From contig JAFYZZ010000029.1 in the NCBI GenBank assembly GCA_017548445.1, positions 1-8,924 of the forward strand: DNA of 8,924 nucleotides, in the 5' to 3' direction. This DNA comes from Bacteroidales bacterium (GTDB lineage Bacteria; Bacteroidota; Bacteroidia; Bacteroidales; UBA932). Both the position numbers and the translations under genes were made by a program. This document shows positions 1-8,924 of this stretch, piece by piece; position 1 is the first letter of the stretch; each line of letters opens with the position of its first letter. The notes beneath the pieces are model-generated. The model made no database searches. It was not told where the DNA came from and saw nothing but the letters and a program-made list of their open reading frames with translations.

Positions 1-135
1 CGCGGCGAGCGGAGCCCGGGCGGCGGCCACGATGGCCGCCAGCTCCGCGTCCAGTGCGGGCGCTTCGTGCCGGGCCGTCGGCTGTAGCAGCAGGCAACGG
101 GGCCGGTCTCCCGGAATGCGTTCCTCGTACCGCAC
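1..135 (-). CDS. Partial unrecognised protein (N-terminal 45 residues)
   Basis: The minus strand is open from a GTG at 135 to the window edge, in the frame of ybjQ and beginning 9 nt after the ybjQ stop. The N-terminus reads VRYEERIPGDRPRCLLLQPT and then becomes Ala/Leu/Glu-rich, with a balanced mix of charged and hydrophobic residues and the high-GC third positions typical of genes here. The competing frames give Arg/Gly/Pro-rich or Ser-rich translations typical of shadows. The close spacing suggests co-transcription with ybjQ. I do not recognise the family from 45 residues. The GTG start is inferred: no ATG is available after the ybjQ stop and no Shine-Dalgarno is visible. The gene continues beyond the window. 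Confidence 0.45.
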   Translation of the reverse strand, partial: MRYEERIPGDRPRCLLLQPTARHEAPALDAELAAIVAAARAPLAA

Positions 136-144
136 AGGGAAAGC

Positions 145-465
145 TTATGCGAGTTTGACGGCGGTGCCCGAAGCGGTTACCATCAGCATATTGCCGTTGG
201 TGCCCAGCACTTCGTAGTCGATGTCGATGCCGACGACGGCGTCGGCGCCGATCTCGTAGGCACGGCTCTCCAGCTCCTTCATCGCCTGCCTGTGGGCATT
301 GATGAGCTCTTCTTCGTAGGAGCTGCTGCGTCCGCCGACGAAATTGCGGATGCCTGCGGCAAAATCGCGCAGGAAGTTGACTCCTTCGATGACTTCGCCA
401 AAAATGACGCCTTTGTACTCGGTGATGGTGCGACCTTCGATGGTCGGGGTGGTGGTAAGGATCAT
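145..465 (-). CDS. ybjQ: YbjQ/UPF0145-family heavy-metal-binding-domain protein
   Basis: This 106-residue protein has the full length and hallmarks of the YbjQ (UPF0145) family: an N-terminal [11 protein letters not shown], a central GGRSSSYE motif (residues 44-51), a helix with [20 protein letters not shown] (55-74), then [13 protein letters not shown] (73-85) and C-terminal [12 protein letters not shown]. Members are small, soluble, oligomeric proteins with no signal peptide. Their function is not established despite the name 'putative heavy-metal-binding', so none is assigned. The ATG at 465 is the natural family start. The gene is divergent from the operon starting at 552, with about 86 nt between the two start codons, and a further minus-strand gene follows 9 nt after its stop. 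I found no convincing promoter for this direction; the best -7 candidate is TAAATTGG at 487-494. Confidence 0.93.
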
Positions 466-506
466 AGCAGTTTGTGTTATTTTTGCCCAATTTAGTAAAA
501 TTTATA

Positions 507-537
507 TTTCGTATAAAGGAAATCCTGACTATATTTG
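507..537 (+). promoter_or_regulatory. Bacteroidota-type promoter for the 552-1828 operon
   Basis: A perfect -7 box TATATTTG lies at 530-537 (consensus TAnnTTTG). A weak -33 element, TTTC, sits at 507-510 with a 19-nt spacer. The start codon is at 552, 14 nt after the box, so the leader should be only about 10 nt, with no visible Shine-Dalgarno. Confidence 0.75.
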
Positions 538-551
538 TACAAATATTCGCT

Positions 552-1064
552 ATGAAAAAGACATTGGCCTTATTTTTCTTCCTGATCCTGGCGGGCGTTT
601 CCCTTTCCGCACAGGTCGCTCCCAATTATCAAAGCACCCTTGAGGGGCCGATGTCCCTAAATAGGAAATTCGGTCTGCTGCAGATCGGAGACACGCTGCT
701 CGAAAAGAACCAGACCCACCTGTATCTCAGCCCGGAAGCGGAATCCCTCTATCGGAGCGGAGACTCGCTTTCCAGCGTCGGCGACTGGATGATCGGTTTC
801 GGCGCCGGTTTCGCACTGGGCCATTTCCTCGGCGACATGATCTTTCCGAAAGCCAACAAGAATGCGAACAGCAATGCCAACGCCTATGTTTACGGCGCCT
901 GCGGCCTGGTCGTCGCGGTCGGCATCCCCCTGCATATCGTAGGCGTCAAGAAGATCAAGCGCGCCATCGACGATTATAATACCCGCAACGGCAACGCCAA
1001 CCGTGCCTCGGAGCTGAATTTCGGCATCCAGGGTAGCGGCATCGCCCTGTCGTACCATTTTTAG
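552..1064 (+). CDS. Secreted or envelope protein of unknown function, 170 residues
   Basis: The frame is open from 474, but the ATG at 552 is chosen because it gives a clean signal peptide (MKKTLALFFFLILAGVSLSA, cleavage before Q21) and follows the -7 box. The mature protein has a polar region (21-75), two glycine-rich hydrophobic stretches (about 77-98 and 112-132) that could be a membrane hairpin, then the basic segment KKIKRAIDDYN (133-143), and ends FGIQGSGIALSYHF. The layout of hydrophobic pair, 'KKIKRAxxxYN' and a C-terminal strand ending in aromatic Phe resembles a recurrent uncharacterised Bacteroidota envelope family. The terminal Phe looks like a BAM-type beta-signal, though one strand cannot make a barrel. 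It lies 20 nt upstream of the next gene, which ends in a similar strand, so they are probably one operon. No function can be assigned. Confidence 0.85.
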   Translation: MKKTLALFFFLILAGVSLSAQVAPNYQSTLEGPMSLNRKFGLLQIGDTLLEKNQTHLYLSPEAESLYRSGDSLSSVGDWMIGFGAGFALGHFLGDMIFPKANKNANSNANAYVYGACGLVVAVGIPLHIVGVKKIKRAIDDYNTRNGNANRASELNFGIQGSGIALSYHF

Positions 1065-1084
1065 ATTATAGATTTACCCTGCAT

Positions 1085-1828
1085 ATGAAAAGAATCCTGT
1101 TTACCTTGGGCCTCCTCCTCGGTGGGGCGATGGGCCTCTCCGCCCAGGACATCATCAAGACCCGCGAAGGCTCCGAGATCGAAGCCCGGATCGTTGAGAT
1201 TACCCAGGACGAAGTGAAATATAAGCGTTTCAGCTATCTCGACGGCCCTTCCTTCGTCATGTCGACCTCCGACATCGACAGCATCCGTTATGAGAACGGC
1301 GAGACGGAAGTCTTCGAAGCTCCCCGCCCGTCCTATATCCCCTATACGGACAGCGCTATCATGCCCGGCATGCGGTATGGCGACTACAAGGATTACTACG
1401 ACCCGCATTTCTATGTCCCGCAGCCCGGTGATCCTTACAGCCGCGTGTGGCTGGGTATCGCTTCCGCCATTATCCCGGGCCTCGGTGAGATGATCGAAGG
1501 CGAATGGGGTCGCGGTCTTGGCGTCCTGGCCGGCAATATCGCCCTGGGTGTCGTTCAGGTGCTCGATCTCGAATATGATCCCCAGATCAAGCAGGTCTTC
1601 CCGAAAAGCGCGCTCTACTGGGTCGCCGGTTTCGCGCGCACGGCCTTGAACATCTGGAGCATCTGCGATGCCGTCCGTATCGCCAAGGTCAAGAATATGT
1701 ACTATCAGGACCTTCGCGGCACCCGCGCCTCGATCGATCTGAAGATCGAGCCGTACTTCGCCTACACGCCGGCCGCTTCGAATACGTTGCTGCCCGCCGC
1801 CGGGCTTTCGCTCAGTTTGAACTTTTAA
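1085..1828 (+). CDS. Secreted or envelope protein of unknown function, 247 residues
   Basis: A signal peptide (MKRILFTLGLLLGGAMGLSA, cleavage before Q21) is followed by DIIKTREGSEIEARIVEITQ and VKYKRFSYLDGP...DIDSIRYENGE (residues 22-73). This is a small beta domain that recurs at the N-terminus of many uncharacterised Bacteroidota envelope proteins ('D.I...dG..i.akV.ei....i.YK.f...dGp.y'). A Tyr/Pro-rich linker (80-120) follows, then two hydrophobic stretches (about 122-136, containing IIPGLGEMIEGEWGRG as in TM2-like membrane hairpins, and 144-162), then a hydrophobic helix around 176-200. The C-terminus is AAGLSLSLNF, a beta-strand with terminal Phe like its upstream neighbour's. The start follows that gene by 20 nt, without a Shine-Dalgarno, and a strong terminator follows the stop. 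The function is unknown. Confidence 0.87.
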   Translation: MKRILFTLGLLLGGAMGLSAQDIIKTREGSEIEARIVEITQDEVKYKRFSYLDGPSFVMSTSDIDSIRYENGETEVFEAPRPSYIPYTDSAIMPGMRYGDYKDYYDPHFYVPQPGDPYSRVWLGIASAIIPGLGEMIEGEWGRGLGVLAGNIALGVVQVLDLEYDPQIKQVFPKSALYWVAGFARTALNIWSICDAVRIAKVKNMYYQDLRGTRASIDLKIEPYFAYTPAASNTLLPAAGLSLSLNF

Positions 1829-1849
1829 TGGTTAGTTATTTATAATGTC

Positions 1850-1884
1850 AAAGGCATCGCAGCAATGCGATGCCTTTTTCTTTT
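1850..1884 (+). terminator. Rho-independent terminator of the 552-1828 operon
   Basis: A perfect 11-bp stem pairs AAAGGCATCGC (1850-1860) with GCGATGCCTTT (1867-1877) across a 6-nt loop. It is followed on the plus strand by a T-rich tract (1875-1884, TTTTTCTTTT). It begins 21 nt after the stop codon at 1828 and separates the operon from the convergent lipoprotein gene. The minus-strand side has no good U-tract, so it should act mainly for the plus strand. Confidence 0.92.
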
Positions 1885-1897
1885 CGGGTATGATCCG

Positions 1898-3397
1898 TCA
1901 GTCTATGACGAAGACCGCGCGGATCGGGTTGCCCCAGTAGTTTTCGCCCGTGTAATCATGTGCATAGTCTTCATAGAACATAAGGGCGTAAGCGGTGGTC
2001 TCCGCATAGGAGGGCGTACGGGACCAATAATCCCCCCCGCTTCCTATAATGGAGAGTCGATAGGTATCTTCCGGACTAGCCAGGGAATTCGCAGCCGGGA
2101 AGAACAGCTCCGCTCCGTTTATCTTGCTGATGAAGGTCATCCCGGATTCCGGCGTTTCGGTATCCATGATCCGTTTTCCTTCTTCGCCGGCTCCGATGGT
2201 GTTGTTTACAAGATCCTTGAAGTCGCTGATATCCGGCATATGCCACAGTCCCTTGAGGTTTACGTGGGCGGCATCGTATTCAGGCATGAGCTTCTCCGGC
2301 CATGTGTCTTCTATCTCGTAGCTCAAGTCCCACGCCTCATAGAAATCGTGGTCGTCCTCAATGCCCGTGTAATTGCCGGAGGTCCCCAGAAGGGCATAGC
2401 CCCGGGTCTGGCCGAAAGCGAAGTATAATCCGTAGCTTCCTTCGCCCTTCTCGGCTGTGGCTCCGATGTTGCGCCGCGCCCACATGACGCGTTTGCCGTC
2501 CTCGTCGCGCGTACCCATGTCCACATATTCCATGGCGGTCCATACGGCAGGGGCGCTGATGTCGCCGAGCCCGGCATACAGGGTCCCGGTGATGGTCTTC
2601 TCTCCGGCGTCCCGGGTATACAGGACGCAGTCGGTGATGTCATTGACGGAGAACTGGAAATCCGTAGCGGTTCCTGCGACACTGCCGTCCAGGACGCCGG
2701 AAAAACTGAGGATGGGCTTCTTTCCGCTGGTCTTGTCCTCATATCCGGGGATGGCTTTCCCTTTGTCCTTGACCGTCATGGTGACTTTGCCGCTGGTCGA
2801 AACCCCCGTAAAGGTAAGACGCTTCAGATGGTCCTGATAGAGCTCGTACTTGTTCCCGGAAGTGAATCCGGTCACGTCGAAATGGACGAGTTTGTCATTG
2901 CCGCTCAGGACCGGGGTCGTGAGATTGATGTCGGCGTCCAGGACTCCTTCGGCGAGGCTATAGCTGACATCCTCCGCAAACAGGAAATAGCCGCAATACT
3001 CCAGGTCTTCTTCCCCTTTTACGAAGACGCGCTTGTCGCCGCTGATCCGCACGCTCAACGATACGTCGTTGCAGTAGGGAAGGTAAACCGCGGTCATCTT
3101 CCCCAGGGAACTGCTTGCCAGCTCGGAGAGGCTGAGCTCGCCTTGTACCTGTGCGGTCCAGCCGCGTGCGCTGCGGTCATATGTCAGTTCGATGAATTCA
3201 TTTACGTTCTGAAAAAACAGGTAGATCATGTCCCCGTTCGCCCATTTGGACTTGACGGTCGCCTTGGTCGCGGCGAAATCGTCGGAACGGGTGACCCGGA
3301 CGTTGGCCCGGATCTCATTCTTCTGATCAGGTTCCTGAATTTTGGTGCAGGAGAAAAGCGCTGCGCATGCGCAGAGAATGAATAGGATTTTTTTCAT
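1898..3397 (-). CDS. Fimbrillin-like lipoprotein with C-terminal FISUMP-type domain
   Basis: The 499-residue product starts with a lipoprotein signal (MKKILFILCACAALFSC, lipobox LFSC, lipidated Cys17), so it should be anchored in the outer membrane or exposed at the surface. Residues about 20-280 look like a fimbrillin/Mfa-like region: a short tether, 'ATKATVKSKWANGDMIYLFF' (43-62, like the K...W..GD.I.vf motif of that superfamily), then a second beta-rich half. Residues about 289-499 match the FISUMP (Fibrobacter succinogenes major paralogous) domain: YVDMGTRDEDGKRVMWARRNIGA, YGLYFAFGQT, LWHMPDISDFKDLVNN, GAELFFPAAN, YWSRTP and the final NPIRAVFV. The role is probably adhesion or a surface structure; no enzyme motif is visible. 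A strong Shine-Dalgarno precedes the ATG, and a 43-residue peptide gene lies 16 nt upstream in the same transcript. Confidence 0.88.
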   Translation of the reverse strand: MKKILFILCACAALFSCTKIQEPDQKNEIRANVRVTRSDDFAATKATVKSKWANGDMIYLFFQNVNEFIELTYDRSARGWTAQVQGELSLSELASSSLGKMTAVYLPYCNDVSLSVRISGDKRVFVKGEEDLEYCGYFLFAEDVSYSLAEGVLDADINLTTPVLSGNDKLVHFDVTGFTSGNKYELYQDHLKRLTFTGVSTSGKVTMTVKDKGKAIPGYEDKTSGKKPILSFSGVLDGSVAGTATDFQFSVNDITDCVLYTRDAGEKTITGTLYAGLGDISAPAVWTAMEYVDMGTRDEDGKRVMWARRNIGATAEKGEGSYGLYFAFGQTRGYALLGTSGNYTGIEDDHDFYEAWDLSYEIEDTWPEKLMPEYDAAHVNLKGLWHMPDISDFKDLVNNTIGAGEEGKRIMDTETPESGMTFISKINGAELFFPAANSLASPEDTYRLSIIGSGGDYWSRTPSYAETTAYALMFYEDYAHDYTGENYWGNPIRAVFVID

Positions 3398-3404
3398 GGC
3401 TCTT

Positions 3405-3410
3405 TCCTCC
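3405..3410 (-). promoter_or_regulatory. Strong Shine-Dalgarno (GGAGGA) of the lipoprotein gene
   Basis: On the minus strand GGAGGA lies 7 nt before the lipoprotein ATG at 3397, in the short gap after the upstream peptide gene. Almost every other start in the window lacks such a site, so this one supports the chosen start and suggests independent ribosome loading on the second gene of the pair. Confidence 0.7.
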
Positions 3411-3413
3411 CAT

Positions 3414-3545
3414 TTACCAGTCTTCTCCCGTTCCGGAGAAAGGAGAGTTGTACGGACCCGGGCTAGAGCAGATCAAGCCCTCGGATTGCACCTCGCGCAC
3501 CTCCACCTCGGGAGGGCAATAGGTTCTTTCGATGTTTTCCATCAT
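3414..3545 (-). CDS. 43-residue 'Y..P'-type small peptide, upstream of the lipoprotein
   Basis: The minus strand encodes a 43-residue peptide that begins MMENIERTYCPPEVEVREVQ, continues SEGLICSSPG and ends GTGEDW, with TAA at 3416-3414. It is real by comparison: it aligns without gaps, from the first Met, with the peptide at 5718-5825, sharing M1, E3, N4, Y9, P12, V14, V16, E18, V19, Q20, E22, G23 and S28. Tiny proteins of this kind, with a Tyr-x-x-Pro near the start and an acidic middle, are common and uncharacterised in Bacteroidota. It has no signal peptide or membrane segment and has two cysteines (C10, C26). The tail after residue 28 is Gly/Pro/Ser-rich with a terminal Trp. A consensus promoter lies about 150 nt upstream and the lipoprotein gene 16 nt downstream. 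The function is unknown. Confidence 0.8.
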   Translation of the reverse strand: MMENIERTYCPPEVEVREVQSEGLICSSPGPYNSPFSGTGEDW

Positions 3546-3579
3546 AGCTGATAAGTTAAATTAATAAAGTTGTTAATAT

Positions 3580-3596
3580 GCCAGGAATGTCCTGGC
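3580..3596. repeat. Perfect 7-bp inverted repeat in the 5' leader of the small-peptide operon
   Basis: GCCAGGA (3580-3586) and TCCTGGC (3590-3596) form a perfect hairpin with a 3-nt loop, about 35 nt upstream of the small-peptide start and within the predicted 145-nt leader. No U-tract follows it, so it is not a terminator. It could be an mRNA hairpin or a dyad operator; nothing here decides between them. Confidence 0.5.
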
Positions 3597-3694
3597 GATG
3601 ATGTCTATCAACGCTATTAATTTGTCGGTCAGCAATTGGTCGTCGGTAATCCCGGTAAACTAAAGACGGTTAATGTAATGCATTGTATTGCAGG

Positions 3695-3728
3695 CAAATA
3701 TAAAAACAATAATTGAATAATATCCAAA
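3695..3728 (-). promoter_or_regulatory. Bacteroidota-type promoter for the small peptide and lipoprotein
   Basis: On the minus strand a perfect -7 box TATATTTG lies at 3702-3695 and a -33 TTTG at 3728-3725, with a 22-nt spacer that is slightly long. The predicted start near 3690 gives a leader of about 145 nt before the peptide ATG at 3545. That is unusually long for this window and the leader contains the hairpin at 3580-3596. Confidence 0.68.
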
Positions 3729-3747
3729 TAGTGTCTGATTTCCTGAC

Positions 3748-3783
3748 AAAAAAATGTCCAGCCCTGCCGGACTGGACATTTTT
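3748..3783 (-). terminator. Rho-independent terminator of the aldolase gene
   Basis: AAAAATGTCCAG (3750-3761) pairs perfectly over 12 bp with CTGGACATTTTT (3772-3783), with a 10-nt loop. Read on the minus strand the stem runs into seven T residues (3754-3748). It begins 22 nt after the aldolase stop and insulates that gene from the promoter at 3695-3728. Confidence 0.93.
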
Positions 3784-3805
3784 CATTGTTTGCGGGGGAC
3801 CGGGC

Positions 3806-4630
3806 CTATATCCGGGCGCCGGTGACCGCGTATTTTTCCTTGAGCAGTTCCACGACCGGGATCATCGCCTTCGGGAACACCTTGCGCAGGTCGATTTCGT
3901 CGCTCTCGGAGAGCACCTGCTTGAGGGCGCGCATGAAGTTGTCCTTGATCTCGGTGGCCAGGTTCACCTTCACGATGCCGTTCGCGATGGCTTCGCGCAC
4001 CTGGTCGTGCGGGATGCCGGAACTGCCGTGCAGCACGAGCGCGACCGGGGTCGCGGCGTGGATGGCGGCGAGGCGCGGGATGTCGAGGTGCGGCGGCTGC
4101 TTGTAGAAGCCGTGCGCCGAACCGATGGACACGGCCAGCGCGTCCACGCCGGTGCGGTTGACGAACTCGACCGCCTGCTCGGGCGTCGTGAATCCGCCGC
4201 CCTGCTCCTGGCCCAGCTTGGCCACATAGCCGAGCTCGGCCTCCACGTTGGCGCCGTAGGGCTTCGCCATCTCGACGGCCTTGGCCGACGTGGCCACGTT
4301 CTCGTCGAACGGCTTCTCGGAGGCGTCGATCATCACGGAGTCGAAGCCCTCGTCCAGGCAGCGCTGGACCAGCTCCAGGCTCGGGCCGTGGTCGAGGTGG
4401 ATGTAGCCCTGCAGGCCGTAGTCCGCCAGCACCTGGCGGCCCATCTTGTAGGCGGTGTGGATGCCCATATAGTCGATGGACGAGCGCGTCAGCTGCAGCA
4501 TCACGGGCGCGCCGGCCGCCTGGGCGGCCTTCGCGACGCACACGAGGGTCTCGTAGTTATAAAAATTGGTAGCCAGGACCGCGGTCTTCTTGGCCTGGCA
4601 ATCATAAAGCACTTCTTTGATGGTTTGCAT
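3806..4630 (-). CDS. Class II (zinc) ketose-bisphosphate aldolase
   Basis: This 274-residue cytosolic enzyme of the FbaA/GatY family cleaves a ketose bisphosphate reversibly to dihydroxyacetone phosphate and an aldehyde. Class II landmarks are all present in order: IHLDHG (77-82, with catalytic Asp80 and zinc ligand His81), SVMIDAS (98-104), NVEAELG (128-134), GSAHG (170-174, zinc ligand His173), LHGSSG (200-205, zinc ligand His201) and the phosphate-binding KVNLATE (221-227). The length is close to the tagatose/fructose-bisphosphate GatY-KbaY type and shorter than the long FbaA type, but the substrate (fructose, tagatose or another ketose bisphosphate) cannot be settled from sequence. It has its own consensus promoter and a strong terminator, so it is probably monocistronic. 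The ATG at 4630 gives the normal family N-terminus. Confidence 0.93.
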   Translation of the reverse strand: MQTIKEVLYDCQAKKTAVLATNFYNYETLVCVAKAAQAAGAPVMLQLTRSSIDYMGIHTAYKMGRQVLADYGLQGYIHLDHGPSLELVQRCLDEGFDSVMIDASEKPFDENVATSAKAVEMAKPYGANVEAELGYVAKLGQEQGGGFTTPEQAVEFVNRTGVDALAVSIGSAHGFYKQPPHLDIPRLAAIHAATPVALVLHGSSGIPHDQVREAIANGIVKVNLATEIKDNFMRALKQVLSESDEIDLRKVFPKAMIPVVELLKEKYAVTGARI

Positions 4631-4650
4631 ACTATAAAATTAGGGTACGG

Positions 4651-4682
4651 CAAAGTTAGCCAGAATCGGGCTTTTATTCAAA
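4651..4682 (-). promoter_or_regulatory. Consensus Bacteroidota promoter of the aldolase gene
   Basis: On the minus strand a perfect -7 box TAACTTTG (4658-4651) is preceded, after a 20-nt spacer, by a -33 TTTG (4682-4679) at the end of a T-run. The box ends 20 nt before the ATG at 4630. This is the best complete promoter in the window, and it means the aldolase does not depend on read-through from the transporter. Confidence 0.82.
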
Positions 4683-4707
4683 AAAAGTGCATGTCCGTCG
4701 CCAAGAA

Positions 4708-4723
4708 TCATCATTTCTGATGA
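4708..4723 (-). other. Small hairpin after the transporter stop codon
   Basis: Read on the minus strand, TCATCA and TGATGA form a perfect 6-bp stem closed by a GAAA tetraloop, starting 5 nt after the transporter stop. It is A/T-rich and not directly followed by a U-run (the T7 run lies 22 nt further on and overlaps the aldolase -33 box). It may slow or stabilise the transcript end, but I do not call it a terminator. Confidence 0.35.
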
Positions 4724-4728
4724 AGCCG

Positions 4729-5712
4729 TCAGGCCGTCTCTTTCCCGTTCCTGCGGGCGAAGATGTTGGCCAGGATGGTGCCGCTGATGCTGTGCCACGC
4801 GCAGGAGATCGCGCAGGGCACGACGGCCATCGGGTTGGAGGCCACGAAGAAAGTCATCGCCAGGTTGGTGCCCAGGCCCGCGTTCTGCATCCCGACCTCG
4901 ATGGATAGGGTGCGCTTCTTGGCGGTGCTGAAATGGAAGAGCCTTCCGACGGTGTAGCCCAGCACGTAGCCGATGGTGTTGTGGCAGAGCACCATCCCGA
5001 AGGTGAGCAGGAACAGCACGATGCCGTTCTCGACCAGCGGGTCGTGGACGGTGGTGATCACGCCTCCGACGATGCAGGCGAGGCAGACGACCGACAGGCC
5101 TGGCATGCAGCCCTGCACCTTGCGGAAGACGTCCTTATGCCCGAGCCACAGGTTCAGGAAGAAGCCGATGGCGATGGGGATGATGGTGACGATGAGGATC
5201 TGGCGGAACATCCCGAGCGCGTCCACGTCCACGCGCTCGCCGGCCAGCAGGAGCACCAGCAGCGGCGTGAGCACGGGCGCGAGCAGCGTCGAGGCGCAGG
5301 TCATCCCGACGGAGTAGGCGACGTCCGCCTTGCAGAGGAACGACATGATGTTGCTCGACACGCCGCCCGGACAGCAGCCCACGAGGATGAGGCCGATGGC
5401 CATCGCGGTGCTGTAGGGCGCGAACGCGGGGACCTGGCTGAACAGCCAGGAAAGGGAGAACGCCACCAGCGGCATGATGGTGAACTGCGCCGCCGCCCCG
5501 ATGAGGATGTCGAAGGGGCGCTGCGCCAGCAACTTGAAGTCGCCGGGTGTAAGGGTCAGACCCATCGTGAGCATAATGATGCCCAGGATGACGGTCTGCG
5601 TATCGCCCTTGACCCAGGCGAAAAGTTGGGGAAAGAAGAATGTGACGACGGCGGTCAGGATGATGAAGATACTGGCCTTGCCGCTTAAGAAATCACTGAG
5701 CTTCCGGAGCAT
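4729..5712 (-). CDS. BASS-family (bile acid:Na+ symporter-like) membrane transporter
   Basis: This 327-residue protein is almost wholly hydrophobic, with about nine to ten membrane segments, as in the bile acid/sodium symporter (BASS/SBF) family. Family signatures are visible: GLTLTPGDFK (51-60), GCCPGGVSSNIMSFLCKADV (112-131), LLAPVLTPLL (143-152) and EVGMQNAGLGTNLA (272-285). The last two conserved blocks correspond to the crossover helices that bind Na+. Bacterial members such as PanS and YocS carry pantoate/ketopantoate or other organic anions, so a Na+-coupled inner-membrane organic-anion importer is likely but the substrate is open. It starts 5 nt after the stop of a 35-residue peptide gene, suggesting shared transcription and perhaps translational coupling. 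The following aldolase has its own promoter, so a metabolic link is only possible. Confidence 0.92.
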   Translation of the reverse strand: MLRKLSDFLSGKASIFIILTAVVTFFFPQLFAWVKGDTQTVILGIIMLTMGLTLTPGDFKLLAQRPFDILIGAAAQFTIMPLVAFSLSWLFSQVPAFAPYSTAMAIGLILVGCCPGGVSSNIMSFLCKADVAYSVGMTCASTLLAPVLTPLLVLLLAGERVDVDALGMFRQILIVTIIPIAIGFFLNLWLGHKDVFRKVQGCMPGLSVVCLACIVGGVITTVHDPLVENGIVLFLLTFGMVLCHNTIGYVLGYTVGRLFHFSTAKKRTLSIEVGMQNAGLGTNLAMTFFVASNPMAVVPCAISCAWHSISGTILANIFARRNGKETA

Positions 5713-5717
5713 ATCCG

Positions 5718-5825
5718 CTAACCTTCTTCATGGCCCCAGGACGAAGGAACCATGCAGCCTTCGGCCTGCACTTCGAAGACGGTTACTGCCGGAGCGTCGT
5801 ACTTGAACTTCAGATTCTCTTCCAT
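5718..5825 (-). CDS. 35-residue 'Y..P'-type small peptide, upstream of the transporter
   Basis: The minus strand encodes a 35-residue peptide that begins MEENLKFKYDAPAVTVFEVQ, continues AEGCMVPSS and ends WGHEEG, with TAG at 5720-5718. It is a clear paralogue of the peptide at 3414-3545: the two align without gaps over their first 28 residues with 13 identities (the M-E-N, Y, P, V-x-V-x-E-V-Q-x-E-G pattern), while their tails differ in length and content. It has no signal peptide or membrane segment, one cysteine (C24) and a Trp in the tail. The gene lies 66 nt after the C10 peptidase stop and 5 nt before the transporter start. Its function is unknown; a regulatory or signalling peptide, or one that is further processed, is conceivable but unproven. 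Confidence 0.8.
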   Translation of the reverse strand: MEENLKFKYDAPAVTVFEVQAEGCMVPSSWGHEEG

Positions 5826-5830
5826 GGAAG

Positions 5831-5858
5831 ATTGCTTATAGGATGCTAATATAGCAAT
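5831..5858 (-). promoter_or_regulatory. Probable weak promoter with a dyad, upstream of the 35-residue peptide
   Basis: TATATTAG (minus strand 5853-5846) matches TAnnTTTG at all but one fixed position and ends 20 nt before the peptide ATG, the same distance as in the aldolase promoter. The arms ATTGCT (5831-5836) and AGCAAT (5853-5858) flank it as an inverted repeat and could be a regulator site over the promoter. No clear -33 element is visible, and read-through from the peptidase gene is an alternative. Confidence 0.4.
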
Positions 5859-5891
5859 TTTCAGTTATATAAACATTTATTTTCCGGGGAA

Positions 5892-7760
5892 TCATTTCCG
5901 GAGGATTTCCAGGAAGGGGAGCGTGCCTTCGAGCGTCTGGCCGGAGCAACCGACCGGCCCCCGGGGCAGAATGAGCTGTTCCAGGCAGGAGCAGTTCCAG
6001 AAAGCCTTCTCTTCGATGGACGCGATAGTCCTGGGCAGACGGAGCCGGAGGAGGTTCTCGCAGTCGGCGAACATATACGGGCCGACGGTGTCCTCCCTGG
6101 AATAATAGCGGATGCGGACGCCTTGTCCGTCCCGGACCAGCGAGTAGCCCGGTCCGTAGTTCAGGCCCCGGCGGGTCATTTCTTTCCACTGCTCATCCGT
6201 CATCTCGTCCATCTTCCATTCTTTCGGTGTCCCCTGGATGCCCAGCAGGAGGTTGCTGTACTGGGACGTGAGGGTCATTCCCGAGGCGTCCCGCTCCACG
6301 TAGGGCTGCGCCCCGACGAGGGGGCCGCCGACAATCTTCGCGTCGGAAAGGTCCAGTTCCATCAGCCTGCCTTCCGTCGCCATCCGGCGGAGGAAGGCGA
6401 TGTCCTCGCCCCGGATCTTGCCGGTGACCTTCAACCGGGTCACGTCGAGTACCTGCTCCGCCGGGATGGCGGCGGCCAGGGTTCCGGCCTTTTTCACCGT
6501 GACTTCCAGCGCGATGGCCTCCTCCGGACGCATCGGGCGCAGGCCGGTGATGCATCCCGAGATGGGGGCCTTTTCCGGCAGGCGGTACCAGCCGTTGCAC
6601 TGGCCGGCCCAGCCGAAGTTGAAGTGCAGGAATCCGTCCTGATAACCGTCGCAGATGAAGAAATGGTCCGGCCCCTCCAGGATGACGGGCCGGCTGGCTT
6701 CCAGTTCGGTGCGGACCCGTTCCGTAAGATTGCGTATGGACAGCTCGACCCGATACCGGCACGCCGGGCTGAAACCCCAGTTGCCGACCAGGGCGTGGCA
6801 GAACCAGAAGGCGTTCGTGCTGGTCCCTTTCGGCGACAGCCGGGAACGCAGGGATGCGGCAGACAGGTAGAGCAGTTCGTTGTCTTCCAGGTCATTGCGA
6901 TAGCCGTCGGCGATGTCGACGGGGATTGGAGCGGCGCCGACTACCGTCAGTTCGCCTTTCCCGGCAGGGTGGACGGATGCCCCGTAGTATTGGAGGACCT
7001 GCGCAAGCGCGACGGCTCCGCAGCCGGCGATGCAGGTGGAATCCCGTCCCTGGAAGGGAACCCTGGGGAATCCCTGGCAGTATTGACCGCTTTGCCCGAG
7101 GGCGATGTCCCCGAGCAGCGGGGCGAGCGTCCCTTCGGGAATCTCCGCGAAACGCCCGTCCGCACAGGATTTGAGCAGCTGTTCGATGATGTGGTTCTCT
7201 TCTCCGGTCTGCACTCCCAGACCGTTTCCGTAGGCGACGACATCCGACGGCGTCGCCCAGGCGAAGACGTCCCGGCGGGGATCATAAAACGCGTGGACGC
7301 CTCCGGCGGAATGCTGCCGGTCCAGATTCCTGCAATCTTCTCCCTGCCGCAGCAGGAAATCCCGGGCAAGGCGCCACGCCGCGCCGTACTCCGGGTTCGG
7401 CTCCACCTGCAGGGTGGCGCCTGCCACCGTTTGGGGCCCTTTGTCCGTCGACACCGTGATCGCCGGGAGCTGTACCTCACCGGCCGCCAGGCACTTGATC
7501 CGGTAGATGATCTCCACCCGCGAGAGGGAACTTGACAGCCGCTTCTTCGTCTGGTCCAGCTTCAGAAACTGGATCCCGTCGACACTTTCCCCCGAGACCT
7601 GATACTGCCACGATCCGGAAATCTCCAGGACATAGCGGACCTCGAGCGCTTCTCCCTGCACGATCTTCTCCGGCTGCTGGATACGGGACGACCGGATCCC
7701 CGCCGACAAAGACAGGGGCAAGAGCAGCAGGAACAGCGTAATCAGCGCGCGACTTTTCAT
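5892..7760 (-). CDS. Secreted C10-family cysteine peptidase with BatD-like N-domain and leucine-rich tail
   Basis: The order of parts in the 622 residues is as follows. There is a signal peptide (1-20, cut near SLSA/G). A BatD-like beta-sandwich follows (about 27-121: EKIVQGEALEVRYVLE...EIIYRIKCLAAGEVQLPAI...). Next comes an I69-like propeptide region (about 124-225), then the C10 (streptopain/Spi) peptidase domain. Its catalytic Cys is C247 in GCGAVALAQVLQYY and its catalytic His is H366 in GPDHFFICDGY; FNFGWAGQCNGWYRL (380-394) matches the conserved N-x-GWxG-x-x-GWY block. The segment GTLAAAIPAEQVLDVTRLKV...LMELDLSDAKIVGG (426-479) introduces a BspA-type leucine-rich tail with about one repeat (562-600). 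It probably degrades extracellular or periplasmic protein. No T9SS C-terminal domain is visible. ATG at 7760 is chosen; a GTG at 7763 is in frame just before it. Confidence 0.9.
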   Translation of the reverse strand: MKSRALITLFLLLLPLSLSAGIRSSRIQQPEKIVQGEALEVRYVLEISGSWQYQVSGESVDGIQFLKLDQTKKRLSSSLSRVEIIYRIKCLAAGEVQLPAITVSTDKGPQTVAGATLQVEPNPEYGAAWRLARDFLLRQGEDCRNLDRQHSAGGVHAFYDPRRDVFAWATPSDVVAYGNGLGVQTGEENHIIEQLLKSCADGRFAEIPEGTLAPLLGDIALGQSGQYCQGFPRVPFQGRDSTCIAGCGAVALAQVLQYYGASVHPAGKGELTVVGAAPIPVDIADGYRNDLEDNELLYLSAASLRSRLSPKGTSTNAFWFCHALVGNWGFSPACRYRVELSIRNLTERVRTELEASRPVILEGPDHFFICDGYQDGFLHFNFGWAGQCNGWYRLPEKAPISGCITGLRPMRPEEAIALEVTVKKAGTLAAAIPAEQVLDVTRLKVTGKIRGEDIAFLRRMATEGRLMELDLSDAKIVGGPLVGAQPYVERDASGMTLTSQYSNLLLGIQGTPKEWKMDEMTDEQWKEMTRRGLNYGPGYSLVRDGQGVRIRYYSREDTVGPYMFADCENLLRLRLPRTIASIEEKAFWNCSCLEQLILPRGPVGCSGQTLEGTLPFLEILRK

Positions 7761-7764
7761 CACT

Positions 7765-7772
7765 CAAATATA
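7765..7772 (-). promoter_or_regulatory. -7 box of the C10 peptidase gene, 4 nt from the start codon
   Basis: A perfect TATATTTG lies at 7772-7765 on the minus strand, and only AGTG separates it from the ATG at 7760. No -33 TTTG is seen at the usual spacing. With normal spacing, transcription would start at or within a nucleotide or two of the start codon, giving a leaderless mRNA. Confidence 0.6.
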
Positions 7773-7825
7773 ACCATAATCCGCGAATTCCCATCGCCCC
7801 CTTTCCCCGGGACCGCTGCCCCCGG

Positions 7826-7925
7826 GTGCGCCTGGTGGTCCAAAATTCCGCAGAGTAGGAGCAAAAACGGCCATTTTTGCGCCTGGTGGTCCAAAATTTC
7901 ACAGACCAGGCGCACCTGCTCCTAC
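7826..7925 (+). repeat. Structured intergenic repeat element A (tag GCGCCTGGTGGTCC)
   Basis: A 21-nt tag-plus-scaffold unit (TGCGCCTGGTGGTCC followed by AAAATT) occurs at 7827-7847 and again 51 bp later at 7878-7898. An inverted, slightly shortened tag, GACCAGGCGCAC, follows at 7904-7915. Between the direct copies lie GCAGAGTAGGAGC and the near-palindromic core AAAAACGGCCATTTTT (7863-7878). A second small tag, GTAGGAGCA (7855-7863), has an exact inverted copy at 7917-7925. The best hairpin pairs 7878-7887 with 7905-7914, but 7826-7836 could pair with the same inverted copy instead. It contains no plausible gene, sits just upstream of the C10 peptidase promoter, and has the same design as element B in opposite orientation. 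Confidence 0.85.
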
Positions 7926-7980
7926 AAAACCTGCTGCCGGAGGGGTAGGAGGAAGTGGCCGAATGCTATGGGGGGGTGAA

Positions 7981-8070
7981 GTGCGGGAGACGTCCCATTC
8001 CGTGGGACGTCTCCCGCAAAAATGGCCGATTTTGCGGGTAACCTGCAAAATTTTGGGACGTCTCCCGCAC
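7981..8070 (-). repeat. Structured intergenic repeat element B (tag GCGGGAGACGTCCC)
   Basis: Read on the minus strand, the tag TGCGGGAGACGTCCCA occurs at 8069-8054 and again at 8018-8003, exactly 51 bp apart. An inverted copy lies at 7997-7982, forming with the nearer direct copy a perfect 16-bp hairpin around a 5-nt loop (7998-8002). Between the direct copies is the scaffold AAAATTTTGCAG, GTTACCCGC, then AAAATCGGCCATTTTTG, which closely matches element A read on the plus strand. The scaffold is shared but the tag differs almost completely, while all copies within each element agree. The interval 7926-7980 between the elements shows nothing clear apart from a further GTAGGAG at 7945-7951. Confidence 0.85.
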
Positions 8071-8100
8071 GTCCTCCTCTAAATGCCCGCTCGCGAATTG

Positions 8101-8187
8101 CTGTCGGTGGAGCGTAGCGGAGACGGCATTCCCCCTGGAAGGGGGATGTCGCGCAGCGACAGGGGGTTGGAGAAGCGAATGCTCCGC
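8101..8187. repeat. Palindrome-rich intergenic block
   Basis: Two compact hairpins lie side by side: CCCCCT-GGA-AGGGGG (8131-8145) and TGTCGC-GCA-GCGACA (8147-8161). Before them is GGTGGAGCGTAGCGGAGACGGC (8106-8127) and after them AGGGGGTTGGAGAAGCG. No credible reading frame crosses it. It resembles a dispersed, REP-like intergenic sequence rather than a gene or a single terminator, but only one copy is in the window, so dispersal is inferred. Confidence 0.5.
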
Positions 8188-8193
8188 AAAACG

Positions 8194-8219
8194 AAAAAAG
8201 TCAGGCGACAGCCTGACTT
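8194..8219 (-). terminator. Rho-independent terminator of the tRNA-Ala gene
   Basis: AGTCAGGC (8199-8206) pairs with GCCTGACT (8211-8218) over 8 bp (9 with the flanking A-T pair) across a GACA loop, and on the minus strand runs into TTTTT (8198-8194) then CGTTTT. It lies about 10 nt after the tRNA 3' end. The terminator is enclosed by an outer inverted repeat (8179-8194 with 8221-8236) that includes the tRNA acceptor strand. Confidence 0.9.
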
Positions 8220-8228
8220 CTCGTTTTG

Positions 8229-8301
8229 TGGAGCATAGGAGAATCGAACTCCTGACCTTTTGAATGCCATTCAAACGCTCTACCAACTGAGCTAATACCC
8301 C
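8229..8301 (-). tRNA. tRNA-Ala (anticodon GGC)
   Basis: The minus strand folds into a complete 73-nt cloverleaf: acceptor GGGGTAT/ATGCTCC, D-arm AGCTCAGTTGGTAGAGC, anticodon stem TTTGA/TCAAA enclosing loop ATGGCAT, variable loop AGGTC, and T-arm AGGAG-TTCGATT-CTCCT. The anticodon is GGC, reading GCC/GCU alanine codons. The acceptor has the G3-U70 wobble pair, the classic alanine identity element, and discriminator A73. CCA is not encoded, so it must be added after transcription. A promoter lies upstream and a terminator downstream. Confidence 0.96.
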
Positions 8302-8319
8302 GTTTCCCGTTTGGGATTA

Positions 8320-8349
8320 CAAAGGTACTGCTTTTTTTGAAAACTGCAA
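8320..8349 (-). promoter_or_regulatory. Promoter of the tRNA-Ala gene
   Basis: On the minus strand a perfect -7 box TACCTTTG lies at 8327-8320, with a -33 TTG (8349-8347) 19 nt before it. The box ends 18 nt before the tRNA 5' end at 8301, leaving a short 5' leader for RNase P removal. It is divergent from the HAD promoter. Confidence 0.75.
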
Positions 8350-8372
8350 GCGTTTTTCAATAAAATTGGGCG

Positions 8373-8380
8373 TATCTTTG
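8373..8380 (+). promoter_or_regulatory. -7 box of the HAD phosphatase gene, 4 nt from the start codon
   Basis: A perfect TATCTTTG (8373-8380) is followed by only TGTC before the ATG at 8385. No -33 TTTG is seen at the usual spacing. As with the C10 peptidase gene, this arrangement predicts a leaderless mRNA. Confidence 0.65.
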
Positions 8381-8384
8381 TGTC

Positions 8385-8924
8385 ATGAAACACAAGCTGG
8401 TGATTTTTGATCTGGACGGCACGCTCGTGGATACGATCGCAGACCTGGGCACTGCCGTCAATGTGGCGCTGGAAATGAGGAAGTTACCTCTGCATACGCT
8501 CGAAGAATACAGGAAAATGGTCGGAAACGGCGTCCGCAAGCTCGTGCAGCGGGCGATGCCGGAGCAGCTCCAGGGCGATGAAACGCTGCTGGACGCGCTG
8601 CTCGCCGACTTCATATCCTATTATATAGAACATATCGACGACAAGTCCGCTCCCTATCCGGGCGTCCCGGAACTGCTGGTTGAGCTGGACGCCGCCGGTT
8701 GCAAACTGGCCGTCGCCTCCAACAAATTCCAGTCGGGGGCGGAGAAGCTCGTCGGCCGCCTCTTCCCGCAGGTTCCTTTCGTCGCGGTGTGCGGCGGCGG
8801 GGACGGCCGGCCGCTCAAGCCGGACCCGGCCGTGATCCGCCAGATCTGCGACGCGGCGGGCGAGCCGCTGGAGCAGGCGCTGCTGGTGGGCGATTCCGGC
8901 ACGGACATGGCCACGGCCCGGGTC
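8385..8924 (+). CDS. HAD-superfamily hydrolase, phosphoglycolate phosphatase-like (C-terminus cut off)
   Basis: The frame is open for 180 residues to the window edge, so the C-terminus is missing. HAD motifs are all present: motif I FDLDGTLVDT (8-17, nucleophile Asp9 and acid/base Asp11), motif II around Ser112 in LAVASNK, motif III Lys145 in LKPDP, and motif IV VGDSGTDM (168-175, Asp170 and Asp174 for Mg2+). Residues about 18-85 form the alpha-helical C1 cap. This layout is that of the Gph/PGMB-like subfamily, cytosolic Mg2+-dependent phosphatases that act on phosphoglycolate or other small phosphates; the exact substrate is not decided. The start is fixed by motif I lying eight residues in. 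About 30-40 residues should be missing compared with family members. Confidence 0.92.
   Translation, partial: MKHKLVIFDLDGTLVDTIADLGTAVNVALEMRKLPLHTLEEYRKMVGNGVRKLVQRAMPEQLQGDETLLDALLADFISYYIEHIDDKSAPYPGVPELLVELDAAGCKLAVASNKFQSGAEKLVGRLFPQVPFVAVCGGGDGRPLKPDPAVIRQICDAAGEPLEQALLVGDSGTDMATARV

Follow-up and report, generated by a model that had tools for sequence, protein, structure and literature searches.

What kind of repeat is it that stands twice in one intergenic gap of this Bacteroidales contig, with a nearly common scaffold and a different tag in each copy? The window (the whole stretch of DNA that was analysed, 8,924 nucleotides) carries the 90-nt elements A and B, pointing in opposite directions, in the gap that separates the beginning of a Peptidase C10 gene from a tRNA-Ala gene. 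The features are as follows.

7826..7915, plus strand: element A, a doublet on the 90-nt scaffold with the A-type tag (repeat search and alignment)
7829..7841, plus strand: A tag copy 1, CGCCTGGTGGTCC (alignment)
7854..7861, plus strand: A box, the end of an imperfect inverted tag copy, AGTAGGAG (alignment; box/tag 2 pairing counted)
7862..7879, plus strand: A core, CAAAAACGGCCATTTTTG (alignment)
7880..7892, plus strand: A tag copy 2, same as copy 1, 51 bp downstream (repeat search and alignment)
7900..7912, plus strand: A inverted tag, 8/13 matching, decayed or altered (tag comparison)
7981..8070, minus strand: element B, an intact doublet with the B-type tag (repeat search and alignment)
8055..8067, minus strand: B tag copy 1, CGGGAGACGTCCC (alignment)
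8035..8042, minus strand: B box, GTTACCCG (alignment)
8017..8034, minus strand: B core, CAAAATCGGCCATTTTTG (alignment)
8004..8016, minus strand: B tag copy 2, same sequence as copy 1 (repeat search and alignment)
7984..7996, minus strand: B inverted tag, 13/13 (repeat search and tag comparison)
5892..7763, minus strand: Peptidase C10 family protein, flanking gene, context only (ORF/protein match)
8228..8301, minus strand: tRNA-Ala (GGC), flanking, context only (tRNA/Rfam search)
8385..8924, plus strand: HAD-like hydrolase, next gene, cut by the window end (hook to the orthologous site in genome G100)

Both elements follow one plan as gap-free 90-mers: gtg, tag (13 nt), 20 nt ending in the box, core (18 nt), tag (13 nt), 7 nt, inverted tag (13 nt), cac. 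The repeat search detected two direct-repeat families spaced by 51 bp (7827/7878 and 7982/8033) and, within B, a 16-nt fully complementary inverted repeat. An earlier note on this DNA had given coordinates, an anatomy and a fixed 51-bp tag period, and all were upheld by the repeat search and the gap-free alignment, in which tag 2 starts 51 bp after tag 1 in both elements. The same note held that all three tag copies agree in each element. This was the case in B, with 13/13 for all three, but in A the direct pair agreed at 13/13 and the inverted copy at 8/13. The short variable box exists as described there, but it is better described as one arm of a further tag copy, the fourth, which is inverted and imperfect and pairs through its last bases with the tag start.

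Relatives were drawn through the aldolase gene at 3806-4630, which matched 56 loci. In 29 of these the protein identity was 92-98%; most of the 29 were labelled Bacteroidales or Bacteroidia, most came from ruminant guts, and two were labelled Fibrobacter. The genome with the best aldolase match (98%), G001, and its genus were used for the comparisons. The C10 peptidase as a query for related genomes recovered no relative.

A core search of six relatives found the same plan with different tags; one such locus, L032, has the 51-bp period and the tag AGGGTAGCGGTCC. The core at no more than one mismatch was present in 60/200 genomes vs 16/200 for the reversed control, and some of the core matches are not the element. 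The hairpin pattern GGTCCAN{3,6}TGGACC was found in 30/61 genomes and its reversed control in 39/61; this tally is uninformative because the control is in more genomes. The pattern stands out by count, with up to 52 places per genome (control at most 6), and by pairs of matches 51-52 bp apart. The palindromes, spaced by about 52 bp, have a conserved terminal GGTCC or GTCCC. Hairpin units with varying loops form tandem arrays at L099 in G017 (52-bp period) and L255 in G150 (51-bp period). Viral contigs gave two core matches (L001 and L002), and inspection by eye found the tag plan absent from both.

The agreement of tags within an element was counted blind to the tags, over 146 core contexts in both orientations at 69 loci, with 20,000 between-element draws for comparison. 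Mean tag identity was 0.50 at offset 51 and 0.36 at offset 52, compared with 0.22-0.28 at other offsets and 0.29 between elements. Tags alike at 11/13 or better occurred in 31/146 contexts at offset 51 vs 1.07% of the cross draws; at offsets of 52, 50 and 53 bp the counts were 11, 1 and 0 of 146, respectively. A single tandem array in G150 contributed 13 of the 31 matches. With this array left out, mean identity at 51 bp was 0.46 and 18/132 contexts reached at least 11/13 (cross draws 0.8%). Tags inside one element change in concert, as proposed earlier, and their identity stays well above that between elements with and without the array; selection, template copying and replacement are candidate causes of this concert.

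A 21-element alignment gave similarities between elements of 87% for the core and 61% for tag 1, and within elements of 92% for tag 1/tag 2 and 89% for tag 1/inverted tag; its members were hand-picked, partly for agreeing tags, and are related, and the tag-blind count is the fairer one. L325 was left out of these rows because a one-base shift puts its inverted tag out of register. All three tags were identical in 4/21 elements, including B. Tags that vary independently inside one element would have spoken against concerted change, and drifted tags do occur inside single elements of several relatives, for example L275, L286 and L288, but this looks like decay.

Single-strand DNA folds were more stable than expected, with z values of −3.5 and −4.3 for the two strands of A and −9.0 and −6.7 for those of B. 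On the minus strand of B, the minimum-energy fold has two hairpins (−31.3 kcal/mol) and the centroid has an outer stem with a central hairpin (−31.0 kcal/mol), so the two are nearly equal. The mutually exclusive hairpins that had been suggested are borne out by these two folds, as far as fold calculation goes. In the 21 hand-picked elements, tag 2/inverted tag and tag 1/inverted tag were paired in 89.7% and 90.5% of cells, respectively, each with a covariation score of 0.65 vs a shuffled mean of 0.22. The box/core/tag 2 hairpin had 84.6% of cells paired (covariation 0.37 vs 0.15 shuffled), and tag 1/box arm had 63.0% (0.35 vs 0.14). Covariation measures that count pairs or pair types showed little or no excess over the shuffles: for tag 2/inverted tag, 200 and 25 of 500 shuffles reached the pair and type counts, respectively, and for tag 1/box arm 429/500 reached the observed number of pair types. 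The pairings are in part mutually incompatible and cannot all form together. The pairing scores are not independent proofs because the arms are copies of each other.

Strong hairpins, paired stem changes and the intergenic position of A and B would also suit RNA elements: attenuators, terminators or mRNA stabilisers that act as transcribed hairpins and owe their conserved pairing to selection at the RNA level, with any nearness to transposase genes due to co-option or incidental. We consider this very unlikely. A pure RNA stem would need no direct tag copy 51 bp away, A and B point in opposite directions between the same two genes, and Rfam at gathering thresholds matched only the tRNA over the window. 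Further, the tags are specific to lineage and gene and adjoin transposase genes far above controls, as follows.

Proteins of family PF01797 were found in 46/61 genomes. The 90 RAYT loci analysed (L108-L197) are part of the PF01797 places, among the matches listed. No ORF was found at L108 and L172, which left 88 loci for the flank-word test; these still include L155, where the chosen ORF has no HuH motif, and L141, where the start is over-extended. The tree of 85 proteins left out L155 and ORFs below 240 aa. A word of at least 11 nt common to both 300-bp flanks was present at 46/88 loci vs 4.1% of 1740 cross pairs, and at 42/88 loci the 300-bp flanks had no such word in common. A first scan for shared hairpins at RAYT genes had detected a clear one in only part of the loci. 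A tag triple, direct plus inverted, lay no more than 500 bp away at 26 of the 53 loci with the [SD]NHxH[FL] motif, with offsets of 51-53, and was missing from that range at the other 27. Shuffled flanks gave 0/212 triples and random 500-bp windows 1/800, where a RAYT locus offers two flanks. The lone triple, in L022, probably also adjoins a RAYT gene, because its tag is near-identical to that of RAYT locus L180 (G012:C18); both contigs have 64,389 bases.

The tags at triple-bearing transposase loci differ between most loci, and two near-identical genes (L135 and L156) have a common tag. In G198, every arm of six copies lies within two substitutions of CGGGAGATGTCCC, and one copy is 155 bp from the gene. 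G025 has a gene with copies on both sides, and 9 of the 15 fetched places carry such tags; of the other six, two have another GGTCCA-type tag, three have other palindromes and one is cut by the contig end. G001 has one gene with CTCCTAGGGGTCC and another with CCGATGTCCC. The transposase-like gene that the earlier note proposed to look for was found in relatives, adjoining elements with matching tags. Together with the recurrence of the scaffold under other tags in relatives and the agreement of tags within elements, this supports its suggestion that the family is mobile or serves recognition, with a tag that a partner protein may read. Other Y1_Tnp genes, several of them in another large clade of the tree, are flanked on both sides by matching but quite different hairpins (L111, L124, L127, L128, L130, L131, L134 and L136).

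This linkage also bears on whether the tags act as double-stranded sites, for instance as operators or recombination sites of palindromic form that a dimeric protein would bind at a spacing of about five helical turns. The palindromes with their conserved ends, the spacing of about 52 bp and the tandem arrays agree with such sites. The linked genes, however, are those of HuH-tyrosine proteins, mostly with different tags, and the stems change as pairs while the sequence itself is not conserved. Of all the explanations considered here, double-stranded sites appear the least likely.

In the predicted partner protein, H52, H54 and Y113 are invariant across 46 aligned homologues and correspond to the HuH motif and the catalytic tyrosine. 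Y1_Tnp was matched in 46/46 homologues at E≤10. A PDB sequence search gave two matches only, with E values of 0.34 and 1.4, which are not credible, and fold comparison was therefore used. It assigned the TnpA-REP/IS200 fold, and the best solved fold was E. coli TnpA-REP (4er8), at 11-14% identity over the aligned part. NCBIfam NF047646 (REP_Tyr_transpos) matched 6/6 proteins, but below its cut-off (24.8-49 bits vs 80). Proteins of the clade nearest the window's tags have about 290 aa and the motif YVQMN. The model of the partner protein ends in three helices (252-266, 270-277 and 281-290), and no Pfam helix-turn-helix domain was above threshold.

A change of tag at one gene was observed by comparing G001 with G100. 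The CTCCTAGGGGTCC gene of G001 and the G100 gene in the same place are 80.6% identical in DNA over 1615 bp, including upstream sequence, and the G100 doublet at this syntenic gene carries a different tag, CGGAAGACGTCCC. The identity of the two proteins is 0.95 in residues 261-280, 0.5 in residues 61-80 and 0.5-0.65 in residues 141-240, so that residues 61-80 and 141-240 are candidate tag-reading regions. A 506-bp stretch nearby is 94.9% identical between L138 (G001) and L295 (G100), and with respect to it the RAYT block is inverted. B-type hairpins were absent from G001 and found at three places in G100; A-type hairpins occupy four places in each, and some A-type copies with equal loops occur in both. 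The A-type copies in G100 look like orphans, because the next-best other protein there is at most 29% identical to the G001 protein. The window has both tag types, as in G100, and the A-type is probably older than the B-type.

The site orthologous to that of the window was found in G100, with the tRNA side 96.4% identical over 278 bp and the A element present. In G001 the tRNA is gone and other sequence stands at this site. A differs between the window and G100 at 13 of 90 nt, 11 of them in tag 2, the loop and the inverted tag, and three positions changed on both stem sides. In the window, the 25 nt that begin at tag 1 match those that begin at tag 2 at 23/25 positions, vs 17/25 in G100. The pattern would suit either an internal copying of a patch in the lineage of the window or its loss through later changes in that of G100. 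B is absent at this place in G100, a difference of presence and absence between the two, and the G100 comparison gave no clean empty site for B. G100 has a single B-type hairpin (L345) on the opposite flank of its orthologous A element.

These differences, together with the decayed inverted tag of A, could be taken as passive sequence, in which ordinary inverted repeats are homogenised by template switching during replication, with no transposase acting now and the gene linkage a relic. Copies with one tag are nevertheless dispersed in a genome with one of them adjoining the gene, B, present in the window, is missing from the corresponding place in G100, and template switching may act on tags while the elements stay mobile. 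Passive sequence is in our view even less probable than transcribed RNA elements.

Most probably, A and B are REPIN- or TIR-dimer-like hairpin doublets that are not autonomous and depend on RAYT/TIRYT-type HuH-tyrosine transposases for mobilisation in trans; the genes for these would lie elsewhere in the genome, and the window's own genome presumably encodes such a transposase. The unit is one tag hairpin with an AT-rich, near-palindromic spacer, 51-53 bp in total. Two units form an element, and some genomes string units into tandem arrays. Folded single-stranded DNA may take two forms, either two adjacent hairpins, with tag 1/box and tag 2/inverted tag pairing, or a central box/core/tag 2 hairpin enclosed by a tag 1/inverted tag stem. 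The tag, as stem sequence, may be the identity mark of the cognate transposase. By analogy with RAYT biology as presented in PMC8266576 and PMC3116915, the doublet would fold on single-stranded DNA, and the protein would bind and recognise the stem, cut, rejoin and move the element, so that copies spread. B is intact, and A looks like a copy belonging to an older tag type, with its inverted tag partly gone.

The system probably works like REPIN/RAYT, and differs from it by the missing GTAG foot, the 51-53-bp doublets and the co-varying tags. REPINs are described as inverted REP pairs with a conserved 16-mer and a spacing of 71 and 110 bp that is fixed within a group (Bertels and Rainey 2011, PMC3116915). 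Judged against this account, the dispersed extragenic palindromic doublets tied to a specific tyrosine transposase, the compensatory hairpin changes and the spacing fixed within a group are alike. Unlike in those REPINs, the spacer core is conserved here, the tags (stems) vary, and two direct tag copies and an inverted one stand at 51-53 bp. Dispersed paired palindromic repeats and a cognate RAYT flanked by its own repeat are present in relatives, and the window holds two copies. The REP of E. coli is bulged and carries a GTAG foot, and its recognition as a folded single strand by TnpA-REP is the model applied here (Corneloup et al. 2021, PMC8266576). The elements studied here lack the GT[AG]G foot and so are not canonical REPs; in the 21 aligned elements the foot is [GACT]TG followed by C, rarely A or T, and GTAG was found only inside the box of some elements.

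TIRtrons/TIRYTs, with a shared motif GGGGWSAS, are similar in having HuH-tyrosine genes with flanking inverted repeats unrelated to GTAG REPs, some of the repeats forming dispersed families, dimers or clusters (Di Nocera et al. 2013, PMC3733652). The parts of that paper used here describe no doublet of fixed 51-53-bp pitch in which tags occupy two direct positions. In the REP orthoswitch of pseudomonads and stenotrophomonads with GTAG/GTGG REPs, syntenic RAYT genes of related strains have different REP classes and old classes remain as relics (Nunvar et al. 2013, PMC3686654). On sequence grounds, the syntenic gene with two tags in G001 and G100 is what these authors call an orthoswitch, here in Bacteroidales and with another architecture.

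Two TnpA-Y1 subclasses come near (Quentin et al. 2018, PMC6006769). Subclass 2.6 is alike in its Bacteroidetes hosts, its 'atypical secondary structures' without GT[AG]G and their copies elsewhere in the genome, but has a median of 179 aa and YIH[QN]NP vs about 290 aa and YVQMN here. Subclass 2.1 is long, with an NHVH motif and a C-terminal tail likened to helix-turn-helix domains; the length of the partner protein resembles that of subclass 2.1 and the TIRYTs. No REP-like sequences are reported for subclass 2.1 in the text consulted, whereas doublets are frequent here. We recognised no description of doublets of this kind in Bacteroidales among the open-licence papers listed by the literature searches.

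More tentatively, and with less than even confidence, a Bacteroidales lineage of long TIRYT-like HuH transposases, of the kind reported without REPs, might drive a lock-and-key system with a fixed 51-53-bp pitch. Template switching on folded single strands might copy a new tag from one arm into the others of the same element, and the transposase lineage could change the whole tag on an unchanged scaffold, leaving dated relic families such as A beside B.

RAYT-type domesticated transposases and their repeats are common and poorly understood. In this family the scaffold is almost constant and the stems can be exchanged; a single genus holds many gene/tag pairs, and one syntenic gene pair has two tags. 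This variety makes it testable which residues read the stem and how all tag copies change together. The hairpin pairs found between genes in many genomes of uncultured gut Bacteroidales would also gain a name.

Two further observations concern the window. Beside the tRNA, at 8124-8228, there are the short palindromes CCCCCTGGAAGGGGG and AGTCAGGCGACAGCCTGACTT, which are well conserved in G100; a repeat search of this stretch gave no repeat of 12 nt or longer. Two short ORFs on the minus strand (3414-3545 and 5718-5825; 43 and 35 aa, respectively) share an EVQ[SA]EG motif, with the sequences MMENIERTYCPPEVEVREVQSEG and MEENLKFKYDAPAVTVFEVQAEG, and are possibly paralogous small peptides.
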